Shown here: positions 1 through 64,000 of the stretch, piece by piece
Position numbering within the stretch: position 1 is the first letter of the stretch
How the letters are laid out: each line of letters begins with the position of its first letter
Origin: Accumulibacter sp.
Lineage (GTDB): Bacteria; Pseudomonadota; Gammaproteobacteria; Burkholderiales; Rhodocyclaceae
Reading direction: 5' to 3'
Assembly (NCBI RefSeq): GCF_023806625.1
Contig: NZ_JAMTDX010000083.1
Location: forward strand, 33,309-97,308
Length of the DNA stretch: 64,000 nt
The notes under the pieces: generated by a model
The model's database searches: none
What the model was told of the DNA's origin: nothing
The model's input: only the letters and a program-made list of their open reading frames with translations
Position numbers and translations under genes: made by a program

Positions 1-38
1 TTTCGCAGATCGGAGAGTCGGGTCATGCTGATCGTCGA

Positions 39-1841
39 TCAATCGGGGGAGGGGCAATCCGTCCCGTATAGCCAGCCCCGCCGCAAGGGGTTGCTCTTCG
101 TCGCGATCATCAGTCTGTGACAGTCACGAGGTGGTGCAGCGAGCCTGACCGTAAAGTCCATGAGTTCGTCACGGCGGAAAACGTGGACAGTAAACTCATC
201 TCCTGCCCGGTGTCGACCGAGCAGTCGTTCGAGACTGGCGGGCGTGACACGCAAGCCGTTGACCGCCACGAGGAGGTCATTCGCCGACAGGCCGGCAGAC
301 TGGGCAGCACCACCATCGTAGACCGTCGTCAGTCGAAGCTCGTTGCCTTCGCTCGCGGTGCGTATGCCCAGTGAAGGCGCCCTCGACGAAGGACTGCGCT
401 TGAGGCGTATGCCGAAGGGCCTGAGCAGGCGAGCCAGGTCGATGTCGCTTGTCCCGTGCACCGCATCGGCAAAGAAAGCTTCGAGATCGAGGCCGGAAAG
501 CTCTTCGGCGATCAGGCGGATGTCGTCGTCGCCGACGCCACGCATGTCTTCCGGTGCGCCGTGGCGTAGCCAGAGAGCACGCATCACGTCGTCGAGCGAG
601 ACACGCCCCGCTGTCCCGGCACGCAAGGTGAGGTCCAGTGCCAGAGCGACCAGAGCGCCCTTGGCGTAGTAGCTGACCGACGTGTTCGGAGTATTCTCGT
701 CGGGACGGTAAAACTTCGTCCAGGCGTCGAAACTGGCTTCGGCGAGGGTCTGTCGCTGCCGGCCGGGTTCGCGGTGAACCCTGTCGATCGTTCTGGCCAG
801 CCCGCTGAGCCACTCTTTCGCGGGGATCAGGCCGCAGCGCAACAACGCGAGTTCGTCGTAATAGGAGGTGAAGCCCTCGAATGCCCAGAGCAGGCTGGTG
901 TAGTTCTCCACATCGAGGTTGTAGCTGGCGAAGGCTTGAGGTCTGATCCGCTTGACGTTCCAGGTGTGGAAGTACTCGTGGCTGCACAGACCGAGGAAGC
1001 CGCGGTAGCGTTCCGGCAAGCCGCGCATGCCGAGGTAAGGCAGGTCGTCGCGCGCGCAGATCAGGGCGGACGATGCGCGATGCTCGAGCCCGCCGTACGC
1101 GTCTCCTACGGCAGTGACCAGGAACAGGTAGCGGGACATCGGAGCCGGTTCCCCGAAGAAGCGTATCTGCCATTCGCAGAGACGCCTCAGATCGGCGGTC
1201 AGACGTTCAACGTCGCAGTCGTGGCGCCCGGTGATCGCGACCTCGTGGACGACGCCACAGGTCGGAAAGCCGGCCAGGGTGAACGTGCCCATCTCGACGG
1301 GATGGTCGATGAGTTCTTCGTAGTCGGCTGCGCGGTAGAGACCGAAACCATTCTGCCTCGCTGCTCCACTTTCACCATCGGCGGGAGGAAGGGTCGTCGC
1401 TACCCGCCAGTTCTCGTATTCCTTGCCCACAGGTCTGCGGAGATCGACCAGGCAGGCTGAGCCCTCGCGGCCGACAACGCGGAGGAACACGCTCGTCCCG
1501 TTGAAGAACGCGTGCGTCGGATCGACGTGTGCCCCGCGTACCGACAGATCTGCGGCATAGACCTCGGAGACCACGCTCAACGCGGCACCGCTGGCCAGCG
1601 GCGGAGCTTGCCAGGTGTGCTTGTCGATCTTGACCAGCGGTACATGTTTACCCGCGCATTCCGCACGGATGCTCACGATGTGTCGGGCGAAGTCACGGAT
1701 CAGATAACTGCCCGGAATCCATGCCGGGAGAGCAAAGCGCTGCCCAGCCTCGTCCGGGTTGTCGACGGTGCATCGGACTTCGAGCCGGTGGGCTGCGAGC
1801 TTGCTGGGGACGATGCGGTAACGGACGCTGGCGGACTTCAT
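39..1841 (-). CDS. M61 family metallopeptidase with C-terminal PDZ domain
   Basis: Predicted zinc aminopeptidase of the M61 (glycyl aminopeptidase) family, 600 residues. The zinc motif HEYFH lies near residue 288, and a downstream WAFEGFTSYY segment supplies the third ligand Glu expected of the family. The last ~120 residues form a PDZ domain (SANDLLVAVNG and following), which usually binds peptide C-termini. An in-frame start 13 codons upstream (1880) is possible, but the extra residues (basic, Cys/His-rich) do not look like M61, so MKSASVRYRI is preferred. No signal peptide is obvious, so location is uncertain. It is transcribed away from gltI; its leader on this strand would contain the large inverted repeat at 1907-1948. 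Substrate unknown. Confidence 0.85.
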   Translation of the reverse strand: MKSASVRYRIVPSKLAAHRLEVRCTVDNPDEAGQRFALPAWIPGSYLIRDFARHIVSIRAECAGKHVPLVKIDKHTWQAPPLASGAALSVVSEVYAADLSVRGAHVDPTHAFFNGTSVFLRVVGREGSACLVDLRRPVGKEYENWRVATTLPPADGESGAARQNGFGLYRAADYEELIDHPVEMGTFTLAGFPTCGVVHEVAITGRHDCDVERLTADLRRLCEWQIRFFGEPAPMSRYLFLVTAVGDAYGGLEHRASSALICARDDLPYLGMRGLPERYRGFLGLCSHEYFHTWNVKRIRPQAFASYNLDVENYTSLLWAFEGFTSYYDELALLRCGLIPAKEWLSGLARTIDRVHREPGRQRQTLAEASFDAWTKFYRPDENTPNTSVSYYAKGALVALALDLTLRAGTAGRVSLDDVMRALWLRHGAPEDMRGVGDDDIRLIAEELSGLDLEAFFADAVHGTSDIDLARLLRPFGIRLKRSPSSRAPSLGIRTASEGNELRLTTVYDGGAAQSAGLSANDLLVAVNGLRVTPASLERLLGRHRAGDEFTVHVFRRDELMDFTVRLAAPPRDCHRLMIATKSNPLRRGWLYGTDCPSPD

Positions 1842-1906
1842 CAGGCACGCGGCTACGTGGTGTTGGCGGCAGATGCGCATTCTACGACCTCGGCAGGGCG
1901 CGGTGC

Positions 1907-1948
1907 CGGGTCGTCACCCGGCGCCGGCGGGCGACGGGTGACGACCCG
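1907..1948. repeat. Perfect 14-bp inverted repeat in the divergent M61/gltI intergenic region
   Basis: Arms at 1907-1920 and 1935-1948 are exactly complementary around a 14-base loop. There is no T-run on either side, so it is not a standard intrinsic terminator. It sits 66 bases upstream of the M61 start and would fold in that mRNA leader, or act as a DNA operator between the two divergent genes. Function unknown. Confidence 0.6.
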
Positions 1949-2026
1949 CGCCTCGCGCGGTGGGTCATCGACTAGGCAAGCCAGACCGATCGGTGGTGCA
2001 ATGTCCCGAGTCGAGTCGGGGATTGC

Positions 2027-2055
2027 TTGGCTATCCGATTAAGTCGTGACACAAT
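2027..2055 (+). promoter_or_regulatory. Possible sigma70-type promoter for gltIJKL
   Basis: TTGGCT at 2027-2032 is followed after 17 bases by CACAAT at 2050-2055, about 58 bases before the gltI start codon. The match is moderate, but the spacing is ideal and it lies in the only non-coding stretch upstream of the operon. Confidence 0.4.
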
Positions 2056-2113
2056 CGAATGCTGACAGATCTTGCCGAAGCAGGCTTGCCCACGCCACGA
2101 GAAAGGAGACCCC

Positions 2114-3019
2114 ATGTTCAGGCTCACCAGACCCCTTGCCGTCGCCACCATGCTTTCCGCTGCGATGTTCTCGGCATCGGCCATCGGCCAGGAACCGACC
2201 GGGACGCTGAAGAAGATCAAGGACAGCGGAGTCATCTCTCTGGGCCACCGCGAGTCGTCGATCCCTTTCTCGTATACCGATGACAAGCAGCAGGTCATTG
2301 GCTATTCGCACGAACTGATGCTCAAGGCCGTCGAGGCCGTCAAGGCCGAACTGAAACTCGCCAAACTGGATGTCAAGCTGATTCCGGTGACCTCGCAGAA
2401 CCGGATTCCGCTGGTCCAGAACGGCACGGTGGACATTGAATGCGGGTCGACGACGAACAATACCGAGCGGCAGAGGCAGGTCAGCTTCTCGAACAGCATC
2501 TTCATCATCGGCACCCGGCTGATGACCCGGAAAGACTCGGGAATCAACGACTTTCCCGAGCTGGTGGGGAAGAACGTGGTGACCACAGCCGGGACGACCT
2601 CCGAGCGTCTGCTGCGCAAGATGAACGAGGAAAAGCAGATGAAGATGAACATCATCAGCGCCAAGGACCACGGCGAGTCTTTCCTCACCCTGGAGACGGG
2701 TCGCGCGGTTGCGTTCATGATGGACGATGCGCTGCTCTACGGCGAAATGGCCAAAGCCAAGCGTCCGTCCGACTGGGTCGTCGTCGGGACTCCGCAGTCA
2801 TACGAGGCCTACGGCTGCATGATGCGCAAGGATGATCCGGCGTTCAAGAAGGTCGTCGATAATGCCCTGGCCAAGGTCATGACTTCGGGCGAGGTCGAGA
2901 AGATCTACGAGAAGTGGTTCCTGCAGCCGATCCCGCCGAAGGGACTGAACCTCAACTTCCCGCTGTCGACGGCGGTTCGCAACCTCTACAAGTCGCCGAA
3001 CGACAAGGCCTTCGAGTAG
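2114..3019 (+). CDS. gltI: Glutamate/aspartate ABC transporter periplasmic substrate-binding protein
   Basis: Family 3 solute-binding protein of 301 residues that would capture acidic amino acids in the periplasm for GltJKL. The start is set by a strong GAAAGGAG Shine-Dalgarno 6 bases upstream and by the signal peptide that follows: MFRLTR, then a hydrophobic stretch, then a cleavage region near ASAIGQ. A start 14 codons upstream would add residues before the signal peptide and is rejected. Mature-protein features typical of the family include GHRESSIPFSY near the N-terminus and the polar substrate-pocket stretch GTVDIECGSTTNN. It is first in the gltI-J-K-L operon. Acidic amino-acid specificity is inferred from overall similarity to GltI. 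Confidence 0.88.
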   Translation: MFRLTRPLAVATMLSAAMFSASAIGQEPTGTLKKIKDSGVISLGHRESSIPFSYTDDKQQVIGYSHELMLKAVEAVKAELKLAKLDVKLIPVTSQNRIPLVQNGTVDIECGSTTNNTERQRQVSFSNSIFIIGTRLMTRKDSGINDFPELVGKNVVTTAGTTSERLLRKMNEEKQMKMNIISAKDHGESFLTLETGRAVAFMMDDALLYGEMAKAKRPSDWVVVGTPQSYEAYGCMMRKDDPAFKKVVDNALAKVMTSGEVEKIYEKWFLQPIPPKGLNLNFPLSTAVRNLYKSPNDKAFE

Positions 3020-3110
3020 ATGTTAGCGTCCCTCTCGACCGAGATTCGGCCGCAGCCGGGGCGACTCGAGGGATAGGGGGCCGGTCGCCTCGTCTCCTGG
3101 AGAAGTACGA

Positions 3111-3851
3111 ATGGCTTACAACTGGCACTGGGGGGTGTTCCTTCAGCCGACGGCGACCGGCGACGGTGCGACGTATCTGGACTGGATGATCCAGGGGCTG
3201 AAGATGACCGTCGCACTGTCGCTTTCGGCCTGGCTGATCGCCCTGGTCATCGGCGCCGTGATCGGTGTTCTGCGCACAGTCCCGGGCGTCTGGCTGTCCG
3301 CCATCGCGACTGCCTACGTCGAGTTCTTTCGCAACATCCCGCTGCTGGTCCAACTCTTCCTGTGGTATTTCGTCGTTCCCGAACTGCTCCCCGAGAGCCT
3401 CGGAACGGCGTTCAAACAGACGCACCCGGTTCTGCAGCAGTTTCTCGCGTCGATGGTCTGTCTGGCGCTGTTCACCAGTGCACGCGTCGCCGAACAGGTG
3501 CGTTCGGGAATCAATTCGCTGCCGCCGGGGCAGAAGAACGCGGGGCTCGCGCTGGGCTTCACGCTTGCCCAGACCTACCGCTATGTCATGCTGCCGATGG
3601 CCGTGCGGCTGATCGTGCCGCCGTTGACCTCCGAGTTCCTGAACATCTTCAAGAACTCCGCAGTCTGTTCGACGATCGGCCTTCTCGAGCTGGCTGCCCA
3701 GGGACGGCAACTCGTCGATTACACGGCGCAGCCGTACGAGTCGTTCATCGCGGTGACCGTCGCCTACCTGCTGATCAACGTCGTCGTGATGTTCGGAATG
3801 CGCTGGGTCGAAGGTCGCGTGCGCGTCCCGGGATACATCGGAGGCAAGTGA
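3111..3851 (+). CDS. gltJ: Glutamate/aspartate ABC transporter permease GltJ
   Basis: Inner-membrane permease of the HisMQ/GltJ class, 246 residues, with several hydrophobic segments and the EAA-type cytoplasmic loop ([20 protein letters not shown]) that docks with the ATPase. TCCTGGAGAAG upstream is a good ribosome-binding site. The gene is 91 bases after gltI and one base before gltK. It would pair with GltK as the heterodimeric channel. The short [10 protein letters not shown] motif is characteristic of polar amino-acid permeases. Confidence 0.88.
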
Positions 3852-3852
3852 C

Positions 3853-4533
3853 ATGCACGAGTTCGACTGGTCCTCGATTCCCGGCTCTCTCCCCTTCCTC
3901 TGGCAGGGGATGAAGGTCTCTCTGGAGATCACGATCAGCGCCGTCGTCTTCGGCATCGTCTGGGGGACACTGCTCGCCCTGATGCGCCTGTCCGCGATCG
4001 GTCCTCTGGCGTGGCTGGCAGCCGGCTACGTCAATCTTTTCCGTGCCGTGCCGCTGGTCATGGTTCTGCTGTGGTTCTTCCTGATCGTTCCGCATCTGCT
4101 CGAGAGCCTTTTCGATCTGCCGCGTGGAGCGGATGTCAGACTGATCTCGGCGATCACCGGTTTTGCCCTATTCGAAGCCGCGTATTACTCGGAGATCATC
4201 CGCGCGGGGATCCAGTCGGTTCCAAAGGGGCAGATGGCGGCGGCCAGTGCGCTCGGCATGACCTACGCGCAGGCCATGCGCCTGGTGGTCCTGCCCCAGG
4301 CGTTCCGCAACATGGTCCCGCTGCTCCTGACACAGGGAATCATCCTCTTTCAGGACACCTCACTGGTTTACGTCTCGGCGCTGGCGGACTTCTTCGGCGC
4401 GGCCTACAAGGTCGGCGACCGCGACGGGCGGCTCGTCGAGATGCTGCTCTTTGCCGGTGCGATCTATTTCGTGCTCTGTCTCGGAGCCTCGCGGATCGTT
4501 CGTCACTACCAGAACAAGCTGAAGACAGCCTGA
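3853..4533 (+). CDS. gltK: Glutamate/aspartate ABC transporter permease GltK
   Basis: Second permease of the importer, 226 residues, with a hydrophobic profile like GltJ and the EAA loop around [34 protein letters not shown] matches the conserved helix of polar amino-acid permeases. It starts one base after the gltJ stop, so translational coupling is likely. With GltJ it forms the membrane channel. Confidence 0.88.
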
Positions 4534-4569
4534 GGCCGGCATCGCCGCCACGTTGAGGAAAGACTGCCG

Positions 4570-5298
4570 ATGATTTCGATGAACAAGGTCAGCAAGCATT
4601 ACGGAACGTTTCAGGTGCTTGCCGAGTGCACGACGCAGGTCCAGAAGGGCGAGGTGATCGTCGTCTGCGGTCCCTCGGGGTCCGGGAAATCGACGCTGAT
4701 CAAGTGCGTGAATGGTCTGGAGCCTTTCCAGAGCGGCGAGATCATCGTCAACGGGATATCGGTCGGAGACCCGAGGACCAACCTTTCGAAGCTGCGCTCG
4801 ACCGTCGGGATGGTCTTCCAGAACTTCGAGCTCTTCCCGCACATGAGTATCATCGACAACCTGTGCATCGCCCAATTGAAGGTGCTCGGACGAACCCGGG
4901 AACAGGCGCGCGACAAGGGTTGCAGGTTGCTCGACCGGGTCGGTCTGGGGGCGCAGGCCGAAAAGTACCCAGGTCAGCTCTCCGGCGGACAGCAGCAACG
5001 CGTGGCGATCGCCAGGGCGCTGGCCATGGATCCGATCTGCATGCTCTTCGACGAGCCGACTTCGGCTCTTGATCCCGAGATGGTCAACGAAGTGCTCGAC
5101 GTGATGACCGAACTGGCCCAGGAGGGGATGACCATGATGTGCGTGACGCACGAGATGGGCTTCGCCAGGCGGGTGGCCAATCGAGTGATCTTCATGGACC
5201 AGGGACGGATCGTCGAGGATGACAGCAAGGAAGCGTTCTTCGAGCATGCCCGTTCCGAGCGGGCACAGCAGTTCCTGGCCAAGATCCTGCATCACTGA
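4570..5298 (+). CDS. gltL: Glutamate/aspartate ABC transporter ATP-binding protein
   Basis: Cytoplasmic ABC ATPase of 242 residues that would power GltJK. Walker A is GPSGSGKS (about residues 34-41), the signature is LSGGQQQR, Walker B is [14 protein letters not shown], and the switch His lies in CVTHEMGFA. Length and motifs are complete for the polar amino-acid uptake ATPase family. It closes the operon, 36 bases after gltK. No obvious intrinsic terminator follows. Confidence 0.9.
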
Positions 5299-5618
5299 TC
5301 CCCACCTCACGGGGCGAATCGGCACTCGGTTGCCGTATCGTGTGCCGGCCCGGTTGTCGTCCCACCGGTCGGGCGTACGACGGGGCGGGCAGGGTTGTCC
5401 GTCGGTCGCGAGCGCTGGCCTGCCGGAGGCGGGATTTGGCGTCGCCCGGGACGATTTTTTCGGTAACGCGCGCAAACCGCCCAATGTTCAGGATGGCTGT
5501 TTGCGGCAGGCGGTGCCAAGGCGAGTAGAGTGGACTCTGACGCGCTGTCCGCGGAAAGCCGCCTACGGCAACCCGCGGGGAGGCGCGCCGATGGACCACG
5601 TGCCAGGGAGACAAGCCA
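5299..5618. other. Intergenic region gltL-gabD with an imperfect inverted repeat
   Basis: No convincing gene. An imperfect stem occupies 5471-5505: CGCAAAC at 5471-5477 and GTTTGCG at 5499-5505, with an inner GCC/GGC after one mismatch and a 13-base loop. It has no T-tail. The rest is GC-rich leader before gabD. No known riboswitch core was recognised. Confidence 0.5.
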
Positions 5619-7073
5619 ATGGACCTTTCCGACAAGTCGCTGCTGAAGCAGTTGTGCTACATCGATGGGCAATGGGTCGGTGCCGACGGTGCGAAAACCT
5701 TCGCGGTCGTCAACCCGGCGACCGGTGAACAACTCGCCGCCGTTCCCGACGCGGGCGCAGCCGAGACGCGGCGGGCAATCGAAGCGGCGCGGCTAGGTCA
5801 GTCGGGCTGGCGCGCGAGGACCGCCGGAGATCGGGCGCGGATTCTCCGGCGCTGGTACGAGCTGATCCTCGGGAATCAGGAGGATCTGGCGCGACTGATG
5901 ACTGCGGAGCAGGGCAAGCCGCTCGCCGAGTCACGCGGCGAGATCGCCTACGCGGCGTCGTTCATCGAGTGGTTCGCCGAAGAGGGCAAGCGTACCTATG
6001 GGGACGTGATTCCGCCGCATCAGGCCGACAAGCGAGTGCTGGTGGTGAAGGAACCGATTGGCGTCTGTGCGGCGATTACCCCTTGGAACTTTCCGGCGGC
6101 GATGATCACGCGCAAGGTTGGCCCGGCGCTGGCGGCTGGCTGTACGGTCGTCCTCAAGCCGGCGGAGGCGACGCCGCTATCGGCCCTCGCGCTTGCCGAG
6201 CTCGCGGCCCGCGCGGGGGTTCCCGGGGGGGTGTTCAACGTGGTCACCGGAGACCCGGTGGCCATTGGTCGGGAGCTTTGCGCCAATCCTGTCGTGCGCA
6301 AGCTCAGTTTCACGGGGTCTACCGAAGTCGGCCGAATCCTCATGCAGCAGTGCGCACCGTCGATCAAGAAGCTGTCGCTCGAACTCGGCGGGAACGCGCC
6401 GTTCATCGTTTTCGACGATGCCGACCTCGACGCCGCGGTGCAGGGCGCGATGGCCTCGAAGTACCGCAACTCTGGCCAGACCTGTGTCTGCGCCAACCGG
6501 CTTCTCGTTCAGCAGGGAATCCATGACGCGTTCGTCGAACGGCTGGCCACGGCCGTCGCCGGGCTGCGTGTCGGAAATGGTGCCGAGGAAGGCGTCAGTC
6601 AGGGACCGCTGATCGACGTCGCTGCCCTGGCCAAGGTCGAGGAACTGGTCGAAGACGCCCGCGCCGCGGGCGCACGACTGGTTTGCGGTGGCCGGCGCCA
6701 CGGCCTGGGCGGCACCTTTTACGAGCCGACGATCCTGGCGGGTGTGACGCCACAGATGCGCATTGCCCGCGAGGAGGTATTCGGGCCCGTCGCCCCGGTG
6801 TTCCGTTTCGCGACCGAGGCCGAGGCAGTGGCCTTGGCCAACGATACCGAGTATGGCCTGGCTGCGTACTTCTATACGGCGAATCTGGCGCGCAGCTTTC
6901 GCGTGTCCGCCGCTCTCGAGTACGGCATCGTCGGCATCAATACCGGACTGATCTCGACCGAGGTTGCCCCGTTTGGCGGCATGAAGTCTTCCGGCCTCGG
7001 GCGCGAGGGTTCGAAGTACGGTATCGAAGACTATCTCGAGATCAAGTACCTCTGTATCGGCGGAGTTGGCTGA
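5619..7073 (+). CDS. gabD: NAD(P)-dependent succinate-semialdehyde dehydrogenase
   Basis: Aldehyde dehydrogenase of 484 residues, the usual GabD length. It would oxidise succinate semialdehyde to succinate, the last step of 4-aminobutyrate breakdown. The catalytic Glu lies in LELGGNAPF (about residue 254) and the catalytic Cys in SGQTCVCANR (about residue 288). The conserved ITPWNFPAAM and PFGGMKSSGLGREG blocks are present. GGGAGACAA upstream supports the start. No gabT lies in the window, so the aldehyde source is not shown; another aldehyde substrate, such as glutarate semialdehyde, is possible. Confidence 0.85.
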   Translation: MDLSDKSLLKQLCYIDGQWVGADGAKTFAVVNPATGEQLAAVPDAGAAETRRAIEAARLGQSGWRARTAGDRARILRRWYELILGNQEDLARLMTAEQGKPLAESRGEIAYAASFIEWFAEEGKRTYGDVIPPHQADKRVLVVKEPIGVCAAITPWNFPAAMITRKVGPALAAGCTVVLKPAEATPLSALALAELAARAGVPGGVFNVVTGDPVAIGRELCANPVVRKLSFTGSTEVGRILMQQCAPSIKKLSLELGGNAPFIVFDDADLDAAVQGAMASKYRNSGQTCVCANRLLVQQGIHDAFVERLATAVAGLRVGNGAEEGVSQGPLIDVAALAKVEELVEDARAAGARLVCGGRRHGLGGTFYEPTILAGVTPQMRIAREEVFGPVAPVFRFATEAEAVALANDTEYGLAAYFYTANLARSFRVSAALEYGIVGINTGLISTEVAPFGGMKSSGLGREGSKYGIEDYLEIKYLCIGGVG

Positions 7074-7126
7074 AGGGCGCCGAGAACTCTCGCGGTGAGC
7101 GGCGCACGACGCGAGAACCGAGCCGG

Positions 7127-7154
7127 CCGACGAGTCGAACTGCCGAATCGTCGG
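7127..7154. repeat. Stem-loop between convergent gabD and transporter genes
   Basis: CCGACGA at 7127-7133 and TCGTCGG at 7148-7154 pair perfectly around a 14-base loop in the 199-base gap between convergent genes. Its position suggests a shared transcription end, but it lacks a T-run, so this is tentative. Confidence 0.3.
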
Positions 7155-7272
7155 GAGACGGCCGAGGCCAGGTGTCGTGGGGAATGGCGCACGCTACCGT
7201 GGTCGGTCTCTCGTACGCCGGCATGTGCGGGCTGGTTCGCTGGGCTGGAGTTCGTGGGCCAGCCGCGACCGT

Positions 7273-8685
7273 TCAGCCGATCCAGAGGATCCACGGTGTG
7301 CCGACGACGAGAAAGATCAGCGCGGCGAACAGGGTCGTCAGCAGACCGAGCCGGTACAGTTCGCCCTGCGTGAGATAACCGGCGGCGACGAAGATGATGT
7401 TCTGGCTGCCGCCCTGTGGCGTGATCGTCGAGAAATAGCTGCTGGCGAACATCAGCGCAAAGGCCATCAGCTGCGTTGGAACGCCGGTCTTCACGCCGAC
7501 GTCGAGAAAGACCCCAAGCAGCGCGAGGATGTGTGCTCCCTGGCTGACGAACAGGTAGTGGAACAGGATGTAGATGCCGAGTAGCGAGACATACGCGACC
7601 GGCCAGGAAACTTCGCTGAACGCCGAGGCCAGGCGTTCGCCCACGTAGCTCATGAACCCCAGTTCGTTGAGCTGTGCGCTCAGGCCGAAGAGGACGGCAA
7701 GCCAGATGAAGGTGACCAGCGTACCCCCCTGCTCGTGGATGTCGTTCAGGGTCAGCACGCCGGTGACGAGGGCGACCGCGAATCCAGCGATGGCGATCGC
7801 CGTCGGGTTGATGTTGAACGGCGCAGCGAGAATCCACGCGACGATCATGCTGACGAAGGTGGCCGCGGTGATCCACTCGTGGCGAGACATCGGTCCCATC
7901 GTGTGCAACTGTCGGCGCGCCGCTTCGGGTGCTTCCGGAGTGTCCGTCACTCCCGGTGGGAAAAGGCGGTAGAGGAGCAACGGCAGAAGCGCGATGGTCA
8001 GCAGCGCGGGAATCGACGAGACGAGCAGCCACGAGCCGAAGGTGATCTTCAGGCCGTATTCGGCGGCGATCGACACCGCGACCGGATTGCCTGATGTGGC
8101 GGTCAACCACAGCGCCGAGGTGATGGCCAGGCTGGCCATTCCACAGAACATCAGGTAGCCGCCGAGCCGTCGTGTGCTTTCTTCCTCGGGCATCGACCCG
8201 CCTCCCTGTGCGAGGCCCAGAATGACCGGGAACAGCACACCTCCGCGCGCGGTGTTGCTGGGGAACCCCGGAGCGATCAGCGTATCGGTGATGAAGATGC
8301 TGTACGCCAGACCCAGGGTGGACCCGCCAAATATCGATACGACCTGCAGACTGATCCGCCTGCCGAGTCCGCACTTGACCACCGCCTGCGCGACGAGGAA
8401 CGCGACGACGACGAGCAGGACAGTCGGATTGGCGAATGCGGCGAAAGCTTTGGCCGGAGTCAGCGTGTAGGTCAGGACTACGATTGCCGCAGCGAGCAGC
8501 GCTGCGGTCAGCAGCGGCAAGGCATTGACGACGACAGCGGCGATCGCCGCCGCGAAGACGGCGAAAAGATGCCAGGCCTCGCGGGTCAGACCCTCGGGAA
8601 CGGGGAGGAACCACAGGCCGAGAAAGAAGACGACGATGCCCAGCAGCCGCGCGTGCCTTTTCCACCAGGGGGTCGCTGCGCTCAT
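7273..8685 (-). CDS. DASS/SLC13 family anion:sodium symporter
   Basis: Polytopic inner-membrane transporter of 470 residues with about 11-13 hydrophobic segments. Two SNT-like signature regions of the divalent-anion:Na+ symporter family can be seen: PGFPSNTARGG in the first half and ITPQGGSQNII in the second. The closest functional classes are 2-oxoglutarate/malate or other dicarboxylate carriers. Its ATG overlaps the stop of the upstream lipoprotein gene by four bases, so the two are probably co-translated. Substrate is not determined by sequence; succinate or malate would suit the neighbouring gabD and sucCD, but that is only context. Confidence 0.8.
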   Translation of the reverse strand: MSAATPWWKRHARLLGIVVFFLGLWFLPVPEGLTREAWHLFAVFAAAIAAVVVNALPLLTAALLAAAIVVLTYTLTPAKAFAAFANPTVLLVVVAFLVAQAVVKCGLGRRISLQVVSIFGGSTLGLAYSIFITDTLIAPGFPSNTARGGVLFPVILGLAQGGGSMPEEESTRRLGGYLMFCGMASLAITSALWLTATSGNPVAVSIAAEYGLKITFGSWLLVSSIPALLTIALLPLLLYRLFPPGVTDTPEAPEAARRQLHTMGPMSRHEWITAATFVSMIVAWILAAPFNINPTAIAIAGFAVALVTGVLTLNDIHEQGGTLVTFIWLAVLFGLSAQLNELGFMSYVGERLASAFSEVSWPVAYVSLLGIYILFHYLFVSQGAHILALLGVFLDVGVKTGVPTQLMAFALMFASSYFSTITPQGGSQNIIFVAAGYLTQGELYRLGLLTTLFAALIFLVVGTPWILWIG

Positions 8686-9266
8686 CGCGGATTTTCCCGA
8701 CTGCCGCCTGCTGCGGCGTCTTTCGTCGCGTCGGGTTCAGGCAACTGCGCCCAGCCATTGAGGCCGACGACCCTGCCGACGACCTCTCCGGATTCCCCGT
8801 CATCGATACGCTTCCACTTGAAGCTGTAGCCGCCGCTGATTCCGGTCCAGCGGCCCGTTCCGCCGGTGAACCTTCCTTCGATCGCCTTCCCGGCGCCGAC
8901 GTGTTCTCCGTGCAATTCGCTGAACACCTTGTCACCCCGTTCGTCGGTCCATACGCTGCGCGCCTCGAGGCCGCTGGCGCTGTCAGTGAAACCGATCGCC
9001 TCGGCGCGGAAGCCGATGTCGAGCCGCTGCTTTCCGCTGAGCATCAGGGCGCCACTCAAGGCGAAGATTCCCGCCTCACGTCCGTTCTCCAGACCGAGGA
9101 CCTGCCTGCTGCCCGTTGCCGTCCAGTTGCCGGTGAAGTTGCGCATCTCCCTCGCCGGCACCACCGGCGAAGGATCAGGCGGCCCGCAGCCAACGAGGAG
9201 GAGAATCCCCAGTGCTGCGCCGCATCGCGCAAAAAGGAATCCGGACGAGCCGGTTGACCGAGGCAT
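8682..9266 (-). CDS. Putative lipoprotein overlapping the DASS transporter gene
   Basis: A 194-residue protein with a lipoprotein signal peptide: MPRSTG, hydrophobic stretch, lipobox LLVGC around residues 22-26. It should be acylated and sit on the outer face of the inner membrane or in the outer membrane. The mature part is rich in Gly, Thr and aromatic residues in a beta-type pattern (FTGNWTATGSRQ, GRFTGGTGRWTG). No family was recognised. A start 25 codons upstream is open but would precede the signal peptide. The 4-base overlap with the transporter start implies functional linkage. Confidence 0.65.
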   Translation of the reverse strand: MPRSTGSSGFLFARCGAALGILLLVGCGPPDPSPVVPAREMRNFTGNWTATGSRQVLGLENGREAGIFALSGALMLSGKQRLDIGFRAEAIGFTDSASGLEARSVWTDERGDKVFSELHGEHVGAGKAIEGRFTGGTGRWTGISGGYSFKWKRIDDGESGEVVGRVVGLNGWAQLPEPDATKDAAAGGSRENPR

Positions 9267-9514
9267 GGTCGTATCCCAGTTTGTCAGGCGAACGGACCCG
9301 TGACGGCCTGCCGTTTCGTCGTCCGCCGATTCGTCGGGCAACTTGCCCGTGCTTCCCTTTGAGCCTAGCAGCTTGCCAGCGGCTTGCCTAGCCTGCGTCG
9401 TGTCCGGTTCGTCAGTTCGCCGGCGCAGCAGTCGTGCGTGGAGGCTGCGAAATGCATTTGCTCGGGGCAGTTCGCGCGCACCCGTCGTCGCTCGGCGTGG
9501 AGCGAGATCCGCAT

Positions 9515-9958
9515 TCAGCGATAAACGAGAACGGGGATCTTCGATGAAGACAGCACCTTGTAGGTCTCGCTGCCCAGGAACAGCGCCTTGACCCCGCTGC
9601 GCCCGTGGGAGGCCATGAAGATCAGATCGCAGCCAGCCTTGTTCGCCGCGTCAATGATCGCCTGGTACGGCGCGTCGCTGGTCGCCGTGCGACTGTCTGC
9701 CGGAACCCCCGCCTTCCGGCACAGGTCGAGGACGGAATCGAGTATCCGCTTCGCGTGCCGGTCGACGAGCCCGGCAAACCTTTCGGGTTTGGCCGGTCCC
9801 GAAGGCGCGCCATCGTCGTAGAAGCTTTCCGGGTAGGGTGGCTTGACATGGAAAGCGGTGATCCGCGCACCGGTGTCCCTGGCCAGGGCGACCGCGGCGC
9901 GCGCAGCTGCCATGGACAGCTCGGAGCCGTCGCTGGGAACCAGAATGTGTCTGTACAT
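9515..9958 (-). CDS. Universal stress protein, UspA family
   Basis: Single-domain cytoplasmic USP of 147 residues. It begins with the typical first strand MYRHILVPSDGS and ends with VLVYR. The ATP-binding loop follows the family pattern, with HG, nine residues, then GS (SHGRSGVKALFLGSE); the first Gly of the motif is Ala here. A GGAGG Shine-Dalgarno lies just upstream of the ATG at 9958; a TTG one codon earlier is less likely. Neighbours give no clue to the trigger. Confidence 0.85.
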   Translation of the reverse strand: MYRHILVPSDGSELSMAAARAAVALARDTGARITAFHVKPPYPESFYDDGAPSGPAKPERFAGLVDRHAKRILDSVLDLCRKAGVPADSRTATSDAPYQAIIDAANKAGCDLIFMASHGRSGVKALFLGSETYKVLSSSKIPVLVYR

Positions 9959-10245
9959 CAAGCCACCTCCGGGAATCGGACGCTCACTCGCCCACTTCAG
10001 CCTGACAGTCCATATTCACGCAAATCGGGTCGCCGATCAAGCTGCGGAGGACGTCCTGGGCGTCGCCCGGCCTGCTTTCTTTCCATTCCGACCAGGCGCT
10101 TCGGACGTTCCGGGCCAACCTGCCCTGGTGACCGAAACCGGGCTCGTAATTATGAATTTTCCAGGGAGGTGGCCCGCGTTCTGTAGTAGAATTTCTCACC
10201 GGCCGCGAGGCTTTCGCACGCTCGCCGAGCTCCCCAGGATCCGCG

Positions 10246-10797
10246 ATGCCGCTCCCACCGCCCACTGCTGAACGCACCCGTCTGCACGTCCGCAGCGTTC
10301 AGCTTGGCGGCTACCGGCGAAGCGACGGTCGCTATGACATCGAAGCTCGCCTGACCGACAGCAAGGATCACGATTACCATCTGTCCTCGGGCCTGCGGCG
10401 CCGGGGAGAAGCGGTTCACGACATGTGGGTGCGGGTGACGATCGACGGCCAGATGAACGTCGTTGACGCCGTGGCCTGTATCGACGCGATGCCTTACGCC
10501 GGCTATTGCGATCGGATCGCTCCGGACTATGCGCAGCTCGTCGGCCTGAATCTCTTCCACGGCTTCCGGACGGCCGTCAGGACTCTCTTTCGCAGCACGC
10601 GTGGATGCTCGCATCTCAGCGAACTGCTGATGTTCCTCCCGACCGCAGCGCTGCAGACCTTCGCCAGCGAAGTTCGCGACAACCAGGACACCGGGCACAA
10701 GCCCTATCAGCTCGACCGGTGCCACGCGCTGGACTCGCATTCGGAAGCGGTACGGCGCTACTACCCGCGCTGGTACCGCAGCCAGAAGCCTGGGTAG
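10246..10797 (+). CDS. DUF2889 domain protein
   Basis: A 183-residue protein matching DUF2889, a family common in beta/gammaproteobacteria with no assigned function. Family-like features: HVRSVQLGGYRRSDGRYDIEA at the N-terminus, the central MWVRVTIDG strand, the GCSHLSELL motif with a conserved Cys-x-His, and a C-terminal RYYPRWYR. No signal peptide. It lies 57 bases upstream of sucC and may share its transcript. A TAGAAT at 10187 could be the -10 of its promoter, but no -35 is evident. Confidence 0.75.
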   Translation: MPLPPPTAERTRLHVRSVQLGGYRRSDGRYDIEARLTDSKDHDYHLSSGLRRRGEAVHDMWVRVTIDGQMNVVDAVACIDAMPYAGYCDRIAPDYAQLVGLNLFHGFRTAVRTLFRSTRGCSHLSELLMFLPTAALQTFASEVRDNQDTGHKPYQLDRCHALDSHSEAVRRYYPRWYRSQKPG

Positions 10798-10854
10798 GCC
10801 CTCCTGCCCCAGGTCGATTACCTTTCGCAACCTCAACTCGAGCAAGGAAAACGC

Positions 10855-12015
10855 ATGAAAATTCACGAATATCAGGGCAAGGAACTGCTCAGGAAATTCG
10901 GCGTCGTCGTGCCGCGAGGCGTGTTCTGTCCAACCGTCGCCGACGCGGTGAAGGCAGCCGAAACCCTGGGTGGCAGCGTCTGGGTGGTCAAGGCCCAGAT
11001 CCACGCCGGTGGTCGTGGCAAGGGCGGCGGAGTGAAGGTGGCCAAGTCGCTCGATGAAGTGCGCAAGTATGCCGAACAGATTCTCGGCATGCAGCTGGTC
11101 ACGCACCAGACCGGGCCGGAAGGGCAAAAGGTCCGCCGGCTCCTCGTCGAAGAGGGCGCAGACATCCGGAAGGAGTACTATGTTGCGGCGCTGACCGATC
11201 GGGCGAGCCAGAAGGTGGCGATGATGGCTTCTTCGGAAGGCGGAATGGATATCGAAGAGGTCGCGCACAAGACTCCGGAAAAGATTCTCAAGGTGTTCAT
11301 CGACCCCGAGGAAGGGTTGACCGACGAGCAGGCGGCGCAGCTGGCCAACGGCATCGGCGTTCCCGCCGGATCGGTCGACCGGGCCATCGCGACCTTCAAG
11401 GGGCTATACCGGTGCTACATGGAGACCGATGCCTCGCTCGCCGAAATCAATCCGCTGATTCTTGAGGGCAATGGCAACATCAAGGCCCTCGACGCCAAGT
11501 TCAACTTCGATTCGAATGCCCTGTATCGCCAGCCCGAGATCGTGGCCTTCCGTGATCTGGACGAGGAAGACCCCGACGAGCTCGAGGCTTCGAAGCACGA
11601 CCTCTCGTACATCTCGCTCGACGGCAACATCGGCTGCCTGGTCAATGGGGCGGGTCTGGCCATGGCGACGATGGATACGATCAAGCTGTTCGGCGCCGAG
11701 CCGGCCAACTTTCTCGACGTTGGCGGCGGTGCGACGACCGAGAAGGTCACCGAAGCTTTCAAGATCATGCTCAAGAATCCCAAGGTCAAGGGCATTCTGG
11801 TCAACATTTTCGGCGGGATCATGCGCTGCGACACGATCGCTACCGGCGTCGTCGCGGCAGCCCGCGAGACGCATCTGTCCGTCCCGCTGGTCGTGCGCAT
11901 GAAGGGGACCAACGAGGATATCGGCAAGAAGATCCTCAGCGATTCGGGACTGCCGATCATCACTGCCGATTCAATGGCGGATGCCGCCACCAAGATCGTC
12001 GCTGCGGTCAGTTAA
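10855..12015 (+). CDS. sucC: Succinate-CoA ligase subunit beta
   Basis: ADP/GDP-forming succinyl-CoA synthetase beta subunit, 386 residues, full length. The N-terminal ATP-grasp fold starts with [17 protein letters not shown] and contains the nucleotide-binding stretch [17 protein letters not shown]. The C-terminal CoA-ligase domain carries [10 protein letters not shown] and [10 protein letters not shown]. It links the TCA cycle to substrate-level phosphorylation. sucD follows after 9 bases, making a classic two-gene operon. Confidence 0.96.
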
Positions 12016-12024
12016 GGAGCCACC

Positions 12025-12918
12025 ATGTCGATTCTGATCAACAAAGACACCAAGATCATCACCCAGGGGATCACCGGCAAGACCGGCCAGTTCCATACCG
12101 AGAAATGCCTCGAGTACGCCAACGGCAGGAACTGCTTCGTCGCTGGGGTGAATCCGAAAAAGGCTGGGGAGAGCATCTTCGGCGTTCCGATCTTCGCGTC
12201 GGTCAAGGAAGCCGCAGCGACCACCGGAGCGACGGTCTCGGTCATCTATGTGCCGCCTCCGGGCGCCGCTGCGGCGATCTGGGAAGCCGTCGAAGCCGAC
12301 CTCGACCTGGTCATCTGCATCACCGAGGGAATCCCGGTTCGCGACATGCTGATCGTGCGCAACAAGATGAAGAAGCGCGAAGCAGCCGGCGGCAAGAAGA
12401 CTCTCCTGCTTGGGCCGAACTGCCCTGGCCTGATCACTCCCGAAGAGGTCAAGATCGGCATCATGCCGGGCCACATCCACCGCAAGGGGCGTATCGGCGT
12501 CGTCTCGCGTTCCGGTACGCTGACCTATGAGGCAGTGGGCCAGCTCACCGAAATCGGTCTCGGCCAGTCATCGGCGGTCGGCATCGGTGGCGACCCGATC
12601 AATGGACTCAAGCACATCGACATCATGCGCCTGTTCAACGACGATCCGGAAACTGATGCGGTGATCATGATTGGCGAGATCGGTGGCCCTGACGAGGCCG
12701 AGGCTGCCCTATGGTGCAAGGCGAACATGAAAAAGCCGATCGTCGGTTTCATCGCCGGTGTGACGGCTCCGGCCGGCAAGCGGATGGGCCATGCCGGGGC
12801 GCTGATTTCCGGTGGGGCCGACACGGCGGATGCCAAGCTGGCGATCATGGAGGAATGCGGCTTCAAGGTGACCCGTGATCCGTCGGAAATGGGCAAACTG
12901 ATCAAGGCGATGATCTAG
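12025..12918 (+). CDS. sucD: Succinate-CoA ligase subunit alpha
   Basis: Alpha subunit, 297 residues. The Rossmann CoA-binding domain starts with [20 protein letters not shown]. The phosphorylated active-site His is in [10 protein letters not shown] (about residue 256), and the ligase domain has [10 protein letters not shown]. With SucC it interconverts succinyl-CoA and succinate with ATP/GTP formation. AAGGAG upstream is a good ribosome-binding site. An intrinsic terminator follows about 30 bases after the stop. Confidence 0.96.
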
Positions 12919-13236
12919 ACTGGTCGGTACTGCTGTGCACTCCCGGGAAGGGGAGGCCACGGCCTCCCCTTTTCGTCGCTGCCGGTTCGCCGTGATTTCC
13001 CGGTAGAATCTGCGTCCGTACGGGTGTCCGGAATGGTGTCTCGGCTTTGGAGGGGCTTGCCGGGGCGGGCCCGTGATCGGGCGACAGGCCTGTCGGCCAC
13101 GATCGCTGGCTTGTTCACCTGGCGCGGTCGGCGCGAGAGCGTCGGGTCGACCAGCGGGCTCACAGCATGTGGCCCCGTTCGGCAGGTCACTGTTCCTGAT
13201 TCCCGAGCTCCGCCGGACGGTCGAGATGAGGAAACG
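12919..13236. other. Intergenic region sucD-ornithine cyclodeaminase family gene
   Basis: Holds the sucCD terminator and a GC-rich leader. An open frame runs through 13024-13236 in phase with the downstream enzyme, but its residues do not resemble the family. A TAGAAT at 13004-13009 may be a -10 element; no clear -35 was seen. Confidence 0.5.
12946..12975 (+). terminator. Rho-independent terminator after sucCD
   Basis: AAGGGGAGGCC at 12948-12958 pairs with GGCCTCCCCTT at 12961-12971 and is followed by T residues. The near-perfect 11-bp stem ends the sucCD transcript. The apparent 2-base loop means the innermost pairs must open. Confidence 0.85.
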
Positions 13237-14196
13237 ATGTCACTGTTTCTGCGTGAAGAAGACGTTGCAAGGCTGCTGAGCATGCGTCTGGTCCTCGACG
13301 CGGTCGAGGAGGCACATCGGGCGCTCGCGCTCGGCCATGCCTGCGACGTGCCGCGCCAGCGTACGCGCCTGCCACAGACGACGTTGCACGTTTTGCAGGG
13401 GGCCTTGCCGCAGCTTGACGTGATCGGCTACAAGGCTTACACGAGCAATCGCTCCGGCGTCCGTTTCCTGGTACACCTGTACCGGGCGTCGACCGGTTCC
13501 CTGCGCGCGGTGATCGAGGCCGACCGACTCGGAATGATGCGCACCGGCGCTGCGTCGGGGGTTGCGACGCGCTGGCTGGCGAGGCCGGATGCGTCGGTAC
13601 TTGGCGTGTTTGGTGCCGGTTGGCAGGCCGAGGGACACATCGAGGCGATCGCTGCGGTGCGTCCTCTGCAGCGGGTCAAGGTTCATGCGCGCCGCGCCGG
13701 GCCGCTGGCGGCCTTCTGCAGGCGGATGTCCGAACGGCTGGCGATCGAGGTCAGTCCCGCATCCTCGCCTGAAGAAGTCGTCCGGGGTAGCGACATCGTG
13801 AGCACGATCACCTCGTCGGCTACTCCACTGTTCTCGGCGGACTGGCTGGCACCCGGTACGCACATCAACGCGGCGGGGTCGAATTCGCTAATCCGTCGGG
13901 AACTCGGCGAAGACGTCCTGAAGCGCTGCTCGCGAGTATTCGTCGACAGCGTCGAGACGGCCCTTCGCGAGGCGGGCGACTTGCTGCCCCTGCTCGAGAA
14001 GGGCCGTATTCAGGTACGGGAACTGGTCGAAATTGGCGACGTTTTGTGCGGCCGTCAGGCCGGAAGGCTCAACGCGGAGGAGATTACCCTGTTCGAGTCG
14101 CAGGGGATGGCCATTCAGGACCTGGCGGTCGCGGTGCGCGTCGAGGAGATGGCCCGTGAGCAGGGCATTGGCAGTGAATTGCCTTATGGGCTGTGA
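13237..14196 (+). CDS. Ornithine cyclodeaminase/mu-crystallin family NAD(P)-dependent enzyme
   Basis: A 319-residue member of the OCD/mu-crystallin family. The ATG at 13237 is chosen because SLFLREEDVARLL is the family's usual beginning and a GAGG lies upstream. The Rossmann dinucleotide motif is VLGVFGAGWQAEGH, and THINAAGSNS is the typical active-site region. Members act as ornithine cyclodeaminase, alanine dehydrogenase, or reductases of cyclic imino acids such as pyrroline-2-carboxylate. Sequence alone does not choose between them. No proline- or opine-degradation genes flank it. Confidence 0.82.
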   Translation: MSLFLREEDVARLLSMRLVLDAVEEAHRALALGHACDVPRQRTRLPQTTLHVLQGALPQLDVIGYKAYTSNRSGVRFLVHLYRASTGSLRAVIEADRLGMMRTGAASGVATRWLARPDASVLGVFGAGWQAEGHIEAIAAVRPLQRVKVHARRAGPLAAFCRRMSERLAIEVSPASSPEEVVRGSDIVSTITSSATPLFSADWLAPGTHINAAGSNSLIRRELGEDVLKRCSRVFVDSVETALREAGDLLPLLEKGRIQVRELVEIGDVLCGRQAGRLNAEEITLFESQGMAIQDLAVAVRVEEMAREQGIGSELPYGL

Positions 14197-14255
14197 TCTG
14201 GTTGCCAAGGTAAGTCGGTCTGAGCAGGTCGGCCGGTGAAGGGTGTGGACAGCGG

Positions 14256-15086
14256 GTGACGAACGGTCTTTCGGGAGCGCTGGAGATCGCGGTCCGGACC
14301 GACAGTGGTCTGGTACGGAGACAGAACGAAGACTCGGTCTTTGCCGATGCGCAGTGGGGTCTGGCGATCCTTGCCGATGGCATGGGCGGCTACAACGCAG
14401 GCGAAGTGGCCAGCAGCATGGCGACGGGTCTGCTGTCGAGCGGCCTCGAGGCGGCTTTCAGGAGAACCGCGGCGCACGAGATCGATCCCTGGAACGGGCA
14501 ACCGTTTGCCCGCCGCTGCCTCGCCGAACAGATTCGTGAGGTCAATTCGACGATCCATCGGGCTGCCGAGGCTCAGGCGAGTCTGGGGGGGATGGGCACG
14601 ACGCTCGTCGCGGTCGTCTTCTGCGACGACCATGTCGTCGTCGCGCATGTCGGCGATTCACGGCTGTATCGGCTTCGCGGCGAGAAACTCATCGCCATGA
14701 CCCGCGATCATTCGTATCTCCAGGAGCAGATCGACAATGGATTGATTTCCGCTGAGGAGGCGCGCCATTCGCTTGATCGCAACCTGGTGACCCGAGCCGT
14801 TGGCGTCGATGCCGATGTTGAAGCGGAAATCCACGTTTATCCGGTGCGCCCGGGGGACATCTATCTGCTGTGTTCGGACGGGCTTTACGATATGGTCGAT
14901 GAAGGGGAGATTCAGCACGCACTCGAGATGTGCGGAGCCAACCTCGAGCGGTCGGCGAGTCAGCTGATCCAGATGGCCAACGACAATGGCGGGGCGGATA
15001 ATGTCTCGGTGGTTGTCGTCAAGGTGTTGCGGGCGTTTCCTGCGGTCAGAGGGGCATGGTCCAGGCTCTGGTCGTGGATGGGTTGA
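14256..15086 (+). CDS. PP2C-family protein serine/threonine phosphatase
   Basis: Metal-dependent PP2C-type phosphatase of 276 residues with a GTG start. Conserved motifs: RRQNEDS near the N-terminus, the metal-binding ADGMGGYNAGE, GMGTTLVA, HVGDSRLYRLR, CSDGLYDMV, and GGADNVSVVVV near the C-terminus. All Asp ligands expected for two metals appear present, so it should be active. It would dephosphorylate Ser/Thr targets. The next gene, 14 bases on, encodes an FHA phosphothreonine reader, so the two probably share a pathway. No kinase gene lies in the window. Confidence 0.9.
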   Translation: MTNGLSGALEIAVRTDSGLVRRQNEDSVFADAQWGLAILADGMGGYNAGEVASSMATGLLSSGLEAAFRRTAAHEIDPWNGQPFARRCLAEQIREVNSTIHRAAEAQASLGGMGTTLVAVVFCDDHVVVAHVGDSRLYRLRGEKLIAMTRDHSYLQEQIDNGLISAEEARHSLDRNLVTRAVGVDADVEAEIHVYPVRPGDIYLLCSDGLYDMVDEGEIQHALEMCGANLERSASQLIQMANDNGGADNVSVVVVKVLRAFPAVRGAWSRLWSWMG

Positions 15087-15100
15087 GGAAGAGAAAGACG

Positions 15101-15757
15101 ATGGCAAAACTTGTACTGAGCATGGATGGTCTGGTTCTCAAGGAAATACCGCTGGTCAAGGAGCGGCTGAGCATCGGGCGCAAGGCGCACAACGATATCC
15201 AGATCGACAACATGGCGATCAGCGGCGAGCACGCCGTGGTGGTCACGATTCTCAACGATTCCTTCCTAGAAGACCTGAACAGCACCAACGGGACTCTGGT
15301 CAACGGCCAGCCGATCAGGAAGCACTTCCTCAAGGACGGCGATGTCATCGAGTTGGGCAAGTACAGAATGAAGTACATCACCGGTTCGAGCGAGAGTACC
15401 GACGATCTTTGGCAGACGACGTCGATCGGCTTCTCGGCGGGGGTCACAGGTCGTCCCGCGCCAGCGCAAGGCGGGCAGGCGGGCGGGACGACGTTGCCTG
15501 CAGCGACCATTCGACTGCTCAGTGGCGCCAATGCAGGTCACCAGTTGAAGCTGACCAAGACGCTGACGACGCTCGGCAAGCCCGGGCAGGTCGCCGTGAT
15601 CGCCCGGAAGCCACAGGGCTATTTCCTCACCCATGTCGAGGGAGGCGAGTTTCCGCTGCTCAATGGCCAGGCGGTCGATGTCCGCCCACGTCGTCTCGAG
15701 AACCACGACCTGATCGAGATTGCCGGCGTGAAAATGGAGTTCTTCTTCAACAACTGA
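15101..15757 (+). CDS. FHA domain protein
   Basis: A 218-residue cytoplasmic protein. Residues about 20-95 form an FHA domain with the canonical SIGRKAHNDIQID, AISGEHAVV and NSTNGTLVNG motifs, which bind phosphothreonine peptides. After a linker rich in Gly, Ala and Gln, the C-terminal ~85 residues (IRLLSGANAGHQLKLTKTLTTLG to the end) look like a second, degenerate FHA fold. The ATG at 15101 has GAGGAAGAG upstream. Downstream of and probably co-transcribed with the PP2C gene; a likely adaptor sensing the phosphorylation state that phosphatase controls. Confidence 0.88.
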   Translation: MAKLVLSMDGLVLKEIPLVKERLSIGRKAHNDIQIDNMAISGEHAVVVTILNDSFLEDLNSTNGTLVNGQPIRKHFLKDGDVIELGKYRMKYITGSSESTDDLWQTTSIGFSAGVTGRPAPAQGGQAGGTTLPAATIRLLSGANAGHQLKLTKTLTTLGKPGQVAVIARKPQGYFLTHVEGGEFPLLNGQAVDVRPRRLENHDLIEIAGVKMEFFFNN

Positions 15758-15854
15758 CGGCCCGTCCTTTCTCGACTCGCCGGGAGCAGAAGGTCCTCGA
15801 TGCTCCGGTGTCTGCGTAAAGGTCCAGGGAAAGTACGGTACGGCCGGAGCGACT

Positions 15855-16622
15855 ATGAGACTCAGGGTGCTGGGCTGCAGCGGCGGAATCGGCGGCCGGG
15901 ATTTGCGGACGACGTCGCTGCTCGTCGACGATGACATCCTGATCGATGCGGGCACGGGGGTCGCCGACCTCGTGCTCGCTGACCTGGCGCGCATCGACCA
16001 CATCTTCCTGACCCACGCGCACCTCGATCATCTCGCCGCGCTTCCGCTGCTGGTCGACTCGGTCAGCGATCTGCGCGATACGCCGATCACCCTCCACGCG
16101 ACGGCTGCGACACTGACGAGCATCGGCAAGCACATCTTCAACTGGGTGATCTGGCCGGATTTCACGGTGATTCCGAGCTTCGAGCGGCCAGCGATGCAGT
16201 ATCGGGAGGTCAGCGTCGGCCAGCCACTGCGCCTCGGTTCGAGGACGATCACCGCCCTTCCAGCCGAGCACACCGTGCCTGCGGTAGGCTATCAGCTCGA
16301 CTCGGGTGCAGCGAGCCTGGTTTTCACGGGGGATACGACGATCAATCCGGCGTTCTGGCCGATCGTCAATCGCATCGCCAACCTCCGATATCTGCTCATC
16401 GAAACGGCCTTCCCGAACCGTGGAAGGCGGCTTGCCGAGGTTTCCAGGCACCTGTGCCCGAGCATGCTGGCCGCCGAGCTGAAACAGTTGAAGGTCGATG
16501 CGGAAATCTACATCAGCCACCTGAAGCCAGGGCAGATCGAGCTGACGATGTCCGAAATCGAGAGTTGCGCGAGCAGGTATCGGCCAAAGATGCTGCGCCA
16601 CGGTCAGAGCTTCGATTTGTGA
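15855..16622 (+). CDS. Class-II 3',5'-cyclic-nucleotide phosphodiesterase-like metallo-beta-lactamase fold protein
   Basis: A 255-residue metallo-beta-lactamase fold protein. The metal motif is THAHLDH (residues about 54-60), with further ligands in LPAEHTVPAVG, FTGDTTIN and ISHLKPGQ. The HAHLDH form and overall layout fit class-II cyclic-nucleotide phosphodiesterases (CpdP/PDE1 type), which hydrolyse cAMP or cGMP. A different phosphoester substrate cannot be excluded. It lies between the FHA gene and a GAF-containing ATPase; its stop is four bases before that start, so the two are probably co-translated. Confidence 0.78.
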   Translation: MRLRVLGCSGGIGGRDLRTTSLLVDDDILIDAGTGVADLVLADLARIDHIFLTHAHLDHLAALPLLVDSVSDLRDTPITLHATAATLTSIGKHIFNWVIWPDFTVIPSFERPAMQYREVSVGQPLRLGSRTITALPAEHTVPAVGYQLDSGAASLVFTGDTTINPAFWPIVNRIANLRYLLIETAFPNRGRRLAEVSRHLCPSMLAAELKQLKVDAEIYISHLKPGQIELTMSEIESCASRYRPKMLRHGQSFDL

Positions 16623-16626
16623 GCCG

Positions 16627-19008
16627 GTGGCCAGCGTGATGGAAAGCATTTGGCCGATCGACAGCAACCTGGGCGACATGAGCCGGCGCCTCAGCTTCTT
16701 CAGAAACCTTCAACGAGTTACCAACAGGATTCACGCTGCAGACAACATCGACGAGATCGTCGTCGAGATGTCGGAGGACATCTGCGAGCTGTTTCACTGC
16801 GATCGCCTGACCATTTACCTGGTCAGTGACGACCGTCAGCATATCGTTTCCAAGCTCAAGACCGGGCTGACGTCGTACCGCGACATCCGGCTGCCGATTT
16901 CCGAGCAGAGCGTCGCTGGCCACGTGGCCATCTCCGGCAAGGTGATCAACATCCGGGATGTCTACGACGATCGTGAACTGGCCAGCTTCAGTCCGCGTCT
17001 CCGTTTCCTCAAGGACGTCGACCAGCGCACCGGTTATCGTTCGAAGCAGATGCTCGCTGCCCCGATCGTCAACGCCCAGACCGCTGAACTGACGGGGGTC
17101 GTACAGCTGATCAACAATCGCTCGGACACTCCTTTTCCGGCGCTTGCCGAGGAGGGCATCCAGGCGCTGGCGCAGACGCTGGCCGTGGCCTTCGCCCAGC
17201 GCCAGAAGGTTCCTCCGGTGCTCAAGACGAAGTACGATGCGCTGGTCAGTGGGGCGGTGATCTCGGCTGCCGAACTCGACCTGGCGCAACGGGCCGCGCG
17301 CCGCAAGGGCGCCGACATCGAGGACATCCTGGTCGGTGAATTCCAGGTGCCGCTGGCGTCCATCGGCAACGCGCTGTCCCGTTTCTTCGGCGTTCCCTAC
17401 GAACCGTTCCGGCCGGGTCGCGCACGGCCGATGGATCTTCTGAAGAACCTCAAGCGCGATTATGCTGAGGCGAATCACTGGCTGCCCGTCGAGGAATCTC
17501 CCGCGGGGGTCATCGTCGTGGCCATCGACCCCGAGCGGATCCGAAGCTCGCGCACGGCCCAGAACATCTTCCCGAAAAGCCGGATTGCCTTCCGGGTGAC
17601 CACGCGCCGCGAATTCGAGCAACTGGTCGCGCAATTCTTCGGCGCCGGTTCCGAACTCGACTCGATCGGCAACATGCTCTCCGTGCTCGACGAACACGAT
17701 TCGGGTGACGTGGCAGCGGGCAGCGGTGCCGAAGTGCTCAGTGCGGCGGCGGACAACGAACTCGTTCGCCTGGTCAACAAGATCATTGTCGATGCGTGCC
17801 AGTCGGGGGCTTCCGACATCCACATCGAACCGAGGCCCGGCGCCGAGAAGACGCTGATCCGCTTTCGTCGGGATGGGTCTCTGGCCCCGTACATCGAAGT
17901 CCCGGCGGCGTACCGCAACGCTTTGATCGCGCGACTCAAGATCATGGCCGACCTGGACATCTCGGAGAAGCGGCGGCCGCAGGACGGGAAGATTCGCTTC
18001 AGGCGATGGGGCCCTCTGGACATCGAGCTGCGCGTCGCGACGCTGCCGACGGCCGGCGGTCTCGAGGACGTCGTTTTGCGCATCCTCGCAGCCGGTGAGC
18101 CGATCCCGATCGACCAGCTCGGAGTGAGCGCGGTCAACCTCGAGCGGCTGAAGGCTCTGCTCAGCCGACCCTACGGCCTTTTCTTCGTCTGCGGTCCAAC
18201 GGGTTCGGGCAAAACGACGACCCTGCACTCAATCCTGAGTTACCTGAACCGGCCCGAGACAAAGATCTGGACCGCCGAGGATCCCGTCGAGATTACCCAG
18301 AAGGGCCTGCGGCAGGTGCAGGTCAACAAGAAGGCGGGCCTCGACTTTGCGACGGTCATGCGCGCCTTTCTGCGGGCCGACCCGGATGTGATCATGGTCG
18401 GCGAAATGCGCGACCGCGAGACGGTGTCGATTGGCATCGAGGCCTCGTTGACCGGCCACCTGGTTTTCGCCACGCTGCACACCAACAGCGCGCCTGAATC
18501 GATCAATCGCCTGCTCGACATGGGGATGGATCCCTTCAACTTTGCCGACGCGCTGCTCGGCATTCTCGCGCAGAGGCTGGCCAAGCGGCTATGCCCATCG
18601 TGCCGGCAGGCTTATCAGCCGGCTGCAGAGGAAATCCGGCTTCTTCTCGACGAGTACTGCGGCGAACTGAAGCAGACGACCGCCTGGCAGGCCGATCCCG
18701 CCGCTGCCAGTGAGCGCGTGCATGGCGAGTGGCTTGCCCAGTTCGCAAGGCAGGGTGTGTTCACCCTCCATCGCCCCCGGGGCTGCGAAGCGTGCGCTCA
18801 TACCGGCTACTCCGGGCGCGTCGGATTGCACGAATTGCTCGTCGGGAGCGACCTGCTCAAGCGCCAGATCCAGGAGCGCGCGCGAGCCTCAGACATCCTG
18901 GTCACTGCGCTGGGCGAGGGCATGCGCACGCTCAAGATGGACGGCATCGAAAAAGTCCTCTCCGGGATGACCGACCTCAAGCACGTGCGCGCCGTTTGCG
19001 TCAAGTAA
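16627..19008 (+). CDS. GAF domain-containing GspE/PilB-type secretion or pilus ATPase
   Basis: A 793-residue, three-part protein. Residues ~20-190 form a GAF sensor domain (INIRDVYDDREL, QMLAAPIVNAQTAELTGVVQLINN). Residues ~200-350 resemble the N-terminal domain of GspE/PilB ATPases. Residues ~370-790 are the motor: CGPTGSGKTTTL (Walker A, about residue 522), the Asp box after IWTAEDPVE, DVIMVGEMRDRET (Walker B), the His box TGHLVFATLHTN, and a zinc-binding pair CPSC...CEAC. It should power type II secretion or type IV pilus assembly. GAF at the N-terminus is not standard for these motors. The GTG at 16627 and an ATG at 16639 are both possible starts. No other pilus or secretion genes lie nearby. 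Confidence 0.85.
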   Translation: MASVMESIWPIDSNLGDMSRRLSFFRNLQRVTNRIHAADNIDEIVVEMSEDICELFHCDRLTIYLVSDDRQHIVSKLKTGLTSYRDIRLPISEQSVAGHVAISGKVINIRDVYDDRELASFSPRLRFLKDVDQRTGYRSKQMLAAPIVNAQTAELTGVVQLINNRSDTPFPALAEEGIQALAQTLAVAFAQRQKVPPVLKTKYDALVSGAVISAAELDLAQRAARRKGADIEDILVGEFQVPLASIGNALSRFFGVPYEPFRPGRARPMDLLKNLKRDYAEANHWLPVEESPAGVIVVAIDPERIRSSRTAQNIFPKSRIAFRVTTRREFEQLVAQFFGAGSELDSIGNMLSVLDEHDSGDVAAGSGAEVLSAAADNELVRLVNKIIVDACQSGASDIHIEPRPGAEKTLIRFRRDGSLAPYIEVPAAYRNALIARLKIMADLDISEKRRPQDGKIRFRRWGPLDIELRVATLPTAGGLEDVVLRILAAGEPIPIDQLGVSAVNLERLKALLSRPYGLFFVCGPTGSGKTTTLHSILSYLNRPETKIWTAEDPVEITQKGLRQVQVNKKAGLDFATVMRAFLRADPDVIMVGEMRDRETVSIGIEASLTGHLVFATLHTNSAPESINRLLDMGMDPFNFADALLGILAQRLAKRLCPSCRQAYQPAAEEIRLLLDEYCGELKQTTAWQADPAAASERVHGEWLAQFARQGVFTLHRPRGCEACAHTGYSGRVGLHELLVGSDLLKRQIQERARASDILVTALGEGMRTLKMDGIEKVLSGMTDLKHVRAVCVK

Positions 19009-19378
19009 GAACTCGGGCAGCAGGCTGCCGGCTCGGTGAGCCTGCGGCGATCGGCCATGGGGCCATCCCCCGAAGGATTCGGACCGGGGCTGGCCGGCGT
19101 CGTCGTTGCTGCGTATTCAGCGCGTGAAGAAGCTGCTAGCATGCCGGATGTTCCGGGTTCGGGCGACCGGCCGAGGCCGGGCGTCCATTCCGCCGGTCAG
19201 CTTGCCCGGTGTCACGGCGCAGCAATCGGCCAGGAGGTCCTTCGGTAGTACGCTGCTGGCGGGCTGAACGCGAGGCCGAGGCTGTCCCGGTGTGGCCGCG
19301 GGGTGGCTGCAGCATCGCGGGCTCTGCCGGGGCGGTAGCGAGAGGCCTCGGCGCCGGGTTGCCGGAAACTTCCAGATC
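19009..19378. other. Intergenic region before parE
   Basis: About 370 GC-rich bases with no convincing gene, terminator or promoter. Short open frames exist but show no family resemblance or ribosome-binding sites. Confidence 0.45.
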
Positions 19379-21328
19379 ATGACTTACAACGCAGAATCGA
19401 TTGCCGTTCTCAAGGGGCTCGAGCCGGTTCGTCATCGGCCCGGGATGTACACGCGGACCGATTCCCCGCTGCATATCGTCCAGGAGGCAATCGATAATGC
19501 GGCTGACGAGGCACTGGGCGGTTACTGCCGGCACATCGTCGTCACCGTTCACCGCGACCATTCGGTTTCCGTCGAGGATGACGGGCGGGGTATTCCGGTC
19601 GAAGTCCATCCACTCGAGAAGGTGTCGACGCTCGAGGTCGTGTTCACCCGCCTGCACGCCGGCGGCAAGTTCAACAAGGACGCTGGTGCCTCGGCCTACC
19701 GTTTCTCGGGCGGCCTGCACGGCGTCGGCGTCTCGGTGACCAACGCGCTGTCGACCCGCCTCGAGGTCGAGGTGGTCAGGAACGGCGCACGCCATCGGAT
19801 GGCCTTCGCCAGCGGCGCGGTCGTCGAGCCGCTGCAGCGTGTCGGCGACGCTCCGCGGAAGCTCAGCGGTACCCGCTTGCGCGTCTGGCCTGACCCCACC
19901 TTCTTCGACTCGGCGGTGATTCCGCTCGGTCAGCTCGAACGCCTGCTGCGCAGCAAGGCGCTCCTGTTGCCGGGCCTGCACGTTTCGCTGAGCATCGAGG
20001 ACGGGGCGACCAGCGAGTGGTGCTTCGCGAACGGCATGCTCCAGTATCTCGCCGAGCAGATCGATGGCGAGACGGTCGCTCCGCTGTTTGCCGGCGAGAA
20101 CTATGCGCCGCAAGGTGACGAGAATTTCCCGGTCGGCTCGGGAGCCGCGTGGGCAATCGGCTGGACGGCCGAGGGCACCGTCGCCCGTGAGTCTTACGTC
20201 AACCTGATTCCGACTCCGGCCGGCGGTACCCATGAGGCCGGGTTGCGTCAGGCGGCGCTCGAAGCGGTCAAGTCCTTCGCCGAGCACCACGCTCTGCTGC
20301 CCAAGGGAATCAGGCTCACGGCCGAGGACGTGCATTCACGGTTGAGCTTCGTGCTGGCCATCCGTATGCTCGATCCGTCGTTTCAGGGGCAAACGAAGGA
20401 ACGGCTCAACTCGCGTGACGCGCTGGCTCTCGTCGTGCGCATGCTCCGCGATCCGCTCGAGCTGTGGCTCAACGAGAATCCGGACCCGGGGAAGCGGATC
20501 ACCGAGCTGGCGATCCGTGCGGCGCAGGCACGCACACGCGCTGCGCAGAAGGTCGAAAAGCGCAAGCAGTCGGCAGTGGCGATCCTCCCCGGCAAGCTCT
20601 CCGACTGCCAGAGCGAGGACACGCGGCGCAACGAGATCTTCCTCGTCGAGGGTGATTCCGCCGGCGGCTCGGCCAAGGCCGGACGGGACAAGGACCTACA
20701 GGCGATTCTGCCGCTGCGTGGCAAGGTGCTGAATACCTGGGAAGTCGATGCGGCGAGCCTGTTCGCCAATCGCGAGGTGCACGACATCGCCGTGGCTCTG
20801 GGCATCGATCCACACCCGGCGAGCGCTCCGGACTCGGTTCTCGCCAACCTGCGTTATGGCAAGGTGGTGATCATGACCGACGCCGACGTCGACGGTTCGC
20901 ACATTCGTGTGCTTTTGTGCACGCTGTTCTACCGTCACTTCCCGAGGCTCGTCGCTGGCGGTCATCTCTACTTTGCCCAGCCGCCGTTGTATCGCCTGGA
21001 CGTTCCGGGACAGGGCAGGACGCGCCTGCCGCGCAAGATTTATGCGCTGGACGACGGCGAACTCGAAGCGGCGATCGATCGATTGCGCCTGGATGGCGTC
21101 AGGCGCGAAGCGATCTCGATTTCGCGCTTCAAGGGACTCGGCGAGATGAACTCCGAGCAGCTCTGGGAGACGACGATGTCGCCCGATACACGCCGGCTGG
21201 TGCGCGTGCGCATGCCTGTAGCCGAAGTTGCCCGGCCGGTGATGAACATGCTGATGGGCCGGAGCGAGTCCGCTGGCCGCCGCGCCTGGATGGAAGAGAA
21301 CGGCGCGCTGATCGGCGCCGAGAGCTGA
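19379..21328 (+). CDS. parE: DNA topoisomerase IV subunit B
   Basis: ATPase subunit of topoisomerase IV, 649 residues. The GHKL ATPase domain shows [23 protein letters not shown] and [16 protein letters not shown]. The C-terminal TOPRIM part has [14 protein letters not shown] and the metal-binding DADVDGSH. The short TOPRIM without the GyrB insert, and [14 protein letters not shown] near the end, favour ParE over GyrB. Together with ParC it decatenates daughter chromosomes. The ATG at 19379 is chosen because [20 protein letters not shown] is the typical beginning; a longer open frame upstream is not family-like. parC follows after 13 bases. Confidence 0.93.
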
Positions 21329-21341
21329 GGAGGTCCCGATC

Positions 21342-23699
21342 GTGAACAAGGATTCGACGCCGGACCTCTTCTCCGGTCTGCTCGAGGAGGCTGGCGGGGG
21401 CCCGCCAGGACCGCCCGGACCACCTCCGCCGCCAGTGGAATCCGGCGACGACGACAGCATCCTGCTCCACGATTCGGCTGCTCGCGACTACCTCGAATAC
21501 GCGGTGGCCGTGGTCAAGGGACGCGCTCTCCCCGAGGTCAAGGACGGACTCAAGCCGGTGCAGCGTCGCGTCCTCTTCGCGATGCGCGAACTCGGCCTGT
21601 CGGCAACGGCCCGGCCAGTCAAATCGGCCCGTGTCGTCGGCGACGTGATCGGCAAGTTTCATCCGCACGGGGACGCCTCGGCCTACGATGCGATGGTCCG
21701 AGTCGCGCAGCCGTTCGTTCTGCGTTACCCGCTGGTTGACGGTCAGGGCAATTTCGGTTCGCGCGACGGCGACAACGCGGCGGCGATGCGCTACACGGAA
21801 GCGCGCCTGACGCCGATCGCCGAACTGCTGCTCGGCGAACTCGGCGAGGGTACCGTCGATTTCCAGTCGAACTACGACGGCTCGCTCGAGGAGCCGGCAT
21901 TCCTGCCGGCACGCTTGCCCTTCGTGCTGCTCAACGGGGCTTCGGGGATCGCTGTCGGCATGGCCACCGAGATCCCGTCGCACAACCTGCGCGAAGTGGC
22001 CGCAGCGGTGATTCACAAGATCGAGCACCCGGCGGCCGGGGTCGATGAGCTGCTCGAACATCTGCCGGGGCCCGACTTCCCCGGAGGCGGACAGATCATC
22101 TCGCCGTCCGCGGACATCGCTGCCGCCTACGCGAGCGGGCGCGGATCGTTGCGCGTCCGCGCGCGCTACGAGATCGAGGAACTGGCCCGCGGTGCCTGGC
22201 AGCTGGTGTTCACCGAACTGCCTCCGGGCGTCTCGACGGCCAGGGTGCTCGCCGAGGTCGGTGCGCTGCTCAATCCACAGCCCAGACCGGGCAGGAAGAC
22301 GATCGAGCAGTCGGCCGCGCAGCTCAAGGCCCTGTTCGCCTCTCAGCTCGATCGCGCTCGCGACGAATCGGGCAAGGACGACGACGTCCGGCTGGTCTTC
22401 GAGCCGGCGAGCTCGCGGATCGACCGCGGCGAGTTCATCGGCCTGCTGCTCGCGCACACGAGTCTCGAAACCTCGGCCCCGATCAACCTGGTCGCCGTGG
22501 GGATCGATGGCCGTCCGTGTCAGAAGTCGCTCGCCGACCTGATCGGCGAATGGTGTTCGTTCCGTATTCGCATCGTCGAGCGGCGAACCCGTCATCGCCT
22601 GAACAAGGCCGAAGAAAGGATCCACATCCTTGAAGGCCGGCTGATCGTCTTGCTGAACATCGACGAGGTCATACGCCTGATCCGCGAGTCGGACGACCCG
22701 AAGGCCGCGCTGATCGCCCGCTTCGCGCTATCCGATCGACAGGCCGAGGACATCCTCGAAATCCGCCTGCGCCAGCTGGCGCGGCTGGAGGGCATCCGCA
22801 TCGAGCAGGAACTCGGCCGGCTGCACGCCGAGCGGGAAGGGCTTGTCCGCCTGCTCGGCAGCAACGCGCTGCTGCGCCGGCAGGTGATCCGGGAAATCCG
22901 GGCCGACGCAGACAAGTACGGTGATCCGCGCCGGACGCTGATCCAGGCGGCTGCGACGGCCTCGCGCTCCGAGGTGGCGACCGTCGCCGACGAGCCGGTG
23001 ACGGTGATCATTTCCGCGAAGGGATGGGCACGGGTCAGGCAAGGTCACGGGCTCGACCTTTCCGGAGTCGTTTACAAGGAAGGCGATCGCGCCGGATCAG
23101 CCCAGGAGTGCCGCTCGGTCGACTCGCTGATCGTCGTCTCCAGCGAGGGACGCGCCTTCACTGTCGCGATCGCCGGTCTTCCCGATGGGCGTGGCATGGG
23201 CGCCCCGCTCTCTTCGTTTGTCGACCTGGCCGGGGGCAGGATCGCCCACGTTCTCACCGGTCGTCCGGAAGACGAGATTCTCGTCGCCAAGACCTCGGGC
23301 TACGGCTTCATCTGCCGTTTCGCCGACCTGCTCTCGCGACAGAAGGCGGGCAAGGCTTTCCTCTCCGTCGAGGAGGGCGCGACGATCCTGCCACCGCTGC
23401 GGGTCGCCGGTCGGGACCACTTGGCCGCCCTCTCGGAGGATGGTCGCCTGCTCGTCTTTCCGCTCGATCAGATGAAGCGGCTGAGCGCCGGCAAGGGTGT
23501 GCAGATCATCGGCTTGCGCGAGGGAGAAGCGCTGCGCTCGGTGTGCGCGATCAGCGGCACCCGGGTCGCGGTTCGCGGCATGCTGCGCAACCGGACGAAG
23601 ACGCTGGTCTCGGACGACCGGCACCTTGGCCAGCGTGCTCGCCGCGGAGCGCCGATCGGGCCGCTCGTGCACGCGACGCTCGAAGCCTCGGCCGGTTGA
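21342..23699 (+). CDS. parC: DNA topoisomerase IV subunit A
   Basis: Breakage-reunion subunit, 785 residues with a GTG start preceded by GAGGAGGTCC. The active-site Tyr is in [10 protein letters not shown], preceded by the winged-helix stretch [17 protein letters not shown]-terminal beta-pinwheel region follows ([25 protein letters not shown]). An unusual feature is an N-terminal ~45-residue extension with a run of Gly and Pro ([14 protein letters not shown]) before the conserved [11 protein letters not shown]. Operon with parE. Confidence 0.93.
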
Positions 23700-23733
23700 A
23701 GCTGCCGGAATCACCAGGAAGGAGGAACGGGCG

Positions 23734-24222
23734 ATGGCCGAAGGGCAAGGATCGAAGGCAAGGGGGCGGCGGACCGTCGCCGGACTGTTGTGCACACTGA
23801 TGTGCCTGCCGGTTGTCGCCGAAGAGGTCGGGTGCGTGACCACCGAGTGGAAACTCATCGGTGCCAATCACCGGGTCTGCGTCGCCAGTTTCCACGACCC
23901 GAAGATCCCCGGTGTCACCTGCCACGTGAGCCAGGCGAGGACCGGGGGGGTCAGCGGATCGCTCGGGCTGGCTCAGGATCCTTCGCAGTTCTCGCTCGCC
24001 TGCCGACAGACCGGACCGATCAGCCTGCCGGCCAAGCTTCCGAAAGAGGCGACGGTGTTCACCGAGGACACGTCGATTGTCTTCAAGGAAACACGCGTCG
24101 TCAGATTGTGGGACGAGGCGAACAGGACGCTGGTCTATCTGGCGATCAGTCGCAAGCTGATCGATGGCGCGCCGGCGAACAGCGTTTCGACGGTGCCGGT
24201 GATGCCCTGGGGTGGGCAGTGA
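23734..24222 (+). CDS. creA: CreA family periplasmic protein
   Basis: A 162-residue protein of the CreA family, exported and of unclear function. A signal peptide (AVAGLLCTLMC type hydrophobic core ending at PVVAEE) follows ~15 mostly polar residues. Conserved CreA features: VGCVTTEWK, VASFHDPKIPGVTCHVSQA and an internal Cys pair suitable for a disulphide. The ATG at 23734 has AGGAAGGAGG upstream. It lies 34 bases after parC and may be transcribed with it. In Enterobacteria creA sits beside the creBCD regulators, which are absent here. Confidence 0.85.
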   Translation: MAEGQGSKARGRRTVAGLLCTLMCLPVVAEEVGCVTTEWKLIGANHRVCVASFHDPKIPGVTCHVSQARTGGVSGSLGLAQDPSQFSLACRQTGPISLPAKLPKEATVFTEDTSIVFKETRVVRLWDEANRTLVYLAISRKLIDGAPANSVSTVPVMPWGGQ

Positions 24223-24240
24223 GTCCGGAGGAAGGCAGTC

Positions 24241-25578
24241 GTGCTGCCGAGCGGCGACGACGCCACCCCGGGGGCCAGCGAGAGCCTGCCCCCGAGTGCT
24301 GCCGCTGGCCGCGACGCTGACCCCGGGAGCCCATCGATGGCCGTAGCCGGCGTCGGCGAGAACGTCTGCGACGTCGGCGGGCTCGGCCAGGTGTTCACCC
24401 CCTTGCCGGTGGTCGAGGTGATGCTCGGACTGGTCAGGAATCGCGGGCGGATCCTCGAGCCGGCCTGCGGGGACGGTGCCTTCCTGCGCCATTTTCCCTC
24501 GGCGGTGGGCATCGAGATCGACGCCCGTCACGCTCCGACCGGCGCGCGGGTCATGGACTTCTTCGACTATCCGCAGCACGAGTCGTTCGCGACGATCATC
24601 GGTAATCCGCCGTACGTGCGTTACCAGGACATTGCGCAGGGTACTCGCCGACTGATTCGCCGCAGCGTGCTCGACGGGCGGTCGAACCTGTACCTGCTGT
24701 TCATCGAGAAGTGCCTGCACCACCTGGCTCCGGGCGGCGAACTCGTGTTGATCACTCCACGGGACTTCGTCAAGGCGACTTCGGCCGTGCCGTTGAATCG
24801 CCTGCTCCATGCCCGTGGAACGATCACCGACTTCGTCGAACTCGGCGATTCGCGGCTGTTTGCCGGCGCCACACCGAACTGTGCGATCTGGCGCTTCGAA
24901 CTCGGGAACTTCTCGAGACGCACGCGGTATGCGGCACAGGGAGTCGCCGATGGTCTCGCCGGCTTGGCGAGACTGCAATGGGATGAGCGCCGGTTCATCG
25001 AAAGCGGCGGGCATCTCCTGTTCACGCGTGGCGACTATCCGTTGCGCCTGTCCGACATCGCCTTCGTCAAGGTTGGAGCGGTTTCGGGGGCCGATGACGT
25101 TTATGCCAGCGACGTTTACGGGAACCGCAGCTTCGTCTGTTCGGAGACGGTGACCACGGGAACGACCCGGCGCATGCTCTGGATCGAATCTGGAGATCCG
25201 CCGCCGGCGGTGCTGCTGCCGTTCAAGGAGAGACTTCTCGCCCGGCGTGTTCGCCCGTTCGATGAATCGAACTGGTGGCACTGGGGCCGCGGCTATTACC
25301 AGTCGGATCGCCCGCGGGTCTATGTCAATGCCCGGACGCGTCGTCCGCAGCCCTTCTTCGTCCATCCCTGCCCGCATTACGACGGCGCGGTGCTGGCGAT
25401 CTTTGCGCACGACCCGGCGGGCGACGTACGTGCTCTGGCGGTGGCGCTCAACGGTATCGACTGGGACGACCTCGGCTTCGTCTGCGATGGTCGTTTCCTG
25501 TTCACCCAGCGCAGTCTGGAACAGACGCCGTTGCCCGTCGCGCTCGCCGTGTTCGCGCCGGCTCGCAGTGTAAAATAA
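24241..25578 (+). CDS. Solitary adenine-specific (N6) DNA methyltransferase
   Basis: A 445-residue class I SAM-dependent methyltransferase. The order is QVFTP motif, SAM-binding EPACGDGAFLRHF (about residue 75), then the catalytic NPPYVRYQD (about residue 122). This is the arrangement of gamma-type N6-adenine methyltransferases such as the TaqI/Eco57I group. The C-terminal ~250 residues would hold the target-recognition region. GGAGGAAGG supports the GTG at 24241; an ATG at 24337 is an alternative. No restriction endonuclease gene is adjacent, so it looks solitary. Recognition site unknown. It sits between creA and gshA, in ordinary core chromosome. Confidence 0.78.
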   Translation: MLPSGDDATPGASESLPPSAAAGRDADPGSPSMAVAGVGENVCDVGGLGQVFTPLPVVEVMLGLVRNRGRILEPACGDGAFLRHFPSAVGIEIDARHAPTGARVMDFFDYPQHESFATIIGNPPYVRYQDIAQGTRRLIRRSVLDGRSNLYLLFIEKCLHHLAPGGELVLITPRDFVKATSAVPLNRLLHARGTITDFVELGDSRLFAGATPNCAIWRFELGNFSRRTRYAAQGVADGLAGLARLQWDERRFIESGGHLLFTRGDYPLRLSDIAFVKVGAVSGADDVYASDVYGNRSFVCSETVTTGTTRRMLWIESGDPPPAVLLPFKERLLARRVRPFDESNWWHWGRGYYQSDRPRVYVNARTRRPQPFFVHPCPHYDGAVLAIFAHDPAGDVRALAVALNGIDWDDLGFVCDGRFLFTQRSLEQTPLPVALAVFAPARSVK

Positions 25579-25586
25579 CGAGCTTG

Positions 25587-25607
25587 CCGGCGGCGGCCCG
25601 CCGCCGG
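25587..25607. repeat. 9-bp stem-loop between methyltransferase gene and gshA
   Basis: CCGGCGGCG at 25587-25595 pairs with CGCCGCCGG at 25599-25607 around a 3-base loop, starting 8 bases after the methyltransferase stop. No T-run follows, so it may end transcription weakly or protect the mRNA. A TAAAAT at 25571-25576 overlaps the stop and might be a -10 for gshA. Confidence 0.4.
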
Positions 25608-25653
25608 ACGTGCAACGCTACTGCCGGACTTCGCGGATTGGAGACAAGCCGAT

Positions 25654-26961
25654 ATGGTTCCACGTCTGACGACAGCCCTCGACGGTCCTCTGCTGGAGAT
25701 CGAGCGTCGCTGCCTCGAAGCCCAGCCGGAAATCGAGCGCTGGCTGCGTGGGCAATGGCAGGAGCACACGCCGCCTTTCTACGGCTCGGTCGACCTGCGC
25801 AACGCCGGTTTCAAACTCGCCCCGGTGGACATGAATCTGTTCCCCGGTGGGTTCAACAACCTCGACGCCACCTTTCTGCCGCTGTGCGTGCAGGCCGCGA
25901 TGACGGCGATCGACCGGATCTGCCCGGACGCCCGCCGCCTGCTGCTGATCCCCGAGAACCACACACGCAATCTGTTCTATCTGCAAAACGTTGCGCAACT
26001 GGCGACGATCCTGCGGATGACCGGTCTCGAAGTGCGTCTGGGTTCGCTGCTCCCGGACATCGACAGACCGACGGCACTCGATCTTCCGGACGGGTCGTCG
26101 CTACTGCTCGAGCCTCTCGTGCGCAGCGGTTCGCGGATCGGACTCAGCGATTTCGCCCCCTGCGCCGTGCTGCTGAACAACGACCTCTCGGCGGGAATCC
26201 CCGGGATCCTGTGCGGGATCCGCGAGCAGTTCGTCCTGCCGCCACTGCACGCCGGCTGGGCAGTTCGCCGCAAGTCGAATCACTTTGCCGCATATGACGA
26301 GGTCGCCAACGACTTCGCGCGTCTCGTCGGTATCGATCCGTGGCGGATCAATCCGTACTTCTCGGTGTGCAGCAGCGTCGATTTCCACGAGCGCCAGGGT
26401 GAGGACTGTCTGGCCGCAAACGTCGATGCGCTTCTCGGACTGATTGGCGAGAAGTACCGGCAGTACTCGATCGACGAGACGCCCTACGTCGTCGTCAAGG
26501 CCGACGCAGGCACCTACGGCATGGGCGTGATGACCGTCCGGGACGCTTCGCAGGTCAGGGGGCTCAGTCGCCGGCAGCGCAACAAGATGTCGGTGATCAA
26601 GGAGGGCATGCCCGTATCGCAGGTGATCATCCAGGAGGGGGTGCACACTTACGAGCAGATCGGCAGTGGCGCTCAGGAGGGCGTCGCCGAGCCGGTCGTC
26701 TACATGATCGATCGCTTCGTCGTCGGAGGCTTCTACCGGGTGCACACCGGTCGCGGGAGGGACGAGAACCTCAACGCTCCAGGGATGCATTTCGAGCCGC
26801 TGGCCTTCGAAACGAGTTGCTCGCTGCCTGACCAGGGCCAGAATCCGGATGCCGCGCCGAATCGCTTCTACGTCTATGGGGTCGTGGCCCGCCTGGCGCA
26901 ACTGGCTGCCTCGATCGAACTTGAACGCACCGCTCCGGCGGAGGAGCCCTCATGCGCATAG
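25654..26961 (+). CDS. gshA: Glutamate-cysteine ligase, Thiobacillus ferrooxidans-type
   Basis: First enzyme of glutathione synthesis, ATP-dependent formation of gamma-glutamylcysteine. The 435-residue protein matches the ferrooxidans-type GshA family found in many betaproteobacteria, not the E. coli type. Notable blocks: VDMNLFPGGFNNLD near residue 60, INPYFSVCSSVDFHERQGE, VVKADAGTYGMGVMTV, and FVVGGFYRVHTGRGRDENLN near the C-terminus. Overlaps gshB by ten bases, so the pathway is translationally coupled. Confidence 0.9.
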   Translation: MVPRLTTALDGPLLEIERRCLEAQPEIERWLRGQWQEHTPPFYGSVDLRNAGFKLAPVDMNLFPGGFNNLDATFLPLCVQAAMTAIDRICPDARRLLLIPENHTRNLFYLQNVAQLATILRMTGLEVRLGSLLPDIDRPTALDLPDGSSLLLEPLVRSGSRIGLSDFAPCAVLLNNDLSAGIPGILCGIREQFVLPPLHAGWAVRRKSNHFAAYDEVANDFARLVGIDPWRINPYFSVCSSVDFHERQGEDCLAANVDALLGLIGEKYRQYSIDETPYVVVKADAGTYGMGVMTVRDASQVRGLSRRQRNKMSVIKEGMPVSQVIIQEGVHTYEQIGSGAQEGVAEPVVYMIDRFVVGGFYRVHTGRGRDENLNAPGMHFEPLAFETSCSLPDQGQNPDAAPNRFYVYGVVARLAQLAASIELERTAPAEEPSCA

Positions 26962-27905
26962 CCTTCATCGTCGACCCGTTGCCTTCGCTGAAGGCGTACA
27001 AGGACTCGAGCATCGCGATGATGCGCGCGGCCCAGGCCGCCGGGCATGCGGTCTGGGCGATTCAGCAGCCGACAATCCACTGGTCGCCGCTGCACGGCGT
27101 CCGTGCTGAAGCGGTGCACCTCGAAATGCTCGCTGACGACGATGAGTGGTTCGTCGAGGTTGACCGTCACGTCGTCGCCCTGCGCGATTTTCGTGCAGTG
27201 CTGATGCGCAAGGACCCACCGTTCGACCTCGAATACGTCACCACCACCTGGCTCCTCGAGCGTGCCGAAGCCGAGGGCGCGCGGGTGTTCAACCGGCCAC
27301 GCGCGCTGCGTGACCACTCCGAGAAACTTTCGGTGACCGAGTTTTCGCAGTTCACCGTGCCGCTGGTCGTCGGACGTGACGCCGCGGTGATCCATTCGTT
27401 CATCGACCGGGAGCGGGACACGATCCTCAAGCCACTCGACGGCATGGGTGGCAGCGAGATCTTCCGGGTTCGCCACGACGATCCCAACCGCAACGTCATC
27501 ATCGAGTCGCTGACGCACTATGGTGCGCGGACGATCATGGCTCAGCGCTACATTCCGGAGATCGCCGACGGCGACAAGAGGATTCTGATCGTCGGCGGAA
27601 AAGTCGTCCCCTACTGTCTGGCGCGCATTCCGAAAGCCGGAGAGACGCGCGGCAACCTGGCTGCCGGAGGCAGGGGCGTCGCGCGCGAGCTCAGCGCACG
27701 TGATCGGGAAATAGCCGAAGCACTGGCGCCGGTGCTCGCCGCGCGCGGATTGCTGATCGTCGGTCTCGACGTAATCGGTGACTGGCTCACCGAGATCAAC
27801 GTCACCAGCCCGACCTGTATGGTCGAGATTGCCGAACAGACCGGCCTTGACGCGGCCGAAATGGTCGTCGCTGCTCTGGAGCGTGAGTGCGCAGCGGTCG
27901 TCTAG
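26952..27905 (+). CDS. gshB: Glutathione synthetase
   Basis: ATP-grasp ligase of 317 residues that joins gamma-glutamylcysteine and glycine. The N-terminal MRIAFIVDPLPSLKAYKDSS is typical of GshB. ATP-grasp motifs include ILKPLDGMGGSEIFRV, MAQRYIPEIADGDKRIL and the metal-binding LTEINVTSPTC. It overlaps gshA at its start and apbE at its end. Confidence 0.95.
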   Translation: MRIAFIVDPLPSLKAYKDSSIAMMRAAQAAGHAVWAIQQPTIHWSPLHGVRAEAVHLEMLADDDEWFVEVDRHVVALRDFRAVLMRKDPPFDLEYVTTTWLLERAEAEGARVFNRPRALRDHSEKLSVTEFSQFTVPLVVGRDAAVIHSFIDRERDTILKPLDGMGGSEIFRVRHDDPNRNVIIESLTHYGARTIMAQRYIPEIADGDKRILIVGGKVVPYCLARIPKAGETRGNLAAGGRGVARELSARDREIAEALAPVLAARGLLIVGLDVIGDWLTEINVTSPTCMVEIAEQTGLDAAEMVVAALERECAAVV

Positions 27906-28924
27906 CCTCGCTCGTCGTTCTGCTGTTCGCTCTCGCGGCCTGTAGCCGTGCGCCGCTGTATCATCAGGAAGCCTTCGTCTTCGGTACCCGAGTCGAGGTC
28001 TGGGTCGCCGGCCTGCCGGAAGCCGAGGCGCGTCCGGCGGTGGCCTCCGTGCTCCGCGAGTTCGACAGGCTGCACCGCAGCTACCATGCCTGGCAGCCGT
28101 CCGAGCTCAGCGCGCTGAACGCAGCTCTCGCTGAAGGCAGGGCGCATCCGGTGAGCGCCGAATTGGCCGATCTGCTCAGCCAGGCACAGCGGTTCACCGA
28201 ACTCGGCGAGCAACTGTTCGATCCGGGAATCGGCCGGCTGATCGCTCTGTGGGGCTTCCAGTCCGACGAACCCCCTGCCGCACTTCCCGAGACGCGCGCG
28301 CTGGCCGCCTGGCGGGCCGCCCGGCCAAGCTTGCTCGATCTGCGTCTCGACGGCCAGACGGCGAGTTCGTCCCAGCGTTGGCTGGCGGTGGACTTTGGTG
28401 GCTATCTCAAGGGCGTGGCGCTCGACCGGGCAGCGAGCCTGCTCAGGGAGCAGGGCGTGCGTGACGCGCTGGTCAACATCGGGGGCAACGTCATCGTGCT
28501 CGGCAGCAAAAACGGCCAGCCGTGGCGCGTCGGCATCCAGCATCCGCGTCAGGCGGGAGCGCTGGCCACCGTCGAGCTCGGCGACGGCGAGGCGATCGGC
28601 ACGTCGGGCGACTATCAGCGCTACTTCGAGGCTCGCGGTCGGCGCTACTGCCATATCCTCGATCCGCGCAGCGCCGAGCCTGTGGGTCACACGCAGTCGC
28701 TGACCGTGCTGATCTCGCCGCAACCCCTGGCCGGGACGATCTCCGACTTTGCCTCGAAGCCGTTGTTCATCGCTGGCGATGACTGGGCCAGGCTGGCTCG
28801 CAAGCTGCGCATCGACCAGGTGCTGAGGGTCGATGCGCAAGGGCGGATCGAGGTCAGCCGCGCTCTGCACGGTCGGCTGAGCTATCCGGGCGGTCAACCC
28901 GAAGGCCTCGAGATCGTCCGCTGA
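27887..28924 (+). CDS. apbE: FAD:protein FMN transferase (ApbE), lipoprotein
   Basis: A 345-residue ApbE with a GTG start inside the end of gshB (19-base overlap). The lipoprotein signal has lipobox ALAAC (Cys ~19), so it should be anchored on the periplasmic side. Family motifs: YHAWQPSELSALN, AVDFGGYLKGVALDRA, NIGGNVIVLG, GTSGDYQRYF and ILDPRSAEPV. It would attach FMN covalently to a Thr of flavoproteins such as NqrB/NqrC or RnfG. No such target gene lies in the window. Its place between gshB and the PTS genes is a local insertion relative to the usual betaproteobacterial order. Confidence 0.9.
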   Translation: MRSGRLASLVVLLFALAACSRAPLYHQEAFVFGTRVEVWVAGLPEAEARPAVASVLREFDRLHRSYHAWQPSELSALNAALAEGRAHPVSAELADLLSQAQRFTELGEQLFDPGIGRLIALWGFQSDEPPAALPETRALAAWRAARPSLLDLRLDGQTASSSQRWLAVDFGGYLKGVALDRAASLLREQGVRDALVNIGGNVIVLGSKNGQPWRVGIQHPRQAGALATVELGDGEAIGTSGDYQRYFEARGRRYCHILDPRSAEPVGHTQSLTVLISPQPLAGTISDFASKPLFIAGDDWARLARKLRIDQVLRVDAQGRIEVSRALHGRLSYPGGQPEGLEIVR

Positions 28925-29038
28925 ACGTGTCACCGTGGACGCCGCCACGTGCAGCCGTGGCGCGCCCATCCCGCAGCGGGGTGCTGCCGGGCGGCTTCGA
29001 ATCGCTTAGAATGGCAGCCTGTCGCAAGGGTTGAGGCA

Positions 29039-29428
29039 ATGATCGGAATTCTTCTGATTACCCACGGGTCGTTTGGCGAGAGCCTGATCCAGAACGTCTG
29101 CCACGTGCTCAACAAGCGTCCGCCGCTGATCGCTCAGCTCGGCGTCGCTGCTCAGGACGATCCGCTGGACATCCTGCCGCTGGCGCGCCTGCTGCTCAAG
29201 GAGGTCGATGCCGGCGAAGGCGTCTTGGTGATGACCGACATCTTTGGCGCCACTCCCGGAAATCTGGCGCTCAAGCTGCTTGATCCGGGGCACGTCGAGG
29301 GGGTGGCCGGAGCGAGTCTGCCGATGCTGCTGCGCGCTCTGACGTACCGCGGACACGGCATGGAAACGATGCTGGAGAAGGCGCTGAGCGGTGGTCGCGA
29401 CGGCGTGATCAAGTTGCCGGCGGGGTAG
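29039..29428 (+). CDS. PTS EIIA component, mannose family
   Basis: A 129-residue EIIA of the mannose (PTS-EIIA fructose/mannose) family. The phosphoryl-accepting His is in LLITHGSFG (residue 9), and the conserved TDIFGATPGNLA block is present. There is no EIIB or EIIC partner nearby, so it is more likely a phosphorylation-state sensor than part of a sugar importer. The ATG at 29039, with AAGGGTTGAGG upstream, is preferred to a start 30 codons earlier. HPr and EI genes follow directly. A TAGAAT at 29007-29012 may mark a promoter. Confidence 0.88.
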   Translation: MIGILLITHGSFGESLIQNVCHVLNKRPPLIAQLGVAAQDDPLDILPLARLLLKEVDAGEGVLVMTDIFGATPGNLALKLLDPGHVEGVAGASLPMLLRALTYRGHGMETMLEKALSGGRDGVIKLPAG

Positions 29429-29450
29429 GAACACAAGGAGGAAGGTCGCC

Positions 29451-29720
29451 ATGGTACGCACGGAAGCCGCAATTCTCAACAAGCTCGGCTTGCACGCCCG
29501 CGCTTCGGCGAAGCTGACCCAGCTCGCCAGCAGCTTCGCCAGCGACGTCTGGATGGAGAAGGGCGCGCGCAGGATTAACGCCAAGAGCATCATGGGGGTG
29601 ATGATGCTCGCCGCGGGCAAAGGTTCGACGGTCGTCGTCGAGACCGAGGGTACCGATGAGCAGGCGGCCAACGAAGCGATTCTGGGACTGATCGCCGCCC
29701 GCTTCGGCGAGCCCGAGTGA
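29451..29720 (+). CDS. ptsH: HPr family phosphocarrier protein
   Basis: An 89-residue HPr. His15 in LGLHARAS is the site phosphorylated by EI. Ser46 in AKSIMGVMML is the site used by HPr kinase/phosphorylase in betaproteobacteria. Both regulatory sites are present, which suits a control role. AAGGAGGAAGG upstream is a strong ribosome-binding site. Between EIIA and EI. Confidence 0.95.
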   Translation: MVRTEAAILNKLGLHARASAKLTQLASSFASDVWMEKGARRINAKSIMGVMMLAAGKGSTVVVETEGTDEQAANEAILGLIAARFGEPE

Positions 29721-29727
29721 GCGGATT

Positions 29728-31482
29728 GTGAGCTTCACTCTGCACGGCCTGGCGGTTTCCGGCGGAATTGCCATTGGCCAGGCGCACCTGATCTCGCACG
29801 CGACGCTCGAGGTCTCGCATCTGGTGATCTCGCCGCGGCTGGTCGACAAGGAAGTCGCCCGCTTCGACGCTGCGGTGCAGCGCGTGCGCGAGGAATTCGC
29901 CCAGCTCAAGGGGCGTGCCCAGTTCTCGTCGGCCGAGTTCGGCGCGTTCATCGACCTGCACATGATGATCCTGTCGGACCCCGAACTCGCCGAAGCGCCC
30001 AAGCACCTGATCCGCGAGCGGCGCTGCAACGCGGAATGGGCGCTCGTACAGCAGATGGAGGTTCTCGTCCATCAGTTCGAACAGTTTGACGACGCCTATC
30101 TGCGCGAACGAAGCTACGACGTCCGCCAGGTCGTCGAACGGGTGATCAAGGAACTCGTCGGTCAGCCCGGACGGATGGCCTTGCGGCCAGGCCCGGGCAA
30201 GGGTATCCGCGAGGAAAACCTGATCGTCGTCGCGCACGATCTGTCGCCGGCCGACGTCATCGCGTACAAGGAACACCATTTCGCCGCCTTCGTCACCGAC
30301 GTTGGCGGGTCGACTTCGCATACGGCGATTCTCGCGCGCAGCCTGCGCATCCCCGCCGTCCTCGGGCTGCACAACGCGCGACAGCTGATTCGCGACAACG
30401 AGGTCCTGATCGTCGACGGCACGCGAGGGGTGCTGATCGTCAACCCGGATCCGCGCGTACTCGATGAATACCGGCTCAGAAAGAGCCAGATCGAGCTCGA
30501 GCGCACCAAGCTGCGCCGCCTGAAGACCGCCCGTTCGGTGACCCTCGACGGGATCGACATCGACCTGCACGCGAACATCGAACTGCCCGGTGACGTGGCC
30601 AACGCACTCGACGGCGGTGCCGAAGGCATCGGCCTGTTCCGCACCGAGTTTCTCTTCCTCGATCGTGGCGACATGCCCACCGAGGATGAACAGTTCGAGG
30701 CCTACGGAACGGTGGTCAGAGGGATGGGTGGTCGGCCAGTGACGATCCGGACCTTCGATCTCGGTTACGACAAAGACCTGCACCCCGGGAAGGTGCTCGG
30801 CGACCGCATCCAGAGCAACCCGGCGCTCGGGCTCCGTGCGATCCGCCTGTCGCTGGCCGAACCGAAGATGTTCCAGACTCAGCTCCGGGCGATCCTTCGC
30901 GCGTCGCGCTACGGGAAGATCAAGCTGCTCATCCCGATGCTCTCGCAGGCGCACGAGATCGATCAGACGCTGGCTGCGATCGAACGGGCCAAGGCCAGTC
31001 TGCGTGCGGAACGTGTGCCGTTCGACGAGCAGACGCCGGTCGGTGCGATGATCGAGATCCCGGCCGCGGCGCTGGCCATCGGAATGTTCCTGCGGCGCGT
31101 AAACTTCCTCTCGATCGGCACCAATGACCTGATCCAGTACACACTGGCGATCGACCGCAGCGACGAACAGGTTGCACCGCTCTACGATCCGCTGCACCCG
31201 GCGGTCCTGATGCTGCTCGCGCACACGATCGCCAGTGCCGAGAAGGTGGCCATTCCCGTGTCGATTTGCGGCGAACTCGCCGGCGATGCGAATCTGACCC
31301 GCCTGCTGCTGGGAATGGGGTTGCGGCAGTTTTCAATGCATCCGGCGCAGATCCTGTCCGTCAAGCAGCGGATCATGCAGAGCAACTGTGCGGTGCTCGC
31401 CCCGATCGTCCGCCGTCTCCTGCGCCACGAGGAACCAGCCAAGATCCGCGAGCAGCTCGAGAAGCTCAACAGCCTCAGCTGA
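29728..31482 (+). CDS. ptsI: Phosphoenolpyruvate-protein phosphotransferase (enzyme I)
   Basis: Full-length EI of 584 residues with a GTG start 7 bases after ptsH. The swivelling domain carries the active His in GGSTSHTAILAR (about residue 198). The PEP-binding barrel has GLFRTEFLFLDR, TIRTFDLGYDKD, SIGTNDLIQYTLAIDR and the Cys of VSICGELAGD. It transfers phosphate from PEP to HPr. Here it serves a permease-less PTS. Confidence 0.95.
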   Translation: MSFTLHGLAVSGGIAIGQAHLISHATLEVSHLVISPRLVDKEVARFDAAVQRVREEFAQLKGRAQFSSAEFGAFIDLHMMILSDPELAEAPKHLIRERRCNAEWALVQQMEVLVHQFEQFDDAYLRERSYDVRQVVERVIKELVGQPGRMALRPGPGKGIREENLIVVAHDLSPADVIAYKEHHFAAFVTDVGGSTSHTAILARSLRIPAVLGLHNARQLIRDNEVLIVDGTRGVLIVNPDPRVLDEYRLRKSQIELERTKLRRLKTARSVTLDGIDIDLHANIELPGDVANALDGGAEGIGLFRTEFLFLDRGDMPTEDEQFEAYGTVVRGMGGRPVTIRTFDLGYDKDLHPGKVLGDRIQSNPALGLRAIRLSLAEPKMFQTQLRAILRASRYGKIKLLIPMLSQAHEIDQTLAAIERAKASLRAERVPFDEQTPVGAMIEIPAAALAIGMFLRRVNFLSIGTNDLIQYTLAIDRSDEQVAPLYDPLHPAVLMLLAHTIASAEKVAIPVSICGELAGDANLTRLLLGMGLRQFSMHPAQILSVKQRIMQSNCAVLAPIVRRLLRHEEPAKIREQLEKLNSLS

Positions 31483-31483
31483 A

Positions 31484-31512
31484 TTGACTTTTTCCCGGGC
31501 TGCGGGTAACTT
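31484..31512 (+). promoter_or_regulatory. Sigma70-type promoter for metX
   Basis: TTGACT at 31484-31489 and TAACTT at 31507-31512 are separated by exactly 17 bases, immediately after the ptsI stop. The predicted transcript start (~31519) falls just before the riboswitch aptamer. Confidence 0.7.
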
Positions 31513-31522
31513 TCGCGGCCCT

Positions 31523-31580
31523 CGCGCCGATTTGAACAGTCAGCTTGCGGGCGCCTGACCAATACGGCTGAAGCGCGGGT
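31523..31580 (+). ncRNA. Probable SAM-II riboswitch aptamer upstream of metX
   Basis: The stem GCGCC (31524-31528) pairs with GGCGC (31550-31554). It encloses GATTTG (31529-31534) and GCTTGC (31543-31548), and GCTGAAG follows at 31567-31573. These blocks, their order and spacing match the SAM-II (metA element) consensus GAUUUG...GCUUGC...GCUAAAG. AGC (31542-31544) can pair with GCT (31567-31569) as part of the pseudoknot. The outer pseudoknot pairs are not obvious by eye, and the A of GCUAAAG is G. SAM-II elements are best known from alphaproteobacterial methionine genes. A terminator follows at once. Confidence 0.65.
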
Positions 31581-31582
31581 AG

Positions 31583-31615
31583 CCCGGTCCGCCCTGACAG
31601 CTGGCCGGGTTTTTT
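31583..31615 (+). terminator. Intrinsic terminator (attenuator) in the metX leader
   Basis: CCCGGTC at 31583-31589 pairs with GGCCGGG at 31603-31609 (one G-U pair), followed by six T residues. It lies three bases after the aptamer and 29 bases before the metX start. A competing CGGG/CCCG pairing (31576-31579 with 31583-31586) could be the antiterminator. Expected logic: SAM bound, stem forms, metX off. Confidence 0.75.
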
Positions 31616-31643
31616 GTGCCTGGGTAGTCCGACAACGATCGTC

Positions 31644-32771
31644 ATGTCATCAGAGAATTCTGTCGGAGTCGTCGCCCCGCAACGGGCGCGCTTCTACGAC
31701 CCGCTCCTCCTGCGTAGCGGAGCCGAAATGCCGGGTTTCGAGCTGGTCTTCGAAACCTATGGTCAGCTCAATCGCGCGCGCTCGAATGCCGTTCTGGTCT
31801 GCCACGCGCTATCCGGCAGCCATCACGTCGCCGGGCGCTATGCCGACGACGTGGACAACGTCGGCTGGTGGGACAACCTCGTCGGACCGGGCAAACCGCT
31901 CGACATCAAAAAGTTCTTCGTCGTCGGGGTCAACAACCTCGGCGGCTGTTACGGCTCCACGGGTCCACTGTCGATCAACCCGGCGACGGGCAAGCGCTAT
32001 GGAGCCGATTTCCCGCTGGTCACCGTCGAGGACTGGGTGGCTGCACAGGGGCGGCTGGCCGATCACCTCGGTGTCGAGACCTGGGCGGCGGTGATCGGTG
32101 GGAGCCTCGGCGGCATGCAGGCGCTCGAATGGTCGCTTCAGTTTCCCGAGCGCGTGCGCCACGCGATGGTCATTGCCTCGGCGCCGAAACTGTCGGCGCA
32201 GAACATCGCCTTCAATGAGGTGGCTCGGCAGGCGATTCTCTCGGACCCAGATTTCCACGCTGGCTACTACGCGGATCATGGCGTCGTCCCGACCCGGGGA
32301 CTGCGGCTCGCGCGCATGGTCGGGCACATCACCTACCTTTCGGACGCGCAGATGGCCGAGAAGTTCGGCCGGCAACTCCGTCACGGCGAGCACAAGTTCA
32401 GCTACGACGTCGACTTCGAGATCGAATCGTATCTGCGCTATCAGGGCAACAAATTCGCGTCGTTTTTCGACGCGAACACCTATCTGATGACCACCAAGGC
32501 GCTCGATTATTTCGATCCGGCCTATGAGTTCGACGGCAACCTGGCTGCGGCACTGGCCCGCGCCAGGGCAAGCTTCTTCGTGGCGAGTTTCTCGACCGAC
32601 TGGCGCTTTTCCCCTGCACGCTCGCGGGAGATCGTCTTCGCGCTGCTGCATAACCGTCTGCGCGTCGTCTACGCGGAAATCGAGTCCACTGCCGGGCACG
32701 ATTCTTTCCTGCTCGACGACGATCACTACCACGCTTTGCTGCGCGCCTACCTGGAGAACATCGCCGTATGA
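31644..32771 (+). CDS. metX: Homoserine O-acyltransferase (MetX type)
   Basis: Alpha/beta-hydrolase fold acyltransferase of 375 residues for the first committed step of methionine synthesis. The nucleophile Ser is in [14 protein letters not shown] (about residue 154), and the C-terminal GHDSFLLDD carries the catalytic His-Asp region. Further blocks: [12 protein letters not shown] and [18 protein letters not shown]. Whether acetyl- or succinyl-CoA is used is not settled by sequence; betaproteobacterial MetX proteins of the MetXW arrangement often use succinyl-CoA. The ATG at 31644 lies after the attenuator; a start at 31614 falls inside it and is rejected. Overlaps metW by four bases. Confidence 0.92.
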
Positions 32772-33391
32772 CCGAGAACGAGCGAAAGATCAGGGCCGAG
32801 CAGCGCGAACGTTTCGATTTCGCCGTGATCGCCGGGTGGATCCCGCCGGGTGAGCGCGTGCTCGACCTCGGCTGCGGCGACGGCCGGCTGCTGCGCTACC
32901 TGAGCGAGACCAGGGATGTCACCGGCTATGGCGTCGAGATCGATCGCGAGAGCGTCCTGCGCTGCATCCGGAACGGCGTAGACGTCATTCAGATGGATAT
33001 CGAATGCGGGTTGTCCGGCTTCGAAGACCATTCATTCGATCACGTGATCATCTCGCAGGCGCTGCAGACGATGCGTGCCACCGAGCGAATCCTCTGCGAG
33101 ATGCTGCGCGTCGCCGGCGAGGCTGTGGTCAGCTTTCCGAATTTCGCCTACCTGACCAATCGGGTGGCGATCGCCGACGGACACATGCCGGTTTCGGAGG
33201 ACCTACCTTACGACTGGTTCGACACACCGAACGTGCGCTTCTTCACGATTGCGGACTTCGAGAACCTTTGTGAGAAACTGGGCATTGAAGTTCGCGAGAG
33301 GCTCGCGTTCGATGACCACGGGCGTGAGGTCGACCAAGATCCCAATCTCAACGGCAGCCTGGCCTTCTACCGTCTCGGGCGCAAGGCCTGA
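32768..33391 (+). CDS. metW: Methionine biosynthesis protein MetW
   Basis: A 207-residue MetW with a class I methyltransferase-like fold. Motif [15 protein letters not shown] near residue 35, then [20 protein letters not shown] and [15 protein letters not shown]. MetW is required with MetX for homoserine acylation in many proteobacteria; its own catalytic role is unclear. Its start overlaps the metX stop and its stop overlaps the next gene, so all three are likely co-translated and under the SAM-II leader. Confidence 0.93.
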
Positions 33392-34650
33392 TGGCCGAAT
33401 GGCTGGGCCTCCTGCTCACCAGGCGGATGCTGATCTGCGTGGTGACCGGGTTCAGCTCTGGCTTGCCGCTGTACCTTCTGCTCAACCTGTTGCCCGCCTG
33501 GCTACGCAGCGATGGGATCGATCTGCGCACCATCGGACTGTTCGCGCTGATCCAGTTTCCATATACCTGGAAGTTCCTCTGGGCGCCGGCGCTCGATCGC
33601 TACCACTTGCCGCTAGGCAGACGTCGTGGCTGGATCCTGGCCTCGCAGGCTGGCCTGCTCCTCTCGATCGGTCTGCTCGGCGGTCTTTCGCCAGCTGCCG
33701 ATCTTGGTGAGGTGATCGCCCTGACTGCGCTGCTCGCTTTCCTGTCAGCGACCCAGGATATCGCGCTGGATGCGTTCCGCCGCGAAATCCTCAGCGATCA
33801 GGAACTGGGTCTGGGCAATTCTGTCCACGTCAATGCCTACCGGATTGCCGGTCTCGTTCCCGGATCACTTTCACTGATCCTCGCCGACCTTCTTCCCTGG
33901 GCCCAGGTCTTCTGGATCACGGCCGCTTTCATGCTCCCCGGCATGATCATGGCTGCTACCGTCGACGAGCCGGCGGTTGCCGGGGCACCGAAGACGCTCG
34001 CTGAGGCGGTGCTCGAGCCGTTTCACGAGTTCATCGGTCGTCAGGGTTGGGCTGGCGCGTTACTCGTGTTGTCGTTCATCTTTCTCTACAAGCTCGGCGA
34101 TTCGCTGGCTACGGCGCTCGCGACGCCGTTCTATCTGGACCTGGGTTTCACAAAGACGGACATCGGGGTGATCGCCAAACACGCGGGCCTTTGGCCAGCT
34201 GTCTTCGGCGGGTTGCTCGGCGGGTTGTGGATGATCCGGCTGGGCATCAACCGTGCGCTGTGGCTGTTCGGGGTCGTCCAGATGGTCACCATCCTCGGCT
34301 TCGCTTGGCTGGCGTGGCGTGGAGTCGGCGAAAGCGTCGATGCGGTCGATCGCGCCGCGCTGGCTGTGGTGATCGGCGCCGAATGCCTTGGCGTCGGCCT
34401 GGGGACCTCTGCATTCGTCGCGTTCATAGCGCGGGCGACCAACCCCGCCTTCACGGCCACCCAGTTCGCCTTGTTCACCAGCCTCGCGGCGGTTCCGCGG
34501 ACCTTCATCAACGCCACGGCCGGCATCATCGTCGAATGGCTCGGCTGGACGAGCTTCTTCTTCCTGTGTTTTCTGCTTGCTGCTCCGGGCATGCTGCTGC
34601 TGCTCAAGGTTGCCCCGTGGAACGACTCGCGCCAGTTGCCGAACAGTTGA
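33391..34650 (+). CDS. ampG: AmpG-like muropeptide MFS transporter
   Basis: Polytopic inner-membrane protein of 419 residues with about 12 hydrophobic segments, resembling AmpG permeases that import anhydro-muropeptides for peptidoglycan recycling. Family-like pieces: TGFSSGLPLYLLLNLLPAWL at the N-terminus, FPYTWKFLWAPALDRY, ATQDIALDAFRREIL, and FLDLG-like FYLDLGFTKTDIG. Starts on the last base of metW (TGATG). Its co-transcription with metXW is positional and does not imply a methionine role. Confidence 0.85.
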   Translation: MAEWLGLLLTRRMLICVVTGFSSGLPLYLLLNLLPAWLRSDGIDLRTIGLFALIQFPYTWKFLWAPALDRYHLPLGRRRGWILASQAGLLLSIGLLGGLSPAADLGEVIALTALLAFLSATQDIALDAFRREILSDQELGLGNSVHVNAYRIAGLVPGSLSLILADLLPWAQVFWITAAFMLPGMIMAATVDEPAVAGAPKTLAEAVLEPFHEFIGRQGWAGALLVLSFIFLYKLGDSLATALATPFYLDLGFTKTDIGVIAKHAGLWPAVFGGLLGGLWMIRLGINRALWLFGVVQMVTILGFAWLAWRGVGESVDAVDRAALAVVIGAECLGVGLGTSAFVAFIARATNPAFTATQFALFTSLAAVPRTFINATAGIIVEWLGWTSFFFLCFLLAAPGMLLLLKVAPWNDSRQLPNS

Positions 34651-35348
34651 TTTCTGCCGCACAGCGCCTGTCCTCCCGGCTGTCGGAGATGAGTTTCGGG
34701 CCACCGGTCAGCCACGTCTACGACCCGCTGATCTACGCTTGGGACGCTCACGAACTCTATTTGCGTCGTTACGCCTCAGACACGCGGCGGGTCGTCTTCC
34801 TCGGCATGAATCCCGGGCCTTTCGGCATGGTCCAGAGCGGCGTACCGTTCGGCGAGATCGGTGCGGTTCGTGACTGGCTGGGAATCGAGGTCCCGGTGCT
34901 CAAGCCGCGACTCGAGAATCCGTGGCGGCCGATCGAGGGCTTTGCCTGCAGGCGCTCGGAAGTCAGCGGGCGGCGCCTCTGGGGTCTGTTCAGCGAACGC
35001 TTCGGCAGCGCCGAGGCCTTCTTCGCCGAGCATTTCGTGGCCAATTACTGTCCGCTGGCGTTCTTCGATCGCGCACGCAACCTGACCCCCGACAGGCTGC
35101 CGGCGGCTGTGGTCGCTCCGCTGTTCGAGGCCTGCGACGCCCACCTCAGCGAGCTCGTCGGCGCGTTGCAGCCCGAGTGGGTGATCGGTATCGGTGCCTT
35201 TGCCGAAAAACGGGCTTCGGAGGCTCTGGTCAGTCTGCCGGTGAAGATTGGGCGGATACTGCATCCGAGTCCGGCAAGTCCGGTGGCCAATCGTGGCTGG
35301 GCGTCGGCGGCGACCGGCCGGCTGATCGCGCTCGGCATCTGGCAATGA
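34617..35348 (+). CDS. SMUG-like single-strand-selective uracil-DNA glycosylase
   Basis: A 243-residue member of the UDG superfamily, SMUG type. Active-site motif GMNPGPFGM (about residue 65), supporting NYCPLAFFD, and the C-terminal motif HPSPASPVANR that inserts into DNA. It would excise uracil and related oxidised pyrimidines. The reading frame stays open far upstream through ampG in another phase, but the family similarity begins only near 34680. The GTG at 34617, with AAGG upstream, gives a typical SMUG length and overlaps ampG by 34 bases; the exact start is uncertain. Relatively uncommon in bacteria. Confidence 0.82.
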   Translation: MERLAPVAEQLISAAQRLSSRLSEMSFGPPVSHVYDPLIYAWDAHELYLRRYASDTRRVVFLGMNPGPFGMVQSGVPFGEIGAVRDWLGIEVPVLKPRLENPWRPIEGFACRRSEVSGRRLWGLFSERFGSAEAFFAEHFVANYCPLAFFDRARNLTPDRLPAAVVAPLFEACDAHLSELVGALQPEWVIGIGAFAEKRASEALVSLPVKIGRILHPSPASPVANRGWASAATGRLIALGIWQ

Positions 35349-35478
35349 CCGCCCGTGTCGCGCGCCAGGCGGTATCGCGCGGCTGGCGCCGTAGCGGTGG
35401 CCGGAGGTTGTGAATGAATCCGCTGCGCGACCGATTTGCGCTGTTGCCCGCTCCTCGCGCGGATTTCTTCAGTACGTC

Positions 35479-35799
35479 TCAGGCGCCGCGGATCAGCCCA
35501 AGGGCGGCGAGTTCGTGACGCACGAGCCGCCAGTTCCGCCAGATCGTCAGACCACGCCGAGCCCATCGCCAGACACGGCCTGGGCGAAGCACGATGAGCA
35601 CGGCGACGGTTCCGACGACAACTTCGGGATGTCCGCTGAGATAGTCCCTTCCCTGGCGCAGTGCTCCAATTACCCGGTCGGCCGTGGCGAGGCCGTTGCC
35701 AAGGGGCTGGAACTGCTCGCCAAGACGTTCACGCTGGCTGCCGATCCTCTCGATCAGGCGACCGCGCTGGACGGCGAGCTCAATCAGTTGCTGCTTCAT
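35479..35799 (-). CDS. YqjK-like protein
   Basis: A 106-residue protein, third in a minus-strand trio with YqjE- and YqjD-like genes. The N-terminal half is helical and basic (MKQQLIELAVQRGRLIERI), with one hydrophobic segment around residues 60-72 (VVVGTVAVLIVL), then a basic Trp-rich tail. The match to YqjK rests on position and layout. Its start overlaps the end of the YqjE-like gene by 20 bases. Probably inner-membrane associated; function unknown. Confidence 0.65.
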   Translation of the reverse strand: MKQQLIELAVQRGRLIERIGSQRERLGEQFQPLGNGLATADRVIGALRQGRDYLSGHPEVVVGTVAVLIVLRPGRVWRWARRGLTIWRNWRLVRHELAALGLIRGA

Positions 35800-36184
35800 C
35801 GCGCTTCAGACCGCCCAGCTGGTGCAGGTCCTTGTCCAGCTCGGCGATGCTCTGCGCGAACAGCGGACCGCTCTGGCTCAGCGAGCGGCCGAGCGCCCTC
35901 CAGGCGAGTGCCCCGGCGCTGACGAAGACCCCGCTCAGTGCACCGAGCAGCACGATCCTGCTGTCCCAGAACACGATGACCAGCAGCGCAACGAGAAGGA
36001 TCGCGGCGATCAGGAAACAGAAAGCCGTTGTCGTGGCCAGCAGGAGCAGGTCGACGACACGAAGCTTCTCTTCGCGCAGTTCGAGGCCCAGGAGCTCGAG
36101 TCGCGCGCGTCCGGCAGCCAGCAGCGCCGCGGCCCCGTTCCTGGTCGTACCCAGGAGACCTGCACTGCCGGCAGAGTCGCTCAT
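35780..36184 (-). CDS. YqjE/phage-holin-superfamily membrane protein
   Basis: A 134-residue membrane protein of the YqjE/Actinobacterial holin-like family (often labelled 'phage holin family'). An amphipathic N-terminus (ARLELLGLELREEKLR) precedes two long hydrophobic helices (about residues 43-95), then a polar tail. It is a chromosomal gene between yqjD- and yqjK-like genes, not part of a prophage. ATG at 36184; an upstream in-frame extension (to 36460) overlaps the YqjD gene and is rejected. Confidence 0.75.
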   Translation of the reverse strand: MSDSAGSAGLLGTTRNGAAALLAAGRARLELLGLELREEKLRVVDLLLLATTTAFCFLIAAILLVALLVIVFWDSRIVLLGALSGVFVSAGALAWRALGRSLSQSGPLFAQSIAELDKDLHQLGGLKRDEAATD

Positions 36185-36200
36185 CGCCTCGGCGCGCTGC

Positions 36201-36521
36201 TCAGCGACGTCCGATGACCACGCCGAGCAGCAGACCCATGGCAGCAGCCAGACCGACTGCACGCCACGGGTTCTCGTGGACGTAGTCGTCGGTTGCCCGT
36301 GCGGCAGCTTTCGTTCGGTCGACGAGCGCGGCTTCGGCGTCGGCGATCCGCAGTTTGGCGTCGCGCAGTCGCTCGCTGATCCGCTCGCGCAGGTCACCCA
36401 TCTTGTCGCCGGCAACGCCGGCAGTGGCGCGCAGAATCTCCTCGGCATCGGCGACGACAACCTTCATGTCGGCGACGAGTTTTTGCTTGTTGGCGGTGGA
36501 GAGATCGGTAACTTCGGACAT
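36201..36521 (-). CDS. YqjD/ElaB family (DUF883) membrane-anchored protein
   Basis: A 106-residue DUF883 protein. A long amphipathic helix (VADMKVVVADAEEILRATAG) is followed by one C-terminal transmembrane segment and a short GRR end (YVHENPWRAVGLAAAMGLLLG). In E. coli, YqjD and ElaB are tail-anchored inner-membrane proteins that associate with ribosomes in stationary phase. The same role here is inference. First gene of the trio. Confidence 0.85.
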   Translation of the reverse strand: MSEVTDLSTANKQKLVADMKVVVADAEEILRATAGVAGDKMGDLRERISERLRDAKLRIADAEAALVDRTKAAARATDDYVHENPWRAVGLAAAMGLLLGVVIGRR

Positions 36522-36588
36522 GACTGGCCTCGCTGTGGAAGGAAGTGACAGGAAGAACAGCGTTTCGGCAAGGGGGGCAGAACGCCGG

Positions 36589-36609
36589 CTGTCGAATTGA
36601 CAGATTATA
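36589..36609 (-). promoter_or_regulatory. Promoter -10 and overlapping inverted repeat for the yqjDEK-like operon
   Basis: Read on the minus strand, a perfect TATAAT occupies 36609-36604, about 80 bases upstream of the YqjD-like start. GATCAA/TGTCAA at 36625-36636 could hold the -35, but spacing is either 15 or 21. CTGTC (36589-36593) and GACAG (36599-36603) form a 5-5-5 inverted repeat directly at the expected transcript start, a plausible operator. Confidence 0.5.
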
Positions 36610-36632
36610 GAATTCGCGTGACAAGATCAATG

Positions 36633-37472
36633 TCAATGCCGGCCAGGGTCATCGACGGCTGGCGGGCGCTCCTGTCGTTCGTGCTCGCCGTCGATCGCGT
36701 ATTCGTAGTCGATGGTCAGGGGTGCATGATCGCTGAAGCGCCGTTCGCGGTAGACGATCGCTCGCCTGGCCCGGGCAGCGATACCGGGCGTGGCGAGCTG
36801 ATAGTCGAGCCGCCAGCCGATGTTCCTGGCCCACGCCTGGCCCCGATTCGACCACCAGGTGTAGCTCTCGTCCGTCACCTCGGGGTACAGCCGGCGATAG
36901 ACGTCGCACCACCCGGCCTCGGCGAGAAGGCGGCCGATCCAGGCCCGTTCTTCGGGCAGGAACCCCGAGTTTTTCTGATTGCTCTTCCAGTTGCGGAGGT
37001 CGACTTCCTGGTGAGCGATATTCCAGTCCGCGCCGACGATCACCTCGCGTCCGCTGGCCGCGAGTTCGGCGAGATGCGGATATATCCAGTCCATGAAGCG
37101 GAATTTGATTCTCTGGCGGTGCTCCGAACTCGATCCCGAAGGCTGGTAGAGCGAGACGACCGAGAGGCTGCCGAAGTCGGCCCGCAGATAGCGACCCTCG
37201 GCGTCGAACTCCGCGTGGCCAAGCGAATCGACGATCGCCCGTGGTCTCTGCCGGGACCACAGGCCGACACCACTGTAACCCTTTCGCTCCGCGTGCCGAT
37301 AAAAGGCGTGCAGTCCGTCGGGCGAGCGCATCTCGGCAGAGAGGTCGGCGGGATCGGCCCTGAGTTCCTGCAGACAGACGACGTCGGCCTGCTGCAGGCG
37401 GGCCCAGGACAGAAGACCCTTGCGCCACGCGGCGCGGATTCCGTTGAGGTTCAGCGTAATGATGCGTAACAT
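36633..37472 (-). CDS. xth: Exodeoxyribonuclease III
   Basis: A 279-residue AP endonuclease/3'-5' exonuclease of the ExoIII family acting in base-excision repair. It starts [19 protein letters not shown]. Catalytic motifs are complete: CLQELR (metal Glu), [13 protein letters not shown] (Asp and Asn) and [11 protein letters not shown] (His). The frame is open upstream, through the pyrE region, but only the part from 37472 is ExoIII-like. Diverges from pyrE with a 30-base gap, so the two promoters must overlap or lie within the genes. Confidence 0.93.
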
Positions 37473-37502
37473 AGGCAGCGGCTCCAGGATTGGCGGTCGG
37501 AA

Positions 37503-38162
37503 ATGACAGTATTGATGGACTTTCGGCGCGAGTTTATCGACTTCGCCGTGGAACGGGACGTCCTGCGCTTTGGCGAATTTCGCACCAAGGCGGGTCGCCT
37601 GACGCCTTACTTCTTCAATGCCGGCCTGTTCCACGACGGCGAGGCTCTCGCCCGGCTCGCGGACTTCTACGCCAGCACGATCCTCGCCAGCGGCCTCGCC
37701 GTGGATGGTCTGTTCGGCCCCGCCTACAAGGGCATCCCGCTGGTCACCTCGGTGGCCGTGGCGTTGGCGCGACGCGGGCGCAATCTGCCTTTCTCGTTCA
37801 ATCGCAAGGAAGTCAAGGATCACGGAGAAGGCGGCGTGATCGTCGGTGCTCCGCTCGGCGGCCGGATACTGATCGTAGACGACGTGATCACCGCGGGTAC
37901 TTCGGTGCGCGAGTCGGTCGACTTCATCGAGGCGGCAGGAGCCGCACCGTGCGGTGTGGTCATTGCCCTCGATCGGAGAGAGCGCGGGAGCGGCGAACTG
38001 TCCGCCGTGCAGGAAGTCGAGCGTGACTACGGGATCCCGGTGATCGCCGTGGCCAGTGTCGACGATCTCATCGCCTTCCTGAAGCAGCGGCCTGATTTCA
38101 CGAACTGGGAGGTCGCGGTGGCCCGTTATCGCGAGGAGTACGGTGTTGCGAGCGGTACTTGA
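37503..38162 (+). CDS. pyrE: Orotate phosphoribosyltransferase
   Basis: A 219-residue enzyme that makes OMP from orotate and PRPP in pyrimidine synthesis. The PRPP-binding loop is [14 protein letters not shown], and the catalytic loop has [25 protein letters not shown] and [10 protein letters not shown] are typical. The ATG at 37503 is used; an ATG four codons on (37515) is possible. The next gene starts inside its last 20 bases. Confidence 0.95.
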
Positions 38163-38772
38163 ATGCGGCGCGCTGGTCTTTCTGCTGGCCTGCTCGCAGC
38201 AGGTCCGCGGAGGGACGTGGATCTTCTGCTGCAACGACGACTCGGGACGGCAGGCCTGCGGGGACATTCTGCCTCCCGCCTGTTACGGGCGTGCCTATCG
38301 CATCGTCGGCGACTCCGGTCGCACGCTGAAGACCGTCGAAGCCCCGCTGACCGCCGAACAGCGGGCCCAGAGGGAGGCCGAGGAAAGACGTCGTGCCGAG
38401 CAGGATAGGCTGGCCAACGAACAGCGGCGCAAGGATCAGGCGCTGCTCAACACCTACGGCAGTGAGAAGGACATCGAGATCATGCGCACGCGCGCCGAGC
38501 GCGACATTGCCGCGGCGATCAAGGCGGCGGACGAGCGGATCGCGGAGATCCGCGGGCGGCGGAAGAAGTTCGAGGACGAGGCGGAGTTCTACCGGAACCG
38601 CACGCTGCCTGCAGAGGTCGCGAAGGGCCTGCGCGACGCCGATCACGAGATCACGACGCAGGAACTGATCATCGAGGGCAAGAAGAAGGAGCGCGAAGCG
38701 GTGCGCCAGAAGTACGACGAGGAACTGCGCCGCTTCGTCGAACTCTCCAAGCGGCCTCCCGCGCGCCCGTGA
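38143..38772 (+). CDS. Exported coiled-coil protein with DUF4124-like N-terminus
   Basis: A 209-residue protein starting at a GTG inside the end of pyrE. A short signal sequence is followed by a ~45-residue Cys-containing module ([19 protein letters not shown]) like the DUF4124 unit common in betaproteobacterial periplasmic proteins. The remainder is highly charged coiled coil ([18 protein letters not shown] and onward to the C-terminus). Probably periplasmic. Function unknown; overlap with pyrE is the only context. Confidence 0.65.
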
Positions 38773-38848
38773 GCTTGGCCAAGGGAGCGCATTCCGGCGG
38801 CCGCCAAGTCAAACGGGTGAGCCGACGCCGGAGAGGCGGAACCTATCG

Positions 38849-40300
38849 TCAGCCAAGCTTTCGTCGGAGGAGTTCGCTGACTCGCTGCGGGTTGGCCTTG
38901 CCGCGTGTCGCCTTCATCGTCTGGCCGACCAGGGCGTTGAAGGCTTTTTCCTTGCCCGAGCGAAACTCGGCGACCAGTGACGCGCTGCCGGAGAGCACAT
39001 CGTCGATCAGCTTTTCGAGTTCGGTGCTGTCGCTGATCTGCTGCAGGCCGCGAGCGGCGATGACCTCGTCGGCCGAGGCGCCCTGGCCGGTCCACAAGGC
39101 GTCGAATACTTCTCTCGCCAGGCTCGTCGACAGCGTTCCGTCGGCGATCCGGGCGATCAGGCTTCCGAGCTGTTGCGCCGAGACCGGCGATTCTCCAATC
39201 TCCCGGCCCTCGCGGTTGAGCCGTGCGGCGAGGTCGACCATCACCCAGTTGGCGCAGGTCTTGGCGTGGGCCGCCCCGGCGACGGTAACGGCCGTCTCGA
39301 AATACTTGGCGATGTCCAGCGAGGCGGTGAGGACCTTCGCGTCGTAAGCGGGGAGTCCGTAATCGGCGATCAGTCGTTCGCGCTTGGCCGCAGGCAGTTC
39401 GGGCAACTGTGCGCGGATCTCTGCGATCCACGACTCCTCGATGACCAGCGGCAACAGGTCGGGGTCCGGGAAGTAGCGGTAGTCGTGGGCGTCTTCCTTC
39501 GAGCGCATGCTGCGCGTTTCGCCGGTCTCGGGGTCGAAGAGCACGGTCGCCTGTCCGATCCGCCCACCGTCCTCGAGCGTCGCGATCTGCCACTGGATCT
39601 CGTAGTCGATCGCCTGCTGGAGGAAGCGGAACGAGTTGAGATTCTTGATTTCGCGACGCGTGCCGAACTCCTGCCGGCCAGCGGGGCGCACCGAGACATT
39701 GGCGTCGCAACGGAACGATCCCTCCTGCATGTTTCCATCGCAGATTCCGATCCAGCGGACGAGGGCGTGCAGCGCCTTCGCGTAGGCCACGGCTTCGATC
39801 GCCGAACGCATGTCCGGTTCGCTGACGATCTCGAGCAATGGCGTCCCGGCGCGGTTGAGGTCGATCCCCGAACAGCCCCGGAAGTGCTGGCCTGCGCCCT
39901 CGTGCAGCGACTTCCCGGCATCCTCCTCGAGATGGGCGCGGGTCAGACGAATCTCCTTGTCTGATTCGCCAGCCGGAATCAGCAGGCTCCCGCCGACGAC
40001 CACCGGCAGTTCGTACTGACTGATCTGGTAACCCTTCGGTAGATCGGGGTAGAAATAGTTCTTGCGTGCGAAGACCGACCGCGGAGCGATCTTCCCGCCG
40101 ACCGCGAGGCCAAAGCGGATCGCGCATTCGACGGCAGCCCGGTTGAGCACGGGCAGCACGCCGGGCAGGGCGATGTCGATCGCGTTTGCCTGGAGGTTCG
40201 GCTCGGCCCCAAAGGCGATTGGACTGCCCGAAAAGATCTTCGCCTGGGTGGCCAACTGCGCGTGGGTTTCGATGCCGATCACGGCTTCCCATTGCTGCAT
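38849..40300 (-). CDS. gatB: Asp-tRNA(Asn)/Glu-tRNA(Gln) amidotransferase subunit B
   Basis: GatB of 483 residues, tRNA-binding kinase subunit of the GatCAB complex. It starts [16 protein letters not shown] and has the conserved [21 protein letters not shown] and [18 protein letters not shown] blocks. The C-terminal YqeY-like helical part ends with [21 protein letters not shown]. The start at 40300 is 5 bases after gatA; the frame is open further upstream but overlaps gatA. Its presence suggests the organism makes Gln-tRNA and/or Asn-tRNA by the indirect route. Confidence 0.95.
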
Positions 40301-40305
40301 CGCTG

Positions 40306-41784
40306 CTAGTCCTCGGAGTCGAAGCCGCGGGGATGCTGCAGGTGCCATCCAGTGACCATCTGGTAGCGGTGCGCGACATCGAGCAGGCGGGCTTCGGTGA
40401 AGTAGTTGCCGATCAGTTGCAGACCGGCAGGGAGGCCGGCGGCAAAGCCGCAGGGGATCGACACGGCCGGCAGGCCCGCGAGATTGACGGCGATCGTGTA
40501 GATGTCGGAGAGGTACATCTGGACCGGGTCCGCCGCCTTCTCGCCGAGCCTGAAGGCCGTCGTCGGGCTCGTCGGGCCGGCGATCACGTCGCACTGCCGG
40601 AATGCCTCGGCGAAATCGTTGGCGATCAGCCGGCGGATGCGCTGCGCCTGCAGGTAGTAGGCGTCGTAGTAGCCGTGCGACAGGACGTAGGTACCAATCA
40701 GGATGCGGCGCTTGACTTCCGCACCAAAGCCCTGGGCACGAGTCTTGCGGTACATGTCGATCAGATCGTGATACTCCGCTGCGCGGTAACCGTAGCGCAC
40801 GCCGTCGAAGCGGGCAAGATTCGAACTCGCCTCGGCGGGCGCGATGACGTAGTACGCGGGCACCGACAGGCGCATGTTCGGCAGGCTGATGCTCACCGTT
40901 TCGGCGCCGAGCCGACGGTAGTCGGCGACCGCCGCGTCGACGAGTTCGATGATCTCCCGATCGCATCCGGCGTCGAAGAATTCCGCCGGCAGACCGATCC
41001 TCAGCCCGCTCAGCGGCCTGCTTCCACGGTCGGAGACCAAGTCGCGGAAGAAGTCTTCAGCGGGACGGTCGAGGCTCGTCGAGTCCCGGTCGTCGAACCC
41101 GGCCATCGCGCTGAGCATTACCGCGCAGTCCTCGGCTGAGCGGGCGAGAGGGCCGCCCTGGTCGAGCGACGACGCAAATGCGATCATCCCGTAGCGCGAC
41201 ACGACCCCGTAGGTCGGCTTCATCCCGGTCAGGTTGCAGAGCGCCGCCGGCTGGCGGATCGAGCCGCCGGTATCGGTTCCGGTTGCCGCCGGCGCCAGGC
41301 GCGCGGCGACCGCAGCGGCCGATCCGCCTGACGATCCGCCGGGGACGCGGGTCAGGTCCCAGGGGTTCCTGACCGGTCCGAAGAAGGACGTCTCGTTCGA
41401 CGAACCCATCGCGAACTCGTCCATGTTGGTCTTGCCCAGCAGAACGGCTCCAGCCGCCCTGAAGCGGGCGATCACCGATGCGTCGTAGGGACTGACGAAA
41501 TTGGCGAGCATTCTCGACCCGCAGGTGGTCAGCCAGCCCTCGCTGCAGAAGATGTCCTTGTGCGCGATCGGGATGCCGGTCAGCGGACCCGCGTCGCCGC
41601 GGCGCAGGCGCTCATCAGCGGCCCGTGCCTGAGCCAGGCTCGCTTCCTCGTCGATCGTGATGAAGGCGTTCAGCGCGGGATTGTGGCGGGCGATCCGGTC
41701 GAGGTAGAGCCGGGTCAGCTCGACGCTCGAAATCCTCCGTTCAGCCAGGGAGCTGGCAATCTCCCGCAAGCTCCTTTCGATCAT
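40306..41784 (-). CDS. gatA: Asp-tRNA(Asn)/Glu-tRNA(Gln) amidotransferase subunit A
   Basis: Amidase-signature subunit of 492 residues that releases ammonia from glutamine. The Ser-cisSer-Lys triad can be seen: Lys in IPIAHKDIF (about residue 75), cis-Ser in [11 protein letters not shown], and the nucleophile region in [14 protein letters not shown]. Full family length. It overlaps gatC by four bases. Confidence 0.96.
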
Positions 41785-42077
41785 TCGATCACCTTCGGTA
41801 CCAGGTAGAGACCGTCCTCGGTCTGCGGGGCGATCAGCTGGAAAGCAGTCCGCCGGGTCAGCTGATCGACTTCGGTGATCTGGTCCGCGCGCAGTCGCTG
41901 GGCGACGTCCTGGGCGTGAGCCATCGGCTCGACGCCGCTGGTGTCGACGGCCTGCATCTCGGCGATCAGCGCGAAGATGTCGTTCAGTTGCTCGAGCGTG
42001 CGGTCGGCCTCGGCATCGCTGATCTCGATGCGGGCCAGGTGGGCGATGCGGTGGACCTGTTCGCGGGTGAGGGCCAT
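41781..42077 (-). CDS. gatC: Asp-tRNA(Asn)/Glu-tRNA(Gln) amidotransferase subunit C
   Basis: Small belt subunit of 98 residues that wraps GatA and GatB. It starts [19 protein letters not shown] and ends with the conserved [12 protein letters not shown] start 21 codons upstream is open but would run into the mreB promoter region. First gene of gatC-gatA-gatB, divergent from mreB. Confidence 0.93.
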
Positions 42078-42096
42078 GGGCGAAATCGCTGAGGGG

Positions 42097-42125
42097 TTAA
42101 ACGAGGCGGGGACATAAGGTATCAT
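42097..42125 (+). promoter_or_regulatory. Possible sigma70 promoter for mreB
   Basis: TTAAAC at 42097-42102 and TATCAT at 42120-42125 are 17 bases apart, about 55 bases before the mreB ATG. The leader then contains a small CCCC-TTTC-GGGG hairpin (42148-42159). The element is in the 101-base gap shared with divergent gatC. Confidence 0.5.
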
Positions 42126-42127
42126 AA

Positions 42128-43222
<1,095 letters not shown>

Positions 43223-43268
43223 AACCGGCGGCACGAGCGCCGCGCCGGCAGACACGCGGGCCTGATCG

Positions 43269-44192
43269 ATGGACCATCAGCCGCCTCCGTTTTTCAAGCG
43301 CGGTCCCGCGCCGATGGCGCTGCTGTCGTTCTACGTGACGCTCTCGCTGGCGCTGCTGATCGCCGATGCCCGCTTCCAGACGCTCGAGATCCTTCGTCAG
43401 GCGCTGTCGCTGTTCGCCCAGCCGGCCCAGGAACTGGCCCACCTGCCGGGGCAACTCATCGACAAGGCGAGTGGCTACTTCGTGACCATCACCAGTCTCC
43501 AGGAGGAAAACGCGCAGCTCAAGCGCGCCCGGATCGAGAACGTCGCCACACTGCTGCGCACGCAGCAGCTCGAAGTGGAGAACGAGCGCCTGCGCAGGCT
43601 TCTCGCCGTCAGGGAGCGGCAGCAGGCCAGCGGCCAGTTGGCGCAGATACTCTATTCGGCGCGGGATCCCTTCACACGGCGCATCGTCGTCGACAAGGGC
43701 TTGCAGAACCGCGTGGTCATCGGGCAGCCGGTGATCGACGACGCGGGAATCGTCGGCCAGGTGACACGCGTCTTTCCGTTCGTCGCGGAGGTGACCCTGA
43801 TTACCGACAAGGAGCAGGCGGTTCCAGTGCAGATCCTGCGCACCGGATTGCGCTCGGTCGTCTTCGGTCTGGGTAACGGGCAACTCGAACTGCGCTTCCT
43901 GCCGGCGAATGTCGACGTGCAGAACGGTGACGTCCTGGTCACCTCGGGGCTCGACGGCGTCTTTGTGCCGGGCTTTCCGGTTGCTCGGGTGGTACACATC
44001 GAACGCGACACCTCTTACTCGTTCGCCCGTATCTTCTGCACACCGATGGCCGGGGTCGAGAACTTCAGCGAAGTGATGATTCTCGATCCGCGGCCAGCCT
44101 CCGCACTGCCCGAGGAACTGGCCAGGGATCGCGATGCCAAGCCCGCGGCCAAGGCCGGAGTGGCCAAGAAGAAGCGGGCGCGGAAGGAATGA
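43269..44192 (+). CDS. mreC: Rod shape-determining protein MreC
   Basis: Bitopic inner-membrane protein of 307 residues. A short cytoplasmic part is followed by one TM helix (about residues 16-35) and a periplasmic coiled coil (LQEENAQLKRARIENVATLL). The beta-barrel domain has the conserved DPFTRRIVVDKGLQNRV and GQPVIDDAGIVGQV. The C-terminal tail is Ala/Lys-rich. Links MreB to PBP2/RodA. 46 bases after mreB. Confidence 0.93.
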   Translation: MDHQPPPFFKRGPAPMALLSFYVTLSLALLIADARFQTLEILRQALSLFAQPAQELAHLPGQLIDKASGYFVTITSLQEENAQLKRARIENVATLLRTQQLEVENERLRRLLAVRERQQASGQLAQILYSARDPFTRRIVVDKGLQNRVVIGQPVIDDAGIVGQVTRVFPFVAEVTLITDKEQAVPVQILRTGLRSVVFGLGNGQLELRFLPANVDVQNGDVLVTSGLDGVFVPGFPVARVVHIERDTSYSFARIFCTPMAGVENFSEVMILDPRPASALPEELARDRDAKPAAKAGVAKKKRARKE

Positions 44193-44360
44193 GGAGGCGT
44201 GGACCAGCTTTCGCCAGCGGCGGGGCATGCGCCAGCCGGACGGCACGTCCTCGCCGCGCATCGCGGGCAGGCGGCGGCCTGCAGGCCGGTATCCGGCCTC
44301 GCGGGCGAACGGTGCGCGCAGGCATTGCTGAGCTGATTCCGTTTATCGAGGAGAACCTGC

Positions 44361-44882
44361 ATGCAGACGAGCTATTCCTCATCGCGCATCCTTCTGCCCG
44401 TGCGGCCGTGGTTCATCGCCGTCAGCCTGCTCGTTGCGCTCCTCGTCAACCTCGTGCCGATGGCCAGCCAACTCGCGGTTCCCGACTCGCTCGCGCTGGT
44501 GATCATCTTCTGGAGCGTTCGAGAGCCACGCCGGGTGGGCATGGGCCTGGCTTTCATACTCGGCCTGGCGATGGACGTCGCCGACGCAAGCCTGCTCGGA
44601 CAGCACGCGCTGGCCTATGTCCTTGCCGCGTACGGCGCTTCGTCACTGTCCCGAAGGATTCTCTGGTTTCCGCTGTTCCAGCAGGCCCTGCACGTGTTCC
44701 CGCTGCTGATCCTGGTGCAACTGGTGCAGTTGTGCGTGCGCCTGCTCGCCGGTGGCGAGTTTCCCGGTCTCGGCTATTTCGTCGGGCCCTGTCTGGGCGC
44801 GGCGCTCTGGCCGGTGCTGACCTTCTTCCTGCTGCTGCCGCAGCATCGCCCAGTAGACCGTGATGCCAACCGTCCGCTCTGA
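44361..44882 (+). CDS. mreD: Rod shape-determining protein MreD
   Basis: Polytopic inner-membrane protein of 173 residues with about five hydrophobic helices. The motif LGLAMDVADASLLGQHALAYVL is typical of MreD. It stabilises the MreBCD elongasome. The 168 bases before it contain no recognisable gene; a GAGGAGAA precedes the ATG. Confidence 0.9.
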   Translation: MQTSYSSSRILLPVRPWFIAVSLLVALLVNLVPMASQLAVPDSLALVIIFWSVREPRRVGMGLAFILGLAMDVADASLLGQHALAYVLAAYGASSLSRRILWFPLFQQALHVFPLLILVQLVQLCVRLLAGGEFPGLGYFVGPCLGAALWPVLTFFLLLPQHRPVDRDANRPL

Positions 44883-44976
44883 GAACGCCTCCTGCGTTGC
44901 CGGGAATTCTGTCCACCGGTTCGGATGCTCGCCGGCTCGCCCGGGGACCGGGCACATCGGTCGTTGAGGGATTGCC

Positions 44977-46872
44977 GTGTTGGCTGGCCGGACATCGCTG
45001 AGCGCTGCGGATCGCGACCTCGATCGCTTCCGTTTTCGCGTCGCCCTGAGCGGCGTGGTGGTCGTCCTGGCCTTCGCCCTGCTGATTGCGCGTTTCGTGC
45101 ATCTGCAAGTCGTCCAGCATGATTACTATTCGACGCGTGCCGAGGACAACCGAATCTCGCTGGTGCCGATCGTGCCGAACCGGGGCGTGATCGTCGACCG
45201 CAACGGCACGGTACTGGCGCGCAACTACTCGGCATTCACTCTCGAGATCACGCCGTCTCTGGTCGACGATCTCGAGGCGACGATCGACGGGCTGAGCCGG
45301 GTCATCGAGATTCTGCCGAAGGATCGCAAGCGTTTCCGCCGGCTGCTCGAAGAGAGCAAGACCTTCGAAAGCCTGCCGATCCGTACGCGGCTGAGCGAGG
45401 AGGAAGTCGCGCGCTTCGCGGCCAACCGGTATCTCTTTCCGGGGGTCGAGGTCAAAGCCCGGCTGTTTCGCCAGTATCCTCTCGGGCCGATCGCCTCGCA
45501 CGCGATCGGCTACATCGGGCGGATCAACAAGCGTGACCTCGAGATGATCGAGGAAAACGATGAGGCCGCGAACTACAAGGGCACCGACCACATCGGCAAG
45601 ACCGGCATCGAGCAGTATTACGAGTTCGATCTGCACGGCGAGACCGGCTATGAGCAGGTCGAGACCGATGCCGGTGGAAGGGCCGTGCGGAGCCTGGCAA
45701 GGACGGCTCCCGTTCAGGGCAACGATCTCGCGCTGACCCTCGATTCGCGCCTCCAGGAGATGGCCGAGAAAGCCTTCGGCGACCGTCGGGGCGCGCTGGT
45801 GGCCATCGAACCGTCGACCGGCGGGATTCTCGCGCTGGTATCGACGCCGACCTTCGATCCGAACCTGTTCGTCGACGGTATCCGCAGCGACGACTGGGAT
45901 CTGCTCAACAATTCTCCCGACCGGCCACTGTTGAACCGTGCGTTGAACGGGGCGTATCCGCCGGGCTCGACGTTCAAGCCGTTCATGGCCCTCGCCGGGC
46001 TCGAAACCGGCAAGCGCACCCCTGGCCAAGCGATCGCGGATCCCGGTTACTTCAATTTCGGGGGGCACCAGTTCCGCGACGACAAGAAGGGTGGGCACGG
46101 GCTCGTCGACATGCACAAGTCGATCGTCCAATCGTGCGACACCTACTACTACATGCTGGCCAACGAGATGGGCATCGAGAGCATCGCCAGGTTCATGGAA
46201 AAGCTTGGCTTCGGGCAGCGCACCGGGATCGACATCCAGGGTGAGTCGGAGGGTGTCCTGCCGTCGCCGGAATGGAAGAAGCGCCGCTTCCGCAGGCCCG
46301 AACAGCAGAAGTGGTTCGCTGGCGAGACCGTATCGATTGGCATCGGCCAAGGCTACAATTCGTATACTCCGATCCAGTTGGCTCAGGCGACGGCGACCGT
46401 CGCGAACAACGGAATCATGTATCGGCCGCACCTCGTCAAGTACATCACCGACAGTCGAACCGGTCAGAAGACGATGATCGAGCCCGAACCGTTGCGCATT
46501 CTTCCCTGGAAGCGCCAGAACGTGGACGTGATCAAGAAGGCGATGATCGGCGTCAACCTCGCGGGGACTGCGGCGAAGGCGTTTGCCGGGGCTTCCTATG
46601 TGTCCGCCGGCAAGACCGGTACGGCCCAGGTCTTCAGCCTGAAAGGCGCCGAGTACCGGCATTCGAGCGTCCGCAAGGAACTGCGCGACCATGCACTGTT
46701 CATCGCCTTCGCGCCCGTCGATCAGCCGCGGATCGCGCTCGCCGTCCTCGTCGAGAACGGAGGCTTCGGAGCGCAGTCGGCGGCGCCGATCGCGCGGATG
46801 GTTTTCGACTACTATCTGCTTGGCAAGCTGCCCAAGGGCGCTGCCGAGGAGAGCGACGTGGAGGAAGACTGA
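44977..46872 (+). CDS. mrdA: Penicillin-binding protein 2 (elongasome transpeptidase)
   Basis: Class B PBP of 631 residues with a GTG start. One N-terminal TM helix (about residues 24-44) precedes a dimerisation domain (VPNRGVIVDRNGTVLARN). The transpeptidase motifs are SxxK in GSTFKP (Ser ~331), SxN-type in QSCDTYYY, and KTG in AGKTGTAQV. It cross-links peptidoglycan during rod elongation with RodA, whose gene follows after 3 bases. Confidence 0.95.
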   Translation: MLAGRTSLSAADRDLDRFRFRVALSGVVVVLAFALLIARFVHLQVVQHDYYSTRAEDNRISLVPIVPNRGVIVDRNGTVLARNYSAFTLEITPSLVDDLEATIDGLSRVIEILPKDRKRFRRLLEESKTFESLPIRTRLSEEEVARFAANRYLFPGVEVKARLFRQYPLGPIASHAIGYIGRINKRDLEMIEENDEAANYKGTDHIGKTGIEQYYEFDLHGETGYEQVETDAGGRAVRSLARTAPVQGNDLALTLDSRLQEMAEKAFGDRRGALVAIEPSTGGILALVSTPTFDPNLFVDGIRSDDWDLLNNSPDRPLLNRALNGAYPPGSTFKPFMALAGLETGKRTPGQAIADPGYFNFGGHQFRDDKKGGHGLVDMHKSIVQSCDTYYYMLANEMGIESIARFMEKLGFGQRTGIDIQGESEGVLPSPEWKKRRFRRPEQQKWFAGETVSIGIGQGYNSYTPIQLAQATATVANNGIMYRPHLVKYITDSRTGQKTMIEPEPLRILPWKRQNVDVIKKAMIGVNLAGTAAKAFAGASYVSAGKTGTAQVFSLKGAEYRHSSVRKELRDHALFIAFAPVDQPRIALAVLVENGGFGAQSAAPIARMVFDYYLLGKLPKGAAEESDVEED

Positions 46873-46875
46873 GCC

Positions 46876-47982
46876 GTGCTGCAGGCTCTGTTGCTCCGTC
46901 TCCGGCTGCGCCTCGTCGCGCATGTCGACGGTCCGTTGCTGCTGGTCACCTGTCTGATCATGGGCGTCGGGCTGGTGACGGTGTATAGCGCGACCTACGA
47001 TGCCAGCAACCGGACTCTGGCGCAGGCCATGAATATGGCCATCGGGCTCGTGGCGATGTGGGCGGTGGCCCAGGTGCCGCCGCAGAAGCTGATGCGCTTC
47101 GGCGTCCCACTCTACGCGATCGGTGTCGTTCTGCTGATCCTCGTCTTCCTGTTCGGCGTCAAGGTCAACGGCGCAAGGCGCTGGCTGTCGCTCGGTTTCA
47201 CGAGGATTCAGCCCTCGGAAATCCTCAAGGTCGCGGTACCGCTGATGCTCGCCTGGTATTTCCACAAGAACGAGGCCACGCTCAAGTTCCGGCACTACGT
47301 GATCGCTTCGCTGCTGCTGCTGGTTCCGTTTGCGCTGATCGCCAAGCAGCCTGACCTCGGGACGGCGATCCTCGTTGGTGCGGCGGGCTTCTACGTGATC
47401 TTCTTCGCCGGGCTGCCGTGGCGCGTGATCCTCGGTCTTGCGGTCGTCGCCGCTGGCGCGGTACCGTTCGTCTGGACGATGCTTCGCGATTACCAGCGCA
47501 AGCGGATACTGACGCTGGTCGACCCGACCAGCGATCCGCTCGGAGCGGGCTATCACATCATCCAGTCGACCATCGCCATCGGTTCGGGAGGAAGTTTCGG
47601 CAAGGGATGGCTCGCCGGGACCCAGACCCACCTCGAATTCATCCCCGAGCGGCATACCGACTTCATTTTCGCTGTCTTCTCCGAGGAGCGCGGCCTATTC
47701 GGCAACGTCATCCTGTTGCTGCTCTACTTCGCGCTGATCGTCCGCGGGCTGATCATCGCCGCCAACGCCTCGACGCTTTTCGCGCGGGTGATCGCCGGAT
47801 CGGTGACCCTGAGTCTGTTCACCTATGTCTTCGTCAACATGGGGATGGTCAGCGGGATCCTGCCGGTGGTCGGCGTGCCGCTGCCGTTCATGAGCTATGG
47901 CGGGACTGCGCTGGTCACGCTGTCGATCGGTATCGGAATACTGATGAGCGTCCAGACGCATCGCATGCTGGTGAGACAATGA
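46876..47982 (+). CDS. rodA: Rod shape-determining protein RodA (SEDS glycosyltransferase)
   Basis: SEDS-family peptidoglycan polymerase of 368 residues with about 10 TM helices and a GTG start. Conserved pieces: GARRWLSLGFTRIQPSE, KQPDLGTAIL, the functionally key Asp loop LVDPTSDPLGAGYH, and the C-terminal GVPLPFMSYGGTALVTL. Works with PBP2. Its stop overlaps the rlpA start (ATGA). Confidence 0.95.
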   Translation: MLQALLLRLRLRLVAHVDGPLLLVTCLIMGVGLVTVYSATYDASNRTLAQAMNMAIGLVAMWAVAQVPPQKLMRFGVPLYAIGVVLLILVFLFGVKVNGARRWLSLGFTRIQPSEILKVAVPLMLAWYFHKNEATLKFRHYVIASLLLLVPFALIAKQPDLGTAILVGAAGFYVIFFAGLPWRVILGLAVVAAGAVPFVWTMLRDYQRKRILTLVDPTSDPLGAGYHIIQSTIAIGSGGSFGKGWLAGTQTHLEFIPERHTDFIFAVFSEERGLFGNVILLLLYFALIVRGLIIAANASTLFARVIAGSVTLSLFTYVFVNMGMVSGILPVVGVPLPFMSYGGTALVTLSIGIGILMSVQTHRMLVRQ

Positions 47983-49133
47983 GATCGGTACACCCTGAGA
48001 CCGGTGCCGGGGCTGGTGCCGTCCCGCAGCGCCACCGTGCCGCGAATCGGAGACTCCTCGCGCCATCTGCGCGGCCGGCCCCGATCGGTGCCTGGTCGCT
48101 GGCCGCTCTCGCGGCGTTCGTCCTGCCGCTTCTGCTTGCGGCCTGCGGTGGGCCCGCGGCGCGCTCGCCGGAAGCGACCGCGCGCGGGGTCGAGACGGGG
48201 CGGGCCCCGGCCAGGCAGCCGCGGAAGACGACAGTCGTGCAGAAGAAGGGGGGGGCCTACTACAAGGACGACGGTCCAGGCGACGAGATTCCCGACAATC
48301 TCGACGAACTCCCGGACGCTGTGCCGAAAGCCGAAGCGCTGCATCGTTTCGCCAATCGCCCCTATGTCGTACTCGGCAGGGCCTACGAACCGTTCACGGC
48401 ACTGCGTCCATACCAGGAGCGCGGGGTCGCCAGCTGGTACGGCAAGAAGTTCCACGGACAGAAGACCTCGATCGGCGAGCCGTACGACATGTTCTCGATG
48501 ACCGCGGCGCATCCAACGCTGCCTCTGCCCTCATACGCTCGCGTCACCAACCTCAGCAACGGCCGGTCGGTCGTCGTCCGGGTGACCGACCGCGGGCCAT
48601 TCCACGCTGACCGGGTCATCGATCTGTCTTACGCGGCAGCTTATCGTCTCGGTTACGTCGATGACGGGAGCACGTTCGTCCAGGTCGAGTCGATCGTTCC
48701 CGAAGGGGCGACGACGATGACCTACGCTCAGGTCATGCCGGCGCCCAGGGTGTCGCCAGCGCAGGGGTCATCCGGTCCCGACGAGATCGAACTGCTCGTC
48801 GCCAGGCTTGGTCAGGATGCGAGGCCGGCCTACCCGTCGGCGTCCGGAATGGCCTCGCCGGCGCCGCCGGCGGACGCTGGTGGCTCGCCTGCTCCGCTCG
48901 CGCGCGGAGTCTTCCTGCAACTCGGCGCTTTTTCGAGCGTCGAGAATGCCGAGAGCCTGCGCGCGCACCTCCAGCGCGAGCTCGACTGGCTCGGTGAGGC
49001 AATCCAGGTCAACCCGGGTGGCGGAATCCACCGCGTGCATCTTGGTCCGTACGCCAGCCGGGGCGATGCCGAAAGGGTAGCCGAGCGAATCCGTCTCGCG
49101 CTCGGCTACAAGCCGACCTTCGTCAGTCGCTGA
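47979..49133 (+). CDS. rlpA: Septal ring lytic transglycosylase RlpA with SPOR domain
   Basis: A 384-residue lipoprotein. The N-terminal ~40 residues precede a hydrophobic segment with lipobox LLLAAC, then a disordered Arg/Ala-rich linker. The double-psi beta-barrel domain covers about residues 145-240 (GVASWYGKKFHGQKT, RVTDRGPFHADRVIDLS) and should cleave naked glycan strands. The C-terminal ~75 residues are a SPOR domain (FLQLGAFSSVENAESLRAHL) that binds denuded peptidoglycan at septa. The unusually long N-terminus starts at the ATG overlapping rodA; a shorter start closer to the signal peptide is possible. Confidence 0.9.
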   Translation: MRSVHPETGAGAGAVPQRHRAANRRLLAPSARPAPIGAWSLAALAAFVLPLLLAACGGPAARSPEATARGVETGRAPARQPRKTTVVQKKGGAYYKDDGPGDEIPDNLDELPDAVPKAEALHRFANRPYVVLGRAYEPFTALRPYQERGVASWYGKKFHGQKTSIGEPYDMFSMTAAHPTLPLPSYARVTNLSNGRSVVVRVTDRGPFHADRVIDLSYAAAYRLGYVDDGSTFVQVESIVPEGATTMTYAQVMPAPRVSPAQGSSGPDEIELLVARLGQDARPAYPSASGMASPAPPADAGGSPAPLARGVFLQLGAFSSVENAESLRAHLQRELDWLGEAIQVNPGGGIHRVHLGPYASRGDAERVAERIRLALGYKPTFVSR

Positions 49134-50055
49134 TCGTCTCGTCCCCCGTTGCGGCGAGTTCGCGAAAGACGCCCTGAACGAACCTTCGGCCTTTGCCGAG
49201 ATCGATAATCCGGTTACTGATCTCGACCGGGATCGGCAGACGGTCGCGGCAGAGCACTTCGCCGCGCAGCGCTTGGGCGCCGCCGTCTCTCGCCAGCCCG
49301 GTGCACAGTTCACAGATGTCCCGGGCGTTGACGCTGTCCCAGAGCTCACTTTGCAGCGCGCCGAGCAGATCCTCGACCCGTCGCCCGAAAAGTCTTTCGG
49401 CCTGCTCGTTGGCGTCGATGATCTCGCCCGTTCCGGCGTCGGAGATCAGGATCGCATCGCGCACCCCGTTGAACAGTGCGTCGCGCAGCAGCTCAGCGTC
49501 GCGAAGCGCCTTGCGGTTGACCGACAACTGGTCGTGGAGCAGGGCGATGCTGACCAGGCCGGCAACGGCATGAGCGAACAGCCTCTCGATCGACGTCCAG
49601 GCCGAGTGCGGTCCGACCCGCTCGATCGAAAGCACACCCTGGACCTCGCCGGCCGCATGGATCGGCGAGTTGATCAACGCGCTGATGCCGTTGTGCAGGA
49701 GGTAGTCGTCGGTCAGTTCGTGGCTTGCCGGATGTTTCATCGCGTCGTCGGCGACGATCGGGTCACCAGCCCCGAGCGCCCGGAAGTACTGCGGGTAGTC
49801 CTCCACCTGAAGCCTGATGCCGTCGCTGTGACGGTCGGGGGAGAGTTCGTAGAGGTCGACGCACTCGAGTCGGGTGTGCTGGGCGGTCAGTGCCCAGAGA
49901 CCGACGCGCTCGATGTTCAGCGTCCGCGCCGTGCTGGCGGTCAGTCCGCGCAGGGTGTCGTCGAGTCGCTCGCCGGCCAGGCCATGTCTGGCGAGCTCTG
50001 CGTAGGCGCTCTGCAGGTCGAGAGGACGCTGCAGGTTTCGGAAGGGTGGCGGCAT
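49123..50055 (-). CDS. GAF-PAS sensor protein without visible output domain
   Basis: A ~310-residue cytoplasmic protein. A GAF domain spans about residues 20-185 (NIERVGLWALTAQ, INSPIHAAGEVQGVLSIERVG) and a PAS domain about 195-300 (LFNGVRDAILISDAGTGEIIDANEQAERLFGR, PIPVEISNRIIDLG). After the PAS the protein ends, with no kinase, GGDEF or DNA-binding part. The start is uncertain: an ATG at 50055, a GTG at 50142 and others are open and none has a clear ribosome-binding site. It converges on rlpA, overlapping its end by 11 bases. Probably a partner or truncated relative of a histidine kinase or diguanylate cyclase. Confidence 0.7.
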   Translation of the reverse strand: MPPPFRNLQRPLDLQSAYAELARHGLAGERLDDTLRGLTASTARTLNIERVGLWALTAQHTRLECVDLYELSPDRHSDGIRLQVEDYPQYFRALGAGDPIVADDAMKHPASHELTDDYLLHNGISALINSPIHAAGEVQGVLSIERVGPHSAWTSIERLFAHAVAGLVSIALLHDQLSVNRKALRDAELLRDALFNGVRDAILISDAGTGEIIDANEQAERLFGRRVEDLLGALQSELWDSVNARDICELCTGLARDGGAQALRGEVLCRDRLPIPVEISNRIIDLGKGRRFVQGVFRELAATGDETISD

Positions 50056-50224
50056 CTGCGTTTCATGGTGCCCGTATTCGTTCGGGCTTGCCTGGCAAAG
50101 GGTGGCGACATGGTACGCACTACGGACTTCGGGGGAGTGCACAAAGTCACGACGTGGCCTTCAGCAGCCCCCCGGCTGGCCCGCCGTGGCTCGCGGCAGA
50201 GGCGCCGGCTCCGTCTGGATCGCT

Positions 50225-50233
50225 TGCTATAAT
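50225..50233 (+). promoter_or_regulatory. Extended -10 promoter for dacA
   Basis: TGCTATAAT at 50225-50233 is a perfect extended -10 element 28 bases before the dacA ATG. No clear -35 lies upstream, consistent with an extended -10 promoter. Confidence 0.6.
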
Positions 50234-50261
50234 CGCGACTTTAGAAAGAATTCGGCCAACC

Positions 50262-51404
50262 ATGTTCAACTTGCGTTCCTTCAGTTCCTTGATCCTCGTC
50301 CTGCTGTTCCTGCCGGTCCTGGCCCGGGCCCAGCAGGCTCCGACGCCACCGGTGCTGGCGGCCAAGTCGTGGCTGCTGGTCGAGGCAGCCTCGGGTCAGG
50401 AACTCGTCGCCTCCGAACCGGACCTGCGTCTGGAGCCCGCTTCGCTGACCAAGCTGATGACCGCTTATGTGGTTTTTTCGGCACTGCGCCAAGGGACGCT
50501 CAAACTCGATCAGACTGTTCCGGTTTCCGAGAAGGCGTGGAAGACCGGCGGTTCGCGGATGTTCATCCAGGTCGGAACGCAGGTTCGCGTCGAAGACCTG
50601 CTCAAGGGGATGATCGTCCAGTCCGGCAACGACGCGTGCGTCGCGCTGGCCGAGGCGGTCGCCGGCGACGAGCAGAACTTCGCCCAGGTGATGAATCGCG
50701 AAGCTCAGAGACTGGGCATGAAGGGATCGAGTTTCCGCAATTCGAGCGGTCTGCCCGACCCACAGCACTACACGACGGCGCGCGACCTGGCGATCCTTGC
50801 CGGCGCGCTGATCCGCGATTTCCCTGAGGAGTACGCGAAGTACTACTCGATGAAGGAGTTCCGCTACAACAACATCACCCAGCCGAACCGCAATCGCCTG
50901 CTTTACATCGACCCGAGCGTCGACGGCCTGAAGACCGGGCACACCGAAGCGGCGGGATACTGCCTGGTTTCGTCGGCCAAGCGCGGGCCGCGCCGTCTCT
51001 TGTCGGTGGTCATGGGCGCGCCATCCGACAAGATGCGCGCGCAGGAGTCGATCAAGCTACTCAATTTCGGCTTCCAGTTCTACGACGCGGTTCAGATCTA
51101 CCCCCGGAACGAGGCCGTCTCGACGCTCAGGGTCTGGAAGGGCAAGGAAAGCGCCGTCAGGATCGGTTTCCCGAGTGATCTCGTGATCACCGTGCCGAAG
51201 GGCTTCGGTCCGAAGATCAGGACGGAACTGGTCACCCAGCAGCCGCTGTTCGCTCCGATTGCCCAGGGTCAGCCTCTGGGCACGCTGAAGGTCAGCGTCG
51301 ACGACCGGGCCTACGGAGATTATCCGGTACTCGCCCTGGATGCCGTTCCCGAAGCCGGCTTCTTTGGACGGATGGTCGATTCGGTCCGCCTGTGGTTCAA
51401 GTGA
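50262..51404 (+). CDS. dacA: D-alanyl-D-alanine carboxypeptidase (PBP5/6 family)
   Basis: Low-molecular-weight PBP of 380 residues that trims the terminal D-Ala from peptidoglycan stems. A signal peptide (MFNLRSFSSLILVLLF to ARAQQ) leads to the active-site SLTK (Ser ~61), SGN in VQSGNDACVALAE, and KTG in GLKTGHTEAAGYC. The C-terminal beta-domain ends with an amphipathic helix (GFFGRMVDSVRLWFK) that anchors it to the inner membrane. A longer frame upstream overlaps the GAF-PAS gene and lacks family similarity. Confidence 0.95.
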   Translation: MFNLRSFSSLILVLLFLPVLARAQQAPTPPVLAAKSWLLVEAASGQELVASEPDLRLEPASLTKLMTAYVVFSALRQGTLKLDQTVPVSEKAWKTGGSRMFIQVGTQVRVEDLLKGMIVQSGNDACVALAEAVAGDEQNFAQVMNREAQRLGMKGSSFRNSSGLPDPQHYTTARDLAILAGALIRDFPEEYAKYYSMKEFRYNNITQPNRNRLLYIDPSVDGLKTGHTEAAGYCLVSSAKRGPRRLLSVVMGAPSDKMRAQESIKLLNFGFQFYDAVQIYPRNEAVSTLRVWKGKESAVRIGFPSDLVITVPKGFGPKIRTELVTQQPLFAPIAQGQPLGTLKVSVDDRAYGDYPVLALDAVPEAGFFGRMVDSVRLWFK

Positions 51405-51561
51405 GCGGTTCGCGCCTTCGCACCGGGCGGAAAGGTAACGATCTTCGACCGCCAAACAGAGCAGCAACGGTCGATGCGCCCGAACAGATTCGGCGATCGC
51501 CTGACCCCGCGCGCTGCGTGGGCCGCCGCGGGTCGATCGGAGTGACCGGTAGGGTTCACCC

Positions 51562-51837
51562 ATGAGTGAGACCGGCGGCACTGCCAGCCTGCTAGAGTTC
51601 CCCTGTGCGTTTCCGCTCAAGGTGATCGGTCTGAACCGCGACTCGCTGGTCGAGGAGATTCTCGCGGTGGTCCTGCGCCATGCTACCGACTTCGCACCGG
51701 AGAGCACCGAGATGCGTCCGTCGGCAGGGGGCAAGTACGTCGGCCTGACCTGCACGATCCGCGCCACGAGTCGGGAGCAGCTCGACGCCTTGTACCGTGA
51801 GCTGACCAGCCATCCATTGGTCAGGATGGTTCTGTGA
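51562..51837 (+). CDS. ybeD: YbeD/DUF493 family protein
   Basis: A 91-residue protein of the YbeD (DUF493) family, an ACT-like fold of unclear regulatory function. Typical pieces: [16 protein letters not shown] near the N-terminus and [25 protein letters not shown]. The gene lies between dacA and lipB as in E. coli (dacA-ybeD-lipB). Its stop overlaps the lipB start. Confidence 0.9.
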
Positions 51838-52529
51838 TGCGGGCCGGGGATGCGGTCTCCCGAGCCTTCCCGGCCTCCGCGGGCGGCTGTGTCGAACTCT
51901 ACGTCGATGGCCCGGCGCCGCTGCTGCTGCGTCATCTTGGGCGGACCGAGTACCGGCAGACGTGGCAGGCGATGGTCGATTTCACCGCCGCCCGGCATTC
52001 CGGGACGATCGACGAGATGTGGTGCTGTGAGCACTCGCCGGTGTTCACACTCGGCCAGGCCGGGAAGCGTGAACACCTGCTGGCCGACGTCGGGATTCCG
52101 CTGGTGCACTGCGATCGGGGTGGCCAGATCACCTACCACGGCCCGGGCCAGGTGGTGATCTATCTGCTGCTTGATCTTGGGCGCAGGGGGCTCAAGGTCC
52201 GCGAGCTCGTGGCGACGATCGAACAGGCGGTGATCGACCTGCTCGCCGCGCACGGCGTGACTGGCCAACGGCGCAGCGGTGCGCCGGGCGTCTACGCCGG
52301 CGAGTCCAAGGTCGCCGCTCTTGGTCTGCGCGTGCGCCGGACCTGTTGCTATCACGGGGTGAGCCTCAATGTCGATATGGATCTCTCGCCGTTCGCGGCG
52401 ATCGATCCGTGCGGCTACCCTGGACTCGCCGTCACCCAGACCCGGGATCTGGGCATCCAGATGACCCCCGAAGAAGCCGCCGCGGCGCTCGCCGCACATC
52501 TGGCGGCCAGGCTCGAGGCCAGCGAATGA
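51837..52529 (+). CDS. lipB: Lipoyl(octanoyl) transferase
   Basis: A 230-residue octanoyltransferase that moves octanoate from ACP to lipoyl domains. Signature [12 protein letters not shown], the catalytic Lys in [12 protein letters not shown], and the catalytic Cys in DPCGYPGL. The ATG at 51837 overlaps the ybeD stop (TGATG); a GTG one codon earlier is also open. Overlaps lipA at the other end. Confidence 0.95.
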
Positions 52530-53536
52530 CGGGCACGAACGAGCAGCGCGGGGCGAAGGGGCGGTCTCTGCGGACCGCCGGTGTCAAGGAAAAGGGTGAG
52601 CAGAAGACCGCGCGGATCCCGATCCGCATCGTGCCGCAGCCGACTCCGCGCAAGCCCGACTGGATCCGCGTCAAGGCCGGCAACGATGCGGGCCGTTTCG
52701 GCGAGATCAAGAGGATGCTCCGCGAGCAGAAGCTGCACACCGTCTGCGAGGAAGCCGCATGCCCGAACATCGGCGAATGCTTCGGTCGGGGGACGGCGAC
52801 GTTCATGATTCTCGGCGACATCTGCACGCGCCGCTGCCCGTTCTGCGACGTCGGCCATGGCAAGCCACTGCCTCCTGATCCCGACGAGCCGCAGCGGCTC
52901 GCTGAAACCGTCGCCCGCCTCCGGCTCCGCTACGTGGTGATCACCAGCGTCGATCGCGACGACTTGCGCGATGGCGGCGCGCAGCACTTCGTCGAGGTGA
53001 TCGGAGCGGTGCGCCGCCACTCACCCGGGACGACGATCGAGACGCTGGTTCCCGATTTCCGGGGGCGGACGGACCTGGCGCTCGACCTGCTCGGCCAGGC
53101 GCTGCCCGACGTTCTCAATCACAACCTCGAGACCGTCCCGCGCCTCTATCGGCAGGCCCGTCCGGGCGCCGACTACGCGCACTCGCTGAATTTTCTGAAG
53201 GCCTTCCGGCAACGTTATCCGCTGGTGCCGACGAAATCGGGTCTGATGGTCGGCCTCGGCGAAACCGACGACGAGATCGTCGCCGTACTGCGCGACCTGC
53301 GCGCGCACGACGTCGACCTGCTGACCATCGGCCAGTACCTCGCTCCTTCTGGCCATCACCTGCCGGTGGCACGCTATGTGCCCCCAGAAACGTTCCGGAT
53401 GTACGAGCAGCAGGCGCTGGCGCTGGGATTTTCGGGGGCGGCCTGCGGGCCTATGGTCCGCTCGAGTTACTGGGCCGACGTGCAGGCGCGGGATGCCGGA
53501 CTGGCTGGCGACGGCGACCAGACGGTGATCAGTTGA
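52526..53536 (+). CDS. lipA: Lipoyl synthase
   Basis: Radical-SAM enzyme of 336 residues that inserts two sulphurs into octanoyl groups. The auxiliary cluster motif is [12 protein letters not shown], the radical-SAM CxxxCxxC motif is CTRRCPFC, and the C-terminal RSSY is present ([11 protein letters not shown]). An N-terminal basic extension of ~45 residues precedes the conserved core. The ATG at 52526 overlaps the lipB stop by four bases. Converges with the next gene, overlapping eight bases. Confidence 0.96.
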
Positions 53537-54047
53537 AGCGGATGAAGCGCGCCGGGTAGCGTGCAGTCGCCCAGGCCAGGAACAGGTACTTGACCGTTTT
53601 GCCAATAGCGACGGCAAGCAGGATTCCGGGTGTCGACAGATTGGCCAGCGCGCAGAAGAGCAGGGCAGGCGTCTGCGGAATCGGCGATCCGGCAATCACC
53701 AGCATGGCGAGCAGACCCCAGCGCTGCAACCAGTCGGAGGCGGTCTGCCAGGCACTCGTTTGCAGCAGTTCCGGGTAGCGTGTGGCGATCAGCTCAAGGC
53801 CGAGGTGCTGGAAGATGTTGACCAGCAGCACCGCACCGAGACCGCTGGCCAGTCCGCTGAGAAACCCGAGACTGCACCAGCGCCGCGGGGAAAGGAGCAC
53901 CGCCGGAATCAGGACGGCAGCGAACGGAAAGGCGAAGCTGACCGTCGAGGCGAAGGCAATGGTCGTGACGACCAGCGTGTAATGGCGGTGCGACACGCTG
54001 CGGATGAGCAGCGTGCGCAGCCAGTCGGGAAGAACGTGCGTTCGCAT
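53529..54047 (-). CDS. YqaA/DedA-like membrane protein
   Basis: A 172-residue inner-membrane protein with about four hydrophobic segments, resembling the YqaA/SNARE-associated (VTT) group. The small [12 protein letters not shown] loop is like the polar re-entrant loop of that family. Function unknown; DedA relatives act in lipid translocation and envelope homeostasis. Minus strand, convergent with lipA. Confidence 0.65.
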
Positions 54048-54498
54048 CCTGGTCGGCTTCCGGGTCAGGGCCTCGTTCTTGTCTGGGCCGGGCGATCGTC
54101 GGCGGTGGCCGGAGGCGGTTTGCGGGATCCGATTTTCACTCGGCTTGTGCGCACCAGGGTCTGCGGGCTATGCTAGCGAAGATGGCTTCGTGAGCCATCG
54201 CGGAATCAACGATAGTCATGACCGTTTCCTCTCCCCCGATCCCTCTCGCGCAAGCGGGCGAGGCAAGGTTCGTGGGTCGCCGAGCGACTTCCACGTCAAT
54301 GGCCGGACCAGTCATCGCCGCACCGGCCGACGGCCGCCGGCTGCGCATCCACACTTCTGCCCAAAAACACCGGATTGTAGGCGTTCTCGATCGCTGCGCG
54401 AATCTTCGTGCAAGGCGGCAGGTCGGAACACGGCCAGGCGGCTGCTCAGACGCCGTGTGCTGGACGCTGGTGCCGGCCGTGACGCGGGGCCGGCCCGG
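54048..54498. other. 450-base region without a convincing gene
   Basis: Between the YqaA-like gene and a short RlpA-like gene. Open frames exist on both strands but show no family resemblance. A short stem, CCTCTCGC (54242-54249)/GCGGGCGAGG area (54255-54264), was noted without a T-tail. The region may hold promoters for both flanking genes, but none is distinct. Confidence 0.45.
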
Positions 54499-55011
54499 GT
54501 GAGAAGCGCGCTCGCCTTACCGGCCCTGCTGGTCTGCTTCTCCGCCTTCGCCGACTTCGAGTCTTCAGCAGAGGCCGCTGCACCCGCTTCCGGGGTGCAT
54601 GATCACCGGCCGGAGGCGCCGGTGATCCTTTCCGGAAAGGCGAGTTTCTATGCGCCGCGCTTCGGCGGACGGCGGACTGCGTCGGGAGAGCGCTTCGAGC
54701 ATCACACGATCTCTGCGGCGAGCAACCGCTTTCCGATCGGCACGCTCGTCGCCGTGCGCCGTGTCCTCTCGGCCCGCTGCGTGGTGGTCAGGATCAACGA
54801 CCGGATGGGGCACCGCAGCCGGGTGATCGACCTTTCCCGGGAGGCTGCCGAACGCCTCGGGATGATCGATGCCGGGGTCACCGAAGTCGAGGTGGCCCTC
54901 CTGCCGCGCTATCTGATCGGTCATGAGCACGCCTGTGCGCTAGCCTTCCAGACGGCGATCGAACTTCACGTCGATGGCCGATCGGCTGGGACCGGAACGA
55001 GGAAACGCTAG
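54499..55011 (+). CDS. Short RlpA-like double-psi beta-barrel protein
   Basis: A 170-residue exported protein. GTG start, signal peptide (LALPALLVCFSAFA), then an RlpA-type DPBB domain: GKASFYAPRFGGRRTASGERF, SNRFPIGTLVAVRRV and VVVRINDRMGHRSRVIDLSR. Unlike RlpA at 47979 it has no lipobox and no SPOR domain. GHRSR replaces the usual GPF/GPY stretch, so activity as a lytic transglycosylase is uncertain. The start is uncertain because the frame is open upstream. Alone between two opposite intergenic regions. Confidence 0.7.
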   Translation: MRSALALPALLVCFSAFADFESSAEAAAPASGVHDHRPEAPVILSGKASFYAPRFGGRRTASGERFEHHTISAASNRFPIGTLVAVRRVLSARCVVVRINDRMGHRSRVIDLSREAAERLGMIDAGVTEVEVALLPRYLIGHEHACALAFQTAIELHVDGRSAGTGTRKR

Positions 55012-55076
55012 TCGACGAATCCCACGCCCGCGCGTCGGGTGTCGCCCGACGATCCCGGCCGGTCTTGCGCGTGCAG

Positions 55077-55106
55077 TTGACCGGAGCCGCCGAACTCGTC
55101 AATACT
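55077..55106 (+). promoter_or_regulatory. Possible promoter for prpC
   Basis: TTGACC at 55077-55082 and AATACT at 55101-55106 are 18 bases apart, about 130 bases before prpC. The -35 match is good, the -10 weak. Confidence 0.3.
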
Positions 55107-55237
55107 GACATCGCCGGCACGCGGATCCCCGGCGCCAGCTGGCGTCCTGCCGAGGATCCCGAGCGTGGCGCCCGCCCGCGACGCGGCTCCCGGCGTGTCG
55201 CCCTGACCTCTGTCGTGCCTTGAAGAAAGGGGAGCTT

Positions 55238-56395
55238 ATGGACGAGAAGCGGCAAGCGCTGGCCCCCAGGGTGAAGAAGTCCGTCGCGCTATCCGGCGTC
55301 GTTGCCGGCGACACGGCGATCTGCTCGGTCGGTCGTATGGGCAACGACCTTCATTACCGCGGCTACGACGTCATCGCGCTCGCCGAGTCTGCGAGTTTCG
55401 AGGAAGTGGCCTACCTGTTGCTCTACGGCCGCCTGCCCAGCGTCACCCAGCTCAATCAGTACAAGAAGAAGCTCAAGACGCTGCGCGGGCTGCCGGTGAT
55501 GCTCCGGCCGATGCTCGAGAACCTGCCGGCGTCGGCTCATCCGATGGACATCCTGCGCAGTGGCTGTTCGGCCCTCGGGACGATACTTCCCGAGGCCCAG
55601 GACCACAACCCGGGCGCCGCGCGCGAGATCGCCAACCGTCTGGTCGCCGGCTTCGGGTCGATGCTCCTCTACTGGTACCACTGGTCGCACAATGGCCGGC
55701 GCATCGACACCGAGACCGACGACGATTCGATCGCCGCGCACTTCCTGCACCTGCTCACGGGCAGGGCGCCGAGCGGCCTCCACGCGCGCAGCCTGGACAA
55801 GTCGCTGGTGCTCTACGCCGAGCACGAATTCAACGCTTCGACCTTCGCCGCGCGGACGATTACCGGTACCGGAGCCGACCTCTACGCAGCGATCAGCGGA
55901 GCGATCGGCGCGCTGAGCGGCACCCGGCACGGCGGAGCCAACGAGGTGGCCTTCGAGATCCAGAGCCGCTACAACGACGCCGATCACGCCGAGGCCGACA
56001 TCCGGCGCCGCCTCGAGAACAGGGAAATCATCATCGGCTTCGGGCACCCGCTGTACACGATTGCCGACCCGCGGCATCGGGTGATCCGCGCCGTGGCCGA
56101 GCAGTTGTGCATCGACGGCGACAATCCGGTTCTCTTCGAAATCGCCAGCCGCATCGAGTCGGTGATGTGGGAGCAGAAGCGGATGTTTCCGAACGTCGAC
56201 TGGTTCTCGGGGGTGGTCTACCACATGCTCGCCGTGCCGACGCCGATGTTCACGCCGCTGTTCGTCATCGCCAGGACCAGCGGCTGGGCGGCACACGTCA
56301 TCGAGCAGCGGATCGACGGCAAGATCATTCGGCCGTCGGCGAATTACGTCGGGCCGGATGCACAGGAGTTCGTCGCGCTTGCCCAACGCCATTGA
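55238..56395 (+). CDS. prpC: 2-methylcitrate synthase
   Basis: Citrate-synthase-fold enzyme of 385 residues. [29 protein letters not shown] at the N-terminus (given here in part) is diagnostic of PrpC as opposed to GltA. Catalytic region: His in [10 protein letters not shown], His in [13 protein letters not shown], and the Asp near [13 protein letters not shown]. Condenses propionyl-CoA and oxaloacetate in the methylcitrate cycle. AAAGGGGAG supports ATG 55238. prpD follows after a repeat-containing gap; prpB is not present nearby. Confidence 0.9.
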
Positions 56396-56752
56396 GCCGG
56401 CTGCCGGGACCGAGAGGTTGTCAAGAAATCGTCGCGAGCCGCCCGATATGCCCGGCGCCAAGGGAGGGGAGGGTCCCTTCCTTTCCCTCCCGGAGCGAAC
56501 GACGAGCCATATCAGATGGATAGGCGAGGGCGAAGGCGGGGTTTCGCGCAGCATGCTGCGCGCCGCCGTAGCCGGCCGGCTGTGCAAAGCCGGCAGTGGA
56601 CGAAGGCGGGGTTTCGCGCAGCATGCTGCGCGCCGCCGCAGCCGGCCGGCTGTGCAAAGCCGGCCGTGGGGGAGCCAGTGGGCAACACCGCAAATTGGCC
56701 GCGCAGCAGATTGTTTCACAACTTCTGAGCGCGAGAGAGACAGGGGACAGAG
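56396..56752. other. prpC-prpD intergenic region with stem-loop and tandem repeat
   Basis: A 357-base gap. GGGAGGG (56462-56468) and CCCTCCC (56485-56491) can form a 7-bp stem without a T-tail. The 70-bp tandem repeat follows at 56531-56670, then ~80 bases of leader to prpD. No gene recognised. Confidence 0.6.
56531..56670. repeat. Two tandem copies of a 70-bp palindrome-rich repeat
   Basis: 56531-56600 and 56601-56670 are near-identical, differing at about four positions. Each copy has the perfect palindrome GCGCAGCATGCTGCGC and a second stem GCCGGC-8-GCCGGC. The structure resembles REP-type intergenic elements. A diverged GCGAGGG precedes copy 1. Not part of either flanking gene. Confidence 0.85.
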
Positions 56753-58195
56753 ATGAGTACGCGACTTCCCGCGAGTCGTCCCGATCCGGACCGACTGCTG
56801 GTGGACATCGCCGATTACGTGCTCGACTTCCGCATCGACTCGCGCGCGGCCTTCGAAACTGCGCGCTACTGCCTGATCGACGCGCTCGGCTGTGGTCTCG
56901 AAGCGCTGTCCTACCCGGCGTGTACGAGGTTGCTCGGTCCGATCGTACCCGGGACCGTCGTTCCCAACGGCGCGAAGGTTCCCGGCACTTCATTCCAACT
57001 CGACCCGGTGCACGCGGCGTTCAACATCGGCGCGATGATCCGCTGGCTCGATTTCAACGACACCTGGCTGGCTGCCGAGTGGGGTCACCCTTCGGACAAT
57101 CTCGGCGGCATCCTGGCGACCGCCGACTGGTTTTCGCGGACCCGCCTGGCCCGGGGGGAGGAGCCGCTGCCGATGCGCCGCGTGCTCGAAGCAATGATCA
57201 AGGCCTACGAAATCCAGGGAGTGCTCGCGCTCGAGAACAGTTTCAACCGCGTAGGCCTCGACCATGTCGTCCTCGTCAAGGTGGCCAGCGCCGCCGTCTG
57301 CACCTGGCTGATGGGGGGCAGTCGGGAGCAGATCGTCAATGCGCTCTCGCAGGTCTTCGTCGATGGCCAGCCGCTGCGCACCTATCGGCATGCGCCGAAT
57401 ACCGGCTCACGCAAGTCCTGGGCGGCCGGCGACGCGACTGCGCGGGGGGTCATGCTGGCCCTCTTTTCTCTGCGCGGCGAGATGGGTTACCCGACGGTTC
57501 TGACTGCGCGGACCTGGGGTTTCTATCAGGTCCTTTTCCAGGGCAGACCGTTTCGCCTGCCGCGCCCCTACGGCAGCTACGTGATCGAGAACGTGCTCTT
57601 CAAGATCAGCTTTCCGGCCGAGTTTCACGCGCAGACGGCGGTGGAGTGCGCCCTCCAGCTGCATCCCCAGGTCGCGCCTCGGCTCGCCGAAGTCGCCCGG
57701 GTCAGCATCCGCACGCACGAGTCGGCGATCCGTATCATCGACAAGAAGGGATCGCTGCACAATCCGGCCGACCGTGATCACTGCCTGCAATACATGGTCG
57801 CCGTCGCACTGATCAGGGGAAGGCTGAGCAGTGAGGACTACGAGGACGCCGCCGCGGCCGACCCACGGATCGACGCGCTGCGCGCGCTGATCGAGGTGAC
57901 CGAGGAGCCGAGATTCTCAGCCGACTATCTCGATCCGGCGAAGCGGTCGATTGCCAACGCCGTGCAGGTCTTCTTCGCCGACGGCACGCGGACCGGCGAG
58001 ATCGTCGTCGAGTACCCGCTCGGCCACTGCCGGAGGCGCGCCGAGGGTATCCCGGTGCTCGTCGACAAGTTCATGACCCACCTCGCGCGCCGTTTCCAGC
58101 CGGCACAGCAACAGGCGATCATCGACGCGTCACGTGACGTCGACAGGCTCTGCGCGCTCGCCGTGAACGACTACGTCGATCGCTATGTCCCCTGA
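56753..58195 (+). CDS. prpD: 2-methylcitrate dehydratase (PrpD family)
   Basis: A 480-residue MmgE/PrpD-fold dehydratase that converts 2-methylcitrate toward 2-methylaconitate. Typical pieces: [47 protein letters not shown], and [19 protein letters not shown]. Full length for PrpD. Together with prpC it indicates propionate/propionyl-CoA breakdown. GAGAGACAGGGG upstream is a moderate ribosome-binding site. Confidence 0.9.
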
Positions 58196-58256
58196 CCGGC
58201 GGTCACCAGACGCAAACACCGCAGGCCTTCGTACACGGCCCTCTTGAGGAAATGGA

Positions 58257-58433
58257 ATGAAGGGAAACATTGGAGCGATCGTGGTGATCCTCGTCGGCGT
58301 TCTCGTGCTGGCGATCAACCTCGGCGTCGTCGAGATCGACTTTGCGCAGATCGTCCGGACCTGGTGGCCGGTATTGCTGATCGCCCTCGGCATAGGCATG
58401 TTCCTGGCTCCCGGCAGCGGCGACCGCCGCTAG
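58257..58433 (+). CDS. Small two-helix membrane protein, LiaI/DUF5668-like
   Basis: A 58-residue protein too short for most gene callers. MKGNIGAIVVILVGVLVLAINLGV forms the first helix, then RTWWPVLLIALGIGMFL the second. The layout, including the WWPxLLIxxG pattern, is that of the LiaI/LiaF-like TM region (DUF5668). GAGGA lies nine bases upstream of the ATG. Function unknown. It lies between prpD and the MoxR gene. Confidence 0.75.
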   Translation: MKGNIGAIVVILVGVLVLAINLGVVEIDFAQIVRTWWPVLLIALGIGMFLAPGSGDRR

Positions 58434-58549
58434 CGGGATTAGCGGTCCGCGCGCCAGGGGCCGCGGTTCAGCGCTGGCGGGGCGCGCCGCTCCTCGCCGG
58501 GGTTGCCGGTTTGCGGGTAGAATCGTAGAGCCTTTCCGAGGATTTCCCG

Positions 58550-59392
58550 ATGCGCTTCTCCGGTACCGACAACTACGTCGCCACGCGCGACCTGACCCTG
58601 GCGGTCAATGCCGCGATCACCCTGCAGCGGCCGCTGCTGATCAAGGGCGAGCCGGGAACCGGCAAGACGATGCTGGCCGAGGAAGTCGCCGCGGCGCTCG
58701 GTCTGCCGCTCTTCCAGTGGCACATCAAGTCGACGACCAAGGCACAGCAGGGGCTCTATGAGTACGACGCCGTGTCGCGGCTGCGCGACTCGCAGCTCGG
58801 CGAAGCACGGGTCGCCGACATCGGCAGCTATATCGTCAAGGGTGTGCTCTGGCAGGCCTTCGAATGCGAGACGCCCTCGGTCGTGCTGATCGACGAGATC
58901 GACAAGGCCGACATCGAGTTCCCCAACGACCTCTTGCGCGAGCTCGACCGCATGGAGTTCTTCGTCTACGAGACCCGACAGAACGTCCGTGCTCGGCATC
59001 GGCCGGCCGTCTTCATCACCTCGAACAACGAGAAGGAACTGCCCGACGCCTTCCTGCGCCGTTGCTTCTTTCACTACATCCGCTTCCCGGACAAGGAGAC
59101 GATGAAACGCATCGTCGATGTCCATTTCCCGGGCCTCAAGCCGGCGCTGCTGCGCGAGGCGCTCGAGGTCTTCTTCGACCTGCGCGAGATCCCCGGCCTC
59201 AAGAAGAAGCCCTCGACGTCGGAACTCCTCGACTGGCTGAAGCTGCTCCTCGCCGAGGACATCCCGCCCGAAGTACTGCGCAGCAAGGATCAGAAGGCAG
59301 CGATTCCGCCGCTGCACGGCGCGCTGCTGAAGAACGAGCAGGACGTTCACCTCTTCGAGCGCCTGATCTTCATGGCGCGCCACAACCGCTGA
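58550..59392 (+). CDS. MoxR family AAA+ ATPase
   Basis: A 280-residue MoxR-type AAA+ protein. Walker A is KGEPGTGKTML (about residue 35), Walker B is VVLIDEIDKAD, sensor 1 is FITSNNEKELPDAFLRRCFF. MoxR ATPases act as chaperones, often activating metalloenzymes with a VWA partner. The VWA protein follows after 68 bases, so the pair probably works together. A TAGAAT at 58518-58523 could be its -10. Confidence 0.9.
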   Translation: MRFSGTDNYVATRDLTLAVNAAITLQRPLLIKGEPGTGKTMLAEEVAAALGLPLFQWHIKSTTKAQQGLYEYDAVSRLRDSQLGEARVADIGSYIVKGVLWQAFECETPSVVLIDEIDKADIEFPNDLLRELDRMEFFVYETRQNVRARHRPAVFITSNNEKELPDAFLRRCFFHYIRFPDKETMKRIVDVHFPGLKPALLREALEVFFDLREIPGLKKKPSTSELLDWLKLLLAEDIPPEVLRSKDQKAAIPPLHGALLKNEQDVHLFERLIFMARHNR

Positions 59393-59460
59393 ACGGACTT
59401 GGCAAGCGGCGACCGATTGGATTGACTGGCCCCGATGAATGAGCGTCCGCACGACCGGCG

Positions 59461-60630
59461 ATGCTGATCGACTTCTTCCTGCACCTCAAGGCCCGCGGCC
59501 TGTCGGTGTCGATCAAGGAGTTTCTGGCGCTGCTCGAAGCGCTGCAGCTGCACGTCATCGAACACAGCCTCGACGACTTCTACGTCCTTTCGCGGGCCAC
59601 GCTGGTCAAGGACGAAACGCACTTCGACAAGTTCGACCGCGCCTTCGGCGAATACTTCAAGGGAATCGAGGCGCTGCCGGGAATGGAGGTGCTGATCCCC
59701 GACGAGTGGCTGCGGCAGGCGGTAAAGAGGCATCTGACCGACGCCGAACGCGCGAAGCTCGAGAAGCTCGGCTGGGACAAGCTGATGGAGACTTTCCGAC
59801 AACGTCTCGCCGAGCAGAAGGAACGGCACGCCGGCGGCAGCAAGTGGATCGGCTCCGGCGGGACGTCTCCTTTCGGCCATGGAGGCACGCACCCCGAAGG
59901 GATCCGCGTCGGTGGACGCAGCGAGAACCGGTCGGCGGTCAAGGTCTGGGACCGCCGCGAGTACCGCAACCTCGACGACAGCGTCGAGATCGGCACGCGC
60001 AACATCAAGGTCGCGCTGCGTCGGCTGCGCCGTTTTGCCCGCCAGGGGGCGCCCGAAGAACTCGACCTCGAAGGCACGATCACCGGGACGGCGCGCAATG
60101 CCGGCTGGCTCGACCTGAAACTGCGACCCGAGCGGCACAACGCGGTCAAGGTGCTGCTTTTCCTCGACGTCGGCGGTTCGATGGACGACCACATCCGCGT
60201 CTGCGAGGAACTGTTCTCGGCGTGCCGCAGCGAGTTCAAGCACCTCGAGCATTACTATTTCCACAACTGCGTCTACGACCACCTCTGGCGCGACAACCGG
60301 CGCCGGCACAGCGAGCGGATTCCGACGCTCGAGGTGATGCACCGTTACGGCAACGACTACAAGCTCATCTTCGTCGGCGACGCGGCGATGAGCCCCTACG
60401 AACTCGTCCAGCCCGGCGGCAGCCTCGAGTACGACAACGTCGAACCTGGCGCCGCCTGGCTGCGGCGGCTGACCGACACCTGGCCGCACGCGATCTGGCT
60501 CAACCCCGAGTCCGAGCACTCGTGGCCGTATCGCCAGTCGACGTCGCTGATCCACAATCTGCTCGGCGGCCGGATGTTCCCCCTGACCCTCGACGGCCTC
60601 GAGCGCGGCATGCGCCTGTTGAGCAAGTAA
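59461..60630 (+). CDS. CoxE-like VWA domain protein
   Basis: A 389-residue cytoplasmic protein of the CoxE/VWA group. The N-terminal helical part (MLIDFFLHLKARGLSVSIKEFL) precedes a Gly-rich linker (SGGTSPFGHGGTHPEG), and the C-terminal half is the VWA domain. Its MIDAS is LFLDVGGSMDDH, where the usual first Ser of DxSxS is Gly. Partner of the MoxR ATPase upstream. Such pairs mature or insert metal centres (CO dehydrogenase, others); target unknown here. Confidence 0.85.
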   Translation: MLIDFFLHLKARGLSVSIKEFLALLEALQLHVIEHSLDDFYVLSRATLVKDETHFDKFDRAFGEYFKGIEALPGMEVLIPDEWLRQAVKRHLTDAERAKLEKLGWDKLMETFRQRLAEQKERHAGGSKWIGSGGTSPFGHGGTHPEGIRVGGRSENRSAVKVWDRREYRNLDDSVEIGTRNIKVALRRLRRFARQGAPEELDLEGTITGTARNAGWLDLKLRPERHNAVKVLLFLDVGGSMDDHIRVCEELFSACRSEFKHLEHYYFHNCVYDHLWRDNRRRHSERIPTLEVMHRYGNDYKLIFVGDAAMSPYELVQPGGSLEYDNVEPGAAWLRRLTDTWPHAIWLNPESEHSWPYRQSTSLIHNLLGGRMFPLTLDGLERGMRLLSK

Positions 60631-60686
60631 CGGGCGCGACCACGGACACTCCGGCCGACCCCTCGATTTCCCGGGAGCGCATCGTC

Positions 60687-62016
60687 ATGACCTGTCGTCC
60701 GCTTGCCCAGATCCTCGAAGTCCTGCAGAGGATCGGGTACGAGGAGGCGCTGCAGGCCGACGATCCGCGCCATGTCGAGACCCAGAAGGCGCGGGGTAGC
60801 CAGCTGACCTTCCAGCGGCTGGCGCACAAGTTTGGCCGGGATCCGGCGAGCGACGCCTTCTTCGCCCCGAAGGAATAGCACCCCCTGTTCTTCGGCGACA
60901 TCGGCAGCGGCAAGACGACCGAACTGCGCCGGTATGCAAAGCGTTTGAACGAGTCTCGCCGCTTCCATGTCGTCGAGGTCGACGTGCTCGCCCGGCTCGA
61001 CCGCAGCAACCTGCAGTACACCGAAGCGCTGATGGCCATGGCCGAGACGCTGCTCGAACGGATGCACGGCGATGGCTACTCCCTGGCCGAACAGGCGCTC
61101 GCGCCGGTCCGCGAGTAGTTCGCGACGGCGATCGCCACGCGTGCCCGCGAACACCAGCTGAGCGCCGAACCGAGGGCCGGCATCGAAGCCGGCGGTGGCC
61201 TGCCCGGTCGGCTCAAACTCTTCTCCGGGTTCACCGCGGGATTCAGGACCGGCGCCAGCCAGAAGAACGAGTGGCGGCAGGAGATCCGCAACCGCTTCAC
61301 GGCACTCACCGCGGCGTTCAATGGCCTGATCCGCGCCGCCGAGACCGAACTCAGGCTGCGCGGCCGTGCCGAACGGCTGCTGTTCCTCGTGGACGGCACC
61401 GACGAGATGCGCGGTGAACACACGCAGCAGTTCTTCGTGCTCGACGCCGAGCAGTTGCTGGCCATCCAGACGCTGGTCATCCATACCACGCCGCTGCACC
61501 TCAAGTACGACGGCCGGCTCGGCGGCAAACTCGATGCCGACATCGTCTTGCCGATGATCAAGCTCTACGACCGAGTCGACCGCCTGCCGCTGAGCCGCAG
61601 GATCGCCGATGTCGCCGAACTCGAGAAGCGGCTCGTGCGCAACGCCGGGGAGGCCGCCGTCGTCCATGTTCTCGGCACCCGCGGCTGGTTCGACGCAGCG
61701 CGCTGGGACGCCTTCGACGTCCGCCGCGAGCGGATTGCGACCGGCGCGCGGGCAGCTCGACGAAGCGCTGCGCATCCGGCGCGAGGAAGAGTTGCCGGTC
61801 TTTGAGCGGCTCGGCGACGTTCGGGAGCTGGCGGTGACCAAGGCGAGGATCGGGCTGCAGCGCCTCGACGCGGGAAGCATCGACGAAGCCAGGCGCTGGG
61901 TCGACGAAGCGTACCGGGATCTCGATGGGATGGGCCTGCCCGAAGCCGATCAGCTTGCCGGCGAGATGCGCCGGCGCGGGCTGCCGCCAGCCGAAAGCGG
62001 CGAGAAGCGGAAATAG
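60687..62016 (+). pseudogene. Broken P-loop NTPase with C-terminal TPR fragment
   Basis: Starting at ATG 60687 a reading frame encodes MTCRPLAQILEVLQRIGY and following, interrupted by TAG at 60876-60878. It continues in the same frame with Walker A-containing FFGDIGSGKTTELRRYAKRL, then a second TAG at 61116-61118, and again in the same frame with Walker B-like LLFLVDGTDEMR and a sensor-like QTLVIHTTPLHLKY. Around 61745 the frame shifts by one, and a TPR-type segment follows (QLDEALRIRREEELPVFERL...) to a stop at 62014-62016. The parts together form a KAP/STAND-like NTPase fused to tetratricopeptide repeats. At least two nonsense changes and one frameshift, plus a probable internal deletion, make it inactive. 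Confidence 0.8.
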
Positions 62017-62070
62017 TCCCGGTTCGCGCTGGCCACCGGCGTCGGTGGCCGCTTCCGCCCCGCGGCCACC

Positions 62071-63942
62071 TTACGGCAGCCTCGTTCCGTCGCGGGTGAT
62101 CACGCTCTGGTGGCTGTAGTCGCCAGTCCCGGGGCGGGTGAGCGTGCCGTGCGCCTGGAGGTAGTCGACGAAGGTCTGCGTGTACAGGAGGTAGGTGTTC
62201 ACGCTCTGGCCGGCGGCGTTGATCCTGGCCAGCGTCGCATAACCGTCGCTGCCGGTCGCCAGGTAGTCGCTGGTCACCAGCGTGTAGGTCTTCTGCGGGT
62301 CGATCGGCTGCCAGAGTTCGCTGCCCTTGACCTTGACCTCGACCTGGCTGAAGCGGCTGCCGCGCGGCCGGGACATGTCGAGATGCCAGCGCAGGCCGGC
62401 GGCGTAGGGGTGTGAGCCGTCCGAACGGCCGTAGTCGAGGTGGTTGGCGACGCCGTCGTCGATCGCCTCGACGAGTTGCGCACCGGTCAGACGCAGTTCG
62501 TAGAGGACGTTGGTGTACGGCAGGACCGTGTTCGCCGTGTTGAAAGTGATCTCGCCGGCCGGCACCCCCGTGCGGACCCCGCCGCTGTTCAGCAGCGCGA
62601 CGTCGGCGAGCCGGCTGGCCTGGCGATACGCTTCGGCAACGGCCTGGGCGACGTCGCTGCCATGGGCCAGCGTGTTCGCCCGTTCGCATCCGGCGATCCC
62701 GCTGCTGCGGTTGGTCGATTCGCCAGGCACGCGGACGAGGCAGAGCGCTTCGCTCGCCGAACCGATGCGCTGCTGCTTGAGCTTGTCGAGCTTGCTCGAA
62801 AAACGCGCGAGTTCGCCGGCGGCGAGTGGATCGGCTTCGACGACCCGCACTCCGGTCTGGTGGTTGAGGCGGTCGAGAATCCGGCTGCGTGTCGCCGCAT
62901 CGACGGCGACGAATTCCCCCGTGGCATCCTGGCGCCGGAAGTCGTCGCCGATCGGCAGGATCACCTCGCCGGAGCAGTCGACGACTCGCGCCTGGTCGTC
63001 GAAGCGGACCTTCATCCGTGCGAAGACCTTCGCGTACTCCCAGGCCTGGCCGATGCACACCGGATCGCCGTCGCGGTTGCGGACGATCGTCGGGTACGGA
63101 CCCGACGAGGCGGTGATGCCGACCGCCGGGAAGCCGCCGAGCAGGCTGTGCGAGTCGCCGCCGATGATCACGTCGACGTCGCTGAGCTGGGCGGCCATCG
63201 CCTGGTCGGCGTCATAGCCGTGGTGGGTGAGCAGGATGATGTGGCGCACTCCCTGTGCGCGGACTTCGTCGATCATTCGCTGTGCCGTTGCCACCTCGTC
63301 GGCGAACGCGGTCGTCGGCAGCGGTCGCGACGAGTTCATCGTCTTGTCGCGGACTTCGATGCCGATCACCGCGAAGGTCGTCCCGCCGACCGGCTTGAGC
63401 AGATACGGCTTCAGGTAATCGTCCCCGGCGCGCGGCGCGAGTGGCGAACCGATCGCCGGCTGGACGTTGGCCGCGACGACGGTCGTCTGGCAGGGACCGC
63501 GCTTCAGGTGATCAAGGAAGACTCGCAGCCCGGCGTCGCCCTCGTCGAACTCGTGGTTGCCGAGTTCGAAGGCATCGAAGCAGACGGTATTCATCAGCGC
63601 CGCGTCGGCCTCGCCCTTGTACAGCGTGTGGTAGAGCGTTCCGGTCATCGCGTCGCCGGCGTGCAGCCGGATCGTGTTCGGCTGCCCGGAAGTCTCGCGA
63701 AACAGAGCCGTCAGGCGGGGGAAGCCACCAGCCGACACGCGCGTCGGCGTGCCGTCGATGACCAGCTCGAAGTTGGCGTGCGCGTCGAGGTTCGAATGAT
63801 GGTCGTTGATGTGCGCGACGTGGATTTCCACGCCGGCGGCTGGCTCGGCAGGAGGCGGCAGCGCTGTCCGGCAGGCGCTGAGCACGAGGACGAGCAGGAA
63901 GACTGCGGTTGTCGCCGGGCAGCGGGTAGACGATGGAAACAT
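62071..63942 (-). CDS. UshA-like 5'-nucleotidase/2',3'-cyclic phosphodiesterase lipoprotein
   Basis: A 623-residue periplasmic lipoprotein: signal peptide with lipobox VLSAC (Cys ~24). The N-terminal calcineurin-like metallophosphatase domain carries HINDHHSNLDA, GDAMTG, FELGNHEFDEGD, LTHHGYDAD and GGDSHSLLGG. The C-terminal 5'-nucleotidase domain carries LNSGGVRTGVPAGEITF and the substrate-binding TSDYLATGSDGY. It would release phosphate and nucleosides from extracellular nucleotides. GGAG lies upstream of the ATG at 63942. Converges on the pseudogene. Nothing else is visible to the window end. Confidence 0.9.
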   Translation of the reverse strand: MFPSSTRCPATTAVFLLVLVLSACRTALPPPAEPAAGVEIHVAHINDHHSNLDAHANFELVIDGTPTRVSAGGFPRLTALFRETSGQPNTIRLHAGDAMTGTLYHTLYKGEADAALMNTVCFDAFELGNHEFDEGDAGLRVFLDHLKRGPCQTTVVAANVQPAIGSPLAPRAGDDYLKPYLLKPVGGTTFAVIGIEVRDKTMNSSRPLPTTAFADEVATAQRMIDEVRAQGVRHIILLTHHGYDADQAMAAQLSDVDVIIGGDSHSLLGGFPAVGITASSGPYPTIVRNRDGDPVCIGQAWEYAKVFARMKVRFDDQARVVDCSGEVILPIGDDFRRQDATGEFVAVDAATRSRILDRLNHQTGVRVVEADPLAAGELARFSSKLDKLKQQRIGSASEALCLVRVPGESTNRSSGIAGCERANTLAHGSDVAQAVAEAYRQASRLADVALLNSGGVRTGVPAGEITFNTANTVLPYTNVLYELRLTGAQLVEAIDDGVANHLDYGRSDGSHPYAAGLRWHLDMSRPRGSRFSQVEVKVKGSELWQPIDPQKTYTLVTSDYLATGSDGYATLARINAAGQSVNTYLLYTQTFVDYLQAHGTLTRPGTGDYSHQSVITRDGTRLP

Positions 63943-64000
63943 GGGCAGGACTCCAGCAGGACCTTCGGCGCGGGAACGCGGACTGACGGCAAAGACGGAT

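Follow-up and report, generated by a model that had tools for sequence, protein, structure and literature searches.

SAM-II-type switches turn off methionine-making genes when S-adenosylmethionine (SAM) is plentiful, and SAM sensing is what SAM-V, SAM/SAH, SAM-II long loops and SAM-I have in common with SAM-II. The papers cited here by PMC number are used for the accessible parts of their text. In SAM-II, the invariant pocket bases are U10-U12, U20, U21, G22, C23, G42, C43, U44 and A45-A47, and the triple U11-A45-U21, which is part of the SAM pocket, is fully conserved (PMC3764141). SAM-II with terminators was already mentioned for beta-proteobacteria by Barrick and Breaker 2007 (PMC2258182). 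Leyn 2014 placed SAM_alpha only in Rhizobiales and Rhodobacterales, with metK and metF not among the targets named in the accessible part of that paper, and presented metXZ as a new element whose ligand was not known there (PMC4239095). In S. meliloti, SAM-induced termination was predicted for metZ, a SAM-pocket mutation in a metA reporter led to higher expression, and SAM-II leaders yield sRNAs (Scheuer 2022, PMC9373788). The riboswitch class treated here is, then, already known; what is new is a pocket variant, a set of losses in one genus and the prediction of an antiterminator shared among leaders.

The locus lies in a stretch of DNA of 64,000 nucleotides, here called the window. Its host is Candidatus Accumulibacter-like, since the first eight named records in a MetX similarity search (85-89% identity) include six from Accumulibacter, and the window's genus is represented by 28 genomes (species) in the whole-genome set.

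Layout and ancestry of the metX leader

The features between ptsI and metW are the following.

31480-31482: ptsI stop codon, upstream of the leader, read from the sequence
31484-31512, plus strand: sigma-70-type promoter, TTGACT (31484-31489), 17 nt, TAACTT (31507-31512), directly after the ptsI stop
31524-31554, plus strand: P1 stem and loop L1, GCGCC (31524-31528) with GGCGC (31550-31554), GATTTG (31529-31534) in L1
31543-31548, plus strand: GCTTGC, pseudoknot 5' strand; 31547/31548 with 31567/31568 form P2b, 31543/31544 with 31573/31574 form inner P2a
31560, plus strand: C in loop L3 at the position equated, by our own numbering fit, with A35 of SAM-II
31567-31572, plus strand: GCTGAA, pseudoknot 3' strand and ligand pocket, with G at 31570 in place of A45
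31565-31603, plus strand: predicted antiterminator, CGGCTG (31565-31570) with CAGCTG (31598-31603), six pairs, one of them G-U, from duplex and fold calculations
31583-31615, plus strand: intrinsic terminator, CCCGGTC (31583-31589) and GGCCGGG (31603-31609), 7 bp, six T (31610-31615)
31644-32771, plus strand: metX, homoserine O-acyltransferase, best score as succinyl type (NF047916, 655 bits), ATG at 31644
32768-33391, plus strand: metW (TIGR02081, 252 bits)

The first-pass annotation of this DNA had described a promoter, a SAM-II-like aptamer and a 7-bp terminator with six Ts ahead of metX-metW, and sequence and gene profiles placed all of them where it had done so; the upstream gene was confirmed as ptsI (TIGR01417, 523 bits). 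The transcription-attenuator layout it proposed is supported, since the arrangement recurs in leaders of the genus and family: 13 further species of the genus have promoter, aptamer and terminator as well, and the promoter form TTGAC...TA...T was present in 13/13 other genus leaders with a regex-found aptamer. The terminator hairpin of the window was predicted at -16.9 kcal/mol, the median over 82 leaders being -17.45. Folding energy by itself would have missed the leader (z-score -0.04) and is uninformative as evidence. Directly upstream of metX, positions 28949-31482 carry a PTS phosphorelay-like set, in which PtsI was recognized by NCBIfam and EIIA-like and HPr-like parts by eye.

The leader shares with SAM-II (RF00521, SAM_alpha) the order P1, L1 GAUUUG, UUGC, P1', A-rich L3 and GCUnAA, the P2b pseudoknot, a terminator and a methionine/SAM-cycle gene downstream (metX-metW), but differs from it in score (19.5 vs 36 bits), in having G for A45 and C for A35, and in the loss of the sixth P1 pair. 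That score, obtained with RF00521 on 31440-31680 (241 nt), corresponded to an E of 0.021 and lay below the 36-bit cut-off, and no Rfam family exceeded its cut-off anywhere in the window. The best RF00521 match in the 4.09-Mb genome was the metX leader site (E 0.08). When 31440-31680 was compared by cmscan with 4227 Rfam families, SAM-V, SAM/SAH, SAM-II long loops and SAM-I gave no match up to E 10, so that these other SAM classes and the 'hybrid variant' that had been suggested find no support in Rfam. Weak matches to the Burkholderia sRNA families RF02424 and RF02883 were far under their cut-offs and were rejected.

We searched MetX in 121 genomes of the family and found it in 116 at E up to 1e-80; 72 of these 116 metX leaders, the window's included, carried a SAM-II-like pattern (regex). 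Our covariance model, R1, was built from 62 metX leaders, all taken from the family's other genera, and contains no member of the window's genus; alignment A1 excludes L130 and L144, which have insertions, from 64 distinct non-genus aptamers, identical cores being used once. R1 added 15 elements among the remaining 44 leaders (the match of L051 is split in two, and insertions occur in L117 and L131), giving 87/116 in total, window included. It matched the window leader with 62.2 bits (E 1.6e-17, and 4.3e-16 at genome scale); another R1 match, at 60024-60075 of the window (12.7 bits, E 0.059), was taken as chance. RF00521 itself matched 18/20 relatives at E up to 0.1 (27.9-44 bits), L061 and L111 being the two of those tested that gave no match, and its cut-off was passed by four of the 20 (L039, L046, L102 and L165, 37-44 bits), L165 belonging to the window's genus. 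The Rfam check that had been proposed for this leader fell short in the window copy but succeeded in these four homologous ones. As judged from these comparisons, the window leader is a SAM-II riboswitch by descent, from the element common to the family metX leaders; by the Rfam cut-off and by its pocket bases, it is a non-standard member of the class.

Over the order, RF00521 scored above cut-off in 69/399 genomes and a tight pattern matched in 181/399; a loose pattern with the GCTGAA variant was swamped by chance matches and discarded, the tight one being used instead. At class level, R1 matched at E up to 0.001 in 138/274 genomes, which suggests that elements of SAM-II type occur commonly beyond the alphaproteobacteria. 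For the best 10 of these loci, we took the longest reading frame with a start no more than 500 nt away; it was metZ at six loci, while metK and metF accounted for two each, and these neighbours support the SAM assignment for the class overall. The window leader shares with the metXZ element a position before metXW or metZ, a pseudoknot and a terminator downstream, and the location described for metXZ agrees with what we found in 87/116 family metX leaders and at the six metZ loci. The family element is probably the metXZ element of Leyn 2014, compared by the description accessible in that paper (PMC4239095). Our searches of the open PMC literature found no paper equating metXZ with SAM-II. The comparison suggests SAM-II identity for this orphan beta-proteobacterial element, whose predicted antiterminator would draw on the ligand-pocket segment itself.

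Outside the order, SAM-II-type elements were seen before metZ, metK and metF (L281-L290). In genomes G779, G741, G618 and G651, matches of SAM-II type came in pairs on one strand, spaced by 105-113 nt, which suggests tandem aptamers; G779 alone had ten matches.

Aptamer structure and pocket substitutions

The window retains the P1 helix, with five G-C pairs, and the P2 pseudoknot, with P2b GC:GC and inner P2a GC:GC. P2b pairs in 62/62 relatives and the inner P2a pairs in 60/62 and 55/62. The covariation check advised for the metX leaders of relatives gave a positive result at the outermost (sixth) P1 pair, where both sides were changed in 12/62 relatives against a shuffle mean of 3.3 (0/500 as high); the remaining P1 pairs and P2b are nearly invariant and so provide little information. 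This sixth pair is lost in the window, where C stands opposite C (31523/31555), and 12/62 relatives are also without a standard pair there. The outer pseudoknot pairs, which the first-pass annotation had found unclear, are indeed so, but this is a trait of the whole family: the inner GC:GC is general, and a longer outer P2a helix was rejected as a general feature, own partners scoring 6.82 and swapped ones 7.07, with 471/500 swaps at least as high. The P1 pairing probability obtained by simple folding, which ignores the pseudoknot, was discarded as a measure of decay, because the value of the window (0.005) was undercut by ten others of 84.

Compared with the consensus of the 14 genus copies (window included), the window showed 8 differences in 54 nt, and the other members 0 to 4. 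Two of the window differences, C at 31560 (A35) and G at 31570 (A45), hit columns that are invariant in the 62 relatives of A1, and both positions are A in 84/84 other regex-found leaders of the family and genus. The family metX leaders share with the window the aptamer order, the terminator and an antiterminator of the CGGCU/AGCCG type, but the other 86 elements of the family sample (71 found by regex and 15 by R1 only) keep A45. The same base was A in the other readable genus copies, in the 30 loci inspected at order level, one of them being a family leader again, and in every tight-pattern match listed over the order, the window's own excepted. Among the genus copies and the tight-pattern matches listed, A45G is known from the window's genome only, the G at 31570 being the base of the assembled sequence.

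In our numbering fit, 12 of the 13 invariant pocket bases listed for SAM-II are kept and A45 is G (PMC3764141). The reading of GCUGAAG for GCUAAAG in the earlier description was correct, and the changed base corresponds to A45. Since A45 is invariant in the other copies examined or listed and is given as completely conserved (PMC3764141), normal SAM sensing by the window copy is doubtful; the SAM-II ancestry first proposed for the leader is supported (by the R1 score and by the relatives that pass RF00521). Changes in or beside the pocket were also found in relatives, U10 being altered in G415 and G478 (leaders L137 and L140) and GCUAAA one A shorter in G460 and G506 (leaders L119 and L124), so that some such changes may be tolerated.

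Predicted antiterminator and loss of the element in the genus

Among the 85 leaders with the pattern (72 of the family and 14 of the genus, one shared), a simple scan found the terminator in 82. Many of the terminator loops finish, on their 3' side, with AGCC, AGCU or GCC, which can pair with CGGCU of the aptamer. The helix between this aptamer segment and the loop end had at least 5 pairs in 57/82 leaders, against 19.5% with shuffled loop ends (kinship uncontrolled), and fewer than 5 in 25/82. Own pairing averaged -8.76 kcal/mol, about 0.4 better than the -8.38 kcal/mol of swapped partners, and 0/200 swaps were as low, again with kinship uncontrolled. When the leaders were cut before the 3' arm of the terminator, the MFE fold paired at least 4/5 CGGCU positions with the loop end in 67/82, and in 12/14 of those of the genus. 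These calculations suggest that the leaders share a platform in which CGGCU of the aptamer can pair with AGCCG of the terminator loop to form a predicted antiterminator. Because the segment involved includes the pocket GCU, SAM binding and the antiterminator would be mutually exclusive. In the ancestral form, the promoter behind ptsI would start an RNA in which the SAM-II pseudoknot folds; with SAM bound, the pocket GCU would be held in the pseudoknot, the terminator would form and metX-metW would be off, and with SAM absent, CGGCU would pair with AGCCG of the terminator loop and metX-metW would be on.

For the window leader, we infer ligand, direction of control and loss of SAM response from sequence comparison. 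Its antiterminator was predicted at -17.6 kcal/mol, compared with the -16.9 kcal/mol of the terminator hairpin; with the whole terminator present, the MFE fold was the terminator (-19.4 vs -17.6 kcal/mol). This gap of 1.8 kcal is the fourth smallest among the 14 genus copies, and an exceptional balance in the window was rejected, the value being within the range of the genus. A45G extends the window antiterminator by one pair, to six (CGGCUG/CAGCUG). A lean to ON is therefore suggested by the pocket change plus the added antiterminator pair, and not by exceptional energies.

The element has been lost repeatedly in the genus. By pattern, it was present in 14 of the 28 species (window included) and absent from 11. 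In G510, its 3' part is visible at a contig edge; in G517 (L166, metX leader from 1251), an insertion of more than 100 nt, with inverted repeats recognized by eye, splits the pocket segment after GCTAA; and G516 (L164) has an eroded remnant, with the promoter and pieces of the terminator left and the aptamer core gone. The distance from ptsI to the MetX match was 152-173 nt in the 14 species with the element, whereas nine of the 11 that lack it had 13-33 nt; the ptsI stop adjoins the metX start in G519 and G530, which lack it too. So short a gap cannot hold the promoter, and metXW is probably transcribed together with ptsI in these species. On the MetX tree, absence of the element needs four changes, two of them forced by well-supported branches. 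The nearest relative of the window, G526 (L152; SH-aLRT 90 for the pair, below the starred level), keeps a canonical aptamer. The MetX branch of the window is itself long (0.2 changes per site), so that its 8 leader differences only modestly exceed the 0 to 4 of other members. The window copy looks like one more stage of loss, at an earlier point, or else like a switch that has been retuned, a claim tempered by that long branch.

We believe, with some confidence, that the window carries a weakened SAM-II attenuator that leans or drifts to ON and is neither a hybrid nor proven dead. The changes of A45 to G and A35 to C and the loss of the outer P1 pair would have removed most of the SAM response, and the switch would represent a step on a path finished in sister species by deletion of the element. 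Against decay, the promoter, P2b, inner P2a, the terminator and 12/13 pocket bases are kept, more than would be expected of a long-dead element. The genus as a whole offers a natural series, made up of the intact SAM-II attenuator, the pocket mutant, the interrupted copy, the eroded copy and the clean deletion, that would let the loss of a riboswitch be followed against gene expression.

Alternative readings and a second element before metK

A working, slightly divergent SAM-II attenuator, in which G45 forms a U-G pair, SAM is bound perhaps more weakly and metX-metW stays SAM-repressed, is possible but rather unlikely. It would agree with the retention of the promoter, the terminator, P2b and most pocket bases and with the near-pocket changes of some relatives, but A45 is invariant in all other copies examined or listed and is a member of the ligand triple (PMC3764141), two otherwise fixed positions are altered together, and loss of the element is common in the genus. 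It is improbable that A45G (with A35C) changed the response or the sensitivity of the aptamer in an attenuator that was kept and retuned by the same mutation through its additional antiterminator pair.

We give little credit to a variant aptamer that would keep its control of metX-metW but prefer another ligand, e.g. SAH or a different adenosyl compound. A ligand-triple substitution with scaffold and platform retained is what such a variant would show, and the metK leaders of the genus (see below) show that a scaffold resembling SAM-II can be strictly conserved with a different pocket base altered (U10 to G). A precedent is given by the spermidine-binding SAM-I variants, SAM aptamers whose pocket is likewise substituted and which also have a terminator platform, but which belong to another aptamer class and often precede other genes (PMC10853860), whereas the genes regulated here are unchanged and A45G was seen in one genome only, among the genus copies and matches listed, so that selection for a new state cannot be shown. 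It is very improbable that the terminated leader is itself the main product and works in trans as a small RNA: the promoter and terminator remain intact and S. meliloti SAM-II leaders do yield sRNAs (PMC9373788), but nothing in the present data points to a target. A promoter and terminator with chance aptamer motifs and no riboswitch, a reading that could invoke the Rfam score under cut-off and the lack of folding-energy excess, can practically be dismissed given the R1 E value and a leader that is conserved across genus and family.

Next after the metX leader, R1 scored best genome-wide (27.2 bits, E 4.2e-5) in the leader of metK (TIGR01034, 613 bits), outside the window:

G000:C7:39916-39990 (L292, L296): metK-leader element

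All 28 species of the genus, and two other genera of the family, have a SAM-II-like element before metK that is strictly conserved (leaders L297-L323, L325 and L326 in addition to those above); L316, L319 and L323, missed by the pattern and absent from alignment A2, yet carry it. Its order is CCGCC-GAGUUAAUCAGGACAACUUGC-AGGGCGG, a variable hairpin, AAAUACUGCUAAAGCGUC, a terminator-like hairpin and a helix of the GUCUGCUC...GAGCAGAC type, which is predicted to cover the ribosome-binding site. With respect to SAM-II, A45 is kept, G stands at the U10 position and a hairpin is inserted after P1. No SAM family of Rfam matched the metK leader up to E 10, and no description of the element was found in the literature searched, which included the accessible parts of PMC7736828 and PMC2864571. 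We regard it as a candidate variant class, and the window's genome retains an apparently separate control of SAM-II-like type at metK, next to an eroding copy at metX. The strict pattern of the metK element matched in 3/330 genomes at order level; the three belong to the window's family, and two of them lie outside the genus. In these two, the outer helix is CCUGCUC/GAGCAGG instead of UCUGCUC/GAGCAGA, both sides being changed.
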